From assembly GCF_025950095.1 (NCBI RefSeq), contig NZ_JAPDDR010000005.1, positions 186,001 through 250,000 on the forward strand: a stretch of DNA of 64,000 nucleotides, given 5' to 3'. The notes beneath the pieces are model-generated. The model was not told the origin of the DNA and did not search any database. It saw only the letters and a program-made list of their open reading frames with translations. This document shows, piece by piece, positions 1 to 64,000 of the stretch (its first letter is position 1; each line of letters starts with the position of its first letter). This DNA comes from Luteolibacter rhizosphaerae. Lineage in GTDB: Bacteria; Verrucomicrobiota; Verrucomicrobiia; Verrucomicrobiales; Akkermansiaceae. Position numbers and translations under genes: made by a program.

Positions 1-1899
1 CTCGGTGGTGAACTTCCACTCTTGGGCCTGTTGCTCGGAGGTAGCGACGATCGGCGCATAGGCCGCGGCGTCCGGGGTGGCGAGCAGCGAGTCGTGGATC
101 GGCTTCAGCCAGGAGGCCGGCACCTTCTCGACGCGGTCGTAGGTCAGCAGGCCGTTAATTTCGCCCTCCACGTCCGTGGTCTGGGTGTAAACGCCGGCCG
201 AGATGCCTTGGCGGCGGAGTCCCTTGAGCACGCCGATCGACTTGGTGTAGCGGCCCTTCCACTCGTCCAGCGACTGCGGTAGTCCGCCGTAGCCCCAGTT
301 CTCCTTGGTTGCATCCCAAAGGTGGCCCTTCACCGGCCAGCCGTGGCCGCCGAACTCGCCCACGACTTTCACGTAGTCGTTGAAACGCTTGTCACCGAGC
401 GGGAAGTTCGGGTCAGGGTAGGCGTGCTCGTCGGCGATGTCGCCCACGGGCCAGAAGTTACCGCCGGAAGCGATGTTGATCGGGCGGCTCTTGTCGTAGT
501 CCGCCGCCATCTTGCCGACTTCCATGGTGCGGTGCTGGCCCCAGGCTTCGTTGAAGGGCGACCAGACCACGATGCAGGGTTGATCCTTCAGGTGATCGAC
601 CATCCGCTTGTATTCGGTCACATACTGCGCGTGGCCTTCATCCGACCACTTGCCTTCCGGTGGATTCGGCGCCATGCGCGTCCACTCCGGGTTGGAGCCG
701 AGCGGTTCGGTCTTCGGGCCGTAGCCTTGGCTGACCTGATCCTGCCACAGCAGCATGCCCACCTTGTCGCAGTGGTAGTAGTAGCGGCGCGGCTCGACCT
801 TGATGTGCTTGCGGATCATGTTGAAGCCCGCAGCCTTCAGGTAATCGATGTCGGAGATCATCGCCTCGTCGGAAGGCGGCGTGAGCAGACCATCCGGCCA
901 CCAGCCTTGGTCGAGCGGGCCCCAGTGGAAGATCGACTTGCCGTTCAGCGTGAAGCGCCAGTTGCCGTTTTTGTCCTGGGTTTTGCCAAGTTCGCGCAGC
1001 GCGGTGTAGGAGACGACTTGGTCGATGGTCTTGCCGCTGGCATCCTGTAGCTCGACCTTGATGTCGTAGAGATTCGGCGCATCTGGAGACCACAGTTGCG
1101 GTTCGGCGATTTGCAGTGCGACATTGCCGCTGCCGACGTTCTCGGCCACAGGCTTGCCCTTGAAGGCGGCGGTGACTTTCAGCTTCTCGCCCTGAACGGC
1201 GGGGCCCGAAAGCTTGGCCGTCACCGAGATCTTCCCGGTCTTGATGTCGCAGGCGTAATCGAGGTCATCGATCGCACGGGCGTTCACTTCTTCCATCCAC
1301 ACGCTCTGCCAGATGCCGGAGACGCGGGTGTACCAGATGCCGCCTGGATCGAGCTTCTGCTTGCCGACGAGCTGGTAGCCGCTGGTGGCATCATGCGCGC
1401 GCACGAGCAGTTCGTTGTCGCCGTCCTTCAGAGCATCGGTGATGTCGAAGGAGAAGGGGGTGTGGGCACCGACGTGCTTGCCGATCTCCTTGCCATTGAG
1501 CCACACGGTGGTCTCGTAGTCCACGGCTTCGAAGTGCAGGATCGTGCGCTTGCCCGCGGTCTTGGCTCCCTTGATCGAGCGCTTGTACCAGAGCGATTGG
1601 TTCGGCTCGAGCTGCTTGCCGACGCCCGAGAGCGCGGCTTCCGGCGCGAAGGGCACTAGGATCTCACCGGCCCACTCGCCCGGCTGGGCGGCGTCCTTGG
1701 CGGCGATGGCGTAGCTCCACAGACCGTTCAGATTGGTCCAGTTCTCGCGCTGCAGAAGGGGGCGGGGATACTCGTCCCAGGCATTCGCCGGGGTGACTTC
1801 CTTGGCCCACTTGGTCATGATCTTGCCCTCGACCGGCTTCCACTCGGCGTGGGCCGCGGGCAGCGTGAGCAAGAGGGCGAATAGGGGTGTGGTTCTCAT
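1..1899 (-). CDS. Secreted glycoside hydrolase family 2 (beta-galactosidase/glucuronidase-like), 3' end cut by window edge
   Basis: The minus-strand reading frame starts at the ATG at 1899-1897 and stays open to base 1, giving 633 residues without a stop. The N-terminus (MRTTPLFALLLTLPAAHAEW) is a signal peptide. Next comes a GH2 sugar-binding beta-sandwich (FEAVDYETTVWLNGKEIGKH, about residues 115-135), an immunoglobulin-like domain, and a TIM barrel. Barrel motifs include AGFNMIRKHIK, the acid/base region SPFNEAWGQ and the probable nucleophile in VVGEFGGHGW. The enzyme should cleave a beta-linked sugar from a polysaccharide outside the cytoplasm; the substrate cannot be read from sequence. 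It lies 21 bp downstream of the GH5-like gene on the same strand, so the two are probably co-transcribed. The C-terminus lies outside the window. Confidence 0.88.
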   Translation of the reverse strand, partial: MRTTPLFALLLTLPAAHAEWKPVEGKIMTKWAKEVTPANAWDEYPRPLLQRENWTNLNGLWSYAIAAKDAAQPGEWAGEILVPFAPEAALSGVGKQLEPNQSLWYKRSIKGAKTAGKRTILHFEAVDYETTVWLNGKEIGKHVGAHTPFSFDITDALKDGDNELLVRAHDATSGYQLVGKQKLDPGGIWYTRVSGIWQSVWMEEVNARAIDDLDYACDIKTGKISVTAKLSGPAVQGEKLKVTAAFKGKPVAENVGSGNVALQIAEPQLWSPDAPNLYDIKVELQDASGKTIDQVVSYTALRELGKTQDKNGNWRFTLNGKSIFHWGPLDQGWWPDGLLTPPSDEAMISDIDYLKAAGFNMIRKHIKVEPRRYYYHCDKVGMLLWQDQVSQGYGPKTEPLGSNPEWTRMAPNPPEGKWSDEGHAQYVTEYKRMVDHLKDQPCIVVWSPFNEAWGQHRTMEVGKMAADYDKSRPINIASGGNFWPVGDIADEHAYPDPNFPLGDKRFNDYVKVVGEFGGHGWPVKGHLWDATKENWGYGGLPQSLDEWKGRYTKSIGVLKGLRRQGISAGVYTQTTDVEGEINGLLTYDRVEKVPASWLKPIHDSLLATPDAAAYAPIVATSEQQAQEWKFTTE

Positions 1900-1920
1900 A
1901 AGATTGATGGTGAGTCCGGC

Positions 1921-3027
1921 TCAGGGTGCGGCGGTGAGCTTCTTGTAGAGGTCGGTTTCTTCCTTATCGAAGGGCTTGCCGTCCTGATGGAAGAGTTCGT
2001 GAAACCAGACCTTGGGTTCCTCGGTGAAGGGCTGCTTCCAGCTTTCCCAAGGATACTGCGTCTGGGTTTTGCCAGCCACGAGACCCCACTGGTAGGCACC
2101 CACGCCCTTCTCCTTGAAGTAGGGCAGGATGTCCTGCAGTCGGCTCCCGGCGGTGCGGGCGAGGAACTCGGTGCAGAGCACCGGACGACCGTATTCGAAG
2201 AGGGGCTCGGTGAACTTCTTGGTCTCTGCGAGATCCTTGTAAACGTGGAAGCTGACCACGTCGGAGTGGTCGAGCTGGTAGGCATTCAGCGCGTCGCGCT
2301 TCTCCTTGGTGCTCCAGTCGTTGGCCCACACGCCGATGGTCAGAGGCTGGGATGGCCGGACCTCCCAAGCCCACTTGAAGCACTTCTGCACCAGATCGAG
2401 CGAGTGCTTCGGTTTATCCGCGAGTTCCACCGGGCCGTAGGCACTCTTGTTCGGATTGCCCGGCTCGTTGTAGAGATCCCAGATGATGACCCGCTTGTCG
2501 TCCTTGAAGCGGGTGAGCACGCCCTTCACGTAGGGCTCCAAGGCCGCGCGCTTCGCTTCGTCCTGCAGCACTTCCTTCCCGGGGGATTGCACCCAGCCGG
2601 AGTTGTGGACATGTGGCTTCGGATCGCGCTGGCGGCCCAGCTTGGGGCTCGGGTCCCACACGTCGTCGAAGAGAACGAACATGACGCCGATCTTGTGCTT
2701 CTCCGCGATTCCCAAGAACTGGTCCATGCGCTTGAGCAGTCCTTCCGAATCTTGCTCCCACAGAAGGTTGTGCAGGAATACCCGTGCCGTGTTCATCCCA
2801 CAGCCCGCGGCGTAGCCCAGCTCCCGGTCGATGGTCGCGGGGTCGAAGGTTTCCTCCTGCCACATCTCCAACTGGTTGATCGCCGTGCTCGGGGTGAAGT
2901 TCGAACCGGCCAGCCATGGCCGCCCCTTCGCCCATTCCTGAGCCCTCTCGGCGGTCCATTGCTCTCCGGCGGAGGCAAACGAAGTCATTAGGGCACAGCA
3001 GGTCAGAAGTCGCAGACTGGGTTTCAT
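1921..3027 (-). CDS. Secreted GH5-like (cellulase/xylanase-type) glycosidase
   Basis: A 368-residue protein with a signal peptide (MKPSLRLLTCCALMTSFASA) and a TIM-barrel glycosidase fold. Visible motifs are GMNTARVFLHNLLWEQD, IGVMFVLFDDVWDPSP, the acid/base strand VIIWDLYNEPGNPNKS (E of NEP) and the late strand RPVLCTEFLAR, whose glutamate fits the nucleophile. Relatives are usually labelled cellulase-like or 1,4-beta-xylanase; exact specificity is unknown. Length is normal for a single-domain member. The stop lies 21 bp before the GH2 gene start, which suggests an operon for stepwise degradation of one plant or algal glycan, this enzyme cutting the chain and the GH2 trimming it. Confidence 0.8.
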   Translation of the reverse strand: MKPSLRLLTCCALMTSFASAGEQWTAERAQEWAKGRPWLAGSNFTPSTAINQLEMWQEETFDPATIDRELGYAAGCGMNTARVFLHNLLWEQDSEGLLKRMDQFLGIAEKHKIGVMFVLFDDVWDPSPKLGRQRDPKPHVHNSGWVQSPGKEVLQDEAKRAALEPYVKGVLTRFKDDKRVIIWDLYNEPGNPNKSAYGPVELADKPKHSLDLVQKCFKWAWEVRPSQPLTIGVWANDWSTKEKRDALNAYQLDHSDVVSFHVYKDLAETKKFTEPLFEYGRPVLCTEFLARTAGSRLQDILPYFKEKGVGAYQWGLVAGKTQTQYPWESWKQPFTEEPKVWFHELFHQDGKPFDKEETDLYKKLTAAP

Positions 3028-3516
3028 TTGGCAAACAGGTTTGAAATGCGGTCGCTTGGGCCGCCAAACTTACAGGCCACAAGGGTGGACCGTCAAACTT
3101 CCTCCGCGTCCTAGGGGCGCAAATTGCTTTTCGGAGAAATTTGAAACCCTTCCTCGCCCGGAGGCGGATTTACCCGTGATGAGCGACCGAATCTCCGACC
3201 GTGGTTCCCGGCTGTGGCTGGCGGGACCGCTGCGCGCGGGGATCCGGCGCTCCCGGATTTCATTAGGAACGGCTTGGCCGGACGACGGGTCGGAGGAGGT
3301 ATCGATGGCGTTGGGAGGCGCTGCGATGCTGACAGGAGATCATGACACGTCGTCCGGCTTACCGTTCCAGAGCACGTGTTTCTTGGTACATGGGTCAGGG
3401 GCGCTAGCCGGTGAGATGAGGGTCCTATCCGGCTATCGCCCTGAAGCCTTGATTGCTTTGTGCGGTTGAAACGCGCTTTCCCCCCGTCGAATCCAATGCG
3501 AGAAAGCGAAGGCCCC
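3028..3516. other. Intergenic region between divergent transcription units
   Basis: This stretch separates the start of the GH5-like gene (minus) from the start of the sigma factor (plus), so it must hold both promoters. Open frames of about 140 codons exist on both strands, but they overlap each other, have no recognisable domain and no good ribosome binding site. I see no convincing operator, hairpin or RNA gene here. Confidence 0.5.
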
Positions 3517-4128
3517 ATGGGAGAGATCTCCATCACCCCGCGAACGGACGGTCAGGCGGATGCCTGGGACGGTTCGTGGCTGCTCGGCCGGATCGCCCGC
3601 CAGGACTCCGAGGCTCTGGCGGAGCTTTACCGCATGTGGGGCGACCGCCTCTTCAGCATGGCTTTGAATTGGGTGAACGACGAGGGCGCGGCGAAAGAAG
3701 CGCTGCAGGATTGCTTCCTGCGGATTTGGAAGCGGGCAGGGGATTTCGATTCGGACAAGAGCCGCGGCTTCACTTGGTGTGCGATGATCCTGCGCGGGCT
3801 CTGCCTCGACCATCTCCGGAAGAAGCGGCGTCGCGCTGCGGTCTGGCAGGACTGGGAGCGCATGCCGGCGCTGGAGATCCCATCGCGGGGCGGTGTGGAG
3901 GATCTGTTTTTCCGCGATACCGTTTCACGCGTGCACTCCGCGCTGGAGCAGCTCGACGAAACGGAGGCGGAGAGCATCCGGATGGCCTTGTTTCACCCCG
4001 GAACCTTGCAGGACCATGCCTCACGCTGGGGCGTACCGCTCGGCACGGCGAAGATCCGCGTGCACCGCGCGATGCAGAAGCTGCGCGACGCTTTACGGAA
4101 AGGAGGGGTGGTCGATGAGCAGGACTGA
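3517..4128 (+). CDS. ECF-type RNA polymerase sigma factor
   Basis: A sigma-70 family protein of 203 residues from the chosen start. Region 2 is visible as LLGRIARQDSEALAELYRMW, followed by EALQDCFLRIWKRAGDFD (the 2.2 core-binding helix) and GFTWCAMILRGLCLDHLRKK. Region 4 is LEQLDETEAESIRMALFHPG, then LQDHASRWGVPLGTAKIRVH, a helix-turn-helix for the -35 element. The ATG at 3517 has GAAGG five bases upstream; in-frame ATGs at 3460 and 3496 add only unconserved residues. The 3' end overlaps the following anti-sigma gene by 14 bp, so the two are translated together. The protein should direct transcription of a stimulus-specific regulon; the signal is not evident. Confidence 0.88.
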   Translation: MGEISITPRTDGQADAWDGSWLLGRIARQDSEALAELYRMWGDRLFSMALNWVNDEGAAKEALQDCFLRIWKRAGDFDSDKSRGFTWCAMILRGLCLDHLRKKRRRAAVWQDWERMPALEIPSRGGVEDLFFRDTVSRVHSALEQLDETEAESIRMALFHPGTLQDHASRWGVPLGTAKIRVHRAMQKLRDALRKGGVVDEQD

Positions 4129-5428
4129 CCGCGAAGACGCCCTTGCCCGAGCGCTGGATATCTTGCCACCGGGCGATCCTGCGACGAGCGACCCTCGTCT
4201 GCTGCGCGATCCCGCGCTGCAGGAAGAGGCTCGTGCCGCCCGCGAGACTGCGGCGGATCTGTGGCTGGCGGTTTCGCCGCTGCGTGCCGCTCCGCCGGAT
4301 GTGCTGCATTCGGTGATGGATAAGATCGGTCTGCCTCAGGCCGTGGTGCCGCAGCGCGGGATCACCCGACTTGCTCCGCTCTTGGCCGCGAGCGGGTGGG
4401 CCGCGGCTGCGGCAATTGCGATCTGCCTCTGGCCGCGCGGAACCCAGATCCAACAGCCCGGCGGAGTGATCGCGGAGGAAGCTCCGAAGTCCAAGGCCAG
4501 CACCCGGGATGAAGCACCGGAGCTTGCGCGTCCATCCCATGCCGAGCCTGACAATGATTCCCAAGAACAGCGCGAGATCCAGCGTCTGAAGAAGCGGCTT
4601 GCGAGTCTGAACGATATCAAGTCTTCGGCAGCGCCGCGGATCATGAGCCTCACCGCGCCGGGGATGCCGCGGCGCTCTCCGGAGGAAACGAATCAAAGGC
4701 TTTCCTCTGCCTTGGTGGAGGCGCTGAAGAACTCCCTGCAGGCGCAGAGTGGTGCACCGCTGGATCCCGCCTCCCTGGTGATCCAGCGCGGGTGGCTGCC
4801 TCAAGGGCTGGTGGCTCCGGATGACGGCAAGAGCATCCGTCACTTGAACTTCCCCGAGGAAGCTTGGCGGGAGAACCATCTGCTGCGTGCCGACGACGGA
4901 TCTTACCTGGACGAGGCACGCCAGATCGTCTGGACCCGGGAAGGAGATGGCAGCGTGTTCGTAGGCCGCAAGATGCCGGATGATCTTGATCTCGCGGCTT
5001 ACCGGCAGCCTGACGACACCGACAAGGATACCAGCGTGGCGACCTTGGGAGGCCCGCGCACGGCACCGGAAGGCTTCGTCATCGAGGATCCGTTGACGAA
5101 TCAGACGGAGGTGGTGATCGACCAAGTCCCGGCCTTGGCCGAGGGCAGCCAGCATCAGATCGTTTGGTACAATGCGGCGGGTGAGCAAGGCACTATCTCG
5201 CTGGATTCCTCGTCGCTGGTAGGTAGCGGTGCCGGAGCAGGCGCCAATCCCTCGATCGTCGGTCCCTTCGCCACAAACAACGGCACTGCTGTCACACAGT
5301 ATTCGGTAGGAGGCATGCTGCTCTACACGATTCCGAACGTGAGCAACCTGACCTCTTTCCAGCTGCAAGAGGTGTCGATCATTCCCAACGGTGTCCCACC
5401 GCGCGTGATCGTTACGGGCGGCCGCTGA
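4115..5428 (+). CDS. Membrane-anchored anti-sigma factor (zinc-less)
   Basis: A 437-residue protein starting inside the end of the sigma gene, with a strong AGGAGG eight bases before its ATG. The N-terminal about 75 residues (EDALARALDILPPGDPATSD) resemble an anti-sigma domain of the RskA/zinc-less type: no HxxxCxxC motif is present. A single membrane helix follows (LAPLLAASGWAAAAAIAICLW, about residues 85-105). Then come a charged linker, a coiled-coil heptad stretch around QEQREIQRLKKRLASLNDIK, and a long exported beta-rich region ending in PPRVIVTGGR. It should hold the sigma factor at the membrane until a signal acts on the outer domain. It converges on the GNAT gene with only 2 bp between stops. 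Confidence 0.78.
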   Translation: MSRTDREDALARALDILPPGDPATSDPRLLRDPALQEEARAARETAADLWLAVSPLRAAPPDVLHSVMDKIGLPQAVVPQRGITRLAPLLAASGWAAAAAIAICLWPRGTQIQQPGGVIAEEAPKSKASTRDEAPELARPSHAEPDNDSQEQREIQRLKKRLASLNDIKSSAAPRIMSLTAPGMPRRSPEETNQRLSSALVEALKNSLQAQSGAPLDPASLVIQRGWLPQGLVAPDDGKSIRHLNFPEEAWRENHLLRADDGSYLDEARQIVWTREGDGSVFVGRKMPDDLDLAAYRQPDDTDKDTSVATLGGPRTAPEGFVIEDPLTNQTEVVIDQVPALAEGSQHQIVWYNAAGEQGTISLDSSSLVGSGAGAGANPSIVGPFATNNGTAVTQYSVGGMLLYTIPNVSNLTSFQLQEVSIIPNGVPPRVIVTGGR

Positions 5429-5430
5429 AG

Positions 5431-5937
5431 TCAGCCGATATCGTCGAGCTCGCGGAACATCACATGCGCGTCCACGTAGCCGAGTTGTTCGTGGCGGAAT
5501 GCGCCCGGGGACGTCCCGATGATGCGGAAGCCGTGCTTCTGCCAGAGCCGCACCGCGACCGTGTTCGTGGCAACCACGATATTGAACTGCATCGCGCGGA
5601 AGCCGAGGGACTTCGCGTAGCGCAGCGAGTGTTCGCACATCATTCCTGCGATGCCACGGCCACGCGCGGCGGACGCGGTCATGTAGCTCGCATTCGCCAC
5701 ATGTGAGCCGCGGCCCGGTTGGTTTGCTTTCACCACGTAGCTGCCGACCACCTCGCCATCTAACAGGGCGACCTGTGGGTGGAATTGTGGTGCGAACCAG
5801 TAAGCGCCAAATTGATCCAATGTGGTGCCAGCCTCGAAGACGTAGGCATCACCGGCGGCGATCACCTCTTGGAAGATCGTCCAGACCGCTGCGATGTGGG
5901 ATTCATCCGCGGGTATGATGGCGATCCCTTGAGTCAT
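5431..5937 (-). CDS. GNAT family N-acetyltransferase
   Basis: A 168-residue single-domain acetyltransferase. The acetyl-CoA loop is seen as ASAARGRGIAGMMCEHSLRY (the R/QxxGxG/A pattern), followed by the conserved beta-5/alpha-4 segment NTVAVRLWQKHGFRIIGTSP that ends nearly every GNAT fold. The N-terminal part (ESHIAAVWTIFQEVIAAGDA) resembles the phosphinothricin/amino-acid acetyltransferase subgroup, but the substrate cannot be assigned. The stop is four bases downstream of the start of nothing else; the methyltransferase gene upstream ends 4 bp before this gene begins, so the two are probably one transcript. Confidence 0.85.
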   Translation of the reverse strand: MTQGIAIIPADESHIAAVWTIFQEVIAAGDAYVFEAGTTLDQFGAYWFAPQFHPQVALLDGEVVGSYVVKANQPGRGSHVANASYMTASAARGRGIAGMMCEHSLRYAKSLGFRAMQFNIVVATNTVAVRLWQKHGFRIIGTSPGAFRHEQLGYVDAHVMFRELDDIG

Positions 5938-5941
5938 TCGA

Positions 5942-7153
5942 TCAGATCACCCGGCACCAGAGCAGCTTGAGGTAGCGGGACTCGGGGTAGTTCGAGAGGG
6001 TGGGGTGGTCGGGGCCGGCACCGGTCCGATCGAAGATCTGCAGACGACGGTCCTGACGGTGGGCGGCGGAGACGACGATCTTCTCGAACTCATCCGCGGA
6101 GAGCATGCCGGAGCAGGAGCAGGTGACGAAGAGTCCGCCGGGCTTCACGAGCTGCAGGGCCAGCTTGTTCAGGTCGTGATACTTGTTGTGCCCCAGCTGG
6201 TCCTCGCGGCCGTGGATGAACTTCGGGGGATCGGCGATGACGAGATCCCACTTGCGGCCGTTTTCGATCATCGTGCGGGTCCAGGTGAAGGCGTCCGCGT
6301 GGGTGAACTTGACGCGCTGCTGGTTCAGGTTGGCATTGCGCTTGGCCAGTTCGACCGCGTTCTCATCGAGGTCCACGGCGGTGACTTCCTCGGCTCCACC
6401 CAAGGCGGCGCTCACGGAGAAGCCGCCGGTGTAGCAGCAGAGGTCGAGCACGCTCTTGCCTGCGGCAAGGGCACCGAACTTCTTGCGGTTGTCACGCTGG
6501 TCGCAGAAGAAGCCGGTCTTGTGACCACCGGAGGGATCGATCTGGAAAGTCACACCGTGCTCGCGGATCTTCAGCGGGCGGATGGTCTCGGAGAGCGAAT
6601 GGCCGAGCGAGGGGATGCCCTCGATACGGCCGAGATCGGGATCGACCCGGACGTGTGCCTTCTCGGTGCCAAAGGCTTCGTGCAGCGCGGGGATCCAAGC
6701 GTCGAGTCGCTGCCATGCGGCAAGGTTGGTGACCTCCAGTGAAAGCACCTTGCCGAACTTGTCGGCGACCAAGCCGGGAAGCTGGTCGGCATCGGCATGG
6801 ATGGCGCGGTAGGCTTCCGTGGTCTCATCCAGCTTCATGATGTTCCGGCGCAGCTCGGCGGCGCGCTGGATGGCTCCGATGAAGAAGTCCTCGCCGACCA
6901 CCTCGGCGCCGTGGGCGAAGACGCGCAAGGGCATGCCGGCCTTGGGATTCCAGAAAGCGCTGCCGAAGGGCTTGCCCTCCTTGTCGATCACTTGGACCAA
7001 GGAACCCGCCTTGGCGTCGCGGGAAACCTCCCCGATCATCCGGGGCCAGATCGCGGGGTGGTAGCTAAAGTATTTGAGGCGGACCGTCGGCACGGAGCCA
7101 GCGTGGGATCCTCGGGCGGGGAAATTCAATGAAAAGCTGCCGATTGCCGCCAT
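5942..7153 (-). CDS. RlmI-like class I SAM-dependent rRNA (cytosine-C5) methyltransferase
   Basis: A 403-residue protein with the PUA-EEHEE-Rossmann architecture of RlmI (23S rRNA m5C1962 methyltransferase). The PUA domain is at residues 20-100 (HPAIWPRMIGEVSRDAKAGS). The SAM motif is SVLDLCCYTGGFSVSAALGG, the acidic loop is VTAVDLDENAVELAKRNA, motif IV is LVIADPPKFIHG, and the late motif FVTCSCSGMLS carries the cysteine expected for C5 methylation. Target assignment rests on family resemblance. The start at 7153 precedes the PUA domain by about 20 residues; a later start near residue 25 is possible. It sits directly upstream of the GNAT gene. Confidence 0.85.
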   Translation of the reverse strand: MAAIGSFSLNFPARGSHAGSVPTVRLKYFSYHPAIWPRMIGEVSRDAKAGSLVQVIDKEGKPFGSAFWNPKAGMPLRVFAHGAEVVGEDFFIGAIQRAAELRRNIMKLDETTEAYRAIHADADQLPGLVADKFGKVLSLEVTNLAAWQRLDAWIPALHEAFGTEKAHVRVDPDLGRIEGIPSLGHSLSETIRPLKIREHGVTFQIDPSGGHKTGFFCDQRDNRKKFGALAAGKSVLDLCCYTGGFSVSAALGGAEEVTAVDLDENAVELAKRNANLNQQRVKFTHADAFTWTRTMIENGRKWDLVIADPPKFIHGREDQLGHNKYHDLNKLALQLVKPGGLFVTCSCSGMLSADEFEKIVVSAAHRQDRRLQIFDRTGAGPDHPTLSNYPESRYLKLLWCRVI

Positions 7154-7211
7154 GTGTCGCCGTATTCCCCGGCTTGCAAGAAGCTCGGGCTAGGTTTAAG
7201 GGGTGAATTGC

Positions 7212-7703
7212 ATGAAATCCTTGATCTTCATACTGTTTGCCCTCCTTGCACTGTGCCACGTGACCCACGCGCAGAAGCTCAAGTGGACTGCCGAGATCGC
7301 CACGGATTCGGACTTTGCCAGTCCCGTGTTCTACAGCGACGGGGTCGGAGGCGGGGTAGTCCGAGGCACGACCTCAGGCAGCGCCGTCTACTATTGGTTT
7401 AGTAATAAAGGGATCTTGAAAGGGTCCGTCGTCGCCAGTCTGGCAAACGACCAGGGATCTCCCCTCATGATCTCGCCCACCCGTTTTTACATCATGACGA
7501 AATTGGCTCCGTTTAACATCTACTCGCTCCGCCGCTACACGGCGAAAAAGGGGGGAGAGCTGGATGCGAACCTCACCACCCTGAGTTCCGAACGGGCACT
7601 CAGCCTGATGGAGGGAACCCAAGAGAAATGCAATGACAAGACCGGCTTCGCCGTGGCATTCACCGGGACTTCCACTCTTTACGTGGAGCGCTACTCCCAC
7701 TGA
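7212..7703 (+). CDS. Hypothetical secreted protein
   Basis: A 163-residue protein starting at the ATG at 7212 (a GTG three codons earlier is possible). The N-terminus (MKSLIFILFALLALCHVTHA) is a clean signal peptide with an AHA-Q cleavage site. The mature part is beta-rich (DSDFASPVFYSDGVGGGVVR, FYIMTKLAPFNIYSLRRYTA) with no domain I recognise. It ends 7 bp before the convergent stop of the PEP-CTERM gene. The GC content is lower than that of neighbouring genes, which fits a lineage-specific gene. Confidence 0.6.
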   Translation: MKSLIFILFALLALCHVTHAQKLKWTAEIATDSDFASPVFYSDGVGGGVVRGTTSGSAVYYWFSNKGILKGSVVASLANDQGSPLMISPTRFYIMTKLAPFNIYSLRRYTAKKGGELDANLTTLSSERALSLMEGTQEKCNDKTGFAVAFTGTSTLYVERYSH

Positions 7704-7710
7704 GAGTGCC

Positions 7711-8511
7711 TTACTTCCGGCGACGGCGCAGGAACAGGCTGCCCAAGCCGCCGAGAGCAATCAGCATGGCCGACGGCTCCGGGACCGTAACGATCGAGAG
7801 ATTGTCGTAACCGACGATCCGGTCCGATGCGAAACCGATGAACCCGTCTTGGGCGGTGAGCTGGTTGATGTTCGCTGTTCCCAGCAGAACACCGTTGGCA
7901 TAGTAGTCGATGCGGCTGCCATTGCCGGCGAATGCGGAGCCGGTGCCCGCCGTGTCCGAGAGAACGATCCGGTAATCCGTCCACGCGTTGTAGCCGACCG
8001 ATGCTCCGGCGCCACCCACGCTGTTCGAGCCGTGGTTCCAGACCTCGGTCCCGCCGTTCGCGCGGAAAAGGATCGAGGCGACATTGGCGCCGTTAACGAA
8101 GGGCATGCCTGAGACATCCCCGACCGTCACGGAGACCCAGTTGTCCAAGCCGGTCGCACTGGTACTGGAGATCAATCCGCGGAAGCTGATCTCGAGCGGC
8201 AGGGTCTCCGAGGAGAAGTTGTGATTCACGAAGGCGCGTCCGCTGAAGGCCGCGAGGAACTCGTCGCCGAGATCGCTTCCCGGGCTGGGCGGCAGCGTCG
8301 TGAGGTTCCCGATCTGGACGTTGTTGAGCTGCTGGTAACCCACGGTCGCCAAGGTGCCACCCTGGCGGCCCGGGTTGGTAATCTGGTCGTTGGGAGAGCC
8401 GGGAGCGGTCGCGTCGAAGTTGTCCGTGAAGAGAACCACGGCATTCGAAGTCGCGAGACTACAGGTCAGGAGCGCGAGACCGCGCCACAGTGGGGAGAGG
8501 GAGGTGGTCAT
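7711..8511 (-). CDS. PEP-CTERM sorting domain protein
   Basis: A 266-residue exported protein: signal peptide (LALLTCSLATSNAVVLFTD), a beta-sandwich with the look of a concanavalin-like lectin/glucanase fold (ATGLDNWVSVTVGDVSG, SRIDYYANGVLLGTANI), and a C-terminal PEP-CTERM tripartite tail: VPEPSAM, a hydrophobic helix LIALGGLGSLFL and RRRRK. Proteins with this tail are processed by an exosortase in bacteria that make exopolysaccharide. No exosortase gene is in this window. The ATG is preceded by CCC and no Shine-Dalgarno sequence. Confidence 0.88.
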   Translation of the reverse strand: MTTSLSPLWRGLALLTCSLATSNAVVLFTDNFDATAPGSPNDQITNPGRQGGTLATVGYQQLNNVQIGNLTTLPPSPGSDLGDEFLAAFSGRAFVNHNFSSETLPLEISFRGLISSTSATGLDNWVSVTVGDVSGMPFVNGANVASILFRANGGTEVWNHGSNSVGGAGASVGYNAWTDYRIVLSDTAGTGSAFAGNGSRIDYYANGVLLGTANINQLTAQDGFIGFASDRIVGYDNLSIVTVPEPSAMLIALGGLGSLFLRRRRK

Positions 8512-8595
8512 GGGCAGACGTGGGGGAGTCTGCCGACGAGATCGGAAAGTGACGATTTAATCAGATTCCATCTCCCTGCCAAAATGCAGGCGGCT

Positions 8596-9960
8596 TCAAA
8601 CTTCCCCGAGGCGGCCCGTGCTATCGCCGAAGCGCTCCATCTGCGGCACGCCCATGCTATCGAGCATATTCAGGTAGAGGTTGCACATCGGCGTCGACTT
8701 GTGGGTGATGTGACGTCCGGGATTGAGCGCACCGCCGCCATTGCCCGCCAAGACCACCGGGAGATTCGAGTGCGTGTGGCGGTTGCCGTCCGAGTTGCCG
8801 CAGCCGTAGACGATCATCGAATTGTGGAGAATCGATTTCCCATCCACGTCCTGCTTCGATTCAAGCTGGGCGAGGAACTCCGCGAAGCGATCCGCGTAAA
8901 AGCGGTCGATGCGGGTGACCTTGTCGATCATGTCCTTGTCCTCGCGATGGTGCGAGAGGGAGTGGTGACCTTCGGCGACCTGGATCTCCGGGAAGGAGCG
9001 GTTGCTGCCATCGCGGGCCAACAGCATGGTGGCGACGCGGGTGGCATCGGTCTCGAAGGCCAGCGCGGTCATCTGGAACATCAGCTTGATGTAGTCGTCA
9101 TAGGCGCGCGGAATGCCGTCGGGGGTGACCATGGCAGGGTCCGGGATGTCCTTGAAGCCCTCGGCCGTTTCGATCTGTTGCTCGATCTCACGAATGCCGG
9201 TGAGATACTCGTCCATCTTCGCCTTGTCGCGATGAGTGAGCTGGCCTTGGATCGCCTTCGCGTCCTCCATCACGAAGTCGAGGATCGAGCGCTGCTGGGC
9301 ACGGCGGCGGGCGAGGCTCTCGCCGCGTTCACCCGGATTGCCGGAGCCGAAGAGACGCTCGAAGATCAGACGCGGATTTGATTCAGGTGAGAGCGGCGAG
9401 GTCGGCGTGCGCCAGGCGAGGTTCGACTCGTAGGCACAGGAGTAGCCGGAGTCACAGCCGCCCGACTTGCGATGCGGATCGCAGGACATCTCCAACGACG
9501 CGAAACGGGTGCCGCGTCCAATGTTCTGGGCCACGATCTGATCGACGGAGATCCCGGCGTAGATGTCGCTGCCCGCCGTCTTCTTCACTCGCACGCCGGT
9601 GAGGAAGGTGCCGTTGGCGCGGGCATGGTCGCCCGCACCGTCATTGCCCGGGTCGGCATTGAGATGCTCCAGCCCGGAGATGACCTGCACGCGGTGCTTC
9701 AGTGCCTGCAAGGGCTCCAACGTGTTGGCGAGCCTGAAGTCGGCTCCTGCACCCTCCGCAGTCCAGTGGCTCTGGATCGCGCCGTTCGGAAAGTAGAGGA
9801 AGGCCATGCGCAGCGGTGCGCCGCTGGCGGTGGTGGCGACAGCACGGCCGGTGGCACTGGCGGCCATGGCACGCGGCATGAAGGCTTCGAGCGAGGGCAG
9901 GGCGAGCAGGGCTCCCATCCCGCGGAGGAAGCGGCGGCGGTTCAAGGCGGCGTCGTTCAT
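8596..9960 (-). CDS. DUF1552 domain-containing exported protein
   Basis: A 454-residue protein with a Tat-like N-terminus (NRRRFLRGMGALLALPSLEA) and the DUF1552 body typical of Planctomycetes and Verrucomicrobia. Conserved stretches are MAFLYFPNGAIQSHW, VISGLEHLNADPGNDGAGDH, FASLEMSCDPHRKSGGCDSG and MIVYGCGNSDGNRHTHSNLP. The function is unproven; the fold is related to the DUF1501/alkaline-phosphatase-like group. It is always found beside DUF1592 'planctomycete cytochrome' proteins, as here, where its ATG overlaps the TGA of that gene (ATGA), so the two are translationally coupled. Confidence 0.88.
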   Translation of the reverse strand: MNDAALNRRRFLRGMGALLALPSLEAFMPRAMAASATGRAVATTASGAPLRMAFLYFPNGAIQSHWTAEGAGADFRLANTLEPLQALKHRVQVISGLEHLNADPGNDGAGDHARANGTFLTGVRVKKTAGSDIYAGISVDQIVAQNIGRGTRFASLEMSCDPHRKSGGCDSGYSCAYESNLAWRTPTSPLSPESNPRLIFERLFGSGNPGERGESLARRRAQQRSILDFVMEDAKAIQGQLTHRDKAKMDEYLTGIREIEQQIETAEGFKDIPDPAMVTPDGIPRAYDDYIKLMFQMTALAFETDATRVATMLLARDGSNRSFPEIQVAEGHHSLSHHREDKDMIDKVTRIDRFYADRFAEFLAQLESKQDVDGKSILHNSMIVYGCGNSDGNRHTHSNLPVVLAGNGGGALNPGRHITHKSTPMCNLYLNMLDSMGVPQMERFGDSTGRLGEV

Positions 9961-12473
9961 GTCGAGGGTCGTTGGCGTTTTTGGAAAGGGGCGGACTCGA
10001 TGATGCCCGTGATCAGGGTCGAAAACTTGCCGCCGCTTGCCTCGAGTTTTTCGACGATGGCATCGACGGTGGTGATGTCGCAGGGCTCCGGACCGCGGCC
10101 CAAGGCGTAGGTCAGAAGCTTCTCGGTGATACAGCGATAATAGTCCGTGCGGCGGGAGGTGACCAGCAGGTGTTTCAACTCGCGGACGTCGGCGAACTTC
10201 TCACCGGTGATGAGCTGGCCTTCCGGGGAGGCGAGCGGTTGACCGCGCTCCTGGTCGCGCCAGAGCCCCATCGCATTAAAGTTCTCCAGCGCGAGCCCGA
10301 GCGGGTCCATGCGGTTGTGGCAGGAGGAACAGAGCGGTTGTTCGCGGTGCAGGGCGAGCGCTTCGCGGAGGCTGAGTTCCTCACCATTGGCGCCCTTCTC
10401 CGAGGCTTCCAGCGAGGGGATATTCGGCGGTGCGGGCGGCGGCGGGGTGCCGAGGATGTTGTCCAAAATGAAGAGGCCGCGCTTCACCGGTGAGGTGCGG
10501 GTGGGGTTCGATGTCACCGCAAGTACGGAACCCATCGTAATAACGCCGCCGCGCGGGCTGTCCGGCGGTAGCTTTACCAGGCGCATGTCGCCGCCCTCCA
10601 CGCCGGGGATGCCGTAGTGGGAGGCCAGTTCGCCATTGAGGAAGGTGCTGTCGGTATCGACCAGCTCCAGGACGCTGCGGTCCTCCCGCAGCAGGTATTC
10701 GAAATACATTTCCGCCTCGCGACGCATGGCGGTGCGCAGGGAGCCGCCGAACTCGATCCGGCGGCCGCGGAACTTCGCGCGCAGCGCCTTCATCTCCTCG
10801 CGCAGGGTGGCGACCTTCCCTTGGTCGCCCGCTTTCTCCGCTTCATCGATCTCGCGGTTCAGACGGCGGAAGGTTTGGAAGCGCTCGTTCATCTCCTTCT
10901 CCGTGCCAGAATCGCGGGAGAGGACGACGCGGGCATCGATACTCACGCCCTCGACATCGCGGGTCTGAAGCCATTGGCCGGCGAAGTTCTCCACGAACTC
11001 CCCGGAGCGGCGGTCTTTCAGGAGACGCTCGACCTGTTGCGGCAGGTTCTTCCGCAGCTCGCCTTTCTCCGCGAGGCGCAAGAGCTCCTCATCCGGCATG
11101 GTGGACCAGAGGAAGTAGGAGAGACGCGAGGCCAGCGCATATTCATCCAGCAAGGGATGCTCGGAAGGAGTCCCGACGGGCAGGGTGTCCTCGATGCGGA
11201 AGAGGAAGCGCGGGGAAGCGAGGATCGCGGAGATCGCGCGGCCGATGCCCTTCTCGAAGGTTCCGCCGGGAGCCTCCATCGTTTGCTTGGCGAAGCCTGA
11301 GAGCTTGGTCACGGTCGCCTCATCCACCGGGCGCCGGAAGGCCTTGCTTGCGAAGCGCTGCAGGATCTCGCGGGCGTAAACATCGCGCTCGCTTGCATCC
11401 TGCGGCACCGAGTCCCGCGTGAAGAACTTCTCGTAGTTCGGCGGATGCACGGTGAACTCCGGCTCCAAGGGGCCGATGAGGGTGATGCCTCTCAAGTGCA
11501 GGTGCACGCTTGGCGGTCCATCTCCCAGGTCCGGAGGTTGCTCGGACTTATCCACCAGCGGAGCCAGCGTGAGCCGCAAGGGATAGCTTCCGGGCTCACA
11601 CTTGAGTTCAAGGCTGGATTCCAGCTTCTGGGCCGGACTCCACTTCATCTCTTGCTCGATCTGCTTGGCTCCGTTCACATACCAAGCGGCATTCGCACGG
11701 CCGGGGTCGTAGGAGAAGGATCCGTGGGCGGTGGCATTAAGCAGGATGCGGTAGGTGCCCGCCTGCTTGATTTCGAGTTGGGCCGTGAGGTCTGCCGGCT
11801 CGTAGAGGGACAGGCGGTATTCCCAATCGCCTTCACCGCGCTGGCCTTCGCCGCGGAACATGCCTGCCGGATAGTTCCGCTGCGGGGTCACCCGGTTTTC
11901 CAGCGGCATGCCCTTGTCCACGATCGTCTCCGCCGCCTGCATGTATTTCTCCAGCAGGAGGGGGGAGGTGGAAAGCACGTCGCCGATGTTGTCGAAGCCG
12001 TAGCCGGTGTCGTCGGCGGGGAACTCCTCGTCGGTGCGGAAATCGTAGCCGGTCAGTTCGCGGACGGTGTTGCGATATTCCTCGCGATTCAGGCGGCGCA
12101 GGGTGACGCGGCCCGGGTCGGGATTCGCCGGGTCCAAGCGGAGCGGGCCGCTCTTGATCCATTCTTCAAGGGTCGCGAGCTCCTCCGCGGTGGGGCGCTT
12201 CTTCTTGGCAGGCGGCATCATGCCGGAACGGAGGTTCCGCAGCGCGTGGTCCCACAGGGTGGTTTGCTTCATCAGCTCCTCCACGGAGCCGTAGGTGTCG
12301 AAGCTCACCTTGCCCTTGTCCTCGCCCTCGCCGTGGCAGTTGAAGCAATGGTCCTCCAGGATCGGCAGGATCTTGTCCTCGTAGACGGCGGCATGGTCGT
12401 CCGCCCTCGCCCCCGTGCAGAGGCACAGGATCGAGGCCGTCCGTAGGAGGAGAGAGCGGGAAGGCACTGGCAT
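9957..12473 (-). CDS. DUF1592/DUF1588 planctomycete-type c-type cytochrome protein
   Basis: From the ATG at 12473 the protein has 838 residues: signal peptide (MPVPSRSLLLRTASILCLCT), then a Planctomycete cytochrome C domain with haem motif CFNCHGEGED at about residue 45. It continues through DUF1587 (VTLRRLNREEYRNTVRELTG), a carbohydrate-binding-like insert, DUF1595, DUF1592 (LASRLSYFLWSTMPDEELLR), DUF1588 (RGLFILDNILGTPPPPAPPN) with a second CSSCHNRMDPLG motif, and C-terminal DUF1585. A start at 12539 adds 22 unconserved residues before the signal peptide. It is thought to be a periplasmic redox protein working with DUF1552 partners, possibly in polysaccharide or sulfated-sugar breakdown; this role is inference. 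Confidence 0.88.
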   Translation of the reverse strand: MPVPSRSLLLRTASILCLCTGARADDHAAVYEDKILPILEDHCFNCHGEGEDKGKVSFDTYGSVEELMKQTTLWDHALRNLRSGMMPPAKKKRPTAEELATLEEWIKSGPLRLDPANPDPGRVTLRRLNREEYRNTVRELTGYDFRTDEEFPADDTGYGFDNIGDVLSTSPLLLEKYMQAAETIVDKGMPLENRVTPQRNYPAGMFRGEGQRGEGDWEYRLSLYEPADLTAQLEIKQAGTYRILLNATAHGSFSYDPGRANAAWYVNGAKQIEQEMKWSPAQKLESSLELKCEPGSYPLRLTLAPLVDKSEQPPDLGDGPPSVHLHLRGITLIGPLEPEFTVHPPNYEKFFTRDSVPQDASERDVYAREILQRFASKAFRRPVDEATVTKLSGFAKQTMEAPGGTFEKGIGRAISAILASPRFLFRIEDTLPVGTPSEHPLLDEYALASRLSYFLWSTMPDEELLRLAEKGELRKNLPQQVERLLKDRRSGEFVENFAGQWLQTRDVEGVSIDARVVLSRDSGTEKEMNERFQTFRRLNREIDEAEKAGDQGKVATLREEMKALRAKFRGRRIEFGGSLRTAMRREAEMYFEYLLREDRSVLELVDTDSTFLNGELASHYGIPGVEGGDMRLVKLPPDSPRGGVITMGSVLAVTSNPTRTSPVKRGLFILDNILGTPPPPAPPNIPSLEASEKGANGEELSLREALALHREQPLCSSCHNRMDPLGLALENFNAMGLWRDQERGQPLASPEGQLITGEKFADVRELKHLLVTSRRTDYYRCITEKLLTYALGRGPEPCDITTVDAIVEKLEASGGKFSTLITGIIESAPFQKRQRPST

Positions 12474-12620
12474 GGGAAACACTCGGGATCGGCAAAAGTC
12501 GCCATGCCGGGAACGCTCCGGAACGAAGCTTTCCTGCACGATGACACACCGCCGCTATGAGGTTTCCCCCGGATTCCTATTCCCGGTGCCCTTGTCATAC
12601 ACCTGCGCGTAAAAACGACA

Positions 12621-12651
12621 CCGGGCACCGGATCAAGGTTCCGGTGCCCGG
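12621..12651 (-). terminator. Rho-independent terminator (minus strand)
   Basis: A perfect 12-bp stem (CCGGGCACCGGA at 12621-12632 pairing with 12640-12651) with a 7-nt loop. Read on the minus strand it is followed within a few bases by TTTTT (12612-12616). It lies downstream of the 12781-13296 gene and upstream of the DUF1592 gene start, so it would end the former transcript. Confidence 0.65.
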
Positions 12652-12780
12652 CTCGCGGGTGGGGTTTCAACAGCGGGAAAGGGATTTTCAAGGCCCGGCC
12701 AAGCGCCGGAAGCCAGCCATGGTGTCGGACATCGGGCCGGAGCCTTGAAATGGGATCTCGCAGGCAGGCTGCGGGAAAAC

Positions 12781-13296
12781 TCAGGACGGAAGGGCCAGGC
12801 CAGTCTCGATGCCGGGGACGAAGTCCGCGATGCGGTTGGCCCGGGCGCTGAAGTTGCCGGCGATTTCCTCGACGATCACTTGGGACGGGAAGAAGCCGTA
12901 GCTGGTCTCGCGCCACTCGGTCCAGGAGCGCATGGGCTCGTCCCAGATGCGGTGGGACTTGTAAGAGACATGGGCGAGGTAGCGGCGGGTCACGCCCTTG
13001 GCGCGATCTTCTTCGGACAGCGGGGCTGCCACGATCTCGCGGATCGTGAGTCCCTTCAGCTCGATGGCCGTTTCGTAGCCGCCGAGGTGGTGGGTGGAGC
13101 GGGCGACATCGCCGATCATGGCGACGCTGGCTCCGAGGAGTTTCTTGCTAGCCGCCAGCACTGCTTCGGTCTCGAGGCAGTGGAGGTTCGGCGAGGAGGT
13201 GATGACGACATCGGAGCTGCGCTTGAGAGGCACGGCTGCCGTGGTGGAGGACGCGATTACCGAGAAGTTGAGGGCGGTGAAGAGCGTGGGGGTCAT
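12781..13296 (-). CDS. Conserved hypothetical protein, unknown function
   Basis: A 171-residue soluble-looking protein beginning MTPTLFTALNFSVIASSTTA. It has two possible segments, VVITSSPNLHCLETEAVLAA and YETAIELKGLTIREIVAAPL, but no domain I recognise, no membrane helix and no clear signal peptide. A tryptophan-rich stretch (HRIWDEPMRSWTEWRETSYG) sits near the middle. No good Shine-Dalgarno sequence precedes the ATG. A terminator hairpin follows at 12621-12651, which supports a real single-gene transcript. It is co-oriented with, but 93 bp from, the ABC permease gene upstream. Confidence 0.55.
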   Translation of the reverse strand: MTPTLFTALNFSVIASSTTAAVPLKRSSDVVITSSPNLHCLETEAVLAASKKLLGASVAMIGDVARSTHHLGGYETAIELKGLTIREIVAAPLSEEDRAKGVTRRYLAHVSYKSHRIWDEPMRSWTEWRETSYGFFPSQVIVEEIAGNFSARANRIADFVPGIETGLALPS

Positions 13297-13388
13297 GTCG
13301 GGAGCATGTCAGATGGCTGATTTTGCACCACTCCGGGATCGCGTCTACGCGATCGCGCGATCCCCGGAACCCCCTGAGGATACCCCAC

Positions 13389-15941
13389 TTAGATCCCGCT
13401 GCGGAGGATCTCCAAGGGAGGGTGATTGCAGACGCCACGGCTGAGCAGGAGACCACCAATCACGGAAAGACCGATGGTGCTTCCGAATGCGGCCATCAAA
13501 ATCCCGAGGTCAGGCCACGGATCGGCCTTGAAGACATAGATCGCGAGCCCGGCATTCGCAGCCACGGCGAGGGTGATGCCGGTGAGCGCGGAGAGCAGGC
13601 CGAGCGCGGTGTATTCGATGGTGAGGATGGCGCGGACCTGCTTGGCGGAAGCACCGAGCGTTCGCAGCAGCACGCTCTCCCGCAGGCGGAGGTCGCGGCC
13701 ATTCAGCAGGGTGCCGATCAGGATCGGCACGCCGGCCAATACGGTGAAGCCAGCCAGCACGGAGACCACCGCGGAGATCTTGCCGAGGATGTCCTGCACC
13801 GTTTCGAGGATCAACGTGAGGTCGATGGCCGTTACGTTCGCGAAGGGGCCGACCAAGGCGCGCTGCAACTCGCCGGACTGGGAAGGATTGGCGGTCTTGG
13901 TGGTGACGACATGGAAGCCCGGAGCGTCCTCCAGCACGCCCGGCGGGAAGACCATGAAGAAGTTCAGGTTGAAGCGGCTCCAGTCCACCTTGCGCAGGCT
14001 GGTGATCTTCGCTGGGATCGAGGCCCCCTGGACATCGAGCACGATCTCGTCGCCGATCGAGAGCCCCATATCCGTGGCGATCTTTTCCTCCAGCGAGAGC
14101 GGGACAGGGCTGCCATCGGTGGGGGCGGACTTGTGCCATTCCCCGGCGGTCAGGGTCTCGGTGGGATTCAGGTAGTCGCGGTAGGTGGAGCGGAACTCGC
14201 GCCGGGACACCCAGCGGGGAATGCCCTTCGCGTCGCGAACGGGCACGCCGCGGACGGATTCGATGCGCATGGTGACCATCGGTGCGGCTTCGAGCAGCGG
14301 CAGGCTCTGCTGGGCCAGCACATCCTTCACGCCTTGCACCTGGTCCGGTTGGACATCGACCAGATAGATGTTCGGGCTCTGCGCGGACTGGGTGATATCG
14401 AGGCGCTTGTTGATCAGGCTGCCGGTGAGCAGGATCGTGACGAGGAGGAAGGTGCCGAGCCCGAGCGAGAGCAGGAAGAGCAGGGTCTGGTTGCGCGGGC
14501 GATGGAGATTCGAGATGCCCTGCCGCAGGAGATAGGGCCATGCCGGGCTCACCGACTTGCGGGTCACGAGGATCAGCAGCTTGGCGACCAAGGCGAGCAC
14601 CACGAAGGCGACGCCCAAGCCACCGACCAAGGCGAGGGCCCGTTTCCAATCCGAGTCATTGTTGAAGGCGAGCAGCACCAGCAGGCCGCCGAGGAGCAGG
14701 TAGAGGGGAATCGCGCGCAGAGGGCGACCTTCAAGCGTCGCACCGCTGCGCAGCGTGGCCGCCGGGGAGATCCGGCGGATCTTCAGCAAGGGGAGCAAGG
14801 CGAAGCCGCAGCAGACGGCAAAGCCCGCGGCGGTGGTCTGCGCGACCACCTTCCACTCGGGGCTCGGGCTCACCTCCAGCGGGAGCTGGTCTTGGAAGGC
14901 GAGCAGCACGCCGGTCTGCAGTGCGATACCTAGCAGGGCTCCGGCGATCGCGCCGATCAGCCCCAAGGCCCCGGCTTGGGCAAAGTAGATCGCGCAGGCA
15001 AGATGGCGCGGGCAGCCGAGGCAACGCAGGATCGCGATGGTCGGGACACGGCGGCTGACGTGGGCATGCACGGCACCGGCCACGCCGATGGCACCGAGCA
15101 CGAGCGAGGCGAGCGCGATGATGCCGAGGAAGCGCTGGAAGTTATCGAGCGCATCGCCGAGATTCTCGCGGCGGTCTTCCGGTGTTTCGAGCCGCCAAGG
15201 CGTGTTGTTGAAATCCGCGCGGATCTTCGCCTTGGCCGCCTCGGCAGAACTGCCCGGCGGGAGCTCGAGGTGCACGGCATGCGAGCTCATGCTGTTCGTG
15301 CCGAGCAGACCGGTCTTCATCACATCGGACAGCCGCACATAGGCCTCCGGGGCGAAGCCGCTGAAGCGGCTGGAACGGGGCGCGGGCTTGTTGACCACGC
15401 CGAGGATCGTCAGGCGGATGCTGCCCAGCTCGACGGTATCGCCGGGGCGGGCTTGGAACTGGTCGAGAAGCGCTTGCTCGACCAGGATTCCCTGCTCGGC
15501 TTGGAGCTGTTGCCAGGCCTCCGGAGGTGTGGTTTCCACCTTGCCGTAGAAGGGATAGGCGCCTTCGATGCCCCGGATCTGTAGCAGACGCGCGGAGCCG
15601 TTCGGGAACTTCACCATCGAGGGGAAGCTGATCTCCCGGCTGGTGCTCGCGGCCATGCCTTGCAGCCGCTGGTATTCCTCATCGGTGAAGGCCCGGCGCG
15701 AGGTGATCTGGACATCCGAGCCGAGCAGGGCCTTGGCCTGCGTGGCGATGCCGTTTTCCACGCTGGCCTTGAGCGAGTGGATCGCGACCAGCGCGGCGAT
15801 GCCCGAAACGATCGCGAGCGAGAAAATGGCGAGCCGGAGCCGCTGCGAGCGACTGTCGCGCCATGCCATCCGCCAGGTCCACGGGTGGAACAGGGCGGTG
15901 ATAAGATTGCCCGGCAGGAACTTGGGCTCAGAGGCTGGCAT
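13389..15941 (-). CDS. ybbP: ABC transporter permease, YbbP/FtsX family
   Basis: An 850-residue integral membrane protein. The N-terminal helix (LRLAIFSLAIVSGIAALVAI) is followed by a large periplasmic MacB-like region (residues 60-250), a first FtsX core of three helices (FLGIIALASLVLGAIGVAGA onward), a middle pair of helices around 410-460, a second periplasmic part and a second FtsX core near the C-terminus (FTVLAGVPILIGTLLNGRDL). Duplicate FtsX units with about ten helices match YbbP. It overlaps the ATPase gene by 14 bp and has a strong GGAGGAG before its ATG. With YbbA it should form an exporter or lipid/lipoprotein-handling complex in the inner membrane; the substrate of YbbAP is not settled. 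Confidence 0.87.
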   Translation of the reverse strand: MPASEPKFLPGNLITALFHPWTWRMAWRDSRSQRLRLAIFSLAIVSGIAALVAIHSLKASVENGIATQAKALLGSDVQITSRRAFTDEEYQRLQGMAASTSREISFPSMVKFPNGSARLLQIRGIEGAYPFYGKVETTPPEAWQQLQAEQGILVEQALLDQFQARPGDTVELGSIRLTILGVVNKPAPRSSRFSGFAPEAYVRLSDVMKTGLLGTNSMSSHAVHLELPPGSSAEAAKAKIRADFNNTPWRLETPEDRRENLGDALDNFQRFLGIIALASLVLGAIGVAGAVHAHVSRRVPTIAILRCLGCPRHLACAIYFAQAGALGLIGAIAGALLGIALQTGVLLAFQDQLPLEVSPSPEWKVVAQTTAAGFAVCCGFALLPLLKIRRISPAATLRSGATLEGRPLRAIPLYLLLGGLLVLLAFNNDSDWKRALALVGGLGVAFVVLALVAKLLILVTRKSVSPAWPYLLRQGISNLHRPRNQTLLFLLSLGLGTFLLVTILLTGSLINKRLDITQSAQSPNIYLVDVQPDQVQGVKDVLAQQSLPLLEAAPMVTMRIESVRGVPVRDAKGIPRWVSRREFRSTYRDYLNPTETLTAGEWHKSAPTDGSPVPLSLEEKIATDMGLSIGDEIVLDVQGASIPAKITSLRKVDWSRFNLNFFMVFPPGVLEDAPGFHVVTTKTANPSQSGELQRALVGPFANVTAIDLTLILETVQDILGKISAVVSVLAGFTVLAGVPILIGTLLNGRDLRLRESVLLRTLGASAKQVRAILTIEYTALGLLSALTGITLAVAANAGLAIYVFKADPWPDLGILMAAFGSTIGLSVIGGLLLSRGVCNHPPLEILRSGI

Positions 15942-16665
15942 GGATCTCCTCCGAAATGATGCTCCCGCCGCTCATCTTCACCACCCGGTGCGCCTTCGCC
16001 GCGAGGGCGGGGTCGTGGGTGACCAATACCAAGGAGGTGCCGGCCTCGCGATTGAGGCGGAAGAGCATCTCTACGATCGGCCCTGCGGTGTCCGCGTCGA
16101 GGTTGCCGGTCGGTTCGTCGGCGAAGAGGATCTTGGGCCGGTGGATGAAGGCGCGGGCCAGGGCCACACGCTGCTGCTCGCCGCCGGAGAGTTGGAGCGG
16201 ATAGTGATCGAGCCGGTCCTTAAGGCCGACTTGGGCGAGGAGTTCGGCCGCTTCTTTCTCGCGACCCGTTTCACCGCGGAGCTCCAAGGGGACGAGCACG
16301 TTCTCGATCGCGGTGAGCGTGGGGATGAGTTGGAAGCTCTGGAAGACGAAGCCGACGAGGCGGTTCCGCAGGGCCGCGCGTTGGTCGTGGCTCAGGGTCT
16401 CCAAGGCGGTGCCATTGAGCAGAACCGAGCCGCTGGTGGCGTCGTCGAGCCCGGCGCAGAGGCCGAGCAGGGTGGTCTTGCCGCTGCCGGAAGGCCCGAT
16501 GATCGCGCAGCTATCGCCCTCCTCGAGGGCGAAGTTGACGTCCTTCAGCACCGTGAGCTCGTGGGTGTGGGTGCGGTGAATCTTTTTCAGATTCCGCACT
16601 TCAAGGATGGGTCGTTTGACAGGGTCGGGCTCGTGATTCAGGCTGGAGGGCGAAAAGGATGACAT
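15928..16665 (-). CDS. ybbA: ABC transporter ATP-binding protein, YbbA/LolD family
   Basis: A 245-residue ATPase from the ATG at 16665. The Walker A is IIGPSGSGKTTLLGL, the Q-loop lies in VFQSFQLIPTLTAIENVLVP, the signature is LSGGEQQRVALARAFIHRP, the Walker B is ILFADEPTGNLD and the H-switch is LVLVTHDPAL. This is the LolD/MacB/YbbA branch. The 3' end overlaps the permease gene by 14 bp. An in-frame ATG at 16737 gives 24 more residues but would run deep into the divergent esterase gene. With the 16665 start the two divergent start codons overlap by 7 bp, so its promoter must lie inside the esterase coding region. Confidence 0.9.
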   Translation of the reverse strand: MSSFSPSSLNHEPDPVKRPILEVRNLKKIHRTHTHELTVLKDVNFALEEGDSCAIIGPSGSGKTTLLGLCAGLDDATSGSVLLNGTALETLSHDQRAALRNRLVGFVFQSFQLIPTLTAIENVLVPLELRGETGREKEAAELLAQVGLKDRLDHYPLQLSGGEQQRVALARAFIHRPKILFADEPTGNLDADTAGPIVEMLFRLNREAGTSLVLVTHDPALAAKAHRVVKMSGGSIISEEIHASL

Positions 16666-17318
16666 CTTGGAAAGGCTTACTCGTGCTTCTGTTGGTGACC
16701 GTCGGCGCACTATTCTCCGCAAGCGCGCAGAATGCAAATGGCGGGAAAATGCGGATCGTGATTCTCGGTGACAGCATCACCGCCGGATACGGTCTGGACC
16801 CGCAGGAAGCGTACCCGGCGCTGCTTCAACAGAAGATCGATGCCGCCGCTCTGCCCTACACCGTATCGAATGCCGGGGTGAGCGGGGATACTACCGCGGG
16901 TGGACTGCGGAGGATCACCTGGGCGCTTGGCAAAGAGGGGGCGGATGTTCTGGTCATCGCCTTGGGCGGGAATGACGGGTTGCGCGGGATCGCGCCGGAG
17001 CAGACCGAGAAGAACCTGCAGGGGATCGTGGACAAGGCGCGGGAGAAGAATTCCGAAATGAAGATCGTGATCGCGGCGATGCAGATGCCGGACAACATGG
17101 GCGCGGAATTCACGAGCAAGTTCCGCGAGGTCTTCCCGAAGGTGGCCACTGAGAAAAAGGCCGGTCTCGTGCCTTTCCTGCTGGAGGGCGTGGGCGGGGT
17201 GGACGATTTGAACCAAGCCGACCGGATCCACCCGACCGCCGAGGGCCAGAAGAAGGTAGCCGATAACGTGTGGAAAACGCTCGAGCCGGTGCTGAAGGTG
17301 GACAAGCCGGTGCCCTAG
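16659..17318 (+). CDS. tesA: SGNH/GDSL arylesterase, TesA-like
   Basis: A 219-residue exported hydrolase: signal peptide (SWKGLLVLLLVTVGALFSAS), block I IVILGDSITAGYGLDP with the catalytic serine, block II glycine in NAGVSGDTTAGG, block III ALGGNDGLRG and block V ADRIHPTAEGQ with the catalytic Asp/His. This matches periplasmic thioesterase/lysophospholipase/arylesterase TesA. It is transcribed away from the ybbA-ybbP genes, the same arrangement as in Escherichia coli. Its stop shares the tetranucleotide CTAG (17315-17318) with the stop of the convergent gene, each strand reading TAG. Confidence 0.88.
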   Translation: MTSWKGLLVLLLVTVGALFSASAQNANGGKMRIVILGDSITAGYGLDPQEAYPALLQQKIDAAALPYTVSNAGVSGDTTAGGLRRITWALGKEGADVLVIALGGNDGLRGIAPEQTEKNLQGIVDKAREKNSEMKIVIAAMQMPDNMGAEFTSKFREVFPKVATEKKAGLVPFLLEGVGGVDDLNQADRIHPTAEGQKKVADNVWKTLEPVLKVDKPVP

Positions 17319-17791
17319 CCCTGCGAGGCCATGATGCTGCGCCAGACGAAACGGGCGCGGGCTGAGTTTTCAAGTGCCGCCAGCACGGCCGGGTGCTCGG
17401 CGTGACCGTGTTGGATCAAAGCTACGGCACTCTCGAAGGCGATGTCCTGCGGGCCTTCCAGGCAGGCGACCAAGGGCGGGATGCTGGCATCCTCCAAGGA
17501 CTCCAAAGCGGCCAAGGCAGCGGCGGCAAAAGCCGCTGCGGGACCATTCAGTTCCGCGCGTAAGAATGCTTCCAAGGGCTTGGCATGCATGCCAAGAGCC
17601 TTGGTGAGGGCGAGCGCGCTGCTGAGATTAGGCGGGAGCTCGCGGTATGGCACGCCAAACTCGTTCTTGGCCTCGCCGCCAAGCAGTGCTGCCAAGACGG
17701 GGATCGCCTCCTCGCCCATGCCAAGCAACTCCTTCTGGGCTGCCCACATGGTCGCCCGGTCGCTCAGCCTCTCGTAGAGATCCGGACTCAA
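17315..17791 (-). CDS. HEAT-repeat-like hypothetical protein, probable TTG start
   Basis: A helical protein of about 158 residues if it starts at the TTG at 17791-17789, whose last base plus the next two form the overlap TTGA with the TGA stop of the upstream gene. The sequence reads as alanine/leucine-rich helical pairs (MGEEAIPVLAALLGGE, AAFAAAALAALESLEDASIP, ALIQHGHAEHPAVLAALENS), like HEAT or Armadillo repeats. The frame continues upstream to 17968 but only as a shadow of the neighbouring gene. A later start at the ATG of MWAAQKELLG is possible. Function unknown; coupling to the TIGR04138-type gene suggests a shared role. Confidence 0.6.
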   Translation of the reverse strand: MSPDLYERLSDRATMWAAQKELLGMGEEAIPVLAALLGGEAKNEFGVPYRELPPNLSSALALTKALGMHAKPLEAFLRAELNGPAAAFAAAALAALESLEDASIPPLVACLEGPQDIAFESAVALIQHGHAEHPAVLAALENSARARFVWRSIMASQG

Positions 17792-18198
17792 AGTGCCATC
17801 GCCTGCTCGCGCAGCTTCTTGGGCTGGAAGGGCAGGATGAAGGCGTCGTCGAAGTCGAAGGCACCGACGAAGTCCTCGCGGGTGTCGCTCTCCTGACGAC
17901 CGAACATCTGCTCCTCGATGAGGTGGAAGACCATCTCGCCGATGTCCTTGCTTTCGCGCAGGCCCCACTCGGTCATCAGGGTGGCGGCCATCGGGCCGAA
18001 CTCCTGGATCGCGAGGTCACGGAAGCCTTCGCAAAGCTCGACTCCGGAGACATGCCGACCTTCACCGTTGTTGGTATCCGCCGCCCGTTTCAGGGTGAAA
18101 TCGAGCGCCTCCTTCAGAAAAAGGTAGGCAAGGGGATCGTAGCGCTTGTCGCGCTTGAGAATCGATTCGACTGCTTGCTCGAACTGGAGGGCCTTCAT
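17788..18198 (-). CDS. TIGR04138 (Minf_1886-type) Planctomycete/Verrucomicrobia-restricted protein
   Basis: A 136-residue protein from the ATG at 18198 (MKALQFEQAVESILKRDKRY). It has the features of the PVC-restricted family: DPLAYLFLKEALDFTLKRAA, HVSGVELCEGFRDLAIQEFG, LMTEWGLRESKDIGEMVFHL and a terminal FDFDDAFILPFQP. The function is not known. The upstream in-frame ATG at 18264 adds 22 residues without conservation. It is followed by the HEAT-like gene with overlapping stop and start. Confidence 0.8.
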   Translation of the reverse strand: MKALQFEQAVESILKRDKRYDPLAYLFLKEALDFTLKRAADTNNGEGRHVSGVELCEGFRDLAIQEFGPMAATLMTEWGLRESKDIGEMVFHLIEEQMFGRQESDTREDFVGAFDFDDAFILPFQPKKLREQAMAL

Positions 18199-18296
18199 CC
18201 GCCACGGAGAATGCCTGTTGGAAAGCCGCTCGTCAAAGCTGTTAGCGGGATATACGGGAATCACCCCATTCCCGCCGGGACGGGGATCGGTTAGTG

Positions 18297-18323
18297 GGCC
18301 GGGTCCCGGGTAGGGACCGGGCC
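18297..18323 (-). terminator. Possible terminator hairpin
   Basis: An 11-bp stem with one mismatch (18297-18307 with 18313-18323) and a 5-nt loop lies 22 bp past the stop of the lipoprotein gene. There is no T-tract on either side, so the assignment is weak. Confidence 0.3.
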
Positions 18324-18344
18324 TGAAATCCGGTCGCCGTGCGC

Positions 18345-18656
18345 TTACTCTTCGCGGAGCTTGTCAGCGGCGTTGTCAAGAGCGTCGGCGGCCTTGTCCT
18401 TGGCGTCTTCGCCGGCGGCTTTCACCTTGTCGGCGGCGTCGGCCCCGGCCGCCTTGGCATCGGCAGCGGCGTTCTTGACCGCCTTCTCGGCATCCTCGAT
18501 GCCGGCCTTGGCGTCCTTCTTGGCTTCCTCCATCTTGGCCTCGGCGTCTTTCTTGGCCTGTTCGATTTTGGCCTCTGCATCGGCCTTTTCCTTCTCGCTA
18601 CAGGCTGAGAAGGCGAGAGGAAGTGCCGCGAGGGCGAGAAGTTGGTGGATCTTCAT
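18345..18656 (-). CDS. Small alanine/lysine-rich helical lipoprotein
   Basis: A 103-residue protein with a lipoprotein signal peptide (lipobox LAFSAC, cysteine at residue 19). The rest is one long amphipathic helix of 11-residue-like repeats rich in A, K, D and E (EAKIEQAKKDAEAKMEEAKK, AADKVKAAGEDAKDKAADAL), similar to LEA or apolipoprotein-like repeats. It probably sits in the outer membrane and may shield membrane or wall under stress. Such sequences are low complexity, so homology cannot be judged from composition alone. Confidence 0.72.
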   Translation of the reverse strand: MKIHQLLALAALPLAFSACSEKEKADAEAKIEQAKKDAEAKMEEAKKDAKAGIEDAEKAVKNAAADAKAAGADAADKVKAAGEDAKDKAADALDNAADKLREE

Positions 18657-18781
18657 GGCTGGTATCTTTGGTTTCTTGGGTTACTGGCCCGCCGCTTTGC
18701 GGACCGGCAACTGGAGAATCTAACATCATTTTCCCGCGGGTCAAACTGGCGAATTCCTGCGGATTGTAGCAGCTTGGGCGC

Positions 18782-18952
18782 ATGGATACCGTGCTGGTGC
18801 AGTGCCCGACCTGTTTCGAGAGCTTCGAGGTGGTGATGCCCTCGCCCGACGAGTTGCCGACGGAGGTGGACTACGACTGCGAGATCTGCTGCCGCCCGAT
18901 GATCATCGTGTTCGATGAGTCGGGGGCATTTGCCCGGGGTCTCGGAGATTAG
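18782..18952 (+). CDS. CPXCG-motif small zinc-ribbon protein
   Basis: A 56-residue protein, MDTVLVQCPTCFESFEVVMP onward, ending in GLGD. It has two cysteine pairs, CPTC near residue 8 and CEICC near residue 36, the zinc-ribbon layout of CPXCG-type small proteins, and a run of acidic residues between them. The ATG is at 18782 and the TAG at 18950-18952, 27 bp before the glycosyltransferase ATG on the same strand. The function of the family is unknown; binding of one zinc ion is expected. Confidence 0.75.
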   Translation: MDTVLVQCPTCFESFEVVMPSPDELPTEVDYDCEICCRPMIIVFDESGAFARGLGD

Positions 18953-18979
18953 TTGAAACTTGCTGATAACCATCGATTC

Positions 18980-19984
18980 ATGCCGAAGATTTCGATCGTC
19001 ATGCCCTTCCGGAACTCCGCGGCGACGCTGCCGGAGGCGCTGGCGAGCGTGCGGGCCCAGACCTTCAGGGACTGGGAGCTGCTGGCGGTGGATGACCGCT
19101 CGACGGATGATTCGGCGGCAATCGTCGCGGCGGTGGCGGCCGGGGACGGGCGGGTGACGCTTCTCGCGAACAAATCCTCCCGCGGGGTGGTGGGTGCTTC
19201 GGAGACCGCCGGATGGTCGGCAAAGGGGGCTTGGCTGGCGCGGATGGATTCGGATGACATCAGCCACCCCGAACGGCTGGCGTGGCAGTGGCGGATGACG
19301 GAGGAGCGTCCGGAGCTGGATGTGATCGGCTGCGGCGTGGAGATTCTCACCCCGCTCGGCGATGGCATGGCGCGGCATGTGGACTGGGTAAACTCGCTCC
19401 AAGGCTCGCGTGAGATCGCGAATGCCCGCTTCATCGAGAACCCCTTGGTGCACCCCAGTGCCCTGATGCGGAAGTCCGCGATTGCGAAGGCCGGCGGCTA
19501 TCGCGAGGTGCCTTGGGCGGAGGATCACGACCTATGGCTGCGCTTGCTGGAGGGCGGCTCGATCTTCGGCAAGGTTTCGGAAACACTGCTGCAGTGGCGG
19601 GATTCCCCGGGACGGCTGACGCGCAACGATCCGCGCTATGGCGATACCTTCCGGAACAAGATGCGGGCGCACTTCCTGGCACGGATGACGCGGGTGAAGG
19701 AGAGCGGCGTGGTTGTAGCGGGTGCGGGCCCTATCGGCAAAGCGATCGCGCAGGAGCTGCTGATGCGCGGGATCGCGGTGAAGGGTTTCTTCGAAGTCCA
19801 CCCGCGTCGGATCGGCGAGAAGATCCACGGCGCGGAGGTGAAGGGGCTCGATGAATTCGGCCAGCAATGGCGCGAGGCGGTGCTGCTTTCGGCGGTGGGG
19901 GTGCCAGGCGCGCGGGAAGATATCAGCCGGATGGCGCTGGAGCAGGGTAGGGAGGATGGCGTCGATTTCTGGGCGCTGTGCTGA
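18980..19984 (+). CDS. GT2 glycosyltransferase fused to a C-terminal Rossmann (PglD/NeuD N-domain-like) domain
   Basis: A 334-residue protein. Residues 1-230 are a GT-A fold family 2 glycosyltransferase: ISIVMPFRNSAATLPEALAS, ELLAVDDRSTDDSAAIVAAV, a DxD-type motif in WLARMDSDDISHPERL, and the acceptor-side ED of EVPWAEDHDLWLRLLEGGS. From about residue 245, GVVVAGAGPIGKAIAQELLM is a glycine-rich dinucleotide-type Rossmann motif followed by GIAVKGFFEVHPRRIGEKIH and LLSAVGVPGARED, which resemble the N-terminal domain of PglD/NeuD acetyltransferases. The acetyltransferase beta-helix itself is absent. The sugar and acceptor are unknown. The upstream TTG at 18953 is not needed. Confidence 0.8.
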   Translation: MPKISIVMPFRNSAATLPEALASVRAQTFRDWELLAVDDRSTDDSAAIVAAVAAGDGRVTLLANKSSRGVVGASETAGWSAKGAWLARMDSDDISHPERLAWQWRMTEERPELDVIGCGVEILTPLGDGMARHVDWVNSLQGSREIANARFIENPLVHPSALMRKSAIAKAGGYREVPWAEDHDLWLRLLEGGSIFGKVSETLLQWRDSPGRLTRNDPRYGDTFRNKMRAHFLARMTRVKESGVVVAGAGPIGKAIAQELLMRGIAVKGFFEVHPRRIGEKIHGAEVKGLDEFGQQWREAVLLSAVGVPGAREDISRMALEQGREDGVDFWALC

Positions 19985-20053
19985 AAAACCTCTCCTCGGA
20001 AGAAATCATCCGATTCGTGTCACACTCCCGGGCCCTGCCTCGTCAGGGCGGTG

Positions 20054-20848
20054 ATGAGTACGAACAACAATGCCTCTGGAAGTGACAGGATCCTGAAGAT
20101 CGTGGTGATCGGCGGGACCGGGCTGATCGGGAAGAAGGTGGTGAGAAGCCTGCTCGATCTCGGCCATAATGCGATCGCGGCTTCTCCGTCCACCGGGGTG
20201 AATACGATCAGCGGTGAAGGCCTCGCGGAAGCGATGGCCGGTGCGGATGTGGTGGTCGATGTGGCGAATGCACCCTTCTTCGAGAATCAGGCGGTGCTCG
20301 AGTTCTTCCAGATCGCGGGCAAGAACATCGTGGCGGCGGAGACCGCTGCGGGCGTGAAGCATCACGTGGCGCTCTCGGTGGTGGGCACCGACCGCTTGCC
20401 GGATAGCGGCTACTTCCTTGCGAAGCTGGAGCAGGAGAAGGGGATCAAGGAAGGCGGCATTCCGTTCACGATCGTGCGTGCCACCCAGTTCTTCGAGTTC
20501 GTCGGGGCTATCGCCCAAGCGGCCACCCGAGAGGATGTGGTGCGGGTCTCGCCGGCGCTCTTCCAGCCGATCGCGGCGGATGACGTGGCAGCGGCGGTGG
20601 TGGATGCCGCGCTGGGGGCACCGCTCAATGGCATCAGTGAAGTGGCAGGTCCGGAGAAGATCGGTCTCGCTGCGCTGGTCCGCCGTCATCTGGAGGCGAC
20701 GGGAGACAAGCGCGAGGTGATCGAGGACCTGCAGGCCGGATACTTCGGCACCTTCGTGGACGACACGTCACTCACCCCCGGAGCAAATCCCCGGCTTGGG
20801 TCGATCCGCTACGACGAGTGGTTGAGCCAAGCACTGGCGGCCCGCTGA
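20054..20848 (+). CDS. NmrA-like NAD(P)-binding SDR-family protein
   Basis: A 264-residue Rossmann protein. The dinucleotide loop is IVVIGGTGLIGKKVVRSLLD (GxxGxxG) near the N-terminus, followed by GLAEAMAGADVVVDVANAPF and VALSVVGTDRLPDSGYFLAK; the tyrosine-lysine pair in YFLAK is the atypical-SDR position. This is the NmrA/NAD(P)H-binding group common as a stress-linked reductase. The ATG at 20054 is preceded in frame by GTG at 20051. It is followed 29 bp later by the cupin gene on the same strand; the pair is probably co-transcribed. Confidence 0.84.
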   Translation: MSTNNNASGSDRILKIVVIGGTGLIGKKVVRSLLDLGHNAIAASPSTGVNTISGEGLAEAMAGADVVVDVANAPFFENQAVLEFFQIAGKNIVAAETAAGVKHHVALSVVGTDRLPDSGYFLAKLEQEKGIKEGGIPFTIVRATQFFEFVGAIAQAATREDVVRVSPALFQPIAADDVAAAVVDAALGAPLNGISEVAGPEKIGLAALVRRHLEATGDKREVIEDLQAGYFGTFVDDTSLTPGANPRLGSIRYDEWLSQALAAR

Positions 20849-20877
20849 TCCGGAAATTCACCATCTAACAAAACATC

Positions 20878-21288
20878 ATGAAGACCCCAATTCGTATCCA
20901 CATTCTCGCCCTCGCATCCTTCGGGCTCTCCACCGCGGCGGAAGAGCCGGTGAAGATCACCGAGATCTTCAAGCGCGAGCATCCCGATCAAGCGGACAAG
21001 GAGATCCTGGTCAAACGCATCGAGCTCCAGCCCGGCGCAGAAGCTCCGCCGCACGTGCACCCGGGGATGGTGACCGGCTATGTGGAGAGCGGGAAGCTGG
21101 AGTTCCAGCTGAAGGGCGGGCCGCTGCTGAAGTTGAAGACGGGCGACACCTTCTTCGAACCGGCGGGGAGCCATCACATGGTGGCGAAGAATCCGGATAA
21201 CGCGACCAAGACGGTGATCATCGCCTTCGTCGTGAATCCGAAGGGCGCGCCGCTCTCCACACCGCTGGAGAACACCGGATCGCACTGA
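20878..21288 (+). CDS. Exported cupin-domain protein
   Basis: A 136-residue protein with a short signal peptide (HILALASFGLSTAAEEP) and a single cupin barrel. Motif 1 is LQPGAEAPPHVHPGMVTGYV with the metal-binding HxH and E; motif 2 is GDTFFEPAGSHHMVAKNPDN with its histidine. It should bind a divalent metal in the periplasm; the substrate is unknown. It is the last gene of the plus-strand unit before the terminator at 21309-21338. Confidence 0.84.
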   Translation: MKTPIRIHILALASFGLSTAAEEPVKITEIFKREHPDQADKEILVKRIELQPGAEAPPHVHPGMVTGYVESGKLEFQLKGGPLLKLKTGDTFFEPAGSHHMVAKNPDNATKTVIIAFVVNPKGAPLSTPLENTGSH

Positions 21289-21308
21289 GGGCTTCCCACC
21301 CCGAAACG

Positions 21309-21338
21309 AAGAAGGCCGGGCAAATGCCCGGCCTTCTT
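21309..21338. terminator. Bidirectional Rho-independent terminator
   Basis: A perfect 13-bp stem (AAGAAGGCCGGGC at 21309-21321 with 21326-21338) and an AAAT loop lies between the convergent cupin gene and the 21376-23631 gene. The A/T-rich ends of the stem serve as short U-tracts in both directions. Confidence 0.82.
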
Positions 21339-21375
21339 GTGAATGTGAATCCGCTGAAGCGGACGGTTCCGGCGC

Positions 21376-23631
21376 TTACTTGCCGGCCTTGCGATAGGTG
21401 CCGTAGTAGTCGCCCTTGATGACCTCGCCGTCCTTGTCCTCGAGATCCCAGGAGACCTTGAGCTGGTCGGAAGGCTTGTGGCCGTCCAGATCGAGTTCTA
21501 CGGACTGGCCGTCCTTGGAGAGGCGCGCGGCCTTGATCTCGATCTTGTCGTGGTTGCTGGGGCGGATTTCCTTTTCCAGCGCGACCTTCTCGGCATCGCG
21601 GTCGGGCTTGTCCACGGAGAACTCGCCGGAGCCGTATTGCGGGCCGCGCACGTAGTTCCAGCGCTCGGCGCTGTAGCTTTCCAGATCGGCGGCCAGCTCG
21701 GCATCCACGGATTGCTCGAAGTGGATGCGCACGCCGGTCTTGGTGAGTTCCACCTTGTCCGGGATCGGCACGGTCACGCCCTTGTTGTAGCGGACGCGCT
21801 GGAAGGAGGTCTCGGCTGCGGCATTGGTCTGCCAGCCGCGGAGACCGCAGACGAAGAGCGAGCCATCCTTGTGGAAGCGGGCGCGCATGGCGGAGGAGCC
21901 CAGGCTCACCGGCAGCTTCACCACGCCGCCTTGCATGGAGCCATCGGCAGCGGGGGAGAAGAGCACGCGGTAGAGCGCGGATTGACCGTAGGAAAGGTGG
22001 ATGAGTTCACCCGGCTTCAGGCCGAAGTCCACGCCTTCCGGCACCCAGACCTGGGAGCCGCCGGAGTTGTCCACTTCCATCGGCAGGTAGCAGAGCGGCT
22101 CGTGGAAGGGCTTCTTCACATCGTGCTTGCTGGGCTCGGTGCCGAGGAAGACGGGAGCCTGCTTGGGCGTGAAGTAGTTGATCTTGCAGCGCGGCTGCCA
22201 GGTGCCTTCGTTCTCGCCGGTGGTGATCTCACCGTTCGGGCCCACGGCCATGCCGCCGGGAGCGCGCAGGCCGGTCGCGATGACCTGATACTTCGAGCCG
22301 TCCGGGGAGATCTTCAGGATCGTGCCGTGGTGCGGGTAGATGGTGTCGAAGCCGCGACCACCGCCGCGGACCGGGGAGGCCTTGCAGGTGTAGAAGTTAC
22401 CGGCCTTGTCGGTTTGCAGTTCGAAAGCGAACTCGTGGAAGTTCGGCGAGACGGCTTCATCGCGGAAGAAGGCTTCGAAGCGGTCGGCTTCGCCGTCCTT
22501 GTTCAGGTCGTGCAGCTTGGTGATCTGGTCGCGGCCGTGAACCATCACGACGCCATCGACGACCTTCAGGCCGAGCGGCTCGAAGAGGCCGGAGGCGAAG
22601 CGCTTCCAGGTGAACTTGCTCCAGTCGCCCTTCAGGCCGGAGACGGTCCAGACGTCGCCGTTCCAGGTGCAGATCGCGGCGGTGTCTTCATCGATGAAGT
22701 CGAAGCCGCTGAAGCGGATGTTCGACTTCCACGGATTGTTCTCCGGCAGGCCGATGCTGTCGGTGACCCAGGCGGCTTCCTTGTCGGAGGAAGTGTTGCC
22801 GGTGGTGGTGATGGCGTCCTTCCAGATGCCCTCGCCGCCCTTGGTGTGGGCGGCCAGATCCACGGGCTCGGCCGCGGCGGCCTTGCCACCCTTGGCGTAG
22901 GTGATGGTGAAGGTGGTGGGAGCGTTCGCGGCGGAGAGCTTCGCGACCAGGCCTTCCTTGCCCTTCGAGAGGGTCACGCCCTTACCGCCCACGGCGACCG
23001 TCACGCCACCGGCCAGCTCGGCCTCGGTGTTGCTCGCGGAAGTGGCTTCGCCACCGGCGATGAAGCTGAGGGCGCCCTTGTGCGGGGCGACCTGGAACTG
23101 GCGGGTCACGCCGTTCGGGGCGGAGGCGAAGGATTCGTAGATCAGCGCGCCGTTCACTTCGTAGGCGAGCACGATCTTCTTGCCGTCGCGGTAGTGGCCC
23201 TTGAATTTCGCGTGCTCGAGGTTGCCCCAGCCGTGGAGATCCTTGGAGCGCTTGTCGGCGAAGTTGCCGGAATTGTCCGCCCAGCCGGGACCGGCGGCGG
23301 TGGTGAAGAAGCCGTTCTCGCCTTCATTGGCGATGCGCACGAGCTTGCCGTGATCGCCGGTCCAAGGGGTGCCGCCCCAGTGGACGAAGCCCTTGTAGAT
23401 GGACACGACGCGCAGCGTCTCGGTGTCGAAGAGGGCGTGCATGTCTCCACCCACGTCGATGAGGATGCCCTTGACCGCGGCTGCCTGCTCCTTGCCATCA
23501 ATTGTCGCGGCGAAGGTGTTGCTCCATGCGGGGCCGATTTGCATTTCCTCGAACCACTTCTGCCCGTAAGCGGGCACAGCGGTGGCGAGGGCCAAGGTGG
23601 TCAGGATGGTGCGCATGGATGCGTGATTCAT
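21376..23631 (-). CDS. DUF6797-type exported glucose/sorbosone-dehydrogenase-like protein
   Basis: A 751-residue secreted protein from the ATG at 23631 (AAGAGAAA upstream): signal peptide (MRTILTTLALATAVPAYGQK). An N-terminal DUF6797-like domain (residues 25-270) includes VGGDMHALFDTETLRVVSIY and KFKGHYRDGKKIVLAYEVNG. A six-bladed propeller of the glucose/sorbosone dehydrogenase type (about residues 320-640) includes KLHDLNKDGEADRFEAFFRD, a Ca-binding-like loop, and GLRAPGGMAVGPNGEITTGE. A final beta domain closes the protein. This combination is typical of Verrucomicrobia and Planctomycetes; the substrate is unknown. Unlike many relatives it has no CxxCH haem site. ATG at 23616 is an alternative. 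Confidence 0.78.
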   Translation of the reverse strand: MNHASMRTILTTLALATAVPAYGQKWFEEMQIGPAWSNTFAATIDGKEQAAAVKGILIDVGGDMHALFDTETLRVVSIYKGFVHWGGTPWTGDHGKLVRIANEGENGFFTTAAGPGWADNSGNFADKRSKDLHGWGNLEHAKFKGHYRDGKKIVLAYEVNGALIYESFASAPNGVTRQFQVAPHKGALSFIAGGEATSASNTEAELAGGVTVAVGGKGVTLSKGKEGLVAKLSAANAPTTFTITYAKGGKAAAAEPVDLAAHTKGGEGIWKDAITTTGNTSSDKEAAWVTDSIGLPENNPWKSNIRFSGFDFIDEDTAAICTWNGDVWTVSGLKGDWSKFTWKRFASGLFEPLGLKVVDGVVMVHGRDQITKLHDLNKDGEADRFEAFFRDEAVSPNFHEFAFELQTDKAGNFYTCKASPVRGGGRGFDTIYPHHGTILKISPDGSKYQVIATGLRAPGGMAVGPNGEITTGENEGTWQPRCKINYFTPKQAPVFLGTEPSKHDVKKPFHEPLCYLPMEVDNSGGSQVWVPEGVDFGLKPGELIHLSYGQSALYRVLFSPAADGSMQGGVVKLPVSLGSSAMRARFHKDGSLFVCGLRGWQTNAAAETSFQRVRYNKGVTVPIPDKVELTKTGVRIHFEQSVDAELAADLESYSAERWNYVRGPQYGSGEFSVDKPDRDAEKVALEKEIRPSNHDKIEIKAARLSKDGQSVELDLDGHKPSDQLKVSWDLEDKDGEVIKGDYYGTYRKAGK

Positions 23632-23949
23632 GATTTCTCTTCGATGGGGTGCCGGTGGGCGTGCCTTATACGCAACAGAACGGGGGGTAGGTTTACACAA
23701 AATCGTGTCTGTTTTTTATAAGGAATGCGTTTGAAAGACGGGGCTGAGGATCGTGCCGGGAGCGAGTCCGGGCCGGAACCCGTGTTTGAATCGCCCCCCC
23801 GCCGGTGAAACTCTCCTCCCGCTGACGGACTGAGAGCGTTCCGGCGGCCCGGTTCTTTCTTAGATAACGCGTCAGGTCCACGGGCAAATGTGCCGCGGGA
23901 TCGAAAAGCCGGGTAACGAAACGGCCCTTTTTGGATATATCGGTCTAAC

Positions 23950-25155
23950 ATGTTTTCCCGGAAATACCTCCTGCTTTCCGCTGCCGGGATCCTCGGGGCC
24001 GCCATTTGGATCGGCTACCGCGCGGAGTGCCGGGTGATGGATTCGGCGGGGAACAAGCCGCTCACGGTGCAGTCCGTGGTGCGGCGGGTCACGGCACCTA
24101 GGGAGCAGATCGCACGGATCGACCGGCTCAACCGCCTGCGCCACACGGCAGGTCGCAGCCAGCCGAGCCCGCGGGAGAAGGCCGAGGCATGGCAGATCAT
24201 CCGCGAGATGAGGCTGGAGGATGTGAAGGCCAGCCTGGCGGAGATCCCCCCGGAGTCCGTATATCCGGCGAACCGGATGCTGGTGGAGATGCTCTTCAGC
24301 CGCTGGGCGCAGCTCGATCCGGAAGAGGCGGCACGAACCGCGATGGAGCCTCCCTATAAGGAGCAATTCGCGCCGATCCGGGCGGTGGCCGCGCAGTGGG
24401 GCTCGCGTGATCCGATCGCGGCCCTGCGTTGGGCGGGGACGCATCCTACGCCCGGCGTGGCAACGAATCTGATCAGCGAATCCGCCGGCAGAAGTCTGGC
24501 GATGCAGAATGCGGAGACCGCGATCCAGACCGTGGCGACGGAATTTCCTTATGCGCTGTATGCGGTCGTCGAGACCTTGTCCCGCCGCGGCGACGTGGGT
24601 GATGAGGTCCGACGGAGGCATCTGGCCGCACTTCGTAAGAACGGCAGCTTGGTTTCGACCTATCTCGAAGGCTTGATCAACCGCTCCACGGTGCAGGATC
24701 CGGAGAAGCGGGAGAAGATGATTGCCTTGGCGGAAAGCGCCGGAATCGGAGGCGAGCTCATCCAGGAGTTCCGCATGGATATCGAGCGCCGCAGCCAGAT
24801 CACGGACTACACGCAGATGACGGAGGGCCTGCTCGGGCCGGGGAGTTCCGCCGCTTTGGAAACGCAGCGGGATCGCTATCGCCAATGGGTTTCCATCGAT
24901 TCGGAAAAGGCGCTCGCCTGGGTGCAGAAGTCCGGGCGCGAGGACCTGATCGTGGAGCAGGTCAAAAGCCGTGCCGGGGAGATGCTCCTCTCGTCGTGGC
25001 AGCCCGGCGATAGCTCCGCCTCCTTTTGGGAGACGAACGTGCGGGGTCAATACGAGGCCTGGAGCAAGCACGATGCCGCTGCGGCGGAAGCCTGGCTGCA
25101 GACCATGCCGCTGGACATGCGCCAATTCCTCACGTCCCATGATGCCCGTCGCTGA
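23950..25155 (+). CDS. Lineage-specific membrane-anchored helical protein, paralog 1 of 3
   Basis: A 401-residue protein with an N-terminal membrane anchor (YLLLSAAGILGAAIWIGYRA) and a long helical periplasmic part with TPR-like short repeats (QLDPEEAARTAMEPPYKEQF, SRDPIAALRWAGTHPTPGVA, DAAAAEAWLQTMPLDMRQFL). The recurring pattern is work done 'per step' of about 35 residues, each with an alanine-rich helix pair. No enzyme motif is seen. Residues 22-52 (GYRAECRVMDSAGNKPLTVQ and following) are nearly identical to paralog 2. The ATG follows TCTAAC; the same hexamer precedes paralog 2. Such families are common and uncharacterised in Verrucomicrobiaceae. Confidence 0.72.
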   Translation: MFSRKYLLLSAAGILGAAIWIGYRAECRVMDSAGNKPLTVQSVVRRVTAPREQIARIDRLNRLRHTAGRSQPSPREKAEAWQIIREMRLEDVKASLAEIPPESVYPANRMLVEMLFSRWAQLDPEEAARTAMEPPYKEQFAPIRAVAAQWGSRDPIAALRWAGTHPTPGVATNLISESAGRSLAMQNAETAIQTVATEFPYALYAVVETLSRRGDVGDEVRRRHLAALRKNGSLVSTYLEGLINRSTVQDPEKREKMIALAESAGIGGELIQEFRMDIERRSQITDYTQMTEGLLGPGSSAALETQRDRYRQWVSIDSEKALAWVQKSGREDLIVEQVKSRAGEMLLSSWQPGDSSASFWETNVRGQYEAWSKHDAAAAEAWLQTMPLDMRQFLTSHDARR

Positions 25156-25216
25156 ACGGAGTGAATTCCTGATAGCTTGGAGCCGGTCATTCTGATAAGC
25201 GATGCGTTGATCTAAC

Positions 25217-26425
25217 ATGCTCTCCCGGAAAAAACTCCTGCTGCTCTCCGCCGGCATTCTCGTCGCCGCCACTTGGATCGGCTACCGGGCGGAGTGCCGG
25301 GTGATGGATTCCGCCGGGAACAAGCCACTGACGGTGCAGTCCGTGGTGCGGCGGGTCACCGCGCCCAAGGAGCGACGGCAGACGCTGGACCGGATCAATG
25401 AGATCCGCCATCTGGTAGGACGCTTGGAGGCGAGCCCGCGGGAGGCGGCGGAGGCATGGGAGATCATCCGCGCGCTCGGGATCGAGGATGTGCAGGCCTG
25501 TCTGGCCGAGATCCCGCAGAAGCCGCAGCGTCATGTGAATGCCATGATCACCCAGATGCTCTTCCAGCGCTGGGGCCAGCTCGATCCCCAGGCGGCGGCG
25601 GAGGTGGCATCCAAGCCGCCTTACGATCAGGATTACTCGGTGATGCTCGCGATCGGGATTTCCTGGGCGGAGCGCGATGTGGAGGCCGCGCTGCGTTGGG
25701 GGAAGAGCCAGCCGGATAATACGGCGCAGAACATGATCGGGCTCACGGCGGGTCGCCTGCTGGTTCGTCAGGATCCGGAGAAGGCTTTGAGCCGGGCCTT
25801 GGCGGAGTTTCCCTTCGCCACCCACGGGGTCATCTCCGGACTGGTGTCGGAGACGGCCAACAAGGAGGAAGCCCGCCGCAAGGTCGTCACCGAACTGGCC
25901 GCCTTGGAGGAGAAGCGCTATCTGCGGAGCTACCTGTCCCAACTGGGCTGGTTCGTGGATGATAAGCCGGAGGTCCTGACGGCCTTGGTGAAAGACCTCG
26001 AGCAGGCGGGCTTGCCTGAGGCGGAGTTGAAGGAGTTCACGCAGCGCATGGAGCAACGCGTCCGCCACGGCGATTGGGAGAGATCGATCACGAATACCTT
26101 CGGCCCGGACTCGACGGCCAGCGCGGAGGAGAAGCAGCGGCTCTTCTCAAACTGGGCGACCAACCAGCCGGACAAGGCCCTCGCCTGGGCAAAAAAGCAG
26201 GGCAATCTGGAGACGCTGGCGGAGAGCGTGAGAAGGAACTCGAATAACTTGCTGCGCTCGAATTGGCAACCGGCATCCACGCCGAGCATGAACCCCTGGG
26301 AGAAGGGGATCGTGGACCAATTCCAAGCCTGGCGGGAGAGGGACACCAGCGCCGCCGACCAGTGGCTGCAGACGATGCCTTCCGATATCCGCCAACACCT
26401 TTCCCAAGATCATGCCACGCATTAA
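25217..26425 (+). CDS. Lineage-specific membrane-anchored helical protein, paralog 2 of 3
   Basis: A 402-residue paralog of the preceding gene, 61 bp downstream on the same strand. The anchor is KLLLLSAGILVAATWIGYRA; the next 30 residues match paralog 1 at almost every position, while the remaining helical repeats (QLDPQAAAEVASKPPYDQDY, ERDVEAALRWGKSQPDNTAQ, DTSAADQWLQTMPSDIRQHL) are clearly related but diverged. The end overlaps the next gene by 14 bp. Function unknown. Confidence 0.72.
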   Translation: MLSRKKLLLLSAGILVAATWIGYRAECRVMDSAGNKPLTVQSVVRRVTAPKERRQTLDRINEIRHLVGRLEASPREAAEAWEIIRALGIEDVQACLAEIPQKPQRHVNAMITQMLFQRWGQLDPQAAAEVASKPPYDQDYSVMLAIGISWAERDVEAALRWGKSQPDNTAQNMIGLTAGRLLVRQDPEKALSRALAEFPFATHGVISGLVSETANKEEARRKVVTELAALEEKRYLRSYLSQLGWFVDDKPEVLTALVKDLEQAGLPEAELKEFTQRMEQRVRHGDWERSITNTFGPDSTASAEEKQRLFSNWATNQPDKALAWAKKQGNLETLAESVRRNSNNLLRSNWQPASTPSMNPWEKGIVDQFQAWRERDTSAADQWLQTMPSDIRQHLSQDHATH

Positions 26426-27689
26426 GACACTGCTCAAAGGCGGCCTGATGATCGCGCTGCTCGGCCTGCTGGCCTATGGCGGCAAGAAGGCGGGGCAGCA
26501 GATCGCGCGCTCCGGGATCATCGCGCGGCCCGTGCCGAAGGCGAAGGCCACGGCGGGCGCGGACACGTCGACACCGAGCCGGACCACCAGCGAGCCGGCA
26601 CGCGAGGGCGTGGCCGCATCCGCGCTCAAGCGCCTGGAAGCGCTGGCGAGCGGCAGCCCGAACTACACCATCGACTGGGAGGCGCAGATGCAGATGGATG
26701 CGATCATCGCCAAGCTCAATGCCGCGGAACTGGCCGAGGTCTTCGCCGGATTGAAGGCAGGGCCCACACTCTACATCTTGGGAGAGAAGGTGGGGGTGGC
26801 GTGGATGGCCAAGGACCCGGATGCCGCGCTGCGGGCCGCTCTGGTGAAGACGCCGGATGGACGCGGGAGCTTCGCACACAGGATCTTCGCCGCATGGTCG
26901 GCCGATGAACCCCGGGCCGCGATCGAGTGGCTGAACACCGCAACGCTGCCGGAGAAGCCCGCGGATCTGGCGGAGAGTCTCCGCGGCGGAGCGGTGATCG
27001 GATTGGTGGAGCGGGACTTCGAGCTCGCGACCACGGAGTTCCTCAAGATGAAGGAGAACAAGATGGGCGACCACGGCTTCAGGGACCCGATGGGCGTATG
27101 GGGACATCTGTATGCGGATGATCCGGCGATGCGCGAGCGTCTCGTCGCCTTCGCGAAGACCACGGGCCGCCCGGAGGATTACGCGGCGCTGAACCAGAGC
27201 CTGCTCAAGCAGTGGCCGCAGGAGGATGCCATGGGGATGATGACCTACATGTACGAGCTCCGGGACTATCTGGAATCCGGAGCCGTGGCAGGGGAGAAGA
27301 GCCCGCAGGTGGATGGCACCGCCGTGGCCGCCGCGATCTACCGCGAGTATGATCGCCCGGCGCTGGAGTGGTGGATGGAGCGCTATGCCGATAGCCGCGA
27401 GACCTCGGCACCGATGCGCGATGCGATGTCCGGCTGGACGAACAAGTATCCGGAGAAAGTGCTGCAGTGGTTCGAGGAACAGCCGCCTTCCGCACAGCGG
27501 GATGCACTGGCCTCCGCCACCATCCCCACGCTGGGCAGGAACGGGAAATTCGAGGAGGCGGCGCGCGCGGTGGAGATGATCCAGGACCCCGCCAACCGTC
27601 AGGCCGCGGCGGAGCGTCTGGAGATCTTCTGGAAGGATAAGGACGCCGCCGCTGCCGCCGCATGGCGTGCCGGCTTGAACCAGCAGTGA
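26412..27689 (+). CDS. Lineage-specific membrane-anchored helical protein, paralog 3 of 3
   Basis: A 425-residue protein starting within the end of paralog 2 (14-bp overlap), so translation is coupled. It has an N-terminal helix (GGLMIALLGLLAYGGKKAGQ), a low-complexity linker (residues 35-65) and then similar helical repeats (KDPDAALRAALVKTPDGRGS, DEPRAAIEWLNTATLPEKPA, KDKDAAAAAAWRAGLNQQ). It lacks the conserved GYRAECRV module of the other two. Function unknown. The three form one operon-like unit. Confidence 0.7.
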   Translation: MPRIKTLLKGGLMIALLGLLAYGGKKAGQQIARSGIIARPVPKAKATAGADTSTPSRTTSEPAREGVAASALKRLEALASGSPNYTIDWEAQMQMDAIIAKLNAAELAEVFAGLKAGPTLYILGEKVGVAWMAKDPDAALRAALVKTPDGRGSFAHRIFAAWSADEPRAAIEWLNTATLPEKPADLAESLRGGAVIGLVERDFELATTEFLKMKENKMGDHGFRDPMGVWGHLYADDPAMRERLVAFAKTTGRPEDYAALNQSLLKQWPQEDAMGMMTYMYELRDYLESGAVAGEKSPQVDGTAVAAAIYREYDRPALEWWMERYADSRETSAPMRDAMSGWTNKYPEKVLQWFEEQPPSAQRDALASATIPTLGRNGKFEEAARAVEMIQDPANRQAAAERLEIFWKDKDAAAAAAWRAGLNQQ

Positions 27690-27865
27690 GCATCTGTTAG
27701 ACGAGCGTGTCCTGTCTTTTGTGATTACCGGATAGCCTTTTGAAGCCATCGCGGAGGATACGGACATGTCCGCGCACCCAGGCTGCGCCAAGGCACTATC
27801 ATTATAGATAGGAAGACCCGTTTTCTCTCCCTCTGCGCCATCTTGCTCGGGCACATTCCACCGAT

Positions 27866-27887
27866 ACATGGACAGCCGTGTCCATGT
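27866..27887 (+). promoter_or_regulatory. Inverted repeat covering a start codon
   Basis: The perfect 9-bp inverted repeat ACATGGACA / TGTCCATGT (27866-27874 and 27879-27887, GCCG loop) includes the ATG at 27884. In mRNA it would pair the start codon of the downstream gene into a hairpin; as DNA it could be an operator. Confidence 0.4.
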
Positions 27888-29374
27888 TTCAAGAAACCCC
27901 ACCCGCCCCAGCGATGCCTCAGCCGAACGCGCGCCGACCTGATGCCCATAGACCTCAAGCCCGCACACCTGCCGCACGTCAGGCCGCGCCCGCAGGGAAG
28001 TCCGCGAAGGACCTGAAAGCCGAGAAGCAAGCGAAGGCCGCGGCGGCGAAAGCAGCTAAGGAAGCGAAGGCAGCCGAAGCCGCCGAGCATCCGCCGACGA
28101 AGAAGAAGCTCACCCTGTGGCAACGTTTCGGCGCGGGCTCGTTGACCATCTCCGTGCTCTTCCATGTGATCCTGCTGGCCGTGGGGGCCTTCTGGGTGCT
28201 GCGCGTGATCCATCCGCCGGAGAAGGTGGTGGACTTCATGCCCAGCGGCGGCGGTGGCGGATCGCCAGAAGCCGCGAAGCCGACCAAGCAGCCGCTCAAC
28301 CGGATCATGAAGCCGGATCTCGCGCGCATCGTGGCGATGGATGCTCCGGCGCGCATCGTACTTCCGGAGTCGTCGGATCTCAGTGCGCTCGCTGCGGTGG
28401 AATCGCTGGGAGGCAGCTTGTCCGGTGGCCTCGGCGGATCCGGCAGCGGCGGAGGGAAGGGGAGCGGCACCGGCGATGGCTTCGGCGATGGCAGGGGCTC
28501 CGGTGCGGGCAATGGCAGCGGCCTGCGGAATCCCTTCGGACTCATCGATGCGGATAGCAATGCACTGGTCGGCCAGTTCTACGACCTGAAGCAGAAGAAG
28601 GACGGCACGCCCACGAACTACGGCGAGAACGAAGCGCTCGGCGTGATCACGGACTTCGTCACGAAGGGCGGCTGGAACCGCAAGATCCTGGAGGACTACT
28701 ACAAGGCTCCGAACACTCTCTATCAGACGCAATTCTACATCCCGATCATGAGCGCCGCGCTCGCGCCGGAGGCCTTCGGCTGCGCGGACAAGGTGAAGCC
28801 GGTGAATTGGGTGGCGCTCTACCGCGGCTACATCACCCCGCCGAAGTCCGGGAAGTACCGCTTCGTCGGCCGTGCGGATAATGTGATGGTCGTTCGCTTC
28901 AACCGCAAGATCGTGCTCGATGGCGGCGACTACTCCGCCGGTGTCTCGAAGCCGATCTGGGACCCCACCTCGATCTCGGTGCTGAGAGGCACTTCCGGGA
29001 ACAAGGATCTGGAACGCGAGATGCGACGCGGCGGCTTCGACATCCCGGTGAAGAGCTACGACTACCCGACCACCGGCCAGTACAACGAACGCGGCGGCGT
29101 GATGGTGGGCAAGGACATCACCGTGCGTGCCGGGCAGCGTTACCCGGTGGAGATCCTGCTCAGCGAGCTCGGTGGTCTCTTTGGGGCCTCATTGCTCATC
29201 GAGGAGCAGGGTGCGGAGTACAAGAAGGACAGCAACGGCTCGCCGATCCTGCCGCTCTTCCGTCTCGACCCCGGCCTGCCCACCAGCCCGAAGGAGAACC
29301 GCGGCTCACCGCCCTACGATCCGGAAGGCCCGGTGTGGAAGGTCGTGCCGGGAGAGTTCATCGAGAGTATTTGA
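27884..29374 (+). CDS. Single-pass membrane protein with PA14-like exported domain
   Basis: A 496-residue protein. The first about 80 residues are cytoplasmic and rich in P, A, K and Q (KDLKAEKQAKAAAAKAAKEA). A membrane helix follows (SLTISVLFHVILLAVGAFWV, about 85-108), with a VIHPPEKVVDF junction as in TonB-like proteins. Next is a glycine/serine-rich linker (residues 175-215) and a beta domain whose centre (VALYRGYITPPKSGKYRFVG, ADNVMVVRFNRKIVLDGGDY) has the signature of a PA14-type sugar-binding fold. A role in energy-coupled or cell-surface carbohydrate binding is inference. An in-frame GTG lies two codons upstream. Confidence 0.68.
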   Translation: MFQETPPAPAMPQPNARRPDAHRPQARTPAARQAAPAGKSAKDLKAEKQAKAAAAKAAKEAKAAEAAEHPPTKKKLTLWQRFGAGSLTISVLFHVILLAVGAFWVLRVIHPPEKVVDFMPSGGGGGSPEAAKPTKQPLNRIMKPDLARIVAMDAPARIVLPESSDLSALAAVESLGGSLSGGLGGSGSGGGKGSGTGDGFGDGRGSGAGNGSGLRNPFGLIDADSNALVGQFYDLKQKKDGTPTNYGENEALGVITDFVTKGGWNRKILEDYYKAPNTLYQTQFYIPIMSAALAPEAFGCADKVKPVNWVALYRGYITPPKSGKYRFVGRADNVMVVRFNRKIVLDGGDYSAGVSKPIWDPTSISVLRGTSGNKDLEREMRRGGFDIPVKSYDYPTTGQYNERGGVMVGKDITVRAGQRYPVEILLSELGGLFGASLLIEEQGAEYKKDSNGSPILPLFRLDPGLPTSPKENRGSPPYDPEGPVWKVVPGEFIESI

Positions 29375-29462
29375 TAAAGCTGCCTATCGGGTAAATTATG
29401 GGTAGTCTGGAGATATGTAATGTAAACTATTGTCCTTAACTCTCCTTCCGGTAGAAGGAGGC

Positions 29463-29903
29463 ATGCTTTCTCCCCGCATGTCACCAGTCGCCGTCTTGCT
29501 TGTTCTCAGCCTTTCAGCTTCCGCGAACGAAGATCCCGCTTGGAGCACTCGAAACGCAGCGGAGAAGCTGTTGGACAAACATGCCCTGCGCTTGCCAGTA
29601 GGGGACTGGTTCCTTCAGAAGAGAGACGGGAGCTGCGTGCAATACCAAACGCCGAGTCTCTCCTTCAAGAGGGTCGGAGGCAACTGGCAGGCCGAGGTGC
29701 TCACCGTTCGCTGGCGAGAGCGGAAGGAAGGCAAGTGGGGTGTCTGGGTGGATGCCCGACCCAAGTTCAGCAACTGGAGGATGGCGCGAATCACGATCTC
29801 GCATCCCGCCACGGGAGGCGCGATAGCTGCATTTACAGAGCCATCTGAAAGCCTTGAGGAATTCAGTGCACCACGGGAATCTTACATCACTCAAATCAGG
29901 TGA
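29463..29903 (+). CDS. Hypothetical small secreted protein
   Basis: A 146-residue protein with signal peptide (MSPVAVLLVLSLSASANEDP). The mature part is beta-rich and basic with six tryptophans (WSTRNAAEKLLDKHALRLP, GNWQAEVLTVRWRERKEGKW). No domain is recognised. The Shine-Dalgarno AGGAGG ends only one base before the ATG at 29463; the in-frame ATG at 29478 is therefore possible. A 7-bp hairpin (29442-29460) would hide the Shine-Dalgarno. Codon use is closer to average GC than in neighbours. Confidence 0.5.
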   Translation: MLSPRMSPVAVLLVLSLSASANEDPAWSTRNAAEKLLDKHALRLPVGDWFLQKRDGSCVQYQTPSLSFKRVGGNWQAEVLTVRWRERKEGKWGVWVDARPKFSNWRMARITISHPATGGAIAAFTEPSESLEEFSAPRESYITQIR

Positions 29904-30009
29904 CGGTCTGTTTGATGTCTGGGTCGGCCTGACATCAAATTCCTCGATGATGCCCTCTTAATTATCGATTGTCCCGGCGCGGGCACCCGAGGGCATGCTG
30001 CGCGTCTTC

Positions 30010-30717
30010 ATGATGCGTCCGTTCTCCTGTCTCGCGCTTGCCTTGCTTCTCCCATCCTGCGGCTTCAAGGCGGTGAATGCCGCGAGGTCGGACTACCGGC
30101 AGGGACTCGCGGCGGAGCAGGCGGGGGACCTTGCGCGGGCGCGGGAACATCAGTTCGCCTACCATCGTCAGGCCCTGCTGTTAGACCGGCCCTTCATGGC
30201 GGCGCAGGCCACCTACGAGTATGCCCGTCTGAGCGGCTATGCCGGCGACCACCGGGCAGCGGATGAAGCCTTCCGCAGTTGCCTCGAGCATGCCGGGAAG
30301 GATCCCGAGACCCGGCTCAGGCTGCGCTATGTGATCCTGATCGAATACGCCCGCTTCCTGCACGACCAAGGCCGCCACCGTGAGGCCATCGGCCACTATC
30401 AGCAAGCCATCTCGTTGGTCACACCGTCCAATCTCCAAGCCCGCGATCCCATCGGCTTCGCGGAGTTCCTGGAAGAGTATGCCGTCTCGCTTTCCCACAG
30501 CGGCAAGAGAGCCGAAGCGACGAACGCCCGCTCATGGGCCGCGCAGCTCCGCCGCGATCACCCCGGCAAGAAGGCCGACTATCCGCGCCGCCACTACCCG
30601 CGCACACTCCAGCCCGGCCAGCGCATCTACGATCCCAAGGGGCCCTTCCCGAAAGCGAATTCACCCGAAGCCGAACGCCGCCGCTTCTCGCCCTCCGTCA
30701 CCCCCCAGTCCGAGTGA
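30010..30717 (+). CDS. TPR-like lipoprotein, paralog 1 of 3
   Basis: A 235-residue lipoprotein (lipobox LLPSC, cysteine near residue 16). TPR-like helices follow: LAAEQAGDLARAREHQFAYH, ATYEYARLSGYAGDHRAADE, LIEYARFLHDQGRHREAIGH and EFLEEYAVSLSHSGKRAEAT. The C-terminus carries a family tail, YPRTLQPGQRIYDP, rich in P, R and Y. Two close paralogs follow on the same strand. Function unknown; TPR lipoproteins often scaffold outer-membrane complexes. ATGs at 29995, 30010 and 30013 are possible; 30010 leaves a compact signal peptide. Confidence 0.7.
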   Translation: MMRPFSCLALALLLPSCGFKAVNAARSDYRQGLAAEQAGDLARAREHQFAYHRQALLLDRPFMAAQATYEYARLSGYAGDHRAADEAFRSCLEHAGKDPETRLRLRYVILIEYARFLHDQGRHREAIGHYQQAISLVTPSNLQARDPIGFAEFLEEYAVSLSHSGKRAEATNARSWAAQLRRDHPGKKADYPRRHYPRTLQPGQRIYDPKGPFPKANSPEAERRRFSPSVTPQSE

Positions 30718-30734
30718 TCCGTACACTTCCCCAC

Positions 30735-31457
30735 ATGATCCGCCACCTTCTTCCGCTCGCCGTGCTCTGCTCCTTGCTGGCTTCCTCCTGCAGCTTCACC
30801 GATGTGAAGGCCGCTCGCAGCGATCTCCGCGCGGGCAGCGCCGCGGAGCAAGGCGGTGAGCTCGACCTCGCCCGCCGCTACTACCTCACCGCCTATCGCC
30901 AAGCCGTGCTGATCGATAGCGACGGCCTGCCAGCTTCCTTCGCCGGGCTCGCCTATGCGCGCACCAGCGGCTATGCGGGCGATCATCGTGCCGCGGACTA
31001 TGCCCTCCGCCACCTCTTGCGTGAGAAGGGTGAGCCGCCTTATCCCGCCGATAGCCTGACTTCACGCGACATGATCGTCATCGAGTATGCCCGCTTCCTG
31101 CACGACCAAGGGCGCCACCGCGAGTCGATCCCCATCTACGCGGAAGCCGCCGCTGCCATCGCCCGCTCTTACCTCGCAGACCACGATCCGATCGGCTTCG
31201 CGGAGTTCCTGGAAGAGTATGCGGCTGCTCTCTCGCACACCGGGAAAGGAGCGGAGGCCGCGAAGGAGAGATCGCGGGCCGCTCAGTTGCGTCGCGATCA
31301 TCCCGGGCAGACCGCGCGCGAAACCCGCCGCCGCTATCCGCGCCAACTTCAGCCCGGCCAGCGCCGCTATCATCCCAAGTCGATCCACAGCTTCGCGAAG
31401 AATCCCTCGCCCGCTTTCGAGCGCCGTCGCTCCTCGCCCGCACTGGTCACCGAGTGA
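30735..31457 (+). CDS. TPR-like lipoprotein, paralog 2 of 3
   Basis: A 240-residue paralog, 17 bp after the previous stop. Signal peptide and lipobox: LAVLCSLLASSCSFTDVKAA. Helices YARTSGYAGDHRAADYALRH, VIEYARFLHDQGRHRESIPI and EFLEEYAAALSHTGKGAEAA align with paralog 1, and the tail YPRQLQPGQRRYHP is conserved. The nucleotide sequence for the YARFLHDQGR segment is almost the same in both genes, so duplication is fairly recent or gene conversion has acted. Confidence 0.7.
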   Translation: MIRHLLPLAVLCSLLASSCSFTDVKAARSDLRAGSAAEQGGELDLARRYYLTAYRQAVLIDSDGLPASFAGLAYARTSGYAGDHRAADYALRHLLREKGEPPYPADSLTSRDMIVIEYARFLHDQGRHRESIPIYAEAAAAIARSYLADHDPIGFAEFLEEYAAALSHTGKGAEAAKERSRAAQLRRDHPGQTARETRRRYPRQLQPGQRRYHPKSIHSFAKNPSPAFERRRSSPALVTE

Positions 31458-31547
31458 GCGGCCAGTGTCTTGCATCCATTCCGCCGATGTGATCATCGGG
31501 ATAAGCGATGCCATGATCGACACCCGCGAGGGAATCATCCGGGTGCC

Positions 31548-32186
31548 ATGAACTTCTTCCCCTCCATGCCGCTCGCCCTGCTGCTCGCAGGGGCCACGCT
31601 CCTCCCGCTCAGCTCCTGCGTCGCTCCCGTCTATGGCTCCGGGAGGTCCGCGGAGAGGCAGGGCGATCTGGTCACCGCCCGCGAGCGGAACTACCAGGGC
31701 TACCTGCAAGTGCGGGGCCAGCCGGATCACAAGGACACCGCCTATGCCGTCTACGAGTATGCGCGCCTGAGCGGTCACGGCGGGGATACCCGGGCCGCGG
31801 ATGAAGCCTTCCGCGAGACCTTCAGGCTGATTGCGGCCAGCGGTGGCAGTGCGGACCGCTTGAAGGCCCCGGCCCGTTCGGAATACGCCCGCTTCCTGAA
31901 GGAGCAGGGCCGCTACCGGGAAGCGGCAGCCCAGTTCAAGCTCGCCGATGCCGAGCTGCAGAAGCGCCAGATCGAGCGGATCGACCCGGTCGGCTATGCC
32001 GAGTTGTTAGAACAGTACCGCGAGGCCCTCGCGAAGACCGGCCAAGCAAGCCAAGCCGCGAAGCTCGGGGCCAAGGCCAAGTCGCTGCGTGCCGGTCACC
32101 CGGCGCGGCCCGCCCACTTCCAGCCGAAGCCCTATCCGCGCACCCTCCAGCCCGGCCATCGGCTCTTCCCGCCGCTGAAGGCGTGA
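31548..32186 (+). CDS. TPR-like lipoprotein, paralog 3 of 3
   Basis: A 212-residue, more diverged paralog. Signal peptide and lipobox: LAGATLLPLSSCVAPVYGSG. It keeps YEYARLSGHGGDTRAADEAF, SEYARFLKEQGRYREAAAQF and the tail YPRTLQPGHRLFPP. The 90-bp spacer before it holds no gene. The conserved tail in all three suggests a common binding surface. Confidence 0.68.
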   Translation: MNFFPSMPLALLLAGATLLPLSSCVAPVYGSGRSAERQGDLVTARERNYQGYLQVRGQPDHKDTAYAVYEYARLSGHGGDTRAADEAFRETFRLIAASGGSADRLKAPARSEYARFLKEQGRYREAAAQFKLADAELQKRQIERIDPVGYAELLEQYREALAKTGQASQAAKLGAKAKSLRAGHPARPAHFQPKPYPRTLQPGHRLFPPLKA

Positions 32187-32221
32187 GGGGCTGATCTGCC
32201 GGGCGCGATTGCGCTCGGTCC

Positions 32222-32608
32222 TCAGTAGCCGAGCCGCTGTCGGGTCTCCTGCTTCTTGCGGGCCCGTTCCGGGAGCACGGCCTTGTAATACAGCGTCACC
32301 TCCGCGGCTAACAGGATCACGGCCGCAGCGAGCGGGATCGCCCATTTGGCTCGGCCCGGACCGCGGGCGATCCTCATCCCGATGCGGCGGGCGACCAGAA
32401 TGAAGAAAAGAAGTTCGACCCAGATGAGGTGAAACAAGATCGGGGCACCGAAGAGATCCGGCCAGTGGAAGAGGCTGGCGACGCGCACGTAGATCAGAGC
32501 CACACCCACGAGCGCTCCGACGACCACGCCAGCAAGGGTACGTGCGACGGGGGGCTTGTCCTGTGATGCCTTGGCAGGGGTGTTGATAACAGCACGTTTG
32601 TATTCCAC
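32222..32608 (-). CDS. Hypothetical three-helix membrane protein
   Basis: A 128-residue protein with a basic N-terminus and three membrane helices: LAGVVVGALVGVALIYVRV, ILFHLIWVELLFFILVA and WAIPLAAAVILLAAEVTLYY. It ends in a basic tail (RARKKQETRQRLGY). No conserved residues identify it. It is convergent with the lipoprotein gene (35 bp apart). Confidence 0.6.
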   Translation of the reverse strand: MEYKRAVINTPAKASQDKPPVARTLAGVVVGALVGVALIYVRVASLFHWPDLFGAPILFHLIWVELLFFILVARRIGMRIARGPGRAKWAIPLAAAVILLAAEVTLYYKAVLPERARKKQETRQRLGY

Positions 32609-32673
32609 GCGCTAGCTTTAATCAGATCAGTCAAGTCACAGGCCGATTGCACCCAATTACCGCGAAGCCAAAA

Positions 32674-32700
32674 ACGCCGCCCGGCAATCCCGGACGGCGT
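32674..32700 (-). terminator. Rho-independent terminator of the thioredoxin-like gene
   Basis: An 11-bp stem with one mismatch (32674-32684 with 32690-32700) is followed on the minus strand by TTTTT. It lies 85 bp past the stop of the 32785-33954 gene. Confidence 0.65.
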
Positions 32701-32784
32701 CTTGTTAGAATCTCTTCTCCCTCACCCCGCGAAGCGCAGTCCGCTTGATGATTGGAGGATTGGTGATCGGGTGATTGCGAAGCC

Positions 32785-33954
32785 TCACGGTTTCCCCGCG
32801 TCATCCAGCGCCTTCACGATCTGGCGGCGGAGCTCCACGCCTTCCACCTGGCCGGCGCTGCGCCACACGATCTCGCCCTTCGGGTTCAGGATCACCGTGT
32901 GCGGCAGCGCGCCGCTCCACTCCTTGTCGATCGCTTCCGCCAGCTTGTCGGGATTGCTGCCACTATAGATGTAGTTGTTCGTCGTCCGGCCTTCTTTCTC
33001 CACGGAGGGCTTGGTCTTGTCGGAGAGCGCGGCATTCAGCTTCTGCAGCAGCTTCGTCGCCTTCGGCTGGTCCTCCACCGGATCCGTGCTGATGGTGATG
33101 AAGTCGAACTCGCGGTTCTGGAAGCGGCGGTAGGCATCCACGAATTCCGGCAGCTCCGCCACGCAGGGCACGCAGGTGGTGGACCAGAAATTGATCACGC
33201 GGATGTTGCCGGAGGCGTTCTCGCGCAGCTTCTTCGCCGCCGCGTCATCCAGCTTCTCCATCGTCACCTGCTTGGCCACCCAGTTCTCCTGGTCCTTCTT
33301 GCGCCATGCCTCCTTCCACTTCCACTTCGTGGAGCAGCCGAAGGAGCGGGTCACAGGCTCCTCCACCTTCGTGCCGGCCAGCAGCGAGTCGATCGCGTTC
33401 TTCACGTAGCTCTTCTCCACCGCACCCTTCTTGCGCGCGGCATCGTCCATGCGGCCCGTATAGGCCAGCTTGCGGTCCTCGCCGAAGATGAAGACATGCG
33501 GCGTCGATTGCGCGCCCACCGTGTGGCTTAGCGTCTGCGTCTCGCCATCGTAGAGATAGGGCATCGTCCAGTTGTTGTCCTTGGCGAAGTCCGGCATCTC
33601 CTCGAAGGAATCGCCGTGCGCGCCGTAGCCTAGCTCGTCCGGCGTCAGGCCCAGCGGGCTGCTGCTATTGATCGCCACCACCGCCACGCCCTTGTCCTTG
33701 TAGGCCTGGTGGATCTCCTCCATCCGCGGTGCCGCGGCGATCGCGTCCGGGCAGTGGTTGCAGGTGAAGATCAGGCACAGCACCTTCGCCTTGGAGAAGT
33801 CTTCCAGCTTGTAGGTCTTGCCATCGATCGCGGGCAGCGAGAAATCCGGCACCGGGGAACCGATCGCCAGCACCGGCGGGTTCGGCGGATCGGCGGCGAA
33901 TGCGGTCCCCGCCGCAGTGGCGGCGAGGGCGAAGCTGAGGAGAAGCGATTTCAT
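32785..33954 (-). CDS. Exported protein with two thioredoxin-fold domains
   Basis: A 389-residue protein from the ATG at 33954, with signal peptide (SLLLSFALAATAAGTAFAAD). Domain 1 (about 25-190) is AhpC/redoxin-like: PDFSLPAIDGKTYKLEDF and the CxxC site CLIFTCNHCPDA. Domain 2 (about 230-389) is TlpA-like: VINFWSTTCVPCVAELPEFV with the redox CVPC site and LPHTVILNPKGEIVWRSAG with the cis-proline. It should handle disulfides or thioether/cytochrome cysteines in the periplasm. An in-frame extension to 34131 has no conservation and no signal peptide. A terminator follows. Confidence 0.83.
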   Translation of the reverse strand: MKSLLLSFALAATAAGTAFAADPPNPPVLAIGSPVPDFSLPAIDGKTYKLEDFSKAKVLCLIFTCNHCPDAIAAAPRMEEIHQAYKDKGVAVVAINSSSPLGLTPDELGYGAHGDSFEEMPDFAKDNNWTMPYLYDGETQTLSHTVGAQSTPHVFIFGEDRKLAYTGRMDDAARKKGAVEKSYVKNAIDSLLAGTKVEEPVTRSFGCSTKWKWKEAWRKKDQENWVAKQVTMEKLDDAAAKKLRENASGNIRVINFWSTTCVPCVAELPEFVDAYRRFQNREFDFITISTDPVEDQPKATKLLQKLNAALSDKTKPSVEKEGRTTNNYIYSGSNPDKLAEAIDKEWSGALPHTVILNPKGEIVWRSAGQVEGVELRRQIVKALDDAGKP

Positions 33955-34387
33955 GGGATTTGCGGCAATGCGTGGGCTAGGGGCTGGCAGGGAAGCGCGA
34001 GGAGCTCCGGCCAGCCCGGAACGATTGGATACCGCCCATGCCAGCCGGATTTTGCTGGGAGGGCAAGGTTCGAGGGAAATTCCGCCGGGCTGTGGCATGA
34101 GGCACCCGCCCTGAGGATCTTGAGGGCTCATGGGTGAAACGGAATCCGCTCCAGACCTCGGGCCGATCGACCACGGATTGCACGGATTCTAAGGATTTTA
34201 CGGATGAGAATGAGTTTGTTCCGTGGGAGGGAGCGCCCATTCCAACTGACCCGGCTCCTGTTTCTAAATCCGTAAAATCCGTCCAATCCGTGTTCATGGC
34301 CTCCCTCAGCTCTCAAACGCCTCAATCCGCAATCGTTCAGCGCGAGAGGCCTTGACGAAGGGGCGATGGTGTTCTAGTGAACACTGC
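33955..34387. other. Intergenic region with a dispersed repeat
   Basis: Upstream of the thioredoxin-like gene and of the small ORF at 34388. It holds the CGGATT-type repeat (34164-34300) and otherwise no gene or clear operator. Confidence 0.5.
34164..34300. repeat. CGGATT-type inverted, periodic repeat element, copy 1
   Basis: The left arm (34171-34207) reads CACGGATTGCACGGATTCTA and on, with GGATT recurring every 8-9 bp. The right arm (34265-34299) is its imperfect reverse complement, AAATCCGTAAAATCCGTCC and on. About 55 bp separate the arms. A second element of the same design is at 38106-38217. Confidence 0.75.
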
Positions 34388-34579
34388 ATGCATTCCTCCG
34401 ACGATCACCTCGCAAAACCGCATAACGTGCTGGAAATGCAGGAGCCCTATTGGCAGGACCCAAGGTTCTCGCCTCCCGAGCTGGAGCAGGAGCCGCTCGA
34501 TAACCCCGCCAACCTGATCCCGTTCCCCGTTTCTGCGAAACCCTCAACCCCGCCCCCCGATGTCGATCTCCCGTGGTGA
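34388..34579 (+). CDS. Hypothetical small acidic protein
   Basis: A 63-residue proline-rich, acidic protein from the ATG at 34388 (MQEPYWQDPRFSPPELEQEP, VSAKPSTPPPDVDLPW). No domain is recognised. Its end overlaps the next ORF by 20 bp on the same strand, as in phage-type or plasmid-type gene strings. Confidence 0.42.
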   Translation: MHSSDDHLAKPHNVLEMQEPYWQDPRFSPPELEQEPLDNPANLIPFPVSAKPSTPPPDVDLPW

Positions 34580-34847
34580 TACGCCCGCCGTCGCCGTCGG
34601 CCAGGACGCGCCCCACTGTCGCGGCCTACTCGGCCAATGCCGGGTAGGGGACTGGATCTACCCTGCGGATGTCTTCGAGTGGTGGGGCCTCACCGGCACC
34701 CGCCGCTACCAACCCGGCGGCAAGCACCCCTTCGATCCCGCCTGCTTCGACCGCAGCCTGCCCGTCTGGATCTTTGAACGCCACGACCACCCGCTCGTCC
34801 GGGGTGGGACCAGGCATTCGCTGCGGGTGTGGAAGCGGGTGAGGTGA
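34560..34847 (+). CDS. Hypothetical protein
   Basis: A 95-residue protein rich in W, R, H and P (YPADVFEWWGLTGTRRYQPG, DRSLPVWIFERHDHPLVRGG). No domain recognised. It overlaps the preceding ORF and ends 15 bp before the next ATG; the three look like one unit in the accessory region. Confidence 0.42.
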   Translation: MSISRGDTPAVAVGQDAPHCRGLLGQCRVGDWIYPADVFEWWGLTGTRRYQPGGKHPFDPACFDRSLPVWIFERHDHPLVRGGTRHSLRVWKRVR

Positions 34848-34862
34848 TTGGGGAGGACTGAC

Positions 34863-35285
34863 ATGCTAGCCAATCGCTTCGCCACCACCCGGGAGTGCCG
34901 GTGGCCGGGAGCCCGTTGCTGGATCTCGTCGGAGATCAGCTTTCGTCCGTATCCGGACGCTCCGAGCCTGACGCCTGGCACCATCGTAGCCCTTGCCGAG
35001 CGCGGGGACCTATGGGTGCAGATTCCCTATCGCTGCGTGCTCATGGACCAGCGCGGCCTCTGCTTCAGTAAGGAGTATCTCACCCGGCGGCAGCGTTGGA
35101 TTCCGGAGTCGGATCCGCGCGTGCGCACCTACCTTCTCTTCAAGCTGAATGAAGCGCGTGCCTTGGAGGATGTGACCTGTATCGGATACTCCTACCGGCT
35201 CGGTCTAATCCGGAGCTACAAGCACGCCCTCCGCCGCAACGCCTGGTATGCCGATCAGCAGCCGGGGGATGGGGATGAGGGGTAA
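34863..35285 (+). CDS. Hypothetical protein
   Basis: A 140-residue protein with a strong GGGGAGGA before its ATG. Features: CRWPGARCWISSEISFRPYP, SLTPGTIVALAERGDLWVQI and YRLGLIRSYKHALRRNAWYA. The pattern suggests a compact beta-barrel followed by a helix, but no family is recognised. Third gene of the small-ORF string. Confidence 0.5.
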   Translation: MLANRFATTRECRWPGARCWISSEISFRPYPDAPSLTPGTIVALAERGDLWVQIPYRCVLMDQRGLCFSKEYLTRRQRWIPESDPRVRTYLLFKLNEARALEDVTCIGYSYRLGLIRSYKHALRRNAWYADQQPGDGDEG

Positions 35286-35326
35286 GGGAAGTGGTGTCGC
35301 TGGCAGCTAGTTGGTGGCCTCGGTTC

Positions 35327-35776
35327 TCAGGGCACCCTGTTCGCCTGCATGAGCAGTTTGAGCCGCCCGGCCTTGCCTTTGACTTGGAAGCTGGAGCCGT
35401 CTACCGAGACAAGTGCCTTGAATTTTCCATTCGTTCCTACTCCAGAGAGGATGATTTTCCCTTTCTTGATCTTCCAAGTGCCATAGTAGGCGGAGAGAAT
35501 CACCCCTGATACCATCGCGGTGGAACTGAATGCCCCACCTTTGTAGAGCGTATAGGTTCCGGTGACCGGATATGGCGACGTGGTTGTTTCCACCAAATAG
35601 AGGGAGTCCGCCGTTTCAGGCATCGTCCCGCTGTAAGTGGAGATGAAGGTTGTCTTTCGGCCTTTAACGGTTTCGATGTGCAGCCCGGACCAGTTGCCAG
35701 CAAGATCCTTCAATTCGATCGCGGATGCGCATGCCGCAAACAGGATCATGAACGCAGTGATGAGGAGTCGTTTCAT
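35327..35776 (-). CDS. Hypothetical secreted beta-barrel-like protein
   Basis: A 149-residue protein with signal peptide (LLITAFMILFAACASAIELK). The mature part alternates short beta strands (LAGNWSGLHIETVKGRKTTF, GTWKIKKGKIILSGVGTNGK), like lipocalin-type 'cost of substance' proteins. GC content is lower than around it. Function unknown. Confidence 0.6.
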   Translation of the reverse strand: MKRLLITAFMILFAACASAIELKDLAGNWSGLHIETVKGRKTTFISTYSGTMPETADSLYLVETTTSPYPVTGTYTLYKGGAFSSTAMVSGVILSAYYGTWKIKKGKIILSGVGTNGKFKALVSVDGSSFQVKGKAGRLKLLMQANRVP

Positions 35777-36040
35777 TGTGTCTGAGGAGGAGGACCACGC
35801 GATTTATCCAAGTGGCGGCAGTTCGAACAAATGCAGCTGATAGGGATATCTTGCTCATCCATCTGTCACAAGCACTACGGTAGAAAACCGCAGATAGCTT
35901 TTCCTGTAATGGTGTCGGCAAGCATCCCAACTGAGGTTTCGGTTAGCCCCTCGTCGTCAACGTGCTTCCCACACCCAAATCACTTTTTTCCGATTTGCGG
36001 CCGGCAAGGATTCTCCCCCTAGCCAAGGTCCGAATGGAGG

Positions 36041-36054
36041 TGTTCATATGAACA
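36041..36054 (+). promoter_or_regulatory. 14-bp perfect palindrome at the start of the HTH gene
   Basis: TGTTCATATGAACA lies just after a GGAGG and 1 bp before the ATG at 36056. It is a plausible autoregulatory operator for the helix-turn-helix protein encoded next. It contains another ATG (36048) that opens only a 17-codon frame. Confidence 0.45.
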
Positions 36055-36055
36055 C

Positions 36056-36358
36056 ATGTCAGGACGACACATTGAACGAGGAGGAACGAGTGCAGGATTG
36101 AAGAACGAGGTGCGGGATCCGGAGTGGATCCGCCCGCGGCAGGTGAAGGAGTTGTTCGGGATCGGCCAAGCGCATGTGGCGCAGATGATTCGGGACGGGC
36201 GGGTGAAGTCGGTGAGCTTGTGCCCGCCGGGCAAGGCGACGGGGACGCGCCTGATCTCTTTCCCGAGCCTCTGCGCCTATCTGGACCAGCTGGCGGCGGA
36301 GCAACAAGCGCAAGCTCCGCAGGAGCAGGCCGCTGCGCAGGAAGGAGGTGAGGCATGA
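36056..36358 (+). CDS. Helix-turn-helix (excisionase/MerR-like) DNA-binding protein
   Basis: About 100 residues. The central part (EWIRPRQVKELFGIGQAHVA, QMIRDGRVKSVSLCPPGKAT, RLISFPSLCAYLDQLAAEQQ) has the winged-helix layout of Xis/AlpA-type DNA-binding proteins: a helix-turn-helix, then a wing with RDGRVKS and a terminal helix. The ATG at 36056 lies 16 bases past a GGAGG; a TTG at 36098 behind GAGGAGG is an alternative start. Its end overlaps the ATPase gene by four bases (ATGA). Such pairs are typical replication/control cassettes of small mobile elements. Confidence 0.66.
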   Translation: MSGRHIERGGTSAGLKNEVRDPEWIRPRQVKELFGIGQAHVAQMIRDGRVKSVSLCPPGKATGTRLISFPSLCAYLDQLAAEQQAQAPQEQAAAQEGGEA

Positions 36359-37572
36359 GCTTCAGCTTCAATATCCCCTACTACCCGGGACAGGAGAACG
36401 CGAAGCCGATCACCGTGGAGTTGCTCATGCGCGGGGCGGGCAAGTCGGAGGAGGAGATCGCGGAATACTTGGCGGCCAATGCCGCGGCGGATGCGGAAGC
36501 GGAGGCGGAGATTGCGCGGGCTTCGCAGCCCTACACGCCCGCCCCGGCGACGAAGAAGCGGCAGTGGCTCCAGACTTGGACCACGCGGGACTTCATCAAC
36601 TTCCAGGCACCGCCGGACTTCAAGCTGATGGGCGAGTGCCATCTCACCCGCGGCAGCCTCACCGTGCTGGGCGGTTGGCCGGGGGTGGGCAAGAGCCGGG
36701 CGGCGCTGGCGCTGGCGATCGCCGGGGCGCGGGGCGTGCCGTGGCTAGGGCACCGGGTGCATGCGCGCTTCCGCACGCTGATCATCCAGTGCGAGAACGG
36801 GCCGCACCGTCTGAAGGAAGAGCTGGCGGAGGCGCTGCAAGGGCAGGGGACCGTGCTAGACGATTCGCTGCTGATCACGCCGCCGCCGCCCTACGGGCTG
36901 GCCTTTCAGGAGGCGGGCTTCCGTCAGGAACTGCGGGAGAAGATCGCCAGCTTCAAGCCGGGGCTGGTGATCATCGATCCCTGGAACCGCGCGGCGGATG
37001 GCGACAAGCAGGCGGACTACCGCACGGCGCTGGACTCGATCTTCGAGTGCCTGCCGGAGGACCCGGCGGAGAAGCCCGCGCTGCTGGTCATCCACCACAT
37101 GCGCAAGAAGAGCGGGGAAGTCAGCCGCAAGCAGGGTCGCGACCTGCTGCACGAGCTGGCAGGCAGCTACCAGATCGGCAGTGCCGCGCGCTGCGTCTTC
37201 GTGCTGGAGGCGGCGAGCAACGACACCTGCGACAACGCGGTGGTGCTGACCTGCTGCAAGAACAACGACGGCGTGGAAGGCGCGCCGAGCGCGTGGTTCC
37301 GGCGGAACGGGTTGTTCGAGCCGAATCCGGAGTTCGATATGGCGGGGTTCCTGGAGGGCGCGGAGACGATCTCCAACAAGGGCACCCGGGTTCCCTTCGC
37401 GGAGATCCGGGAGACTCTGCAGGGCATGCGAGGTGAAAGCACCGGGCGGGCGGCAGCGCGTCTCGTGGAGGCTGATGTCTGCTCGCGTGCCACGGCCTAT
37501 CGTGTGCTCAAACAGTTCCCCGACCACATCATCGAGGACAGTGAGGGCAAGCTGTGGTGGAAGGAGGGCTAA
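36355..37572 (+). CDS. RepA-like AAA/RecA-fold ATPase of a mobile element
   Basis: A 405-residue protein with a RecA-fold core of the plasmid RepA/RSF1010 helicase type. Walker A is LTVLGGWPGVGKSRAALALA (about residue 105), then FRTLIIQCENGPHRLKEELA, Walker B LVIIDPWNRAADGDKQADYR (about 205), the sensor stretch LLVIHHMRKKSGEVSRKQGR, and AGSYQIGSAARCVFVLEAA. A C-terminal domain of about 70 residues (SRATAYRVLKQFPDHIIEDS) looks like a winged helix. It probably unwinds or loads at an origin. It is coupled to the HTH gene by ATGA, and directly followed by an AT-rich, repeat-rich non-coding stretch. No integrase or relaxase is nearby. Confidence 0.78.
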   Translation: MSFSFNIPYYPGQENAKPITVELLMRGAGKSEEEIAEYLAANAAADAEAEAEIARASQPYTPAPATKKRQWLQTWTTRDFINFQAPPDFKLMGECHLTRGSLTVLGGWPGVGKSRAALALAIAGARGVPWLGHRVHARFRTLIIQCENGPHRLKEELAEALQGQGTVLDDSLLITPPPPYGLAFQEAGFRQELREKIASFKPGLVIIDPWNRAADGDKQADYRTALDSIFECLPEDPAEKPALLVIHHMRKKSGEVSRKQGRDLLHELAGSYQIGSAARCVFVLEAASNDTCDNAVVLTCCKNNDGVEGAPSAWFRRNGLFEPNPEFDMAGFLEGAETISNKGTRVPFAEIRETLQGMRGESTGRAAARLVEADVCSRATAYRVLKQFPDHIIEDSEGKLWWKEG

Positions 37573-37584
37573 GTGACAGGGAAC

Positions 37585-37619
37585 CGCGTCTCGTCTTGTC
37601 CGTTTCCCTAGGGGGGTGA
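37585..37619 (-). repeat. 35-bp dyad repeat, copy A (inverted relative to C)
   Basis: This 35-nt segment, with core TTTCCCTAGGGGGGTGA, is the exact reverse complement of 37920-37954. It begins 12 bp after the ATPase stop. Confidence 0.85.
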
Positions 37620-37686
37620 GTCGAGATGATACGGCGCGGCCCTGCCGGAGGAAGGCGGAGGGAAGGTCGCGTGCAGGTAAAGGGAG

Positions 37687-37737
37687 AATAGGAAGAAATA
37701 GAATATTACTATATTCTACTATTACTATCGTACTAAC
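37687..37737. other. AT-rich island
   Basis: About 50 bp of A/T-rich sequence in a strongly GC-rich region, including the inverted repeat AGAATATTACTATATTCT. It resembles a DNA unwinding element. It lies between repeat copies A and B. Confidence 0.55.
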
Positions 37738-37790
37738 CACGAGCCCCTACTTGTGCGCGACATCTCTCCTGCCCTTCCATCCCCGGCGCG

Positions 37791-37844
37791 GTCTGTCTCG
37801 TCTTGTGTCACCCCCCTTAGGGAAATGGACAAGACAAGACGAGG
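37791..37844 (+). repeat. Dyad repeat, copy B
   Basis: A diverged copy: CTCGTCTTGT (left arm) and its complement ACAAGACGAG (right arm) surround CACCCCCCTTAGGGAAATGG. It has one extra T compared with copies A and C. Confidence 0.8.
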
Positions 37845-37902
37845 CTGCGGCTCGATTGGCGCGAAGGGACGGGGAAGAAGCAGGCTTTTGCTCGGCGTGA
37901 TG

Positions 37903-37956
37903 GTCTGTCTCGTCTCGTGTCACCCCCCTAGGGAAACGGACAAGACGAGACGCGGC
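37903..37956 (+). repeat. Dyad repeat, copy C
   Basis: GTCTCGTCTCGTGTC, the CCCCCCTAGGG core, then GACAAGACGAGAC. Bases 37920-37954 match copy A exactly in inverted orientation. Confidence 0.85.
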
Positions 37957-37963
37957 ACCGCCG

Positions 37964-37995
37964 CCTTGGACTGCGTGCAGCCTGCTGCCGCTTTC
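37964..37995 (+). repeat. 32-nt dispersed repeat, copy 1
   Basis: CCTTGGACTGCGTGCAGCCT and the next 12 bases match 38371-38402 in reverse complement with one mismatch. It contains a GCAGCCTGCTGC hairpin. Confidence 0.75.
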
Positions 37996-38105
37996 GGCAG
38001 GCAGCCCTGCTACCGTGAAGCGGTGGGGAAGGTCGCGGGTTTTTCTTGGGGGGCGTGTCCTACCATCTCCCATAGTTCACGTGACTTTTTGTTACTGCGG
38101 ACCAA

Positions 38106-38217
38106 TCGATCACGGATTTACCGATTGGACGGATTACACGGATTTTGAACCGATGAACGGGCCAGAACTCACCGCCCGCGCAAATCCGTAAATCCGTTGG
38201 AATCCGTAAATCCGTCG
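38106..38217. repeat. CGGATT-type inverted, periodic repeat element, copy 2
   Basis: The left arm (about 38106-38145) has CACGGATTTACCGATTGGAC and more GGATT units; the right arm (38181-38217) has AAATCCGTAAATCCGTTGG and more. The design and spacing match 34164-34300. Confidence 0.72.
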
Positions 38218-38370
38218 CTACTGCCCGAAGCACCGAAAAGTCACCTGGTTGCATCGACTTGGCATCAGCTTATTAGGAAGCCGCTTGGTCGGGAAGCTAG
38301 ACACCTTCTGGTCCGGGATGACCGGGGATGTGAGGATCATCAACCGTGCTCCGCAGCAGGCTGCGTTCGT

Positions 38371-38402
38371 GAAAGCTGCAGCAGGCTGCACGCAGTCCAA
38401 GG
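38371..38402 (-). repeat. 32-nt dispersed repeat, copy 2 (inverted)
   Basis: Reverse complement of 37964-37995 with one mismatch (31/32). Confidence 0.75.
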
Positions 38403-38512
38403 AGCCTGCGGCTCGATCGGGGCCCTCAGGGAAGGATTGCGCCATTCCATTTTTCCCCTTTATTAGGAGTTCAAAGTTCATCCCTCATCAGGTGAACCTT
38501 CCGCTCTAACCC

Positions 38513-39916
38513 ATGAGACTGAAATTCTGCGGTGCCGCCGGCACCACTACCGGCTCCCAGCATCTGTTGGAGATCAATGGCACCCGCATCCTGCTCGATT
38601 GCGGGCTCTACCAGGGCCGCCGCGATGATAGCTACGAGGTGAACTGCAAGTTCCCGCACTTCGATCCGCGGGAGATCGATGTGGTGATACTCTCGCACGC
38701 GCACATCGACCACAGCGGGAACCTGCCAAACCTCTGCAAGCAGGGCTTCACGGGGAATATCTACTCCACCTTCGCCACCCGCGACCTGTGCCAGATCATG
38801 CTGGCGGATAGCGCGCACATCCAGGAGCAGGACACCGAGTACCTGAACAAGGACCGCGCGAAGGACGGGCTGCCGCCGGTGAAGCCGCTCTACATGAAGG
38901 AGGATGCGGAGCGCTGCCTGCGCCAGTTCGTGACGATGAACTACGAGCGCCCGATGCCGGTGGCGGATGGCGTGACGGTGACCTTCTACGATGCCGGCCA
39001 CATCCTCGGGGCCGCGCAGGTTTTGTTAGAGATCGTCGATCGGGAAGACGGCGGGAAGAAGAAGCGCTTCCTCTTCTCCGGGGATATCGGGCGCGGGGGG
39101 AACGAGATCCTGCGCGATCCCGCGGTGGTGCGGGACGTGGACTACGTGCTGATGGAAAGCACCTACGGCGGTCGCGAGCACGAGCTGCCGACCGGGGCCA
39201 CGGATGAATTCGGCGATCTGCTGAATGCCGCGCTGGCCCGCCGGGGCAAGGTGATGATCCCGGCCTTCGCCGTGGAGCGCACGCAGGCGCTGCTCTACAT
39301 CATCCACCAGCTCTTCCGCACCGGGAAGGTGCAGCCGGTGCCGGTGTATGTGGATAGCCCGCTGGCGGTGAATGCCACGGAGATCTTCCGCATCCACCCG
39401 GAGTGCTTCAACGAGACTGTCTACAAGTTCCTCTTCGAGGAGAGCGATCCCTTCATCTTCCCGGACCTGCACCTGATCCGCGCGGTGGATGACTCCAAGA
39501 AGCTGAACCAGGTGGAAGGCCCCTGCGTGATCATCTCCGCCTCCGGCATGTGCGAGGCGGGCCGCATCCGCCACCACCTGAAGAACGGTCTGGATGACCC
39601 GCGGAATACCGTGCTCTTCGTGGGCTACTGCGCGGACAACACGCTGGGCCGCGCGATCCGCGATGGCAGGCCGGAGGTGAACATCTTCGGCAAGCCGGTG
39701 AAGGTGCGTGCGCAAATCGAGACCATCGACTCCTTCTCCGGTCACGCGGATCACTCCGAGCTGCTCGATTGGTTCCACAAGATCACCGGCCCGAAGAAGA
39801 ACGTCTGGCTGGTCCACGGCGAACCCGAACGCGCGAACGCCCTGCGCGCCGCGCTGGCCAACGAGCACGACGGCGCCATCGACGTCGCGGTGCTCGGGGA
39901 GAGTTTTGAGATTTAG
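38513..39916 (+). CDS. MBL-fold beta-CASP RNase/exonuclease
   Basis: A 467-residue metallo-beta-lactamase fold protein with a beta-CASP insertion and an RNA-specificity tail. Motif 2 is ILSHAHIDHSGNLP, motif 3 FYDAGHILGAAQVL, motif 4 FLFSGDIGRGGNEIL; beta-CASP motif A is YVLMESTYGGREHE, motif B VIISASGMCEAGRIRHHLK and motif C SFSGHADHSELLDWF. All metal ligands are present. It should process RNA as YSH1/CPSF73-like bacterial relatives do; the RNA targets are unknown. The N-terminal CGAAGTTTGSQHLL is typical. It follows the origin-like region. Confidence 0.9.
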   Translation: MRLKFCGAAGTTTGSQHLLEINGTRILLDCGLYQGRRDDSYEVNCKFPHFDPREIDVVILSHAHIDHSGNLPNLCKQGFTGNIYSTFATRDLCQIMLADSAHIQEQDTEYLNKDRAKDGLPPVKPLYMKEDAERCLRQFVTMNYERPMPVADGVTVTFYDAGHILGAAQVLLEIVDREDGGKKKRFLFSGDIGRGGNEILRDPAVVRDVDYVLMESTYGGREHELPTGATDEFGDLLNAALARRGKVMIPAFAVERTQALLYIIHQLFRTGKVQPVPVYVDSPLAVNATEIFRIHPECFNETVYKFLFEESDPFIFPDLHLIRAVDDSKKLNQVEGPCVIISASGMCEAGRIRHHLKNGLDDPRNTVLFVGYCADNTLGRAIRDGRPEVNIFGKPVKVRAQIETIDSFSGHADHSELLDWFHKITGPKKNVWLVHGEPERANALRAALANEHDGAIDVAVLGESFEI

Positions 39917-39984
39917 GATAGCTTTGGACTCGGGTGGGGAAGTCGAACAGGCCTCCTCACTTGGCCATGCTCGACAAGCCGATT

Positions 39985-40093
39985 CTAAAGCTCCAACGGA
40001 GCGGCAAGGAGATAGCCCAGGGTAAGGAGCAAAGCGACGCAACCCTGGGTCACGCACCGCACAAGACCGGCCCTCTGAAGGAGGGCGAGGAGG
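39985..40093 (-). repeat. Left 109-bp inverted repeat
   Basis: Begins CTAAAGCTCCAACGGAGCGG and ends GAGGGCGAGGAGG. It matches 40617-40725 in reverse complement with two mismatches. Confidence 0.88.
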
Positions 40094-40122
40094 ATTCGCA
40101 CGACCCGCGATCCCCGTCCCTC

Positions 40123-40575
40123 TCAATCCCACACGTATCGCTCATCCCACTCCATGCCGTAATGGCTCAGGAGCTTGCGATACTCCTCTTGGAACGTGGT
40201 CGTGCGATGATGCTCCGCCTGATTCGCGATGTATTTCTCCAGCGCCTCCCGATGCGCAGGGCTAATGGAAAACATGCCGTAACCATGTTGCCAATGGAAT
40301 GAGGCCAGCCTTTTGTCCCGCGCTTTGATCCATTTCGAGCTGCTCATCTTGATCTCCTTCACCAGATCCGACGGCGCGATGGTGCGCGGATGCGAGATGA
40401 AGAGGTGGATGTGATCGGTCACGGAGCCCGCCGCCAGAAGGGGGCCTGAATGATGCCCCACGATACCGCCGATGTAGCCATGGAGGTCATCGCGCAGTTC
40501 ATCCGACAGCAAGGGCTCGCGGCCTTTGGTCGAGAAGACGAGATGAACAAGGAGGGATGCAAGCGATTGCGGCAC
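40123..40575 (-). CDS. IS200/IS605-like Y1 transposase (TnpA / RAYT)
   Basis: A 150-residue protein from the GTG at 40575 (MPQSLASLLVHLVFSTKGRE). The HUH motif is SVTDHIHLFISHP and the catalytic tyrosine is in EALEKYIANQAEHHRTTTFQ; the tail is MEWDERYVWD. These are the hallmarks of the single-domain HUH tyrosine transposase family common in Verrucomicrobia and Planctomycetes. It should nick and join single-stranded REP-flanked DNA. Both catalytic parts are present, so it may be active. Confidence 0.88.
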   Translation of the reverse strand: MPQSLASLLVHLVFSTKGREPLLSDELRDDLHGYIGGIVGHHSGPLLAAGSVTDHIHLFISHPRTIAPSDLVKEIKMSSSKWIKARDKRLASFHWQHGYGMFSISPAHREALEKYIANQAEHHRTTTFQEEYRKLLSHYGMEWDERYVWD

Positions 40576-40616
40576 GCGAGGAGGATGGATTGATCGGACA
40601 CGCGGGAGCAAGCCCG

Positions 40617-40725
40617 CCTCCTCGCCCTCCTTCAGAGGGCCGGTCTTGTGCGGTGCGTGACCCAGGGTTGCGTCGCTTTGCTCCTTACCCTGGGCTGTCT
40701 CCTTGTCGCTCCGTTGGAGCTTTAG
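40617..40725 (+). repeat. Right 109-bp inverted repeat
   Basis: Reverse complement partner of 39985-40093, with two mismatches. Its end merges into the first unit of the REP array. Confidence 0.88.
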
Positions 40726-40920
40726 AACTCCTGACCGGCTATCTCCTTGTCGCTCCGTTGGAGCTTTAGAGGTCCCGACCGGCTATCTCCTTGCCGCTCC
40801 GTTGGAGCTTTAGAGATCCCGACCGGGCTATCTCCTTGGCGCTCCGTTGGAGCTGAAGAGGAGGAACCGGCGGGACACGCGGGATCAAGCGCGACTCCTC
40901 GCCGCTCCGTTGGAGCTCTG
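40694..40920 (+). repeat. REP array with 44-45 bp period
   Basis: Units begin with GCTRTCTCCTTG at 40694, 40738, 40782 and 40827, each followed by the hairpin GCTCCGTTGGAGC and TTTAGA or GAAGAG; a fifth diverged unit ends near 40920. It fills most of the 361-bp gap after the transposase and stops 17 bp before the beta-helix gene stop codon. Confidence 0.85.
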
Positions 40921-40936
40921 GAATGGTCGCTCGCGA

Positions 40937-42427
40937 TCAATACATCAGGTTCGCGTTCGGATCGGTGGTGCCGAGCGCGAGGCCGCCGCTGGTGCCGCTG
41001 ATGGCGGCGGCGGTGGCGGCCATGGTGACCATGGGGGCCACGCGATTGCCTGCGGCGATGGTCCAGCCGTTGTTGCGCGAGACGTTCCGGATCACGACGT
41101 TCGGGAAGCTCGTGAGGCGGATGCCGGTGTCGTTGAATTGAAGGGTATTGCCCTCGATGCGGTTGTTGAAGCTGGCGCTGAAGATGCCTGGACCGTTGCC
41201 GGTGGAGGGGCCGTTCTCGTTGCAGGTATTCCCGATGACCGAGCACAGCGAGCCGACCACGATGCCCGCGCCGTGATTCCGGTAGGTGGTGCAGCCGCGG
41301 ATGGTGACCATGTTCGCCGCGATGATCCCCGCGCCCATGCGCTCCGTGGGCAGGCCGCCGGTATTCGTCTGCCGCGAGACGTTGCAGTCGATCACGCTGG
41401 AATTCTCCAGCACGGAGATGCCGCCGGATTCGTTGACGGTGGAGCTATTCTCGCTGACTTGGCAGCCGGTGACCATGCAATCGGTTCCGGTCTTGATGCC
41501 GAAGGTGCCGCTGCATGATTTCACGAGACAGTCGGTCACGATGGATGAATTGCCGGTGCCGATGCCATTCGACACCGTGGAGCCCGTGACCCGGCAGCGC
41601 TCCACCTTGCTGCCGTGCATCGTCCGCAGGCCGAAGCCTGTGCCGGTGCTGCCCTCCACCGAGCAATCACTCACGGTGCCGTTATCCTCGGTGGCGATCC
41701 CGATGGCATCCGCACCAGCGGCGCTGCAGAAACGGACCGTGCCGCCATCGCCCATCTCGATACCGCTGAAGCCGCCGGAAGTGATGCAAGCTTCTGCCAG
41801 GCAGTTCGCGCCGAGGACGATGCTTTTGAAGCCGTTGCCGACGGCGTTGCAGTTCCTGACCACCGAGTTATCTCCCGCGCCCATTCCGGAGGCGGTGTTG
41901 TTCCGGAACTGACATCCGTGGATCCAGGCATTCTTCCCGGTGTACATGCCCGAGCCGGGGTTGTCGTGGCTGCGGATGTTCTCCACCCGGTTGCTCTCCC
42001 CATTGGCCTGTAGACCGAAGCCGCTCCAGCCGCGCAGACTGCCATTCATGACCGTGAAGTGATTGGCCGTAACCAGGATCCCGCAGATCGAGAAGCCGGT
42101 GCCGTTCCCGATGATGGCAAAGCCGTTCAAGTCCAGCGTCACGTTCTGCGCGTTCACGGTGATCCCGTTGGAAGTGCCGGATTGCGAGATGTTGGCGGTG
42201 AGATAATAGGAGCCCGGCTGGCTGATGACGTGCGCGATGGTGCCGCCTGCGAGCGGGATGCGCGGCTCCACCTGGTGCAGCGTCTTCATCGCGGGCTGCG
42301 GGTTGCCGCTGCCATCGAGCGGTGCGGTGGGGCCCACTTCCGGGCCGGTGGTATTCGGCGGGGTCAGCGGGCCTTGGGCGCAGGCCGTGCCGAGCGAGAG
42401 CAGGGTGAGAGGCAGGAGGAGCTTCAT
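40937..42427 (-). CDS. Secreted right-handed parallel beta-helix protein
   Basis: A 496-residue protein from the ATG at 42427, with signal peptide (MKLLLPLTLLSLGTACAQG). After about 60 linker residues it runs as 22-24-residue coils of a parallel beta-helix with NG, DC and GN turns (GITVNAQNVTLDLNGFAIIG, VENIRSHDNPGSGMYTGKNA, SVIDCNVSRQTNTGGLPTER). The ladder is that of pectate-lyase-like or polysaccharide-binding surface proteins; no catalytic residues can be assigned. Its 3' end abuts the REP array. Confidence 0.82.
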   Translation of the reverse strand: MKLLLPLTLLSLGTACAQGPLTPPNTTGPEVGPTAPLDGSGNPQPAMKTLHQVEPRIPLAGGTIAHVISQPGSYYLTANISQSGTSNGITVNAQNVTLDLNGFAIIGNGTGFSICGILVTANHFTVMNGSLRGWSGFGLQANGESNRVENIRSHDNPGSGMYTGKNAWIHGCQFRNNTASGMGAGDNSVVRNCNAVGNGFKSIVLGANCLAEACITSGGFSGIEMGDGGTVRFCSAAGADAIGIATEDNGTVSDCSVEGSTGTGFGLRTMHGSKVERCRVTGSTVSNGIGTGNSSIVTDCLVKSCSGTFGIKTGTDCMVTGCQVSENSSTVNESGGISVLENSSVIDCNVSRQTNTGGLPTERMGAGIIAANMVTIRGCTTYRNHGAGIVVGSLCSVIGNTCNENGPSTGNGPGIFSASFNNRIEGNTLQFNDTGIRLTSFPNVVIRNVSRNNGWTIAAGNRVAPMVTMAATAAAISGTSGGLALGTTDPNANLMY

Positions 42428-42592
42428 GGTGGGCAAGGGATTGCCGAGGCAAGCGCGGAGCGGGGCTCCGGACTGCAGACGGCGATGGAAGCAGTCTTCC
42501 GGGTCAGGGAAGACACGGGAATATCACCCCGCCTTATAATCAGGTGCCGTGAACCTGACAATACGCGGGAGCGCGTACGCAGCCTCCGCCCG

Positions 42593-43384
42593 CTACTCCC
42601 TTACCCGCGTGGTCACTTCGCGGAAGCGCTTCTCGTAGTCCGCGTGGTTGGTCTTCATCAGGCGGTCCCAGATATTGAAGTAGAGGCCGTAGTTCCCGCG
42701 CATCTTCTCGTGATGCATCGCGTGGTTGGTCGGCGTGTTCAGGAACTTGCCGATCCACGAATCCATCATCCGCTTCGGGTAGATCTCGAAGCCGGTGTGG
42801 CCCACGATGTTGAAGGTGATCTGCCAGACCATGAAGAGGCCGAAGGCGGCGGGATGCATGGGCATGATGACCAGCACCAGCGGGAAGATCAGCGCCTGCA
42901 CCACCGCCTCTGCGGGATCGAAGGCGTAGGCTGCCCACGGGCTGGGATTGTGCGAGAGATGGTGCACGCGGTGGAAGTGGCGGAAGAGCTTGCGGTGATG
43001 CATCAGCCGGTGCGTCCAGTAGAACCACGCATCGTGAATGAAGATCGCTGCCACGATGCTGAGCCAGAACCACGCCACCGGGTAATCGCCGCGCTTGAAG
43101 TAGAGCTGCGTCCAACCCTCCCGCGCCATCACGAAGGTCAGCGCGCCGACCGCGGCGAAGATGACGACCGAGGTGGCGGAGTAGAGCATCTCGCGCCGGA
43201 TGTCCGAGCCCGCCGGGAGCTTCTGCACCACCTTGCGATGCTTCCAGCGGCGGTAGAAGAGCACATAGGCCAGCAACCACGCGATCCCTGCCAGCATGGC
43301 ATAACGCAGCGCGAGAAAGAGCGAGGTGCGGGAAACCGACTGGAAGAAATCCAGCAGGGGCTCGAGCAGCGGCAGGTCATTCAT
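42593..43384 (-). CDS. Sterol desaturase/fatty acid hydroxylase family membrane protein
   Basis: A 263-residue integral membrane protein with four membrane helices and the histidine clusters of the di-iron hydroxylase family: HDAWFYWTHRLMHH, HFHRVHHLSHNPSPWAAYAF and NHAMHHEKMRGNYGLYFNIW. These ligate two irons for oxygen-dependent hydroxylation or desaturation of a lipid. Substrate unknown. The ATG is at 43384. Confidence 0.88.
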   Translation of the reverse strand: MNDLPLLEPLLDFFQSVSRTSLFLALRYAMLAGIAWLLAYVLFYRRWKHRKVVQKLPAGSDIRREMLYSATSVVIFAAVGALTFVMAREGWTQLYFKRGDYPVAWFWLSIVAAIFIHDAWFYWTHRLMHHRKLFRHFHRVHHLSHNPSPWAAYAFDPAEAVVQALIFPLVLVIMPMHPAAFGLFMVWQITFNIVGHTGFEIYPKRMMDSWIGKFLNTPTNHAMHHEKMRGNYGLYFNIWDRLMKTNHADYEKRFREVTTRVRE

Positions 43385-43464
43385 GCGAAGCGGAGCGAGA
43401 GAATCGCAGCAGCTTACGCGGCATGGGGGCGAAAGCTACCAGTGAATCGCGGCATCCGCTGCGG

Positions 43465-46400
43465 CTAGGGCAGCTTCAGCACCTTTACCCGGGCGAAGCG
43501 CGTGGTGTTGGTGACGGTGTCGGTGATCGTGACGCGCTCCCAGTTCGGATCGATGGAGACCACGGATTCGGTGCCGCTGGCGGCGGACCAGGAGGCTCCC
43601 GTGAGAGCGGAGGAGAACTGCGGCGTGTAGGTGAGGCCGGGGTTGGTGGCGGCCTTCAGGCGCAGGTATTGGACATTGAGCACCGGGCCGCCCGGGCCTT
43701 GGGAAACCCAGATGCGCGGCAATCCAGCGGTGCCGTTGGCGGTGAGGATGGGCACGCCGGGTGTCAGCGGCGGGAGATTGAAGGCGCGCTCCAGCAGGTT
43801 CACCAGACCGTCGCGGTCGGGATCGGCGTCCCAGCCGGAGATCTGCTCATTGGTGGCATTCGCGCCGAAGTTCGCCTGCTGCCATGGGTCCGGCTGATAG
43901 GTGATGAGCTGCAGGGATTGGACGGGGCTCCAGTGAATGTCGTTCCAGCCGGTGCCATGCTGGCCGGAGGTATTCCAGCCACAGGCCCAGACGTAGCCGT
44001 CGGTTTTCAGAAACAAGCTGTCAAGTTCACCGGCCGAAATCGCTTGGACGTTGGTCATCCCCGGCACCTGCACCGGAGAGGTACGAGGGGTGATGGTCGA
44101 GTTGGGATCGCCGAGCTGGCCGGATTGAGTGCTGCCGCAGCCCCAGGCACTGCCGTCGGTTTTCAGGAACAGACTGTGATGGCTTCCCGCCGCGATGGCC
44201 TGCACGCCGGTCATCATTTGCACCGGGGCATCGCGACGATTGGAATACGAGGCGGGTTCGCCCAGCTGGCCGAAGCCATTGTCCCCGCAGGCCCAGACGC
44301 TGCCATCGTACTTCAGGAACAGGCTGTGACCCACGTCATAGCTCGGCCCGCTCGCGGCGATGGCTTGGACCTCGGACATTACCTGCACCGGGGTGCTGAG
44401 ATCGAGATTGTTGAGCGCCGTGTCGTTGTTGCCGAGCTGGCCGCGGTTATTGCGTCCGCAGGCCCAGACGCTGCCATCGGTCTTCAGGAACAGGCTGTGC
44501 CCGTATCCCGCAGCGATGGCTTTCACGCCGGTCATCACTTGCACCGGGGCACTGCGGGTGGTGGTCGTGCCATCGCCGAGCTGGCCGTAAGAGTTGCTTC
44601 CGCAGGACCAGACACTGCCGTCGGTCTTCAGGAACAGGCTGTGAAATTTTCCCGATGCGATGGCTTTCACACCGGTCATCACTTGGCCCGGGGTACTGCG
44701 TTGGGTGGTCGTGCCGTCACCGAATTGGCCGAAGCCATTCTGTCCGCAGGCCCAGAGAGTGTCGTCGGTCTTCAGGAAGAAGCTGCGCCCGTATCCCGCG
44801 GCGATGGCTTTCACGCCGCTCAGCGCCTGCACCGGGTTATAGCGGAAGCTGGTCGTGCCGTCGCCGAGCTGGCTGTTCGCGTTCCCGCCGCTGGCCCATG
44901 CGCTGCCATCGGTTTTCAGGAACAAGCAGTGGGTTCCCCCGCCTTCGGAATAGCCTGCCGAGATCGCTGCGGTCTCCAGCACCGGATTGTAGGGTCCTAC
45001 GACGAGGAAGGCCGGCTGGCTCACCATGGTCGTGCCCCAGTTGCTGACGGCACAGGAGTAGAAGCCGTTGTCCCCGCTCACGGTGCTGGCAATGGTGTAG
45101 CTCGTGCCGGTGGCACCGGGAATGTTCGCGTGGTTCTTCCGCCATTGGTAAGTGAGCGGACCTTCTCCGGAGGCGGTGGCGGCGATGGTGAAGGTAACGG
45201 CTTGTCCGGGATTCACCTTCCGGCTCAGGGGATGGGTGTTGATGGTGGGAGGATACCCGGGCCTGGTGACCGCGATGGTGTAGGTGCGCGTGGTGACACC
45301 GTCCTGCGCCGTTACTACGATGGTGATAGTATTGCTGCCCAAGCTCAGGGGAATGGACCGACCGCTTCCCGAGGTGGCGGCGCTACCATTGATGGTGATG
45401 CTGGCGTTCGCCTGGGTGCGGGTCGGTGTGACGGTGACGCTGGAGTAAAAGTAAGGCACCGTGGCCGTGTAGGAGAGGGTGCCGCTGGCGAAGCCGGGGA
45501 AGAGCGACGCGACATCCAGAGAAAGGCTGGCGAGCGTGGCGACATTGCTGGGCGCGGTGAAGTTGACCGTGCTGGAGTAGCCGGTGCCCTGGCTGTTGGT
45601 GGCGTAGGCGCGGAAGCTATAGGCCGTGCCGGGCACCAGGCTGGTGGCATTCACGGTGAAGACGCCGTTGCCGCCGGTGGTGCTGAGATTCGTCACCCCG
45701 CTGCCGCCGAGCGCGGGGTTTGCATTGGTGGCCGTGGGGGCGAGCACCACGCCGCGCGCGGTGACGGCACTGAGTCCGGCACTGAAAACATTCCCGCCGA
45801 GCGTCGCACTGGTGGCGGTGACGGCGGTGAAGCTGGGCGCAATGACGACCGGCGTATCGATGAGCTGGAGCACCTGCACCGGGACACTGCGGTCATCAAA
45901 GGATCCGTCACCGAGTTGGCCATTGCCGTTCTCACCGCAGGCCCAGACGCTGCCATCGAACTTCATGAACAGGCTGTGACTCCCTTGGATACTTCCGGCC
46001 GCGGAGAGCGCCTGGATGCCGCTGGTCATCCCGATCGGCTGCACCGGGGCAAGGCGGGTCATGTTGGAGTTATCTCCGAGCTGGTAGCTCTGGTTGTAAC
46101 CGCAGGCCCGGGCGCTGCTGCCGTCAATCCTCACGAACAAGCTAAAGCGGTATCCCGCCTCGATGGCTTGGATGCCGGTCTGGACCTGCACCGGGGTGTT
46201 GGAGCCGCTCGTCGTGCCGGTGCCGAAGGGGCCTTGCGAATTGGCTCCGCAGGCCCACACGCTTTCGTCGCTCTTCAGGAACAAGCTATGGGACTCTCCC
46301 GCGGAGATTGCTGTCACACCGCTGCTCAGCCCTGTGGCCTGCACCGGGATGACACGGTCGCCCGTGCTGCCGTCGCCGAGCACGCCGGAGCCATTGTCTC

Positions 46401-46995
46401 CGGCTCCCCAGACGCTGCCATCGGTTTTCAGGAACAGGGTGTAGCGCCCGTTCTCACCACCTCCGGCCGAGATGGCTTGCACGCCGGTGAACACCTGCAC
46501 CGGGACGTTTTGGTTAGAGAAGCCACCATTGCCGAATTGGCCGTCGCCATTGTTTCCGCAGGCCCAGACACTGCCGTCGGTCTTCAAGAACAAGCTGAAC
46601 TGATACCCCGCCGCGATGGCCTTGACTCCGCTTAGGGAAGTGATCTGCACCAGGGTGTTGCTGCTGGTATTCGTGCCATTGCCGAGCTGGCCGTGGTTGT
46701 TGGCTCCGCAGGCCCAGACGCTGCCATTACTCATCAGGAACAAGCTGTGCGCGTTTCCTGCGGAGATGGCCTGGACATCGGTCATTACCTGCACCGGGGT
46801 GAGCACGTTGCCAAACGAGCCGTTACCGACTTGGCCGTCGGAGTTCTTTCCACAGGCCCAGGCACTGCCGTTGCTCTTCAGGAACAGGCTATGGGAGTCG
46901 CCTGCGGAGATGGCGGGGATGGCCGCCCGGAGACCGGAGATCAGGCCGATGCACGCGAGGAGGAGAAACAGCGGACGGAGGAGGCGGGTGCTCAT
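43465..46995 (-). CDS. Large secreted RCC1-repeat (beta-propeller) protein
   Basis: A 1176-residue protein from the ATG at 46995, with signal peptide (RPLFLLLACIGLISGLRAAI). Block 1 (about 30-390) has seven or eight RCC1 repeats, each with AGxxHSLFLKxDGSVWACG and GQLGxGT turns. It is followed by a cadherin-like/Ig-like middle (about 390-690) with VTVTPTRTQANASITINGSA and LTYQWRKNHANIPG. Block 2 (about 690-1060) has another eight or nine repeats. A C-terminal beta domain contains DRDGLVNLLERAFNLPPLTP, common in Verrucomicrobia. It may be a surface protein-protein interaction platform. An in-frame upstream start at 47070 would precede the signal peptide. Confidence 0.88.
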   Translation of the reverse strand: MSTRLLRPLFLLLACIGLISGLRAAIPAISAGDSHSLFLKSNGSAWACGKNSDGQVGNGSFGNVLTPVQVMTDVQAISAGNAHSLFLMSNGSVWACGANNHGQLGNGTNTSSNTLVQITSLSGVKAIAAGYQFSLFLKTDGSVWACGNNGDGQFGNGGFSNQNVPVQVFTGVQAISAGGGENGRYTLFLKTDGSVWGAGDNGSGVLGDGSTGDRVIPVQATGLSSGVTAISAGESHSLFLKSDESVWACGANSQGPFGTGTTSGSNTPVQVQTGIQAIEAGYRFSLFVRIDGSSARACGYNQSYQLGDNSNMTRLAPVQPIGMTSGIQALSAAGSIQGSHSLFMKFDGSVWACGENGNGQLGDGSFDDRSVPVQVLQLIDTPVVIAPSFTAVTATSATLGGNVFSAGLSAVTARGVVLAPTATNANPALGGSGVTNLSTTGGNGVFTVNATSLVPGTAYSFRAYATNSQGTGYSSTVNFTAPSNVATLASLSLDVASLFPGFASGTLSYTATVPYFYSSVTVTPTRTQANASITINGSAATSGSGRSIPLSLGSNTITIVVTAQDGVTTRTYTIAVTRPGYPPTINTHPLSRKVNPGQAVTFTIAATASGEGPLTYQWRKNHANIPGATGTSYTIASTVSGDNGFYSCAVSNWGTTMVSQPAFLVVGPYNPVLETAAISAGYSEGGGTHCLFLKTDGSAWASGGNANSQLGDGTTSFRYNPVQALSGVKAIAAGYGRSFFLKTDDTLWACGQNGFGQFGDGTTTQRSTPGQVMTGVKAIASGKFHSLFLKTDGSVWSCGSNSYGQLGDGTTTTRSAPVQVMTGVKAIAAGYGHSLFLKTDGSVWACGRNNRGQLGNNDTALNNLDLSTPVQVMSEVQAIAASGPSYDVGHSLFLKYDGSVWACGDNGFGQLGEPASYSNRRDAPVQMMTGVQAIAAGSHHSLFLKTDGSAWGCGSTQSGQLGDPNSTITPRTSPVQVPGMTNVQAISAGELDSLFLKTDGYVWACGWNTSGQHGTGWNDIHWSPVQSLQLITYQPDPWQQANFGANATNEQISGWDADPDRDGLVNLLERAFNLPPLTPGVPILTANGTAGLPRIWVSQGPGGPVLNVQYLRLKAATNPGLTYTPQFSSALTGASWSAASGTESVVSIDPNWERVTITDTVTNTTRFARVKVLKLP

Positions 46996-47259
46996 GGTTA
47001 GTCGCGGTTCTAGATCGACCCAATCTGCTTCCGGAGGCAGGGAGAAGTGCTTCCGGGAGAATCCGGCCAAGGTGCCAAGTCATCCAAGTTCGGCCACGGA
47101 TCGGCTAAACTAAGTTATGCTGGAGCGTCGCCGTGGAGAGTGGGGTGATAGTGGCCTGAAGATCAAGGCCGGACTAACGGGCCCTGAAGGCGGACGCCTG
47201 CGCTCCGCGATGGCGCATATCTATCGGGCGCTCACCTGCTTGCCCGGCAGATAGGGATA

Positions 47260-48351
47260 TCAGGCCGACTCCTGGAGCCGCTTCTCGAATACCTTCGAAT
47301 CCCGGCCGCTATCCTCGAGCTGCTTCCGCCGCCCGGCAGGCAGCACGGAGGGATCGCGCAGGGTGTAGTGCACGCGGTTCTCGAAGAAGTCCGCCGCCCG
47401 GGTGGTGAGGGCGAAGACGCGGGGGATCTTCCGCTGCCGTGCCATCTCCTCCGCATGGTGGACCAGGTCCACGCCATAGCCGCGGCCTTCGTGATTCAGC
47501 TTCACGTAGAGGCAGGCCACCTCCGCCGTGTCCTCGCCGGGATACTCGTGCAGGGCCACGCAGCCGACGACGTTGTCGTCGATGGTCATCACGTGATAGT
47601 CGCCGACGTTCTCGTAGATGTCCTCGTAGGTGCGGGCCAGCAGCTTGGTGCGGCGCACGGAGCGGCCGATCATGCCGAGCAGCTCCGGGATGTCCTCCTC
47701 GCGCAGCGGGCGGATCTGGCGGTAGCTGTCGGCGTGGACCATGGTGCCCACGCCTTCGTTCGAGAAGAGTTCGTCCACCAGCACGCCTTGGCGGCGGCCG
47801 TTCAGCACGTGCACGCGGGGCACGCCGCGGCGGCAGGCTTCCGCAGCGGCGGTGAGCAGGTGCGCTCCCGTGACGGTGCCGGAGTTCGCCAGCACATCGG
47901 CCTCCGCGGCGCGGACGGCGGGCACCGGCTCGCCATCGATGAGGATGGCTTCCTCTAACAGGGCGATCAGCTTCACCGCGCCGATGCCGAGCGTGAAGTC
48001 CACCACCTTCGGATCGAGCGGGTCTTGGAAGGACGCATCCGCCACCACGGTCTGGCCGCGGGCGAGGATCGCCTTCGCCTCCTCGATCGCACCGGGTTCA
48101 CCGAGCGGCTTGCTCAGGCGCGCGGACATGATCTCGCACTCCAGGGTCCAGTCGTACAGGTCCTTCAGGTCGCCGCCCAGCACGCCCAGGATCAGCTTCA
48201 CGCCGATGTCTTCCATCGCCGCGAGGTCGAGCAGGCTTTCCGCGATGGCGGGCTCGGGCAGCAATCCGGCCTCGATGAGCACGACGAAGATCTTCCCGCG
48301 GAAGCGCGGGACGTATTCCAGAACCGCCCTGACATCACCTTGATCGGCCAC
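47260..48351 (-). CDS. argA: Amino-acid N-acetyltransferase (N-acetylglutamate synthase, ArgA-type)
   Basis: A 363-residue protein with an N-terminal amino-acid-kinase-like domain (GKIFVVLIEAGLLPEPAIAE, about 15-230) and a C-terminal GNAT domain (about 225-363). The GNAT shows REEDIPELLGMIGRSVR, GCVALHEYPGEDTAEVACLY and the CoA loop NHEGRGYGVDLVHHAEEM. This two-domain form is that of ArgA, which makes N-acetylglutamate, the first step in arginine synthesis. The start is a GTG at 48351. The kinase-like domain is shorter than in Escherichia coli ArgA (443 aa). Confidence 0.82.
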   Translation of the reverse strand: MADQGDVRAVLEYVPRFRGKIFVVLIEAGLLPEPAIAESLLDLAAMEDIGVKLILGVLGGDLKDLYDWTLECEIMSARLSKPLGEPGAIEEAKAILARGQTVVADASFQDPLDPKVVDFTLGIGAVKLIALLEEAILIDGEPVPAVRAAEADVLANSGTVTGAHLLTAAAEACRRGVPRVHVLNGRRQGVLVDELFSNEGVGTMVHADSYRQIRPLREEDIPELLGMIGRSVRRTKLLARTYEDIYENVGDYHVMTIDDNVVGCVALHEYPGEDTAEVACLYVKLNHEGRGYGVDLVHHAEEMARQRKIPRVFALTTRAADFFENRVHYTLRDPSVLPAGRRKQLEDSGRDSKVFEKRLQESA

Positions 48352-48404
48352 GGGGGATTCCTAGCAGGACCGGGCGCGGGTGCAATCGCGGCGTGAGGCA
48401 GGTC

Positions 48405-48830
48405 TTACGGTGGCGGACCCGCCGGTAGACGGTCGATGCGGGCAATGAAGCTGCCCGCGAGATGGAGGATCTGGGCGGCGACCAGAACGTAGCCTCCCGC
48501 GTTTGGCTTCAAGGGGACCAGCTCCATGGCGACGAGGTAGGCCAAGGCCCCGCTGAGGCAGGCGAGCGCGAGCAGGGACATGACCCGCGTGCCCCAGAGC
48601 GCGAGCGCGGACCGCCGGAAGACGCCGACAAGAAGAGGGCTGGAGACGAACAGCAGCGAGCTCATGAGGAAGCCGGCATCTGGTATGGGTCTCATTCCCA
48701 AGGGGCTGGCAACCACCTTCCAGAGCTCCCAGCTGGTGCGATCGGAAGTCTTGGACCACGGCAGGAAGTGGAAGGCCGTGAAGGCGATGAGAGCCAGGAT
48801 GAAGAAGGCGAGAGCGATGCGATTTCTCAT
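48405..48830 (-). CDS. Small multi-helix membrane protein, paralog 4 of a tandem array
   Basis: A 141-residue protein with four membrane helices (IALAFFILALIAFTAFHFLP, GFLMSSLLFVSSPLLVGVF, VMSLLALACLSGALAYLVA, GGYVLVAAQILHLAGSFIA). The first loop contains W and a short charged stretch after FHFLPW. It is the last of four related genes on this strand. Function unknown. Confidence 0.65.
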   Translation of the reverse strand: MRNRIALAFFILALIAFTAFHFLPWSKTSDRTSWELWKVVASPLGMRPIPDAGFLMSSLLFVSSPLLVGVFRRSALALWGTRVMSLLALACLSGALAYLVAMELVPLKPNAGGYVLVAAQILHLAGSFIARIDRLPAGPPP

Positions 48831-48863
48831 GCGGCAATACCGGGATCATCGCCCGGCAGCGAT

Positions 48864-48951
48864 GGCTTCGGGCGGGGCTTCACCACGATCATACCCGCGA
48901 GGTGGAGGGCTTCGGGCGGGGCTTCACCACGACCATGCCCGCGAGGTGGAG
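48864..48951. repeat. 44-bp tandem duplication
   Basis: Two copies of a 44-bp unit starting GGCTTCGGGCGGGGCTTCAC (48864-48907 and 48908-48951) differ at two positions. The insertion is not a multiple of three and changes the reading frame at the end of the 48889-49332 gene. Confidence 0.85.
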
Positions 48952-49332
48952 GGCTTGGGCGAGCATCATGCAGATCATGCCGCTACCGGCGAGGAATCGG
49001 CCAAAGTTTGCGGCGACGTAGAGCAGGAAGCCGGTGACCCCGATAAGGGCGAGGCCCGACATGACGAGCACCAGATTCCGGGCGAGTCGCGAGGTCTCGA
49101 AGACCGGCACCAGCAGGGGACTGGCGACCAGGATGAGGCTCGAGGTGAAGAAGCCGGTGGTGGGAAGCAGATCCTTGAGATCACCGGCCGATCTTGGAAT
49201 CCGCGATACGTAGCGCCAGACTTCCCAGCCCGGCATGGAGTGGCGGTCGTTGTTCCAAGGCAGGAAGTGGAAGGCCACGAAGAGGACCAGGGCCAGCGTG
49301 AGCAGGATGATGGCGAGTCGTCTCCGGTTCAT
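48889..49332 (-). CDS. Small multi-helix membrane protein, paralog 3, with C-terminus altered by a tandem duplication
   Basis: A 147-residue paralog: RLAIILLTLALVLFVAFHFL, FFTSSLILVASPLLVPVFE, LVLVMSGLALIGVTGFLLYV and MICMMLAQALHLAGMVVVKP. It stops at KPSTSRV. Without the 44-bp duplication at 48864-48951 it would continue in frame through VVKPRPKPSLPGDDPGIAA to a TGA overlapping the ATG of the next gene (ATGA). Its own ATG overlaps the stop of the preceding paralog in the same way. Confidence 0.68.
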   Translation of the reverse strand: MNRRRLAIILLTLALVLFVAFHFLPWNNDRHSMPGWEVWRYVSRIPRSAGDLKDLLPTTGFFTSSLILVASPLLVPVFETSRLARNLVLVMSGLALIGVTGFLLYVAANFGRFLAGSGMICMMLAQALHLAGMVVVKPRPKPSTSRV

Positions 49333-49829
49333 ACCACGGGAGGGGGCGCGAATGATTCACTTTCGAGCGGAGACTTCTCCCGCCGGATGAAGAGCAGGCC
49401 GAGGAAGTTCAGCGCCAGCGCCGCGAGCAGGCAATGGATGCCCGATCCCGGGATGGCCTCACCATCGTGGAAGAAGATGAGCAGCAGGACGCCTCCCAAT
49501 CCGCAAAGCGTGGCACCGGAGACCAACACCACCGTCCACCACATCCAGCGCGAACGATGCAGCAGGGGCACCAGAAAGGGACTGACGATGATAAGAAAGG
49601 CCGCGCAGAGAAAGCCCGCGAGCGCGATCATGTCCTGCGGGTCATTCGCGGAGGGATCCTTGGCGAATTCGACGACCTCTCCCCAGACCTCATAGCCTCG
49701 ATCCGGCTCGATTCCGTAGAGGTCCGGAGGGTAAACTTCCAATGGGAGAAAATGAAAAGCGATGTAGGCGATGAGTGCCGTGATCAGCAGCGCAAGGGCG
49801 ATCAGGTTCATCCGGCGGGCGCGCTCCAT
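49329..49829 (-). CDS. Small multi-helix membrane protein, paralog 2
   Basis: About 166 residues from the ATG at 49829 (starts at 49835 or 49811 are equally possible). Four helices: LIALALLITALIAYIAFHFL, IALAGFLCAAFLIIVSPFLV, WWTVVLVSGATLCGLGGVLL and CLLAALALNFLGLLFI. The loop after FHFLPLE is longer and acidic. Ends with an ATGA overlap into paralog 3. Confidence 0.65.
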   Translation of the reverse strand: MERARRMNLIALALLITALIAYIAFHFLPLEVYPPDLYGIEPDRGYEVWGEVVEFAKDPSANDPQDMIALAGFLCAAFLIIVSPFLVPLLHRSRWMWWTVVLVSGATLCGLGGVLLLIFFHDGEAIPGSGIHCLLAALALNFLGLLFIRREKSPLESESFAPPPVV

Positions 49830-49854
49830 CGTCATCGAGGATCGTGAAGCAGGC

Positions 49855-50370
49855 TCACGGTGCAAGCGGATTGTCCGGTGACTCCGGTAGCACCGGGTCC
49901 AGCGGCTTGATGCGGGCAAGCACGGCGAGGCCGAGGAAATTCAGCAGCACGGAGGCGAGCATGGAGAGCATCGCCGGAGGGATGCCGGAGAAGTTGGACG
50001 GAGCGCCCGCCGAGCCTATGATGATGAGCCAAGCGACCAGCGAAAGACCCGCGATCATGGTGCAGATGCCCCATAGTGGCCGCGACCTCAGGAGAAGCGG
50101 GACGATGAATGGTGAGACAAGTGCGAGAAGCAACCAACTGACCGCGGCCACCAGGCCCATCCCGACCAAAGGCTCTTGGGCTGCTGCATGGAAGAGTGCA
50201 TCCAAGTCACGGCGATACACCCATAGCGCCTGCCAGATGATCCACCCCCGCTCGACACTACCATCGGAGCGAACCTCATCGATCGGAAGGACATGAAAGC
50301 CGATGAGACAGACGAAGGCCGCGAGCAGGAGAACCCGCGCGGCGATCTCCCGGTCGCTTCTTCGAGACAT
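49855..50370 (-). CDS. Small multi-helix membrane protein, paralog 1
   Basis: A 171-residue protein from the ATG at 50370 (MSRRSDREIAARVLLLAAFV). It has the same four-helix plan (FHVLPID after helix 1; VSPFIVPLLLRSRPLWGICT; MLASVLLNFLGLAVLARI). First gene of the array. It lies 95 bp from the nuoN stop and is downstream of the nuo operon on the same strand. Confidence 0.65.
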   Translation of the reverse strand: MSRRSDREIAARVLLLAAFVCLIGFHVLPIDEVRSDGSVERGWIIWQALWVYRRDLDALFHAAAQEPLVGMGLVAAVSWLLLALVSPFIVPLLLRSRPLWGICTMIAGLSLVAWLIIIGSAGAPSNFSGIPPAMLSMLASVLLNFLGLAVLARIKPLDPVLPESPDNPLAP

Positions 50371-50465
50371 GTGGAAGCGATAGCGGGAGATGGATGGACA
50401 CACAAGAGGGGAGCACGCGGCAAGCGATACCCCCCTCGGTCAGGCTGCGATCTCCGCAGGATGGA

Positions 50466-51944
50466 TCAACCCAGCAGCCACAGCACCGGCTGCGGCCATA
50501 CGCCCAGCACGATGACGGCGAGGGTGAGGCCGACCACGCAGTAGCGGGTGATCTGCGGCAGCACCAGCGGCTTGGAGTCCTCTGCAGGCGTCTCCCACCA
50601 GATGGCGCGGATGATCTTGAAGTAGTAGTAGAAGCCGGCGGCGGCACCCACGAAGGCGAGGATGACAGCCCACCACAGCTTGGCCTCCACCGCGAGGGTG
50701 AAGACGAAGAACTTGCCGATGAAGCCCGCGGTGAGCGGCACGCCCGCGAGCGCGGCCATGATGATCGTGAGGCCGAGGGCGAGGGTCGGGTTGCGCTTGC
50801 CGAGGCCGTTGAAGGCATCGATCTGCTCGGAGCCGTTCTGGATGCGCACCTGGGCCAGCACGAAGAAGCTGGCGAGCGTCATCAGCAGGTAGGTGGCGAG
50901 GTAGAAGGAGACGGTCTCCACCGAGCCGAGGCCTTCCGGGCTCACGCCCTTCCATGCGGCCAGCGCCAGCACCAGAAAGCCCGCGTGGGCGATCGAGGAG
51001 TAAGCCAGCAGGCGCTTGAAGTTGGTCTGGCTGATGGCGGCGAGATTGCCGAAGAGCAGGGTGGCACCGGCCATGATGGCGAGCATCAGCACGATCTTCG
51101 AGGCGATCGGCGAGCCGGCCTCCATTAGAGGCGTGAGGAAGCGGATCAGCAGGATGAAGCCCGCGGCCTTCGAACCCACCGAGAGGAAGGCGGTCGTCGG
51201 GGTCGGGGCACCTTGGTAAACGTCCGGGATCCACACCTGCATCGGCACGGCACCGATCTTGAAGCCCATGGCGATGAGGATGAGGGCGACACCAAAGAGG
51301 AGAGGGGCGGTGCTCTGAAGCGTGTGCGCCTTCGCTCCGATCTCCGCTAGGTTCATCGTGCCGGTCGCGCCGTAGATCCAAGCGATGCCGTAAACGAGGA
51401 AGCCGGTGCTAAGCGCGCCGAGGATGAGATACTTCACGCCCGCTTCCAGCGAGCCGACATTCCGCCGCAGGTAGGCGACGAGGATGTAGAAGGTGATGGT
51501 GACCAGCTCCAGCGCCACGAAGGCCCCGGCAAGGTCCTTGGCGGAGGCCATCCACATCATGCCTGCACAGGCGAAGACGGGAAGGGCGTAGAACTCGCCG
51601 GTGCCGTTCTCGGACTCCTGGTCGTCGGTGAAGCGGGTGAGGATCGAGCGGAAGTCGATCGACATCAGCACCACGAAGATGGTGCAGACCAGCGCAAAGC
51701 CCTTGTAGAAACGCGCCAGCGAATCGAACTGGTAGAAGTTCCAGAGCGCGTAGCTGCCCCACTTGTCGCCTGCATCGGCCTTTTCCGGACCCACCGCGAA
51801 GAAGAGCAGCACCAGGATAAAGGCGAGTCCCGCGACGGCGGAACCGCTGACCAGTGCCTTCGAGTTGCGCGGGCCGAATGCTTCCAGCATCAGCAGGGCG
51901 AGGCCGAGCGTGACGGTGAGGGCTTCGAGGTAGTAGGCGGGCAT
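50466..51944 (-). CDS. nuoN: NADH-quinone oxidoreductase subunit N
   Basis: A 492-residue antiporter-like membrane subunit of complex I with about 14 helices. The conserved discontinuous-helix region is GAVPMQVWIPDVYQGAPTPT with TAFLSVGSKAAGF, and the quinone-side helix is LLAYSSIAHAGFLVLALAAW. It is the last gene of the operon. The ATG is preceded by TTCCC and no Shine-Dalgarno. It is separated from nuoM by a 43-bp spacer of heptad repeats. Confidence 0.95.
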   Translation of the reverse strand: MPAYYLEALTVTLGLALLMLEAFGPRNSKALVSGSAVAGLAFILVLLFFAVGPEKADAGDKWGSYALWNFYQFDSLARFYKGFALVCTIFVVLMSIDFRSILTRFTDDQESENGTGEFYALPVFACAGMMWMASAKDLAGAFVALELVTITFYILVAYLRRNVGSLEAGVKYLILGALSTGFLVYGIAWIYGATGTMNLAEIGAKAHTLQSTAPLLFGVALILIAMGFKIGAVPMQVWIPDVYQGAPTPTTAFLSVGSKAAGFILLIRFLTPLMEAGSPIASKIVLMLAIMAGATLLFGNLAAISQTNFKRLLAYSSIAHAGFLVLALAAWKGVSPEGLGSVETVSFYLATYLLMTLASFFVLAQVRIQNGSEQIDAFNGLGKRNPTLALGLTIIMAALAGVPLTAGFIGKFFVFTLAVEAKLWWAVILAFVGAAAGFYYYFKIIRAIWWETPAEDSKPLVLPQITRYCVVGLTLAVIVLGVWPQPVLWLLG

Positions 51945-51950
51945 GGGAAG

Positions 51951-51985
51951 AAGTGAAAAGTGCTCAGTGATCGGTGATCAGTGAA
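51951..51985. repeat. Heptad repeat (AGTGA type) in the nuoM-nuoN spacer
   Basis: Five 7-bp units in register: AAGTGAA, AAGTGCT, CAGTGAT, CGGTGAT and CAGTGAA. They fill nearly the whole spacer. Confidence 0.7.
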
Positions 51986-51987
51986 AG

Positions 51988-53502
51988 TCACTTGAGGAGA
52001 TTCAGAAGCAGGTTCGGGTAGAGGCCGACGGCGAGCAGGGCGATGGCGAGGATCAGGGCCGGGATGCGGTCTGCGAAGCTCAGGTCGGCGGCATCCGTGG
52101 TGGCCTTCACCTGCGGGCCTTGGAAGATATTCCGGTAGGCGCGCAGCATGTAGACGGCGCTGATGACCACGCCCCAGATGGCGAGGATGCAGGCGATCTG
52201 TACCGGACCGAGGCCCTTGGCAGGATCGTAGTTCTGGAAGCCGGAGAGGAAGACCATCACTTCACCGGCGAAGTTCGCCAGACCGGGCAGACCGATGGAA
52301 GCCATGCCGACCATGCCGAAGAGGAAGGCGAGACCGGGAGCGGACTTGGCAAGACCGCCGAGATCGGTGAGCTCCAGCGTGCCGGTGCTGCGCTCGATCT
52401 TGTCCGCCAGGCCGAAGAGCATGGCGATGGAGATGCCGTGCGCGAACATCAGCAGGATCGCGGCAGGCTGGGCGATGGTGTTGGTGAAGTTGCCGAGCGT
52501 GTAGGTCGTGACCGCGTTGCCGGCGGCGTCGAGGTAGCCGACCGCCGGGCTGCCGGTGTGGCTCGCGGCGAGTGCGGCGATGGCCAGGAAGATGTAGCCC
52601 ATGTGCATCACCGAGGAATTGCCGAGCATCAGGTCGAGACGCTTCTGGTTCACGGTGACGAGGCCCACCCAGAGGATATTGCCGAGCAGCAGGACCAGCA
52701 GCGGCACCAGCCAGGCATTCATGCCCTCCGGCACCATCGGGATCGCGAGGCGGAGCAGGCCGTAGAGGCCGAACTTCTTCAGCACGCCGGAGTGCAGCAT
52801 CGCGGTCGGGGCCGGGGCGCTGGCGTAGGCCGGGGCGGCCCAGGAGTGGAAGGGGAAGAGCGAGACCAGCACGCCGAAGCCGATGATGAGCAGCGCGGCG
52901 ATGCCCTTCTGCGAGGCGGCGTCGATGACCAGCGAGCCATCTTGCACCGCCTTCACCATGCTCGGCATGTCGAAGGTGCCCGCCAGCGAGGCCAGCCAGA
53001 CCAGGCCGGCCAGCAGGATCACCGAGCCGAGGCCGAGGTAGATCGTGATCTTCCACGCGGTCTCCTTCCGCTCCCCGCGGCCGAGGATGCCGATCATCAG
53101 GAAGGTCGGGATCAGCGCCAGTTCATGGAAGGCGTAGAAGAAGAACAGGTCGGTCGCGGCGAAGGCACCGATGGCACCGGCGGCGATCAAAAGGGAAGAG
53201 CCGTAGTAGAGCTTCTCGCGGCCTTCCGGGGACTTGCCGGAGAGCAGCGCGGCCAGGGTGACGATCACCGAGAGCAGCACCATCACCGCGCTCATGCCAT
53301 CGAGACCGAAGGCGAGGTTCAGCGCGGGCTTCGCGAGCACCGGCACGGACATCGACCACATGGCTGCCTTCCAGGTGAAGGCGGCCCAGACACCGAGCAC
53401 GAGATTGGCCACGCCGGCCGCCACCGCGGTCTTGCGGGCGGGCGCCCCGCCGAGGATGGCGAGGAAGGCGGCGATGGGGATAAGGACTAGCAGGAGTAGC
53501 AT
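51988..53502 (-). CDS. nuoM: NADH-quinone oxidoreductase subunit M
   Basis: A 504-residue antiporter-like subunit. Visible: FYAFHELALIPTFLMIGILG (conserved glutamate), FHSWAAPAYASAPAPTAMLH followed by the lysine of GVLKKFGLYG, and LGNSSVMHMGYIFLAIAALA. It translocates protons in the membrane arm. It lies 22 bp downstream of nuoL. The ATG context is CTTCCCATG. Confidence 0.95.
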   Translation of the reverse strand: MLLLLVLIPIAAFLAILGGAPARKTAVAAGVANLVLGVWAAFTWKAAMWSMSVPVLAKPALNLAFGLDGMSAVMVLLSVIVTLAALLSGKSPEGREKLYYGSSLLIAAGAIGAFAATDLFFFYAFHELALIPTFLMIGILGRGERKETAWKITIYLGLGSVILLAGLVWLASLAGTFDMPSMVKAVQDGSLVIDAASQKGIAALLIIGFGVLVSLFPFHSWAAPAYASAPAPTAMLHSGVLKKFGLYGLLRLAIPMVPEGMNAWLVPLLVLLLGNILWVGLVTVNQKRLDLMLGNSSVMHMGYIFLAIAALAASHTGSPAVGYLDAAGNAVTTYTLGNFTNTIAQPAAILLMFAHGISIAMLFGLADKIERSTGTLELTDLGGLAKSAPGLAFLFGMVGMASIGLPGLANFAGEVMVFLSGFQNYDPAKGLGPVQIACILAIWGVVISAVYMLRAYRNIFQGPQVKATTDAADLSFADRIPALILAIALLAVGLYPNLLLNLLK

Positions 53503-53524
53503 GGGAAGTTTGCTAGTATCGGTG

Positions 53525-55327
53525 TTAGAACGCGGTGAAGTAGATGACGAGGATCACGCCGAGGCCGAAGGCGAAGGCGTAGCCCTGCAGGTTGCCGGAC
53601 TGCACGCGGCGGAAGAGACCGCCGAAGCCTTCCGCGAGACGGCTGGAGCCGCCCACGATCAGGCCGTTGATCAGGAACTCGTCGAAGAAGTGGACGATCG
53701 CGGCGAAGGCGTTCTGGAAGTAACGCACCACGAAGTTGTCGTAGAAGGCATCGATCCGGAAGCGGTCGCGGAAGAGCGGGATGGATACGGGATCCTTGTC
53801 CTTGCCCGAATAGAGGGCGAAGCCGGCGCCGGCACCGACGACCAGCGCCACCACGGAAACCCAGAAGAGGAAGTTCACGTGGAACTCGCCCGTATGAGCC
53901 GGAACGGCGGGGGCAAGACCGTGAGAGAACTTATATCCGGCAGCCAAGGCCAGCACCGCGAGGATCGCGAGCGGCAGGAACATGAGCGGACCGACTTCAT
54001 GGGCGTGGCTGGCATCCTCCGAGCGATTCTTGCCGAGGAATGCGACCACGAAGAGACGGGTCATGTAGAAAGGGGTGAGCACGGCGACACCGGCGGCAAT
54101 CCAGAACAGGGCCATGGTGTTGCCTTCCTTGTGGCCGTAGGTTTCGGCGGCGTGGAGGATCATCTCCTTCGAGAAGAAGCCCGCGGTGCCGGGAACCGCG
54201 ATCAGGGCCAGGAAGCCGATCAGGAAGGTGAAGCCGGTGATCGGCATCTTCTTCAGCAGGCCGCCCATCTTCCAGATGTCCTGCTCGTGGTGGCAAGCGT
54301 GGATGACCGCGCCGGAGCCGAGGAAGAGCAGTGCCTTGAACCAAGCGTGCGTGAAGAGGTGGAACATCCCGGCCTCACCGTGGAGGAGGCCCACGGCCAT
54401 CACCATGTAGCCGAGTTGGGACAGTGTGGAGTAAGCAAGGATGCGCTTGATGTCATCCTGCTGCGTGGCCATCAGCGCGGCGCAGAGCGAGGTGATGCCA
54501 CCGATCCAGGCGATCGTCGTGCCGGCGAAGTTGTCGAAGGCCTCCGCGCCGACCGAGAGCTGGACGCGGAAGAGCATGTAGACGCCGGCCGCCACCATCG
54601 TCGAGGCGTGGATCAGGGCGGACACGGGAGTCGGCCCTTCCATCGCGTCCGGCAGCCACACGTGCAGGGGCATCTGGGCGGACTTGCCGACCGCACCGCA
54701 GAAGACGCAGAGCAGCGCGGCACCGAGTACTCCGGTGGAGATGCCCGCGGGAATCTTCATCTCGTCGAAGGTCAGCGTGCCGGTGATGCCCCAGAGCATC
54801 AGGATGCCGATCATGAAGCCGAAGTCGCCGATGCGGTTCGTGATGAAGGCCTTCTTCGCGGCGTCCGCGGCGGAGTCCTTCTGATACCAGTGACCGATCA
54901 GGAGGTAGGAGCTCAGGCCCACCAGCTCCCAGAACATGAAGGTCATGATGAAATTCGAGGCCAGCACGATGCCGGTCATCGAGAACATGAAGAGCGAGAG
55001 GCAGGTGAAGAAGCGCGCCTTCGCGCTATCCTCGGCCATGTAGGCCAGCGAGAAGATGTGCACCAGCAGGCCCACGCCCGTGACCACCACCATCATGCCG
55101 GTGGAGAGCTGGTCGAGCTTGATGCCGATCTGCAGCGAGAAGTCACCGATCGTCGCCCAGGAGATCGGGGCGGGGGATTCGCTCTTGCCGAGCAGCAGCA
55201 GGGAAATGCCGAAGGTCACCGCGACCGAGACGACCGAAACCATCGAAGCGATGAAGGCGTTCCGCTTCAGGTAAAGCTGGTTCGCCGCCGCAGCGATCAA
55301 AGGTAGGAACAGGAGGAGCCAAGCCAT
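53525..55327 (-). CDS. nuoL: NADH-quinone oxidoreductase subunit L
   Basis: A 600-residue subunit with the antiporter core (MFWELVGLSSYLLIGHWYQK, HVWLPDAMEGPTPVSALIHA, LAYSTLSQLGYMVMAVGLLH) and the C-terminal lateral helix region (residues about 500-600: ALYSGKDKDPVSIPLFRDRF to GVILVIYFTAF). The start is the ATG at 55327 (MAWLLLFLPLIAAAANQLYL); the open frame upstream overlaps nuoK and is not coding. Length is normal (about 610). Confidence 0.95.
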   Translation of the reverse strand: MAWLLLFLPLIAAAANQLYLKRNAFIASMVSVVSVAVTFGISLLLLGKSESPAPISWATIGDFSLQIGIKLDQLSTGMMVVVTGVGLLVHIFSLAYMAEDSAKARFFTCLSLFMFSMTGIVLASNFIMTFMFWELVGLSSYLLIGHWYQKDSAADAAKKAFITNRIGDFGFMIGILMLWGITGTLTFDEMKIPAGISTGVLGAALLCVFCGAVGKSAQMPLHVWLPDAMEGPTPVSALIHASTMVAAGVYMLFRVQLSVGAEAFDNFAGTTIAWIGGITSLCAALMATQQDDIKRILAYSTLSQLGYMVMAVGLLHGEAGMFHLFTHAWFKALLFLGSGAVIHACHHEQDIWKMGGLLKKMPITGFTFLIGFLALIAVPGTAGFFSKEMILHAAETYGHKEGNTMALFWIAAGVAVLTPFYMTRLFVVAFLGKNRSEDASHAHEVGPLMFLPLAILAVLALAAGYKFSHGLAPAVPAHTGEFHVNFLFWVSVVALVVGAGAGFALYSGKDKDPVSIPLFRDRFRIDAFYDNFVVRYFQNAFAAIVHFFDEFLINGLIVGGSSRLAEGFGGLFRRVQSGNLQGYAFAFGLGVILVIYFTAF

Positions 55328-55362
55328 CGAAGTTCGAAGTAAAAAGTGCCAGGTGCCAACGA
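55328..55362. repeat. Heptad repeat (GAAGT type) in the nuoK-nuoL spacer
   Basis: Units CGAAGTT, CGAAGTA, AAAAGTG, CCAGGTG and CCAACGA occur in a strict 7-bp register and fill the spacer. Confidence 0.62.
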
Positions 55363-55365
55363 GGC

Positions 55366-55683
55366 TCAGCCGCGCATGCTGGTGAGGTCTTCCGTGTTGA
55401 TCGTCTGCCGTGCGCGGTAGAGGGCGACGATGATGGCGAGACCCACGGCCACCTCGGCGGCGGCCACGGTGATCACGAAGAACACGAGCATCTGCCCGTT
55501 GTAGTCCGGCAGGCCGTTCGTGCCCTTGAAGCGGGAGAATGCGACCAGCGTCAGGTTCGCGGCGCTCAGCATCAGCTCGAGGCACATGAAGACCACGATG
55601 ATATTCCGGCGCAGGATGACTCCGGAAAGGCCGATCGCGAAGAGCAACCCGGAGACGAGAAGGTAGGAATGGAGACCGGCCAT
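55366..55683 (-). CDS. nuoK: NADH-quinone oxidoreductase subunit K
   Basis: A 105-residue subunit with three helices ([60 protein letters not shown]), each with the expected glutamates for proton transfer. The true ATG is at 55683 (MAGLHSYLL); the upstream frame to 55710 enters a repeat. The inverted repeat of a small inserted element lies directly upstream, replacing its leader. Confidence 0.95.
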
Positions 55684-55689
55684 GGGAAA

Positions 55690-55729
55690 GTAGCGAGTAG
55701 CAGGTAGCAAGTAGCGGGGGAAACAGCCG
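55690..55729 (+). repeat. Left 40-bp inverted repeat
   Basis: Heptads GTAGCGA, GTAGCAG, GTAGCAA and GTAGCGG, then GGGAAACAGCCG. Partner of 56116-56155. Confidence 0.88.
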
Positions 55730-55737
55730 AAGAGGAT

Positions 55738-56097
55738 TCAGGGGCGGTTTCGGACGGAATTGGCGAGACCTGCAAGGATTCGTTTGGTTTCGAGGGCTTG
55801 TTCTTGAAGATGCGTGGTGTCCGCGTAGCCGAGATCGTGGGCAAGTAGAAGTTGGTAGCGTGCTTCGTCCAAGGAGGCTTCGCCGATGTTGTAATGGCGC
55901 GCCTTGTCGGCGTTTGACCAACGGGCGAATCCTTCCACGATATTGGAAGGAGCGGAGACTGCTGCGCGACGGACTTGAGAGGTGAGCCCAAAGGTCTCCT
56001 CTTTCGGAAAGGAACGTGTCGCCTTGTAAACACCGAGCACGAACTCATGAGCCTTTTGCCAGGCTAAGAGGTCTTCGAATCGCTCGATCTTGCTCAT
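55738..56097 (-). CDS. Four-helix-bundle protein (S23/IVP-like, TIGR02436 type)
   Basis: A 119-residue helical protein: ERFEDLLAWQKAHEFVLGVY, FGLTSQVRRAAVSAPSNIVE, the conserved GFARWSNADKARHYNIGEAS, LDEARYQLLLAHDLGYADTT and ALETKRILAGLANSVRNRP. This matches the four-helix-bundle family found within 23S rRNA intervening sequences and related to Avd of diversity-generating retroelements. Biochemical role unknown; nucleic acid binding is likely from basic surfaces. It lies inside the nuo operon on the same strand but is not part of complex I. Confidence 0.9.
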   Translation of the reverse strand: MSKIERFEDLLAWQKAHEFVLGVYKATRSFPKEETFGLTSQVRRAAVSAPSNIVEGFARWSNADKARHYNIGEASLDEARYQLLLAHDLGYADTTHLQEQALETKRILAGLANSVRNRP

Positions 56098-56115
56098 GAG
56101 TGTTGGTTTGGTCTA

Positions 56116-56155
56116 CGGCTGTTTCCCTCGCTACTTGCTACCTGCTACTCGCTAC
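56116..56155 (-). repeat. Right 40-bp inverted repeat
   Basis: Reverse complement of 55690-55729 with one mismatch. It ends one base before the nuoJ stop codon (TAG, 56158-56156). Confidence 0.88.
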
Positions 56156-56713
56156 CTATGCCTCTTGACGCTTGGAAAGGACGACCACGCCAATGGTGGC
56201 TACGAGGAGGAGGACACCGACGATCTGGAGCGGCAGGTTGTAGCCTTTGAAAAGTACGTCGCCGATGAGGTTCACGTCGGGCAGATGGCCTTCGGAGAGT
56301 TTCTGGGAGATCCCCGGGCTGGATTGGGCGTGGGCGGCGGCCGCCGTTTTCAGGTCGAGCGATTGCCACTCCATCCTCGGGGTCTTCGAGAGGATGCCGA
56401 TGAGCTGGATGGTGAAGCCGAGCACGATGCCCAGCCCGCCGAGCAGCGGTGCGAGCTTCGGCGTGCGCTTCTCCTCCACCTTCAGGTCGAGCAGCATGAT
56501 GATGAAGATGAACAGCACCATGATCGCGCCCGCATAGACGAGGATCTGGATGATCCCGACGAAGAAGGCGTTCAGACCGATGAAGAGACCCGCGAGGCCC
56601 ACAAAGGAGGCCACCATCGAAAGGGCCGAGGCGACCGGATTGCGCAGGCCGACCACCGCCACGCCGCCGAGCAGCATGACGAGTGCGAAGAACCAGAAGA
56701 GAGGAAGAGGCAT
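56156..56713 (-). CDS. nuoJ: NADH-quinone oxidoreductase subunit J
   Basis: A 185-residue subunit with five helices, including GLFIGLNAFFVGIIQILVYA and GAIMVLFIFIIMLLDLKVEE, where the pi-bulge glycine and tyrosine of VYAGAI are conserved. The ATG is at 56713 (MPLPLFWFFALVMLLGG) with TTCCC before it. The stop codon is immediately next to the right repeat of the inserted element. Confidence 0.94.
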   Translation of the reverse strand: MPLPLFWFFALVMLLGGVAVVGLRNPVASALSMVASFVGLAGLFIGLNAFFVGIIQILVYAGAIMVLFIFIIMLLDLKVEEKRTPKLAPLLGGLGIVLGFTIQLIGILSKTPRMEWQSLDLKTAAAAHAQSSPGISQKLSEGHLPDVNLIGDVLFKGYNLPLQIVGVLLLVATIGVVVLSKRQEA

Positions 56714-56744
56714 GGGAAAATATCGGAAAGGGGACAGGTGCAGG

Positions 56745-56918
56745 TCAGTCGTCGCTCTTGAGGCTGTAGATCCAGCCGCCAATCCCGAAGACCAGGACCA
56801 AGCCGCAAACGACGAAAGCGATGGCTCCCATGGGATAGGGTCCGGCGACTTGGCGGTAGGCGTTGAGCATGCCAAAGACCCCGGCGATGATCACGAAGGA
56901 GGAGGATAGCGCTTTCAT
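56745..56918 (-). CDS. 57-residue two-helix membrane protein between nuoI and nuoJ
   Basis: MKALSSSFVIIAGVFGMLNA starts at the ATG at 56918 and the frame runs to TGA at 56745: a short two-helix hairpin (second helix GAIAFVVCGLVLVFGIGGWI) ending in YSLKSDD. It is 12 bp after nuoI and 31 bp before nuoJ, on the operon strand. Its place suggests a complex I accessory subunit, but this is inference; no known small subunit is recognised. Confidence 0.6.
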   Translation of the reverse strand: MKALSSSFVIIAGVFGMLNAYRQVAGPYPMGAIAFVVCGLVLVFGIGGWIYSLKSDD

Positions 56919-56930
56919 CGGTCGACGGGG

Positions 56931-57497
56931 TTACTTCAGTTCATTCCACTTGTTCACGAGGCCGACGCGCACGCCGCCGATCTCGTAGAGCTTCTCCTTG
57001 TCGTGCACCATGTCGGCGCGCTTCAGGCCGGTGATCGCATAGTCCTTGCGCAGGAAGATGGCCTGCTCCGGGCAGACCTCCTCGCACATGCCGCAGTAGA
57101 TGCAGCGAATCATGTCGATATCGAACTCCAGCGGGCGCTTCTCAACCTTCGCCCAGGGATCCTCGGAGGGGATCTCGCTCGGAGTGATCTTGATCGCCTT
57201 CGGCGGGCAGATGAATTCGCAGAGCTGGCAGGACACGCAGCGCTCGCGGCCCTGCTCGTCCGTCACCAGCGCGGGCGCACCGCGGTAGTGCTCGGGCAGG
57301 TGCTCATCCCACTTCTGCTCGGGATACTGCATCGTCACGCCGAGACCGGAGGACTCCAGGTCCTCGGCACCGCGGGTCTTGCCCCGCAGCGAATTCACGG
57401 CGTGCTTCATCGTAATGAAGAAGCCTTTGAGAAGCGCGGTGAGGTAGATCTTCTCCCCGGCAGCGAGCTTCGGACGTGTGACTTTGACGACGGCCAT
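56931..57497 (-). CDS. nuoI: NADH-quinone oxidoreductase subunit I (2x[4Fe-4S])
   Basis: A 188-residue ferredoxin-like subunit with two complete cluster motifs: CVSCQLCEFICPPKAI and CIYCGMCEEVCPEQAI. These hold N6a and N6b on the electron path to quinone. An N-terminal amphipathic stretch (KIYLTALLKGFFITMKHAVN) contacts the membrane arm. It lies 15 bp after nuoH. Confidence 0.95.
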   Translation of the reverse strand: MAVVKVTRPKLAAGEKIYLTALLKGFFITMKHAVNSLRGKTRGAEDLESSGLGVTMQYPEQKWDEHLPEHYRGAPALVTDEQGRERCVSCQLCEFICPPKAIKITPSEIPSEDPWAKVEKRPLEFDIDMIRCIYCGMCEEVCPEQAIFLRKDYAITGLKRADMVHDKEKLYEIGGVRVGLVNKWNELK

Positions 57498-57512
57498 TAT
57501 GGTGGAAAAGTT

Positions 57513-58775
57513 CTAGATGGAGATGGGCTTGGGCCGCTTCTCGGAGACCTTCAGGGCCCAGACCAAGGCGGCGGTGACGATCACCAGCAGGATCAGCCCG
57601 CCCACGGTAGCAGCAGCGCCGAACTGGGGCGCGGCGATCACGAGGGCCGCGAGGAAGACGTTGATCAAGGCGGCCTCGAAGAAGATCACCCAGCCGAGGC
57701 GCATGAGCTGGTCGTAGCGGAAGCGCGGCACCGTCCAGCGGACGAGGATGAAGAAGAGGATGAAGCCGACCACCTTGCCCATGAAGACGGCCATGTTCAG
57801 CAAGCCGCCGATCTTCACCGAGCCGATCGCCAGTCCGGCGGCCCAGTTGTCGAACCAAGGGCCGAGCGACCAACCGCCGAGGAAAAGCGTCACGACCATC
57901 GCCGATCCGATCACCATCGCGGCATATTCACCCATGAAAAACATGGCGAACTTCATCGAGGAATACTCGGTGTGGTAGCCGCCCACCAGTTCGGTCTCGC
58001 ACTCCGGCAGGTCGAAGGGCATGCGGTTCGTTTCCGCGAAGACCGAGGTGGTGAAGATCAGGAAGGCGATCATCGCCGGGATCCAGAAGATCCACGCGGT
58101 GTAATCGCCACCGTTGTTCCAAGGAGCGGAGTTACCCCACAGTGGCAGCAGCAGCCAGCCGTTCTGCGACTGTTGCTGCACGATGTTCGAGAGATTCAGG
58201 TCCCCGTAGTAGAGCAGCACCGGCACCACGGAGAGGCCGAGCGCGATCTCGTAAGAGATCATCTGCGCGGTGGAGCGCACGCCACCGATGAAGGGGAACT
58301 TCGAGTTCGAGGACCACCCGGCCAGCGTGATGCCGTAGACCGCCAGCGAGGAGATCGCGAAGATGAAGAGCGGGCCCACATCCAGATCCGCGATGACCAG
58401 CTTGTGGATCTGGCCGTTCACCTCGATGTTGCCGCCGAAGGGCACCACGCACACCGTCACCAGCGAGGGCACCACGGTCAGCGCCGGGGCCAGCCAGTAG
58501 AAGGCCTTCCGCACGTGGGAAGGGGTGAAGTCCTCCTTCAGGAACAGCTTCACACCGTCTGCCATCGGCTGGATCAGACCGAAGAAAGAGAAGTCCTTTT
58601 TCGCGCCGAGCAAGGTCAGCGGCACGCCCACGCGGTTCGGACCCACACGGTCTTGGATGATCGCGGAGAAGCGGCGCTCGAAGTAAACCGAGATCGGCAC
58701 CAGCGGCAGAACCACCAGGAAGGTCAGGCCGATGACCTTGGCGAGGATAACGAGAAGTGTGACGGCGAGGTCCAT
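57513..58775 (-). CDS. nuoH: NADH-quinone oxidoreductase subunit H
   Basis: A 420-residue subunit with the quinone-site motifs RRFSAIIQDRVGPNRVGVPL, MADGVKLFLKEDFTP and the loop NRMPFDLPECETELVGGYHT followed by EYSSMKFAMFFMGEY. It forms the quinone-entry tunnel with NuoB and NuoD. It is longer than the 325-residue Escherichia coli protein; the extra lies in the central loops and helices around GNSAPWNNGGDYTAWIFW. It lies 19 bp after nuoG. Confidence 0.95.
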   Translation of the reverse strand: MDLAVTLLVILAKVIGLTFLVVLPLVPISVYFERRFSAIIQDRVGPNRVGVPLTLLGAKKDFSFFGLIQPMADGVKLFLKEDFTPSHVRKAFYWLAPALTVVPSLVTVCVVPFGGNIEVNGQIHKLVIADLDVGPLFIFAISSLAVYGITLAGWSSNSKFPFIGGVRSTAQMISYEIALGLSVVPVLLYYGDLNLSNIVQQQSQNGWLLLPLWGNSAPWNNGGDYTAWIFWIPAMIAFLIFTTSVFAETNRMPFDLPECETELVGGYHTEYSSMKFAMFFMGEYAAMVIGSAMVVTLFLGGWSLGPWFDNWAAGLAIGSVKIGGLLNMAVFMGKVVGFILFFILVRWTVPRFRYDQLMRLGWVIFFEAALINVFLAALVIAAPQFGAAATVGGLILLVIVTAALVWALKVSEKRPKPISI

Positions 58776-58794
58776 GAAAGGGGAGTGGCTAGGC

Positions 58795-60555
58795 TTAGCC
58801 GTTGATCAGGCCGGCGGCCTTGCGGGCGCGCTCGTTTTCGAGGAGCGGGATCTTCACGCCGGTTTCCACGACGGAGAGGCCGAGGTCGCCGATCTTCGAG
58901 AGGCTCAGGCCGTTGAATTCGGTCACGCCTTCCGCCAGCGACTTGAAGACATCCTCGATCATCGCGGGGCCGGAAGCAGGGGAGGCACCTTGCAGCGCCA
59001 GCACCAGATCGCGGAGAATCTCCCAGTCGTCATGAGCATCCACCGGCGGCTCCACCGCGCGGTTCAGGCGCTGCAGGCGACCGCTGACATTCACCATCGA
59101 GCCGCGCTTCTCGGCGAAGGCGGCACCGGGCAGGAGCACGTGAGAGGCCTCGGCAGTCGGTCCGGCCAGTAGCTGGACGGAAGCGATGAAGGCGGGCTTG
59201 GCGAGATCCTCCTTGGTGAAGCCCGCTTCCGCGGTGAGTTCCTCGCCGAAGACCAGCAGCGCCTTGATCGCGCCGCTCTGCACGCCGCTACGGATATCGG
59301 CCAGCGGACCGGCAGGATCCTGCGTGCCCCATACCAGCTTCGCGCCGGTGGTGTTCGGGTTGCGGTCTTCGGAAATCAGGATGCCGTCGCTCTCGCCGGA
59401 GCGGGGGACCACGGTGAAGGCACCGGTGCCGATCTCGGTGGCCAGCGCGCGGACCATGAAGAGCTCTTCATTGGTCATGCGGGCGGAGGCGATGATGGCG
59501 ATCTCGCCCGGAGCGAAAACCTTCAGGTCCTTTGCCACCGCGGCCAGAGCCTCGCTCCATGCCACCGGCTTGTGGGTGCCCCCGGCCTTGATCATCGGCT
59601 CGACCAGACGGGCCTCGCCATCGATGTAGTGGAAGTTCAGGCGGTGCGAATCCGGCATCCAGGTGGAGTTCACATCGTCGTTCTGGCGCGGCGTGATCCG
59701 GTGGATCTTGTTGCCGCGCGCCCAGATCGTGATGTTCGAGCCGGTGCCGCAATTCACGTCGATGCTCTTGGTCTCCTTCAGGAACCAAACCCGCATCTGG
59801 AAGCGGAAGTCATTCGAGGTCAGCGCGCCGACGGGGCAGATATCGACCGTATTGAGAGAGTAGTTCGAGTCCAGCTTGCGGCCCGGGTGGACCGTCAGCG
59901 TGGTGTGGGTGCCGCGTTGGGTAAAGCCGAGCACCGGATCGTCCGCCACCTCATCCATGAAGCGGATGCAGCGGCTGCACATGATGCAACGCTCGTCGTC
60001 GAGCCGGACCCGCGGACCGATGTCCACGTTCTTCGGCTTCTTCACCTTCATGTCCACGAAGCGCGAGCCGCCGCGGCCGTGCTCGACGGAAAACTCCTGC
60101 AGGCGGCACTCGCCGGCTTGGTCGCAGATCGGGCAGTCCAGCGGGTGGTTGATGAGCAGGAACTCCATCACGCCCTCGCGGCACTTCTCCACCAGTTCCC
60201 CGGTGGTGCGGATGCCCATGTTCTCGGAAACCGTGTTGGCACAGGCGATCACCGGGCGGGGCATCCAGCCGATCGGCAGGTAGCCTTCGGCATCGTAGGT
60301 GGGATCCTGGCCGGGGGCCGGGCGTGGCGGCATGCCCATCTGCACCAGACACATACGGCAATTGCCGGGAGCCGTCAGCTTCGGGTGGTAGCAGTAATGC
60401 GGGACTTCGTTCTTGGCCAGTTTGCAGGCCTCGATCATCCGCATTCCCCGTGGCACTTGGAGCCAAACCCCGTCGATCTGCACGTTTACGAGGCCTTTCT
60501 CGGCGGCGAGATCCTTGGGCAGCTTGGCTTCTGCGGTGGCGGCGGTATCGCTCAT
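58795..60555 (-). CDS. nuoG: NADH-quinone oxidoreductase subunit G
   Basis: A 586-residue protein from the ATG at 60555. N-terminal [2Fe-2S] ferredoxin (HYCYHPKLTAPGNCRMCLVQ), the His/Cys3 cluster (LLINHPLDCPICDQAGECRL), two [4Fe-4S] motifs (ERCIMCSRCIRF and NTVDICPVGAL), and a molybdopterin-oxidoreductase-like domain to the end. It is shorter than Escherichia coli NuoG (908 aa), as in many non-proteobacteria. It opens this operon behind a Rex-type operator. nuoA-F are not in the window. Confidence 0.94.
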   Translation of the reverse strand: MSDTAATAEAKLPKDLAAEKGLVNVQIDGVWLQVPRGMRMIEACKLAKNEVPHYCYHPKLTAPGNCRMCLVQMGMPPRPAPGQDPTYDAEGYLPIGWMPRPVIACANTVSENMGIRTTGELVEKCREGVMEFLLINHPLDCPICDQAGECRLQEFSVEHGRGGSRFVDMKVKKPKNVDIGPRVRLDDERCIMCSRCIRFMDEVADDPVLGFTQRGTHTTLTVHPGRKLDSNYSLNTVDICPVGALTSNDFRFQMRVWFLKETKSIDVNCGTGSNITIWARGNKIHRITPRQNDDVNSTWMPDSHRLNFHYIDGEARLVEPMIKAGGTHKPVAWSEALAAVAKDLKVFAPGEIAIIASARMTNEELFMVRALATEIGTGAFTVVPRSGESDGILISEDRNPNTTGAKLVWGTQDPAGPLADIRSGVQSGAIKALLVFGEELTAEAGFTKEDLAKPAFIASVQLLAGPTAEASHVLLPGAAFAEKRGSMVNVSGRLQRLNRAVEPPVDAHDDWEILRDLVLALQGASPASGPAMIEDVFKSLAEGVTEFNGLSLSKIGDLGLSVVETGVKIPLLENERARKAAGLING

Positions 60556-60624
60556 GGGGCAAGGGAATCCGCGGGGCGAGGCCCCGGGCGGGCGGACTAT
60601 GAAAAACCCGTCGGGAGGCGGCAA

Positions 60625-60656
60625 GTGCACTTTGTGAAATTTTTCACAAAGTGCAC
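60625..60656 (-). promoter_or_regulatory. Rex-type operator upstream of nuoG
   Basis: A perfect inverted repeat with 15-bp arms (GTGCACTTTGTGAAA and TTTCACAAAGTGCAC, TT spacer). Its centre, 60632-60649, reads TTGTGAAATTTTTCACAA and fits the Rex consensus TTGTGAANNNNTTCACAA at every fixed position. It lies 70 bp upstream of the nuoG ATG on the non-coding leader. Rex senses NADH/NAD+ and controls respiratory genes, including nuo in actinobacteria. No rex gene is in the window. Confidence 0.75.
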
Positions 60657-60792
60657 ACGACGAAGACCTGAACAGATAGTTCTGGCATTTTCCAAAACGG
60701 TTTACTACAGTTCAAGTGTACCCCCAGAAAAGTTTCCCTCACCCTCTTGTAGTGGAAACCTCCAAATATTACCGGAAGGTCTTCACTTCTTG

Positions 60793-60816
60793 AAGATGTC
60801 GGACTTTTGACATCTT
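60793..60816 (+). promoter_or_regulatory. Inverted repeat just upstream of the glycosyltransferase gene
   Basis: AAGATGTC (60793-60800) and GACATCTT (60809-60816) are perfect 8-bp arms with an 8-bp spacer, ending 8 bp before the ATG at 60825. It could be an operator or an mRNA leader hairpin. Confidence 0.4.
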
Positions 60817-60824
60817 GCTGAGTT

Positions 60825-61867
60825 ATGCACCCCCGGCCCCGTCGGACGCCCAGCCGACCAAAGGTTTCAGTGATTGTTCCCGCCTACAATGCCGAGGAAT
60901 GGTTGGCTGATACTTTGGATTCAGCTTGTACGCAGACTCTGCGCGAGATCGAGATTCTCGTTGTGGACGACGGTTCCATGGACGGAATCGTTGAGATCGC
61001 CAATGCGTTCGCACGCAAGGATCAGAGAATGAGAGTGATACGTAAGGTAGCGCCGGTGTTGGCGCGGCGCGTAACCGGGCGATTGCCGAGGCGCAGGGCG
61101 ACTACATCGCACCTCTGGATGCGGATGATTTGTGGTATCCCGAGAAGCTGGCGCGGCAGGTCGAATGCATGGACAAGGGCGGGGACAAGATGGGTTTCTC
61201 CTACTGCTGGTCCGAGAAAATCGATATCCAAGGCAGACTTATCACCGGGTCATACCCTTTCGATACCCAAGGGTCGGTTTTGGAAGAACTTGTCGCCCGA
61301 AACTTCGTCGGCAATGCCAGCGTTCCGCTCTTCCGTGCCTCCGCGCTAAGGGAGTGCGGGGTTTATCTTGCCCGCTCCGAGCAAGCGGGCGTGCAGGGCT
61401 GCGAAGATTGGGAGCTTCTCCTGCGGGTCGCGGAGAAATACCGGGCCGGTCTGGTTCCGGCAACTCTGGTGAAGTATCGTCAGGTGCCGGGCTGCATGAG
61501 CTTGGACGCCAAGGGAATGGGCCGCTCGTACGAGTGCGTGATGCGTTTGGTCAGGCAGCGGAATCCGCAGTTGCCGGAAGCGCTGTTCCGCTGGTCCGCC
61601 GCCAATTTCTACAGCTATCTCGTTTCGAAATGCAGCGGGGCGAATGATCCCGGAAGTTGTCTCTGGGCTCTCGCCAAAGCCATCAGGGCTGATCCCAAGC
61701 TGACCGCCAACCGTCGCTTCCAGCGGATGGGGCTGAAGAACCTCGCGAAGCTGGTGATCTACAAATTGGCTGGCACTGCCCGCCCCCAACTCCAAGCGCC
61801 GCAGCTTCCAACCCGGGACCCGGAAGTCGAGCGGCAGGGGAGTGTCTTCAGTTCGACGGCTCCCTGA
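60825..61867 (+). pseudogene. GT2 glycosyltransferase gene interrupted by a frameshift
   Basis: The first frame begins with the ATG at 60825 and gives VSVIVPAYNAEEWLADTLDS, EILVVDDGSMDGIVEIANAF, RMRVIRKV; it then loses sense. From about 61052 a second frame continues AGVGAARNRAIAEAQGDYIA, PLDADDLWYPEKLARQVECM and runs to 61867, with CEDWELLLRVAEKYRAGLVP. Joined, they make a 347-residue GT2 of normal length. The shift needs one base lost near 61050-61051. It may be a true mutation or a sequencing error; the flanking sequence is not a homopolymer. Confidence 0.75.
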
Positions 61868-61924
61868 AGTTTGTTAGAAACGGCGGATCCGCCCCACGGA
61901 TCGCGAACCTTCCCCCCTCCCGAC

Positions 61925-64000
61925 ATGCTGTTACCCATCATCCCGATAGACTATGACATCGCCAAACCGGGCGACCGGATTGTCGGCGATTCCTACAGGG
62001 CCGCCCGAGTTTTGGTCCGCTGGAATGGCGTCCCTCTCGGCGTCCTTCAGGTTCCCGTTACCGGCGGGAAGGTCCGGGCCGACGACGTGGGCTACCGCAT
62101 CATGACCCAGTTCCAGGCTCGCTTGGGACGGGAGATGGCGCGGCGCTTCCTGATGAGAGAAGACGGCAGCCCGGCTCCGGTTCAGGCTGCCGATCGTCCT
62201 GTGCCCACTATCAGCGTAGCCGTCTGCACGCGGGATCGGCCGGATGACATGGACAAGTGTCTCGCGGCCTTGGTCTCGATGCGGGTGATGCCGCTTGAAA
62301 TCATGGTGGTGGACAATGCTCCGGCGACGGATGCCACCGAGCGCTTGGTCAAGGACCGCTATCCCCAGTGCCGCTATGTCCGTGAGGATACGCCCGGCCT
62401 CGATCACGCCCGCAATCGGGCAATCGTCGAATCGAAGGGCGAGATCGTCGCCTATACCGATGACGACGTGATGGTGGATGCCGGCTGGGTGGAGGCCTTG
62501 GGCAAGGTCTTTGCGGAAGATCCGGCAGTCGGCTTGGTGACGGGGCTGATCGAACCGGCGGAACAAGAGACCGAGGCGCAAGTGCTCTTCGAGCGCTACG
62601 GCGGCTTTGGCCGAGGCTGTAACCGGACCTACCTCCAATCGAAGCGCGGTGAGCCGATGCCATGGACCTTGATCGGTGCCGGGCAGCTCGGTGCAGGAGC
62701 GAACATGGCGATCCGCCGCAGCCTCTTCGAGGAAATGGGCTACTTCGATCCCGCCTTGGATGTGGGCACTCCCACCTTGGGTGGTGGCGATCATGAGATC
62801 TTCTTCCGCTGCATCCGCTCCGGCGTGGCTTGTCTTTACGAGCCCACCGCTCTGGTCCGTCACCGTCATCGCCGCTCCATGCCGGAGTTGAACAAGCTCC
62901 TATACAGTTACGGTCACGCCACGCGCTGCTTCTTCGAGCGCGAGGCGGAGGAGTTTCCAACCGACCGCGCGGCGATCAACAAGCTGGCCCGCTGGTGGTG
63001 GCGGCATTGGGCATGGGAGCGTTTGCTGCGTTCGATCTGGGCGCCCGCATGGTTCCCGCGAGATCTCGTCATGGCGGAGATCCGGGGCTACATCCGCGGC
63101 AAGGGCGGCTACCGCCGGGCTCGGCAGAAGATCGTGCCCGACGAGTCCAAGCGGCCGGATCAGTTCAAGATTCCTCTGACCGCCCCGGCAGCGGCCAAGT
63201 CGGGGAAGACCGCATTGGTCTCCGTCGATATCGCCGAGCCACTCCCGACCTTGCATCAAGGGGAGGGGAGGGAAGCGTTGGAGGTACTGGTGCAGTGGAA
63301 AGGGAGGCCGCTGGGCCGGATCAAGATCCGCTCCGCAGGATATGCCGTGGTGCCCTCACGGCTCGCCGATGAGATCGCTAAGGTGCTCTGGTGGGATGTG
63401 GTGACCCGTGGCGAGTCGAATCCCGCCGTGGCATGGTCGCGCGAGGTCGCGCGCTGGCAGGACCTGCTGAATCCTCCCGAACCTGAGACGGTTGCGACGC
63501 CGGAGTTGGAAGGAGTGTCGGTCATCGTCGCGACCTGCGGCCGGACCGATGATCTCAGGCGCTGCCTCACTTCGCTCATGGCTTCCGAGACCTCGCGTCC
63601 GGTCCAGTACATCGTGGTGGATAACCGGCCGGGTTTGGGCTCGGCGCGGGAGGTGTTGAAGGACTTTCCGGGAGTCGAGTTGGTGGAGGAGCATAAGCCC
63701 GGTTCCTCCTATGCCCGCAATGCCGGGATGGCTGCCGCCCGCGAGCGGATCGTGGCGATGACCGACGACGACATGGTGGTTTCGCCGCAGTGGCTCGAAC
63801 AATTGGTCGCGCCTTTGGCTCGCAACGACGTGGCCGCGGTCACGGGCAATACCTTGCCTGCCAGCCTCGACAGCGAGGCGGAAATCCAGTTCGAGGAATA
63901 CGGCGGCTTTGGCCGTGGATACTCGCAGCGGGAGTTCGACGAGTATTGGTTCCACCGCTGGAAGCGCCGCGCCACCCCGACCTGGCAGCTCGGCGGAACC
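61925..64000 (+). CDS. Double-domain GT2 glycosyltransferase, cut by the right window edge
   Basis: At least 692 residues from the ATG at 61925; the frame stays open to base 64000. It has a short N-terminal module (VRWNGVPLGVLQVPVTGGKV), then GT2 domain 1 with PTISVAVCTRDRPDDMDKCL, IVAYTDDDVMVDAGWVEALG and the DxD-like acidic run, and TLGGGDHEIFFRCIRSGVAC. The same pattern is repeated: module VQWKGRPLGRIKIRSAGYAV, then GT2 domain 2 with VSVIVATCGRTDDLRRCLTS and IVAMTDDDMVVSPQWLEQLV. Both TDDD motifs suggest both domains are active. Probably part of a surface polysaccharide cluster that continues beyond the window. Confidence 0.85.
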   Translation, partial: MLLPIIPIDYDIAKPGDRIVGDSYRAARVLVRWNGVPLGVLQVPVTGGKVRADDVGYRIMTQFQARLGREMARRFLMREDGSPAPVQAADRPVPTISVAVCTRDRPDDMDKCLAALVSMRVMPLEIMVVDNAPATDATERLVKDRYPQCRYVREDTPGLDHARNRAIVESKGEIVAYTDDDVMVDAGWVEALGKVFAEDPAVGLVTGLIEPAEQETEAQVLFERYGGFGRGCNRTYLQSKRGEPMPWTLIGAGQLGAGANMAIRRSLFEEMGYFDPALDVGTPTLGGGDHEIFFRCIRSGVACLYEPTALVRHRHRRSMPELNKLLYSYGHATRCFFEREAEEFPTDRAAINKLARWWWRHWAWERLLRSIWAPAWFPRDLVMAEIRGYIRGKGGYRRARQKIVPDESKRPDQFKIPLTAPAAAKSGKTALVSVDIAEPLPTLHQGEGREALEVLVQWKGRPLGRIKIRSAGYAVVPSRLADEIAKVLWWDVVTRGESNPAVAWSREVARWQDLLNPPEPETVATPELEGVSVIVATCGRTDDLRRCLTSLMASETSRPVQYIVVDNRPGLGSAREVLKDFPGVELVEEHKPGSSYARNAGMAAARERIVAMTDDDMVVSPQWLEQLVAPLARNDVAAVTGNTLPASLDSEAEIQFEEYGGFGRGYSQREFDEYWFHRWKRRATPTWQLGGT

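What the first reader, a model, noticed from the sequence alone, without database searches (positions are those of the whole stretch)
55690..56155. Four-helix-bundle gene within 40-bp heptad inverted repeats inserted inside nuoJKL
A 466-bp unit with 39/40 identical terminal inverted repeats carries only a TIGR02436-type four-helix protein. It interrupts an operon whose other spacers are 12-43 bp. Its right end touches the nuoJ stop. Family members are known from rRNA intervening sequences and beside diversity-generating retroelements, but a repeat-bounded unit without transposase looks like an undescribed mobile element or a self-processing RNA insertion.
Basis: partly seen in the sequence, partly recalled or inferred. 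Interest (0 to 1): 0.8.

Follow-up and report, generated by a model that had tools for sequence, protein, structure and literature searches.

The report
Heptad-bracketed gene cassette inside an operon
A small four-helix protein gene sits between two mirror-image arrays of 7-base words inserted cleanly between two respiratory-chain genes, and the same arrangement, with different words and insertion sites, recurs around this gene family across many bacterial phyla, which suggests a widespread and apparently undescribed kind of mobile insertion related to the intervening sequences of ribosomal RNA genes.

Summary
Window 55690-56155 is a 466-bp unit: inverted arms of GTAGCNN heptads (39 of 40 identical) around one sense-oriented TIGR02436/PF05635 four-helix (4HB) gene, placed exactly between nuoJ and nuoK. 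None of 14 relatives has a 4HB gene there; the spacer is 3-6 bp in 13.

It is not a one-off. All four 4HB genes of this genome, and most of about 180 others from many phyla, have inverted arrays with period 7: 93/160 flanks in the broad sample against 0/160 shuffled. The word differs between loci but matches between the two arms of one locus. Related species keep gene and site while both arms change word. The gene is under strong purifying selection (dN/dS mostly 0.04-0.2). One junction can be empty, single-armed, an ORF-less hairpin, or full.

Best explanation: a messenger-RNA counterpart of the S23p intervening sequences of 23S rRNA, whose Coxiella member has the same protein family, a terminal stem, heptamers and RNase III excision. 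Excision here is inferred; how it moves is unknown. GxxExxY genes sit in parallel cassettes with period 9. No description of this generality was found in the papers searched.

The parts
56116..56155 (-). 5' arm (in the sense of the nuo transcript): four GTAGCNN heptads, G-rich, then the inner box GGGAAACAGCCG; its outer end abuts the nuoJ stop codon
   Evidence: inverted repeat of 55690-55729 with 39/40 identity (extends to 44 nt, 95%)
56098..56115 (-). short leader between the 5' arm and the 4HB start codon; its first bases extend the inverted repeat
55738..56097 (-). four-helix-bundle gene (TIGR02436 / PF05635, 119 aa), co-directional with the nuo genes
   Evidence: AlphaFold pLDDT 97.3, nearest solved fold 2gsc with TM 0.90, then 2rld and Avd 4dwl
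55690..55729 (+). 3' arm: four heptads in inverted orientation (C-rich in the transcript)
55684..55689 (-). TTTCCC left between the element and the nuoK start codon; counterpart of the empty-site spacer TCCC of the closest relative
56156..56713 (-). nuoJ, upstream host gene, intact
55366..55683 (-). nuoK, downstream host gene, intact
   Evidence: the ORF list gives an upstream TTG; the ATG at 55683 matches the start in relatives

Best explanation
The 466-bp unit is an intervening-sequence (IVS) type insertion in a protein-coding operon. It is a cassette made of one S23p/4HB gene and two inverted arrays of 7-base words. SHOWN by comparison: the cassette recurs in many phyla; it lies mostly sense-oriented in spacers between co-directional genes; it is present in some species and absent in others at the same junction; it is inherited at a site for long periods with its protein under purifying selection; the two arms stay matched to each other while the word changes between species. 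INFERRED: in the polycistronic mRNA the arms pair into a long stem with the 4HB ORF in the loop; RNase III cuts the stem, releasing the ORF RNA and separating the nuoJ and nuoK messages, so the insertion is tolerated inside an important operon; slippage within each array and template switching between the inverted arms keep the arms matched; the 4HB protein, probably a pentamer as in 2gsc and Avd, acts on the cassette's nucleic acid. HOW the cassette reaches new sites is not known.
For: Period 7 is specific: flanks with at least 15/21 period-7 matches are 62/106 (genus), 31/58 (phylum) and 93/160 (80 loci from many phyla), against 1, 0 and 0 for shuffles and few for other periods; background windows 39/1362. 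Arms are inverted: score >=14 in 32/52, 11/29 and 46/80 loci, direct 2, 2 and 6, swapped partners about 1 or fewer. Arm-arm RNA duplex energy beats swapped partners (p=1e-16). Matched control: GxxExxY flanks in the same genomes have 0/54 period 7 (p=9e-16). Empty sites and junction states. At orthologous sites the within-locus arm match averages 16.6 against 10.3 between orthologues (p=9e-13); dN/dS mostly 0.04-0.2. Words match in 12/21 orthologue pairs, 1/16 pairs of different loci in one genome, 10/263 unrelated pairs. Inward reading of the arms is G-rich in 94 versus 9 and 91 versus 5. Neighbour genes co-directional 82:9 upstream, 63:13 downstream by a crude ORF test. The Coxiella IVS: 428 nt, S23p ORF, 28-bp stem, tandem heptamers 5' of the ORF, RNase III cuts mapped (PMC4990558). 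An ORF-less hairpin, L005, shares the GGGGGAAACAGCC inner box with the window arms.
Against: No RNA data: cleavage of this transcript is inferred. In Coxiella the ORF is decaying and probably not translated (PMC4990558), whereas here it is under purifying selection, so the roles may differ. GTAGCNN arrays also exist as single arms or ORF-less hairpins (11 other places in this genome; many in G016), so arrays can spread or persist without a 4HB gene. No target-site duplication, circular form or recent within-species movement was seen. Some 4HB genes lack recognisable arms (for example L059, L120, L129).
Confidence: 0.6

Rival explanations
1. DNA-level non-autonomous transposon: the inverted heptad arrays are terminal inverted repeats recognised by a transposase acting in trans (for example a Y1/RAYT-type enzyme), and the 4HB gene is cargo or an accessory factor. 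Single arms and ORF-less hairpins are MITE-like derivatives.
For: Inverted termini, MITE-like hairpin sharing the inner box, dispersed GTAGCNN copies, eight Y1_Tnp genes in the genome; GTAG-tagged repeats in Verrucomicrobia are attributed to RAYTs (PMC3733652).
Against: The tested Y1_Tnp genes are not flanked by heptads; several carry long non-periodic inverted repeats of their own. Words differ between loci of one genome (1/16 shared), unlike the common ends of one transposon family. Strong sense bias and long persistence at one site are unusual for transposons. No target duplication seen.
Confidence: 0.18
2. Host regulatory module: the 4HB protein and the stem serve the host by tuning expression or stoichiometry of the genes they separate; the unit is not selfish and moves rarely.
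For: Strong purifying selection; recurrent sites between functionally coupled genes such as pheS|pheT, gyrB|gyrA, metK|ahcY, pyrR|pyrB and nuoI|nuoJ; conserved polar residues in the protein.
Against: Presence is patchy at every examined junction, and close relatives do without it. The same junction can hold an unrelated GxxExxY cassette instead (G013 at pheS|pheT), which argues for a tolerated landing site rather than one specific regulator.
Confidence: 0.19
3. The heptads are ordinary replication-slippage arrays that collect in intergenic gaps and have no functional tie to the 4HB gene.
For: Intergenic heptamer arrays without 4HB genes are documented (PMC4692102, PMC4679880) and occur here.
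Against: Inverted placement on both sides, one shared word per locus, G-rich inward polarity, absence of period 7 around GxxExxY genes in the same genomes.
Confidence: 0.03

Closest known systems
S23p-encoding intervening sequence (IVS) of 23S rRNA genes (Coxiella, Leptospira)
   Same: Same protein family in sense orientation; similar size (428 vs 466 nt); complementary ends forming a stem with the ORF in the loop; tandem heptamers next to the ORF in Coxiella; patchy distribution (PMC4990558)
   Different: Inserted between mRNA genes rather than in an rRNA helix; heptads build both arms; ORF under purifying selection rather than decay; RNase III cutting not shown here
Avd of diversity-generating retroelements
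   Same: Same four-helix fold (4dwl, TM 0.77; DGR complex 8ube, TM 0.67) and weak sequence kinship (NF033474 E=6.5e-7, PF22296 E=8.5e-5)
   Different: Adjacent genes are nuoJ and nuoK, not a reverse transcriptase; scores far below the Avd cut-offs; near-neutral protein (pI 8.1)
REP/RAYT and TIRYT systems
   Same: Dispersed short repeats with hairpins, one GTAG-containing word here (PMC3733652)
   Different: Heptad periodicity, 4HB gene instead of a transposase, locus-specific words, tested Y1 genes not heptad-flanked
Intergenic heptamer repeats (GGGAATC in Xanthomonas, GGGGAYT in Nostoc, TAACTGA in Beggiatoaceae)
   Same: Intergenic tandem heptamers, sometimes inverted (PMC4692102, PMC4679880)
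   Different: No linked gene was reported in the passages read; direct arrays predominate

Membership tests
S23p-type 23S rRNA intervening sequence | Lies within a 23S rRNA gene | tested here: not met
   Lies between nuoJ and nuoK
S23p-type 23S rRNA intervening sequence | Encodes an S23p/TIGR02436 protein in sense orientation | tested here: met
   PF05635 E=1.2e-32, TIGR02436 E=7e-32; same strand as the nuo genes
S23p-type 23S rRNA intervening sequence | Complementary ends forming a terminal stem | tested here: met
   39/40 inverted arms; fold z = -9.6 with a terminal stem over the whole arms
S23p-type 23S rRNA intervening sequence | Excision from the transcript by RNase III | not testable with these tools
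   Needs RNA end mapping; read for Coxiella in PMC4990558
S23p-type 23S rRNA intervening sequence | Mosaic presence among relatives | tested here: met
   Only G000 has the insert at nuoJ|nuoK among the relatives examined; patchy at other sites
TIGR02436 / PF05635 protein family | Score above curated cut-off and four-helix fold | tested here: met
   112.7 vs 33.8 bits, 109.9 vs 24 bits; TM 0.90 to 2gsc
DGR accessory protein Avd | Score above the Avd model cut-off; adjacent reverse transcriptase | tested here: not met
   29.6 vs 80 bits; adjacent genes are nuoJ and nuoK
Transposon with terminal inverted repeats | Encodes a transposase or shares ends with one in the genome | tested here: not met
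   No transposase inside; GTAGC arrays absent from the flanks of the eight Y1_Tnp loci; other transposase families not tested
Transposon with terminal inverted repeats | Target-site duplication | tested here: inconclusive
   None visible against the closest empty site, TAA-TCCC-ATG vs TAG-[466 bp]-TTTCCC-ATG, but the junction is too short to exclude 1-3 bp

The most novel reading that the evidence does not exclude
A pan-bacterial class of stem-bracketed, one-gene operon insertions in which each gene family goes with its own repeat period (4HB with 7, GxxExxY with 9) and each locus lineage has its own arbitrary word kept identical on both arms. The protein reads or maintains the periodic stem and the cassette spreads by an unknown route, possibly through RNA; the rRNA intervening sequences would be one special case.
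Probability: 0.35. Interest if true: 0.93.

Novelty: new variant of a known kind. Interest (0 to 1): 0.8.

Why it matters
TIGR02436 'four helix bundle protein' genes are common, have no known function, and are known mainly from rRNA intervening sequences. Showing that they usually travel inside inverted 7-base arrays in operon spacers gives the family a definable element, predicts RNA processing sites in many mRNAs, links some of the scattered heptamer repeats of bacterial genomes to a gene, and makes the long-open origin of rRNA intervening sequences testable. A locus-specific word kept identical on two arms is unusual in itself.

Tried and rejected
A first alignment was too diverse for a collection scan; a closer one worked. 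Rfam gave nothing meaningful. I considered that Y1/RAYT transposases own the heptads: none of the eight Y1_Tnp loci in G000 has GTAGC arrays, and those checked have other inverted repeats or none. I considered that GTAGCNN arrays in G016 bracket other genes: the pairs found enclose only 103-140 bp without ORFs. I briefly considered genome-wide rewriting of words; rejected, since loci of one genome rarely share a word whereas orthologous sites often do. RNA duplex base-pair counts did not discriminate (loose duplexes reach 18 bp in swapped controls too), only energies did. No match to the window protein in 50,697 phage records; 28 plasmid records, mostly cyanobacterial. Literature searches found no paper linking 4HB or GxxExxY genes as a class to periodic inverted arrays (the Coxiella IVS paper notes heptamers at one locus); only open-licence full text was searched, without a bioRxiv library.

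Full report
OBSERVATION. The unit at 55690-56155 is as described. Its arms are four GTAGCNN heptads plus an inner GGGAAACAGCCG box, inverted, 39/40 identical. The enclosed gene (55738-56097, minus strand) is a PF05635/TIGR02436 four-helix protein. An AlphaFold model (pLDDT 97.3) matches 2gsc (TM 0.90), 2rld and the retroelement protein Avd. PMC4990558 states that the Xanthomonas protein is a homopentamer.

INSERTION. nuoJ was found in 15 of 18 genomes of the genus, the window genome included. In none of the other 14 is there a 4HB gene between nuoJ and nuoK. The spacer is 3-6 bp in 13 of them (for example TAA TCCC ATG in the closest relative, G010) and about 70 bp without a 4HB gene in G012. 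In the window genome the junction reads TAG-[466 bp]-TTTCCC-ATG. The insertion therefore lies exactly between stop and start and is most simply a gain on this branch. Two other species carry 4HB cassettes one gene further upstream, at nuoI|nuoJ, with an 8-base unit. The closest homologues of the window protein in other families of the order (51-65% identity) also often sit at nuoI|nuoJ. The nearest of them, L206, has a similar word (GTAGGNN).

GENERALITY. All four 4HB genes of this genome have inverted heptad arms, each with its own word: GTAGCNN, TTCAGTN, GGTCANY, CCAGANA. Across 53 genus loci, 29 phylum loci and 80 loci from many phyla, flanks with at least 15 of 21 period-7 matches number 62/106, 31/58 and 93/160. 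Dinucleotide shuffles give 1, 0 and 0. Other periods give few, apart from the multiple 14 and a minority with period 8. Inverted matches (score >=14) are found in 32/52, 11/29 and 46/80 loci, direct ones in 2, 2 and 6, swapped partners in about one or fewer. Genome windows away from the genes give 39/1362. The 80 loci were the best matches to one query, so they are not a random sample.

SPECIFICITY. GxxExxY (PF13366) genes in the same genomes are a matched control: small genes, often in the same kind of spacer. They have period 7 in 0/54 flanks (4HB 62/106, p=9e-16). They have their own inverted arms, with period 9 in 25/54 (4HB 13/106, p=4e-6). The phylum sample of GxxExxY shows the same kind of arms less sharply (period 9 in 11/51).

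WORDS. Between loci of one genome the word is almost never shared (1/16 pairs); between orthologous sites it is shared in 12/21; between unrelated loci in 10/263. So the word is inherited with site and protein lineage. Where it has changed, both arms have changed together: arm match within a locus averages 16.6 against 10.3 between orthologues (p=9e-13). Arms read inward are G-rich on both sides (94:9 and 91:5). Slippage within arrays plus template switching between inverted copies could homogenise the arms; that is general knowledge of repeat biology, not tested here.

SITES AND STATES. Recurrent sites include pheS|pheT, gyrB|gyrA, metK|ahcY, pyrR|pyrB, livG|livF and nuoI|nuoJ (gene names are my reading of the start and end peptides). 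At pheS|pheT one genus shows 4HB with heptads (G006, G011, G016, G017), GxxExxY with 9-base arms (G013), ORF-less 9-base hairpins (G001, G014), single 9-base arms (G000, G004, G009, G010) and a 24-bp spacer (G003). At metK|ahcY six genomes have the 4HB cassette, while G000, G010 and G009 have 11-12 bp. Single arms and hairpins are readily read as remnants, but could also be precursors.

SELECTION AND ORIENTATION. dN/dS between orthologues is mostly 0.04-0.2, so the protein is under selection to keep its sequence. Neighbours are mostly co-directional (82:9 upstream, 63:13 downstream; crude ORF test with many undecided cases).

MECHANISM. The element RNA folds 9.6 standard deviations below shuffles, with a stem that runs through both arms. 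Arm duplex energies beat swapped partners over 181 loci (p=1e-16). The Coxiella 23S IVS has the same protein family, a 28-bp terminal stem, two to three tandem GACAGAT heptamers 5' of the ORF, and mapped RNase III cuts (PMC4990558). I therefore infer that the window element works like an IVS placed in an mRNA spacer, cut out by RNase III. It is not filed as a 23S IVS, because it is not in rRNA. Movement is unexplained: no transposase, no visible target duplication, and the tested Y1_Tnp genes do not share the arms.

KNOWN WORK. Heptamer arrays are described for Xanthomonas, Nostoc and Beggiatoaceae without a linked gene in the passages read. GTAG-tagged REPs are described for Verrucomicrobia. 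Searches of the open literature found no account of inverted heptad arms around 4HB genes as a class. This is absence of evidence in one library.

Noticed in passing
L235-L263 and L322-L350 (GxxExxY / PF13366 loci); pheS|pheT in G013 (L266): GxxExxY nuclease-like genes sit in parallel cassettes between inverted arrays with a 9-base unit (for example CACGGAATA CACGGAACA CACGGAA), in one case at the same junction that holds a 4HB cassette in other species.
   Followed up: partly
window 51945-51987: A heptad array (AAGTGAAAAGTGCTCAGTGATCGGTGAT, period-7 score 16/21) without a 4HB gene lies in the gap between two downstream nuo genes (ORFs 51988-53502 and 50466-51944).
   Followed up: no
window 55340-55365: The nuoK-nuoL spacer holds a short AAAGTGCCAGGTGCCA, two copies of a 7-base word, possibly a remnant.
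   Followed up: no
window 40219-40557 (L025): A Y1_Tnp gene with long non-periodic inverted flanks (ungapped match of 111 nt, score 105), resembling TIR-flanked tyrosine transposases.
   Followed up: no
L279 and L275 (pheS|pheT in G000 and its close relative G010): Both have a single 9-base array at the same place but with different words (CACGGA-type versus ACGAAT-type).
   Followed up: no
L320 (Picosynechococcus plasmid) and L319 (Trichormus conjugative plasmid): 4HB genes lie between cas10 and cmr3 of a type III-B CRISPR operon, and in a plasmid region near a TrbI/VirB10 gene with a CAGAATT-type heptad array upstream.
   Followed up: partly
G016 (L299-L317): About twenty GTAGCNN arrays, mostly single arms, none near a 4HB gene; three inverted pairs enclose 103-140 bp of ORF-free sequence.
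   Followed up: partly
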